From a bacterium (GTDB taxonomy: Bacteria > Bacillota > Negativicutes > Acidaminococcales > Acidaminococcaceae), in contig SFRS01000053.1 of assembly GCA_004562175.1 (NCBI GenBank), positions 1-6,030 on the forward strand: a DNA stretch of 6,030 bases, written 5' to 3'. Position 1 is the first letter of the stretch; each line of letters begins with the position of its first letter. The position numbers and the translations under genes are program-made. Shown in pieces: positions 1-6,030 of the stretch. The notes beneath the pieces are model-generated. The model worked only from the letters and a program-made list of their open reading frames with translations, was not told where the DNA came from and made no database searches.

Positions 1-29
1 CAAAAATATAGAGAAATGTTACAAAATTC

Positions 30-58
30 TTGACAAAAAAAGCACAAATTGGCATAAT
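30..58 (+). promoter_or_regulatory. Sigma-70-type promoter of ilvN-ilvB
   Basis: A perfect -35 box TTGACA (30-35) is followed by a 17-nt spacer and a -10 box CATAAT (53-58). A TG at 50-51 adds an extended -10 element. The predicted transcription start is near position 65, leaving a leader of about 60 nt before ilvN. The -35 box covers the TTG that would be the first codon of the longest ilvN reading frame, so a transcript from this promoter cannot encode that longer form. Confidence 0.8.
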
Positions 59-74
59 TTATTGCAACGAGTTC

Positions 75-108
75 GCCCCTTTCCACATTTGTGGATGGGG
101 GCATTTTT
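75..108 (+). terminator. Terminator-like hairpin in the ilvN leader
   Basis: GCCCCT (75-80) pairs with GGGGGC (97-102), with one G-U pair. After a single T-T mismatch, TCCAC (82-86) pairs with GTGGA (91-95) around the loop ATTT. Five Ts follow directly (104-108). The shape is that of an intrinsic terminator, yet it lies between the promoter and the ilvN ribosome binding site. It could attenuate transcription, be a protein-controlled switch, stabilise the 5' end, or end transcription arriving from upstream. Only about 10 nt separate it from the predicted start, so there is little room for an antiterminator in this transcript. Confidence 0.5.
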
Positions 109-112
109 ATAG

Positions 113-118
113 AGGAGG
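113..118 (+). promoter_or_regulatory. Ribosome binding site that fixes the ilvN start
   Basis: AGGAGG at 113-118 lies 7 nt before the ATG at 126. This is ideal spacing and selects 126 rather than the upstream in-frame TTG at 30. The site begins 5 nt after the T-tract of the leader hairpin, so hairpin formation and ribosome access may influence each other. Confidence 0.85.
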
Positions 119-125
119 CAGAGGT

Positions 126-662
126 ATGGAGCAAATTTTATCGATTGTTGTACGTAACCAGCCCGGCGTTTTGATGCGTGTAGCCGGGATGTTTTCCCGC
201 AGGGGTTATAATATTGACAGCTTGGCCGTGGGCACCACCCAAAATCCGGAGTTTTCCCGTATGACGGTGACCATGGAGGCTGATGAGCCTACCGTGGTGC
301 AGGTGTGTAAGCAGCTGGCCAAATTAGTTGAGGTGGAAAAGGTAAAGGTGCTGCCACCGCGGAGCAGCGCGACGCGGAGCATGGTTTTGGTGAAGGTTCA
401 TGCAGGTGCCAAGCGCATGGAGCTGATTCAATTGGCGGAGGTTTTCAGAGCACACCCTGTGGATGTTACGGGAGAGTCCTTGATTTTTGTGGCCACCGGC
501 GACGAGGGCAAGCTGAAGGCCTTCGTGGATATTATGCGGCCCTATGGCATCAGTGAAATGGTACAAACAGGTCTGGTGGCCTTGGAGCGCGGCGACACTG
601 CGTTAGCAGTGGAGGAATCGCGCTTTGAGTGGCCCCGCGCTGAGCAAGCTAGAACGATTTGA
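126..662 (+). CDS. ilvN: Acetolactate synthase small (regulatory) subunit
   Basis: This is the regulatory subunit of acetohydroxyacid synthase, the first shared step of Val, Leu and Ile synthesis. In the known family it activates the catalytic subunit and confers valine feedback inhibition. The protein has 178 residues, slightly longer than the usual 160-175. Residues about 3-75 form an ACT domain with the family signature (N11, PG at 13-14, RRGYNIDSL at 25-33, SRMT at 44-47). Residues about 84-156 form the C-terminal ACT-like domain, ending in GLVALERG. N11, G14 and N29 match positions where E. coli IlvH mutations abolish valine sensitivity, so feedback inhibition is likely retained (inference). 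Residues 157-178 are a non-conserved tail. The start at 126 rests on the AGGAGG site and on where homology begins. The gene precedes ilvB, with a 28-nt gap. Confidence 0.95.
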   Translation: MEQILSIVVRNQPGVLMRVAGMFSRRGYNIDSLAVGTTQNPEFSRMTVTMEADEPTVVQVCKQLAKLVEVEKVKVLPPRSSATRSMVLVKVHAGAKRMELIQLAEVFRAHPVDVTGESLIFVATGDEGKLKAFVDIMRPYGISEMVQTGLVALERGDTALAVEESRFEWPRAEQARTI

Positions 663-675
663 GGAATGGATGTGG

Positions 676-681
676 AAAGGA
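676..681 (+). promoter_or_regulatory. Ribosome binding site that fixes the ilvB start
   Basis: AAAGGA at 676-681 lies 9 nt before the ATG at 691. Two other in-frame starts exist. A TTG at 625, inside the end of ilvN, has a good GGAGG at 611-615. An ATG at 670 has GAGGA only 4 nt ahead. Family homology begins at MQMTGAEIM, which favours 691, but the strong site at 611 means a minor longer product cannot be excluded. Confidence 0.65.
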
Positions 682-690
682 TGTGAGCCC

Positions 691-2349
691 ATGCAGATGA
701 CTGGTGCGGAAATCATGGTCAAGGTTTTGGCCGAAGAGGGTGTAACCACAGTTTTTGGCTATCCCGGTGGCGCAATTCTCCCCTTTTATGATGCGCTGCG
801 GGAAAGCAAAATTCAACATATACTGACAGCCCATGAGCAGGGCGCTGCTCATGCAGCGGATGGCTTTGCTAGAGCTAGTGGCAAGGTGGGTGTATGCATT
901 GCCACCTCCGGCCCCGGTGCTACCAATTTGGTAACAGGCCTAGCCACGGCGTTTCTTGATTCTACTCCGGTGGTGGCGATTACAGGTCAGGTGCAGCGTG
1001 CCCTGATTGGCCACGACGCCTTCCAAGAGGTAGATATTACCGGCATTACCATGCCTATTACCAAGCACAATTTTTTAGTTAAAAAGCCGGAAAATCTGGC
1101 GCAAACTTTGCGCTTGGCTTTCCAATTGGCCAAGGAAGGGCGCCCTGGCCCGGTGCTGGTGGACGTGCCCCGCGATGTGCAGACTGCTGTTTTGGAATAC
1201 ACTCCCGACAGACTGCATGATTTGCCGCCGGTGCTGCCGGATAAGGATAGAGTGGCAGCCGCTGTGGCCGCCATTAACAAGGCTCAGCGTCCGGTGATGC
1301 TGGTGGGTGGCGGCGTCATTAACGCGGATGCGGAATATGATGCTATGCACCTGTGCGAAAAGCTGCATATTCCTGTAGTAAGTACCCTCATGGGACTTGG
1401 TGCCATCAGTGCCTATCGCAGCCTGTTCTTGGGTATGACGGGCCTGCATGGTCACGAAAGAGCTAACAATGCTGTAAAGGAAGCAGATTTAATTTTGGCT
1501 GTGGGCAGTCGCTTCAACGACCGCGTGACGGGTGAACGCTCCAGCTACAGTGCCAATAAAACCATCATTCATCTTGATATCGACCCGGCGGAGCTTGATA
1601 AAAATATCGACTCCAGCATCGGTATTACAGGCAATATGAATATGACCTTGAACCTTTTGGAAAAAGGGAGCGTGCCCCACGATTTGTCCGCTTGGTGGGA
1701 CAAAATCGCCAGCTGGCCCGGTATGGACGATGATTTCGGCGATGAGGAAGCACCGCGCTTTTTCAAAGCGCTGAACCCTGTCATCAAGGGCAAGGATTAC
1801 ATCATCACCACGGACGTGGGACAGCACCAGATGTGGGCTGCCCAGCATCTGAAGATAGAGTTTGCCCGCCAGCTGATTACCAGCGGTGGCTTGGGAACCA
1901 TGGGCTTTGGCCTGCCTGCTGCCATGGGTGCACAGTTGGCAAGACCCGAAAGCCGCGCCATCAGCCTGAGCGGTGATGGTGGCTTCAAAATGACAGGCTC
2001 CGAGCTGTTCACCATTGCCAGCAACAAGATTCCTGTTATCGCCATTGTGTTCAACAACAGTGGCTTGGGCATGATTCGCCAGCTGCAAACGGTGCAGTTT
2101 AACAAGCGCTTCACGGCCTGCGAGATGCCGGGCTATGTGGATTTTGTGAAGTATGCGGAAGCCTTTGGTATTAAGGGCGAGCATGTGGCCACGCCGGAAG
2201 AGCTGTCTGCGGCCTTGGACAAGGCCATGGCGGTGCGCGAGCCCTATCTCATCGAGGTCAGCATAAATCCGAAGGATATGGTGCTGCCCATGGTGGCGCC
2301 GGGCCTAGGCATTAACGACTACGTTAAATTCGAAGATAAAAAACAATAA
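691..2349 (+). CDS. ilvB: Acetolactate synthase large (catalytic) subunit
   Basis: This is the thiamine-diphosphate- and FAD-dependent enzyme that condenses two pyruvates to acetolactate, or pyruvate with 2-ketobutyrate to acetohydroxybutyrate. The 552 residues match the usual length. The N-terminal TPP-binding region starts at about 3 and includes FGYPGG and the catalytic Glu49 of HEQ. ATSGPGATN follows at about 71-79. The FAD-associated middle domain spans about 190-320. The C-terminal TPP domain has the Mg/diphosphate motif GDG at 428-430 and Asn455-Asn456. Leu465, in the motif RQLQ, replaces the Trp usual at this site (Arabidopsis Trp574, yeast Trp586, E. coli IlvG Trp464). That Trp lines the substrate and herbicide channel. 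ilvB lies 28 nt after ilvN, with which it presumably forms the holoenzyme, and a terminator follows. The pyruvate-oxidase and catabolic-ALS relatives are less likely because a regulatory subunit gene is adjacent. Confidence 0.95.
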   Translation: MQMTGAEIMVKVLAEEGVTTVFGYPGGAILPFYDALRESKIQHILTAHEQGAAHAADGFARASGKVGVCIATSGPGATNLVTGLATAFLDSTPVVAITGQVQRALIGHDAFQEVDITGITMPITKHNFLVKKPENLAQTLRLAFQLAKEGRPGPVLVDVPRDVQTAVLEYTPDRLHDLPPVLPDKDRVAAAVAAINKAQRPVMLVGGGVINADAEYDAMHLCEKLHIPVVSTLMGLGAISAYRSLFLGMTGLHGHERANNAVKEADLILAVGSRFNDRVTGERSSYSANKTIIHLDIDPAELDKNIDSSIGITGNMNMTLNLLEKGSVPHDLSAWWDKIASWPGMDDDFGDEEAPRFFKALNPVIKGKDYIITTDVGQHQMWAAQHLKIEFARQLITSGGLGTMGFGLPAAMGAQLARPESRAISLSGDGGFKMTGSELFTIASNKIPVIAIVFNNSGLGMIRQLQTVQFNKRFTACEMPGYVDFVKYAEAFGIKGEHVATPEELSAALDKAMAVREPYLIEVSINPKDMVLPMVAPGLGINDYVKFEDKKQ

Positions 2350-2364
2350 ATATCAGCAAAATGG

Positions 2365-2395
2365 GAGCCGAGGCGATGACCTCGGCTCTTTTTTT
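2365..2395 (+). terminator. Intrinsic terminator of ilvN-ilvB
   Basis: A perfect 9-bp stem GAGCCGAGG (2365-2373) / CCTCGGCTC (2380-2388) encloses a 6-nt loop and is followed by seven Ts (2389-2395). It begins 15 nt after the ilvB stop codon and defines a two-gene unit. Confidence 0.93.
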
Positions 2396-2401
2396 CATGA
2401 C

Positions 2402-2429
2402 TTGAGATTATGTAAGTATTCACTATACT
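2402..2429 (+). promoter_or_regulatory. Candidate distal promoter for the diguanylate cyclase
   Basis: TTGAGA (2402-2407), a 16-nt spacer and TATACT (2424-2429) give one mismatch to consensus in each box. It would produce an untranslated leader of about 90 nt before 2527. The closer promoter at 2468-2497 is an alternative; both may be used. Confidence 0.5.
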
Positions 2430-2467
2430 AATAGGCATTAATCAACGTATGCTTAATAAAAAATAAC

Positions 2468-2497
2468 TTGTAAAAGGGTAGTAAGCTGTGCTAAAAT
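2468..2497 (+). promoter_or_regulatory. Candidate proximal promoter with extended -10
   Basis: TTGTAA (2468-2473), an 18-nt spacer and TAAAAT (2492-2497), preceded by TG at 2489-2490 (an extended -10). The predicted start, near 2504, leaves about 22 nt to the ATG at 2527, including the ribosome binding site TGAGG (2515-2519, 7-nt spacing). The -10 box is embedded in a perfect inverted repeat. Confidence 0.55.
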
Positions 2498-2506
2498 TAT
2501 AGCACA
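2487..2506. repeat. Inverted repeat over the -10 box, possible operator
   Basis: TGTGCTA (2487-2493) and TAGCACA (2500-2506) are perfect 7-bp inverted half-sites separated by AAATTA. The repeat covers the extended -10 box and predicted start region of the diguanylate cyclase promoter, the classic position for a repressor operator. I cannot assign a regulator. It is followed by mixed sequence rather than a T-run, so it is not a terminator. Confidence 0.45.
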
Positions 2507-2526
2507 TTCCTATGTGAGGCGTACCT

Positions 2527-3945
2527 ATGAAAAAGTCCCTGAATCTAAACTATACCCGAAAAGTACATATTACCGTTGTGGTTATTCTCATGCTGTTGGT
2601 GCTCTCCGGCTTCGTGTCCTATCAGATTGGCGTCATGGAGGAGGAGGCCGCTTGGGGCTCCCTGAAGCGTTCTGCCAATCGTGTGGACGAGGAACTAAGT
2701 CGCCGAGTGGAGATTGACCGAGAGGTGCTGTTGACCTTGGCGGGGATTATCAGCAAGCAGGAGCAGCTGGATGGTCCAGTGGTGCGGGAAATAGTCAATG
2801 AGTTTCAGGCCAATAGTCTGATGGGGCATATTGGCTTGCTTTTGCCGGGGGATAGGCTTATTTGGGCCAACAGAGAAATTATGGATGTACGGGGTAAGCT
2901 GTCCTTTGAGCAGGAGGCGGCTCATGGTGCCCATATTACCAATAGGGTTAAGGAAATTTCTAATAGAAATAACTATATTTTGCGCAATTTTGTGCCCGTT
3001 ATTAAGGAGGGCAGGACGGTTGCTATGCTTTATGGCATGGTTAAGCTGGATACACTGCCGGCCTTTATGAATCAAAATATTTATCAAGGTAAGGCCCTGT
3101 ACTTTATTATTGATGGTAATAATGGGGATTTTATACTCAATACTAACCGTAAACAGCTGGGCAATATGTGGGATGTGCCCGAAAGAGCTGTTAAAAGTGG
3201 TGATAGCAATTTAGTAATACGGGAAAAGCTGCGCTTAGGTCAGGAGGGGCAGAGTATAATTAAGTCTGCCATTAGCGGTGAGTATGGCTGCTTCTATTAT
3301 AAGCCTGCTTCCATTAACCAGTGGCGGGTGGGTATTTTTGTCCCCGAGGATGCGGCCTTGGCCAGAACCAAAAAAACTAGCAGCCTGTTGCTGATTTTTT
3401 TGGTTTGCCAGTTTTTGCTGCTTTCCAGCTATTTTATTTGGCTGGAGCGCACATCTCGCAAGGAGCTGGCCCAGCAGCAGCGCTTGGCCGAGCGTGATTT
3501 GCTGACGGGATGCTTAAATCGCAATACCTACGAAAATAAGCTGAAGGAATTGGCTTTGACTAAAGCTGATCTGAGCTGCATTTATATTGATGTGAACGGT
3601 TTGCACGAGCTCAATAATACTCAGGGCCATACTGCCGGTGACAAAATGCTGCAAACAGTGGCTTCTCTTACACGCACCCAGTTTGGCGACAGGCATGTTT
3701 ATCGTATCGGTGGCGATGAATTTGTTGTTTTAGTTGAGGACATGGAGGAGGTACAGGTGACCACTGCATTGAAGACATTGGTTAACCACATCCATACTGC
3801 CGGATACTTTGTTTCTGTGGGGCAAAGCCATAGCCGTGGTGACCACTCCATTGATGAGCTGATTAAAAATGCAGAAACGCTCATGTACGAGGATAAAAGA
3901 CGCTTTTACAGCCAGCAGGGTCGGGACAGGCGCAAACGCAGCTAA
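2527..3945 (+). CDS. Membrane-anchored diguanylate cyclase with Cache-like sensor domain
   Basis: This enzyme probably makes cyclic di-GMP from two GTP in response to an external signal. It has 472 residues. Membrane segment 1 spans about 13-35. An extracytoplasmic region follows at about 36-284, and its second half (YFIIDGNNGDFILNTN, about 192-207) looks like a double-Cache ligand-binding domain. Membrane segment 2 is at about 285-305, followed by a short polar linker and a GGDEF domain (about 319-463). Catalytic features are present: RDLLTG at 323-328, metal-binding Asp355, guanine-contacting Asn363 and Asp372, the GGDEF motif at 395-399, and Lys457 near the end. The allosteric RxxD site expected nine residues before GGDEF reads FGDR (386-389), so product inhibition there is unlikely. 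There is no EAL or HD-GYP domain. The gene stands alone between terminator and promoter signals, and its ligand cannot be inferred. Confidence 0.9.
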   Translation: MKKSLNLNYTRKVHITVVVILMLLVLSGFVSYQIGVMEEEAAWGSLKRSANRVDEELSRRVEIDREVLLTLAGIISKQEQLDGPVVREIVNEFQANSLMGHIGLLLPGDRLIWANREIMDVRGKLSFEQEAAHGAHITNRVKEISNRNNYILRNFVPVIKEGRTVAMLYGMVKLDTLPAFMNQNIYQGKALYFIIDGNNGDFILNTNRKQLGNMWDVPERAVKSGDSNLVIREKLRLGQEGQSIIKSAISGEYGCFYYKPASINQWRVGIFVPEDAALARTKKTSSLLLIFLVCQFLLLSSYFIWLERTSRKELAQQQRLAERDLLTGCLNRNTYENKLKELALTKADLSCIYIDVNGLHELNNTQGHTAGDKMLQTVASLTRTQFGDRHVYRIGGDEFVVLVEDMEEVQVTTALKTLVNHIHTAGYFVSVGQSHSRGDHSIDELIKNAETLMYEDKRRFYSQQGRDRRKRS

Positions 3946-3949
3946 AACT

Positions 3950-3970
3950 AGGAGGTATATTCCTTTTATT
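3950..3970 (+). terminator. Weak terminator-like hairpin after the diguanylate cyclase gene
   Basis: AGGAG (3950-3954) can pair with TTCCT (3960-3964), with one G-U pair, around a 5-nt loop, followed by TTTATTT. The stem is short, so termination would be inefficient. The same bases include AGGAGGT, a strong ribosome-binding-site match, but no ATG, GTG or TTG lies at usable distance downstream. Confidence 0.25.
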
Positions 3971-3982
3971 TCATTAAAGCCC

Positions 3983-4011
3983 TTGCTGAAACAGTATAAA
4001 AATGCTACAAT
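3983..4011 (+). promoter_or_regulatory. Promoter of the leader RNA and polyamine genes
   Basis: TTGCTG (3983-3988), a 17-nt spacer and TACAAT (4006-4011), with TG at 4003-4004 forming an extended -10. The predicted start is about 4018. The first transcribed bases would then form a hairpin, CATGAATGC (4019-4027) against GCTTTCATG (4033-4041), with one T-T mismatch. This is the only convincing promoter between the diguanylate cyclase gene and the decarboxylase gene. Confidence 0.7.
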
Positions 4012-4017
4012 AAAATT

Positions 4018-4331
4018 ACATGAATGCAGCTTGCTTTCATGCAAATATTAGTCCACTATTGTAAAAGATAGTTAAGCCCATACGGACAGGCGGGACTGCT
4101 GCCGGAGTGGCCTCGGGCCACATTATTGATTGAGCCTGCGCTCAAATTTTATAAGGTGATTGCTAGCAATCAAAATCAGTATCACTTGTGAAACGGTCAA
4201 TAAGAGTAGTGAAGGTATTTGCTTACAAACTCTGAAAGTAAGATGCGCCCTAAGAATCGTAGTCTATCAAAAAACGTGTAGGGAATTTGTCAAAGACAGG
4301 TGATGTTTAGCGCACCTGTCTTTATTTATTT
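4018..4331 (+). promoter_or_regulatory. Structured leader RNA upstream of speA, candidate riboswitch or attenuator
   Basis: This approximately 310-nt transcript start has no supported coding region and ends in a terminator 17 nt before speA. Visible helices are: ACTATT (4055-4060) with GATAGT (4067-4072), or alternatively GATAG (4067-4071) with distant CTATC (4264-4268); CGG-A-CAG (4083-4089) with CTGCCG (4099-4104); GTGGCC (4107-4112) with GGCCAC (4116-4121); TTGAGC (4130-4135) with GCTCAA (4140-4145); the palindrome GATTGCTAGCAATC (4158-4171); and CTTAC (4222-4226) with GTAAG (4238-4242). ATCACTT (4181-4187) can pair with AGGTGAT at 4154-4160 or at 4298-4304, the latter in the terminator. 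I see no T-box, lysine, SAM, cobalamin or c-di-GMP riboswitch consensus. A ligand from polyamine or arginine metabolism is an inference from the downstream genes. An independent small RNA with partial readthrough is the main alternative. Confidence 0.65.
4292..4331 (+). terminator. Intrinsic terminator controlling entry into speA
   Basis: An 11-bp perfect stem, AAAGACAGGTG (4292-4302) / CACCTGTCTTT (4313-4323), with a 10-nt loop and a T-rich tail TTTATTTATTT (4321-4331). The ribosome binding site of speA begins only 4 nt later and no promoter intervenes. Transcripts from 3983-4011 must therefore read through it to express speA and speE, which makes it an attenuator rather than a simple gene end. 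Confidence 0.85.
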
Positions 4332-4348
4332 GTTGGGGAGAACGGATT

Positions 4349-5797
4349 ATGGAGAAACTTTCACAACTATCAGCGCCTATTTACGAGGCTTTGGAGGCCT
4401 TTCGTAAAAAGCGCGTGGTTCCCTTTGATGTGCCCGGGCACAAGCGTGGTCGTGGCAATCCGGAGCTGCGGGAGCTTCTTGGAGAAAAATGTGTAAATTT
4501 GGACGTGAACTCCATGAAGCCCTTGGATAATCTGTGCCATCCTGTTTCAGTAATTAGGGATGCGGAACAGCTGGCGGCAGAGGCTTTTGGGGCTGCCCAT
4601 GCCTTTTTTATGGTGGGAGGTACCACCTCCTCCGTGCAAAGCATGGTGCTTTCCTCTACGAAGGCCGGGGACAAGATTATTTTGCCTCGCAACGTGCATA
4701 AAAGTGTCATCAACGCGCTGGTTTTAAACGGCGCGATACCCGTATATATCAATCCTGAGGTGGACAGCAAGCTGGGGATTTCCTTGGGGATGGAGCTCAG
4801 CGAGGTGGAGAAGGCCATTAATGCCAATCCCGATGCCAAGGCAGTGTTGGTGAATAATCCTACCTATTACGGCATTTGCTCTGATTTGCGCTCCATTGTG
4901 AAGCTAGCTCATGAGCATAATATGCTGTGTCTGGTGGACGAGGCTCATGGTACTCATTTTTACTTTGGTCCCAATATGCCGGTGAATGCCATGGCAGCTG
5001 GTGCAGACATGGCCTCTGTTTCCATGCACAAGTCCGGGGGCAGCTTGACCCAAAGCTCTCTGCTTTTGACAGGCCCCAATGTAAACTGGGAATATGTGAG
5101 TCAGATTATCAATCTGACCCAAACCACCAGCGCTTCCTATTTGCTGCTTTCTAGTTTGGATATTTCCCGCCGCAACCTGTACATGCGCGGCGAAAGCTCC
5201 TTTGCCAAGGTGGCCGAGATGGCGGAATACGCGCGCGAGGAAATCAACTCCATCGGCGGTTATTATGCCTATGGTCAGGAGCTAAAGAACGGCAGCAGTA
5301 TTTTTGATTTTGATGTGACGAAGCTGTCCGTTTATACACGTGATATTGGTCTCGCAGGCATCGAGGTGTATGATTTACTGCGTGATGAATATGATATCCA
5401 AATCGAGTTCGGTGACATTGCCAATATCCTTGCCTATGTGTCCATTGGCGACAGGATTCAGGATATTGAGCGCTTGGTGGGAGCTTTGGCAGATATTAAG
5501 CGTTTGTATTCCCGTGACCCCTCCAAGATGCTGAATACGGAATATATTGCGCCTCAGGTGGTGGTTTCACCTCAGGAAGCCTTCTATGCCAAGGATGAGT
5601 CCCTGCCTATTAGAGAGACGGCGGGCAGGATTTGCTCTGAGTTCGTGATGTGCTACCCTCCGGGTATTCCTATTTTGGCCCCCGGCGAGGTCATTACTAA
5701 GGAGATTATTGAGTATATAATCTACGCTAAGGAAAAGGGTTGCTCCATGCAGGGCCCTGAGGACCCCGAAGTTAATAATATAAATGTTTTGGTGTAA
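4349..5797 (+). CDS. speA: Orn/Lys/Arg decarboxylase, probable arginine decarboxylase (SpeA type)
   Basis: This is a PLP-dependent fold-type-I basic amino acid decarboxylase. Its 482 residues resemble Bacillus subtilis SpeA (about 490 aa) throughout. Visible features are the N-terminal PGHKRG (29-34), NVHKS (115-119), the PLP-ring region LVDEAHG (195-201) and the Schiff-base lysine Lys228 in SMHKSGGSLTQSS. The C-terminal domain contains FVMCYPPGIPILAPGE (432-447) and ends with MQGPED (467-472). It lacks the N-terminal response-regulator-like wing of the large inducible E. coli enzymes. Arginine to agmatine is the favoured reaction because speE follows after 12 nt, as part of a putrescine and spermidine route. 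Lysine (cadaverine) or ornithine cannot be excluded from sequence, so the symbol is provisional. The start is supported by GGGGAG (4335-4340) with 8-nt spacing. Expression probably depends on readthrough of the upstream attenuator. Confidence 0.88.
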   Translation: MEKLSQLSAPIYEALEAFRKKRVVPFDVPGHKRGRGNPELRELLGEKCVNLDVNSMKPLDNLCHPVSVIRDAEQLAAEAFGAAHAFFMVGGTTSSVQSMVLSSTKAGDKIILPRNVHKSVINALVLNGAIPVYINPEVDSKLGISLGMELSEVEKAINANPDAKAVLVNNPTYYGICSDLRSIVKLAHEHNMLCLVDEAHGTHFYFGPNMPVNAMAAGADMASVSMHKSGGSLTQSSLLLTGPNVNWEYVSQIINLTQTTSASYLLLSSLDISRRNLYMRGESSFAKVAEMAEYAREEINSIGGYYAYGQELKNGSSIFDFDVTKLSVYTRDIGLAGIEVYDLLRDEYDIQIEFGDIANILAYVSIGDRIQDIERLVGALADIKRLYSRDPSKMLNTEYIAPQVVVSPQEAFYAKDESLPIRETAGRICSEFVMCYPPGIPILAPGEVITKEIIEYIIYAKEKGCSMQGPEDPEVNNINVLV

Positions 5798-5809
5798 GGT
5801 TGTGATGGA

Positions 5810-6030
5810 ATGGAGCTTTGGTTTTCCGATTACCACACGGATGATGTGAAGCTGGATATAAAAATTGAAAAGCAATTATTTGGAGAGGACACAGATTTTC
5901 AACGGATTGACGTGTTCGACTCCAAGGAATTTGGTCGTTTTATTGCCTGCGATGGCACCATCGTCTTCTCTCAAAAGGACGAATTTATTTACGATGAGAT
6001 GATTGTGCACGTGCCCATGGCCGTGCATCC
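5810..6030 (+). CDS. speE: Spermidine synthase, N-terminal part (cut by window end)
   Basis: This polyamine aminopropyltransferase transfers an aminopropyl group from decarboxylated SAM to putrescine, giving spermidine and methylthioadenosine. Only the first 73 complete codons are visible. They correspond to the N-terminal beta-sheet domain, beginning MELWFSD, with FQ (30-31), EFGRFIACDG (40-49) and KDEFIYDEMIVHVP (56-69), matching the start of B. subtilis and E. coli SpeE. The Rossmann-type catalytic domain lies beyond the window. The ATG at 5810 is chosen because homology begins there. The out-of-frame ATG at 5805 gives no family similarity, and AAGG (5796-5799) gives a modest ribosome binding site with 10-nt spacing. 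The gene is 12 nt from the speA stop codon, so co-transcription is expected. An agmatinase gene (speB) further downstream would be usual, but this cannot be seen. Confidence 0.92.
   Translation, partial: MELWFSDYHTDDVKLDIKIEKQLFGEDTDFQRIDVFDSKEFGRFIACDGTIVFSQKDEFIYDEMIVHVPMAVH

Follow-up and report, generated by a model that had tools for sequence, protein, structure and literature searches.

A structured leader RNA (4018-4331), located between the gene of a GGDEF protein (2527-3945) and a decarboxylase gene (4349-5797) of an Acidaminococcaceae bacterium, ranks as a strong candidate for a second polyamine riboswitch class. It probably acts as an OFF switch at the level of transcription, with spermidine or a closely related polyamine as its predicted ligand. 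The covarying, conserved structure within the 5' leader and its link to polyamine genes are well supported by sequence comparison, and OFF control by termination is likely; that a ligand binds directly, which one it is and that the RNA switches are what we infer from gene content and from two mutually exclusive pairings. All coordinates refer to the window, i.e., the whole 6,030-nt stretch analysed (contig SFRS01000053.1). If the RNA is a riboswitch, a pneumococcal "sRNA" acquires a function and its 54-nt Rfam entry is to be corrected.

Structure and conservation of the leader

The features of the leader and its locus are listed in Table 1. The sequence-only reading, which placed a structured leader without a supported ORF ahead of polyamine genes, is borne out by covariation and by a gene neighbourhood of polyamine genes only; no small ORF preceded by a Shine-Dalgarno (SD) sequence was found in the leader of the window. 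The same reading located a terminator 17 nt before the decarboxylase start codon, and the terminator does end at 4331, with the ATG at 4349. Its "good" promoter was a generous description: the promoter-like sequence is present but agrees by eye with the consensus in 8 of 12 letters, and a scan with a threshold of 9/12 did not list it. Transcription is expected to start near 4018.

Table 1. Features of the leader RNA and of its locus in the window.
Feature	Position	Strand	Evidence
Promoter-like TTGCTG (3983-3988), 17-nt spacer, TACAAT (4006-4011)	3983..4011	+	read from sequence
P1 5' strand, partner 4214-4222	4041..4049	+	duplex energy, own vs swapped
P2 module: P2 4050-4054/4093-4097, P2a hairpin 4055-4060/4067-4072, P2b 4076-4078/4089-4091, conserved loop CAUACGGACA	4050..4097	+	covariation
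RF02440 SpF59_sRNA (ldcC RNA) match, full model 1-54	4050..4105	+	57.4 bits vs gathering 37.2
P3 hairpin 4107-4112/4116-4121	4107..4121	+	double changes in 6/6 pairs; 77.9% of cells paired
P4 5' strand UUAUUGA, partner 4197-4203	4123..4129	+	95.9% of cells paired
P5 hairpin 4130-4135/4140-4145	4130..4145	+	88.9% of cells paired; double changes in 4/5 pairs
P6 5' strand UUUUAUAAG, partner 4185-4193	4147..4155	+	94.6% of cells paired
P7 hairpin 4158-4162/4167-4171	4158..4171	+	double changes in 4/4 pairs; 83.6% of cells paired
P6 3' strand 4185-4193, overlapped by putative antiterminator strand AUCACUUGU 4181-4189	4181..4193	+	pair count (P6); duplex energy (antiterminator)
P4 3' strand UCAAUAA	4197..4203	+	named-structure pair count
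P1 3' strand	4214..4222	+	duplex energy, own vs swapped
Intrinsic terminator: stem 4292-4302/4313-4323, T-rich tract to 4331	4292..4331	+	hairpin -16.5 kcal/mol
speA-type Orn/Lys/Arg decarboxylase gene	4349..5797	+	PF01276, 231.7 bits
speE (spermidine synthase) start, cut by window end	5811..6030	+	TIGR00417, 72.1 bits over 73 residues

The core comprises eight helices (P2, P2a, P2b, P3, P4, P5, P6, and P7) and the closing helix P1. Conservation and covariation among relatives, on which the sequence-only reading had staked its case, are both found. The MAFFT alignment A1 contains 63 sequences with less than 80% identity, chosen from 162 usable of 177 distinct cores; the 15 cores left out were too short (7) or had no detectable P4 3' strand (5) or P2 5' strand (3). 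Standard pairs fill 89.8% of 2780 cells (46 pairs), compared to 82.1% after shuffling and at most 47.0% in slid versions, over which the structure is favoured as it was drawn on the Paenibacillus member (L007). Double changes are present in 28 of the 46 pairs (16.7 shuffled) and in 236 cells (67.2 shuffled), and 0/500 shuffles, which ignore kinship, match any of the three statistics (paired cells, double-change pairs, and double-change cells).

The helices differ in their support. RNAalifold on A1 recovers P2, P2a, and P2b only (13 pairs, nine with double changes), and P3-P7 are supported by the count of pairs in the named structure, a measure biased in favour of a structure taken from the aligned members themselves, and by the window fold. 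Weak points in A1 are the outermost P2 pair (25/63 paired) and P3. Helices P4 and P6 have double changes in just 2/7 and 2/9 pairs, respectively, because both are nearly invariant. Since the MAFFT alignment was wrong at the 5' end of P1 (approximately 53/86 paired at the first positions), this helix was judged by its own duplexes against swapped ones, which gave -18.3 and -14.0 kcal/mol, respectively (n = 63; 0/2000 permutations as low). In the window taken alone, the free fold of the leader chooses a different partner for P2 and is 3.5 kcal/mol better (-90.6 vs -87.1 kcal/mol with the consensus P2). Long, almost invariant stretches, CAUACGGACA and UGCCG, are unpaired. A further hairpin between P7 and P6 (P8) is not claimed, having standard pairs in 33/83, 19/57, 43/68, and 59/78 sequences at its four positions.

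Among the flanking genes, the window decarboxylase reaches no NCBIfam model cut-off, and is approximately 95% identical to SpeA of a Phascolarctobacterium locus (L057), which points to a relative of Phascolarctobacterium as the probable source of the window. The speE score is below the full-length TIGR00417 cut-off because only the first 73 codons are within the window. The GGDEF protein encoded between ilvB and the leader has a long N-terminal part matched by no Pfam or NCBIfam model. At the other end of the window, a hairpin and its adjoining T run (76-111) directly precede ilvN (acetolactate synthase small subunit, 126-659) and resemble an attenuator for the ilvN-ilvB operon, the 5' part of which would lie outside the window; the Rfam scan of the window matched nothing at this hairpin.

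Terminator, antiterminator and proposed switching

The terminator at 4292-4331 was not listed by the first terminator scan, which allowed loops of 3-8 nt, as its loop has 10; a script allowing loops of 3-12 detects it. With loops of up to 12, this script finds a hairpin and T tract 150-420 nt past the core in 82 of 118 loci and none in the other 36.

The 5' arm of the terminator is complementary to the 3' strand of P6, which makes P6 and the antiterminator mutually exclusive. Complementarity was assessed in 67 loci, i.e., 73 non-redundant ones (<85% identity) among those with a terminator found by the script, minus six without recognisable P6 3' strand. The best duplex of the terminator 5' arm with the core covers the P6 3' strand in 54/67 (shuffled mean 9.2, maximum 15, 50 runs), and 13 arms are not aimed at P6. 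Arms pair with their own leaders at -13.8 kcal/mol and with swapped leaders at -10.4 kcal/mol (0/2000 permutations). In the window, the antiterminator formed by AUCACUUGU and ACAGGUGAU (4296-4304) has -12.5 kcal/mol, and the A-U/G-U-rich P6 alone -5.0 kcal/mol. The first G of CUUG is opposite U in P6 in 57/62 sequences and opposite C in the antiterminator in 27/34, as would suit a strand with two alternative partners. For the second conserved wobble G, the antiterminator partner is C in just 7/34. Conditional bypass of the terminator, which the sequence-only reading had deduced from its position, is thus well supported.

In the proposed mechanism, when ligand is absent, the weak P6 would yield and its 3' strand (4181-4189) would pair with 4296-4304 as antiterminator, allowing RNA polymerase to read through into speA-speE. 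When spermidine or a close polyamine is bound, the folded core would retain the P6 3' strand, the terminator hairpin (4292-4323) would form, and synthesis would stop. As P6 can form only in place of the antiterminator, stabilisation of the core would cause termination, and the switch would be OFF. The equilibrium fold of the whole window leader has -90.6 kcal/mol in the terminator state and -74.1 kcal/mol in the antiterminator state, ligand absent. Across 34 loci, the antiterminator state is a median 6.2 kcal/mol (0.0 to 18.5) above the free fold, and within 5 kcal/mol in 13. At equilibrium, the terminator state is the more stable one even when no ligand is present, and switching would therefore need to be kinetic.

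The direction of control is compatible with data from pneumococcus. Deletion of potABCD raised SP_0916 (speA) 16.9-fold and SP_0918 (speE) 14.4-fold by qRT-PCR, and the rise was not visible by RNA-seq (PMC8540371). Lowered polyamines in this importer mutant are stated in the same report with reference to its authors' earlier metabolomics (PMC8540371). The increase fits control through this leader and is not a proof of it.

Distribution, downstream genes and variant members

The cmscan of the window gave RF02440 as the sole family at gathering level, and all 18 relatives scanned matched it. The paired changes GACC/GGUC to GUCC/GGAC in P2 and GGC/GCC to GCC/GGC in P2b distinguish the window from the RF02440 consensus. 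The leader had been called unrecognised, and a significant Rfam match had been named as evidence against a new class; 54 nt are recognised by RF02440, yet the entry is typed as sRNA, gives no regulatory function and covers a small part of the leader.

Relatives were searched first by a pattern scan of genome contigs with 18 fixed core letters, which found at least 117 loci, including, among the matches listed, Paenibacillus, Bacillus, Neobacillus, Kurthia, many Clostridia, Acidaminococcus, Phascolarctobacterium, and one Synergistaceae genome. Genomes were then sampled with RF02440 in groups labelled after named loci, and it matched 17/200 in the class of the Phascolarctobacterium genome (L057), 7/100 in the phylum of the Synergistaceae genome (L069), 24/299 in the class of the Paenibacillus genome (L007), and 35/291 (34 above cut-off) in the class of an "uncultured Merdimonas", a Clostridia (L009). 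Every RF02440 match listed from the sampled genomes is in single copy, and among 14 control genomes Lactococcus lactis alone matched. A covariance model of the 163-position core built here (R1) matched 39/291 and 27/299 genomes in the L009 and L007 classes, i.e., five and three more than RF02440, minus one sub-threshold RF02440 match (G853).

Downstream genes were assigned starting from 201 loci, which reduce to 177 distinct cores; 171, including the window, were assessable, and six had 48-576 nt of downstream sequence. A polyamine synthesis or import gene is downstream in 171/171. Reading along the same strand, the first gene to be recognised is of speA type in 64 loci, SpeD in 43, carboxyspermidine dehydrogenase in 39, and PotA in 25. 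Here "recognised" stands for a tblastn match (E<=1e-5) to any of four reference proteins, and a small unknown gene may therefore lie in between. Representative SpeD and PotA score 418.8 bits with TIGR03331 (cut-off 255.8) and 567.4 bits with NF043075 (cut-off 550), respectively; the dehydrogenase is named by similarity, as its representative scores 421.8 bits with NF043000 (cut-off 800). R1 loci examined outside the A1 training set, eight of them missed by RF02440, precede speA (6), speD (4), or potA (1) on the same strand in 11/11 cases. The structure and the gene link thus argue well for a widespread cis-regulatory leader RNA of polyamine genes, conserved from Bacilli to Synergistaceae.

Several members depart from the common architecture. 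Three members at L255, L256, and L257 (near 1501-1685), in Bacilli-class genomes of 1.8-2.1 Mb, have a shortened P2b loop (UACGGACA) and almost no P2a hairpin; RF02440 overlooked them and the full-length model detected them. Five others (L181, L188, L192, L194, and L177) have CACACGG or CAGACGG in place of the near-invariant P2b loop CAUACGGACA, and four of the five also have CGCCG instead of UGCCG. These linked changes possibly indicate a tertiary contact or an altered ligand.

Some members retain one half of the core. Three members, L258 (620-744), L259 (3562-3729, reverse strand), and L261 (1322-1478) keep P4-P7 without a recognisable CAUACGGACA module (P2/P2b); they are missed by RF02440, yet precede speD or speA. 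Conversely, L006, L013, and L092, with L098 similar, keep P2-P3 and have lost the conserved P4-P7 strands. The script detects a terminator in L013, L092, and L098, and one can be seen in L006 as well; in these members the terminator seems to use another partner (AACAUC...). Both L006 and L092 precede speA, and the sequence downstream of L013 is too short to judge. On the strength of such one-module members, a tentative extension of the riboswitch reading may be considered, in which the widespread second polyamine class, filed as sRNA, would consist of two separable modules, CAUACGGACA (P2/P2b) and UUAUUGA / AUUUUAUAAGU / ACUUGUGAAA (P4-P7), usually joined on one terminator and each perhaps sensing polyamine alone.

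Ligand, alternative readings and known systems

The genes downstream represent two spermidine routes, a decarboxylase step, and an importer, and their common OFF signal would be the end product, spermidine (or putrescine). An unlikely alternative is that the RNA is a real cis-regulator read by a protein, such as a polyamine-responsive RNA-binding repressor or antiterminator, and not by the polyamine itself. The cis position and the mutually exclusive helices suit protein control equally, whereas the near-invariant unpaired CAUACGGACA and UGCCG and the conservation from Bacilli to Synergistaceae suit an aptamer at least equally, and argue weakly for one.

It is distinctly unlikely that the riboswitch responds to another metabolite, i.e., SAM or its products, arginine, agmatine, lysine, or cadaverine. 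SAM is the substrate of SpeD, and the speA-type enzyme may take arginine or lysine, but judging from gene content none of these compounds would link speD with both the carboxyspermidine route and the importer, and no SAM-I match was found in 3950-4400 at E up to 5. From the ligands listed by the sequence-only reading, only polyamines would fit all four gene types; SAM-derived compounds appear at odds with the carboxyspermidine and importer loci, and lysine and cadaverine with speD.

A trans-acting small RNA, as the labels of Rfam and of the pneumococcal sRNA surveys have it, is very improbable. RF02440 is entered as "Streptococcus sRNA SpF59 (ldcC RNA)", a 54-nt model of type "Gene; sRNA" with no regulatory function given, and its alias implies that the gene link was already noticed by someone. 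In pneumococcus, the RF02440 RNA is F59, SN20, and srn235 at once. F59 was catalogued as 82 nt (869510-869591) between SP0915 and SP0916 (PMC3395615), and SN20 as 869478-869791, with a stated length of 318 nt and both promoter and Rho-independent terminator marked Y; its authors considered an FMN switch on account of a shared motif (PMC2887815). Against a primary role in trans are the same-strand position directly upstream of a polyamine gene in every assessable locus and the complementarity of the terminator to its own core; a terminated leader would resemble an sRNA too, and may have a trans role in addition. A translated leader peptide, like the uORF elements upstream of ornithine decarboxylase genes such as the odc1 uORF motif (PMC8632094), is scarcely credible, as SD-preceded ORFs of 6-70 codons are found in 11/63 leaders, with none in the window, compared to 25.5 expected from shuffles, part of which fell back on single-base shuffling.

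The spermidine riboswitch reading can be set against RNAs already described. The Rfam entry RF02440 is a truncated version of a wider cis-regulatory RNA, typed as sRNA: its model has 54 nt and the leader core approximately 180 nt (4041-4222), it overlooks members in eight genomes that the full-length model detects, and it presents as a free-standing gene what lies upstream of polyamine genes. No other significant Rfam family was found in 3950-4400 at E up to 5. The L20_leader (RF00558) aligned at 4234-4333 via the terminator hairpin with 20.2 bits (E 0.14), far below its gathering score of 58.7, and its genes are unrelated to those here; OppA_thermometer (E 3.8) was on the opposite strand and far under gathering. 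The odc1 uORF motif is likewise a candidate control element upstream of a polyamine decarboxylase gene, and is uORF-based (PMC8632094), whereas the leaders described here have no uORF enrichment.

In the open-access literature searched, among the matches listed, RF02440 or this leader is nowhere described as a riboswitch. The validated spermidine riboswitch is a variant of the SAM-I aptamer, known from an alignment of 13 representatives (PMC10853860). Selective dedicated RNA aptamers for polyamines are disputed, and the authors of the validated class expect further classes (PMC10853860). Having a named core, terminator, and antiterminator, the candidate makes the question of polyamine sensing by RNA directly testable. 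Both RNAs precede polyamine genes (ldcC, speE, and speB in the SAM-I variants), and the validated class is a transcriptional OFF switch with terminator and antiterminator, a logic that the present leader would share; spermidine as ligand was demonstrated there (PMC10853860) and is predicted here. The leader is not the published SAM-I variant, as it has no SAM-I match at E up to 5. It differs in its conserved core and in having speD, carboxyspermidine dehydrogenase, and potA downstream, and the candidate is much commoner than the validated class, standing ahead of polyamine import genes as well as those of two spermidine routes.
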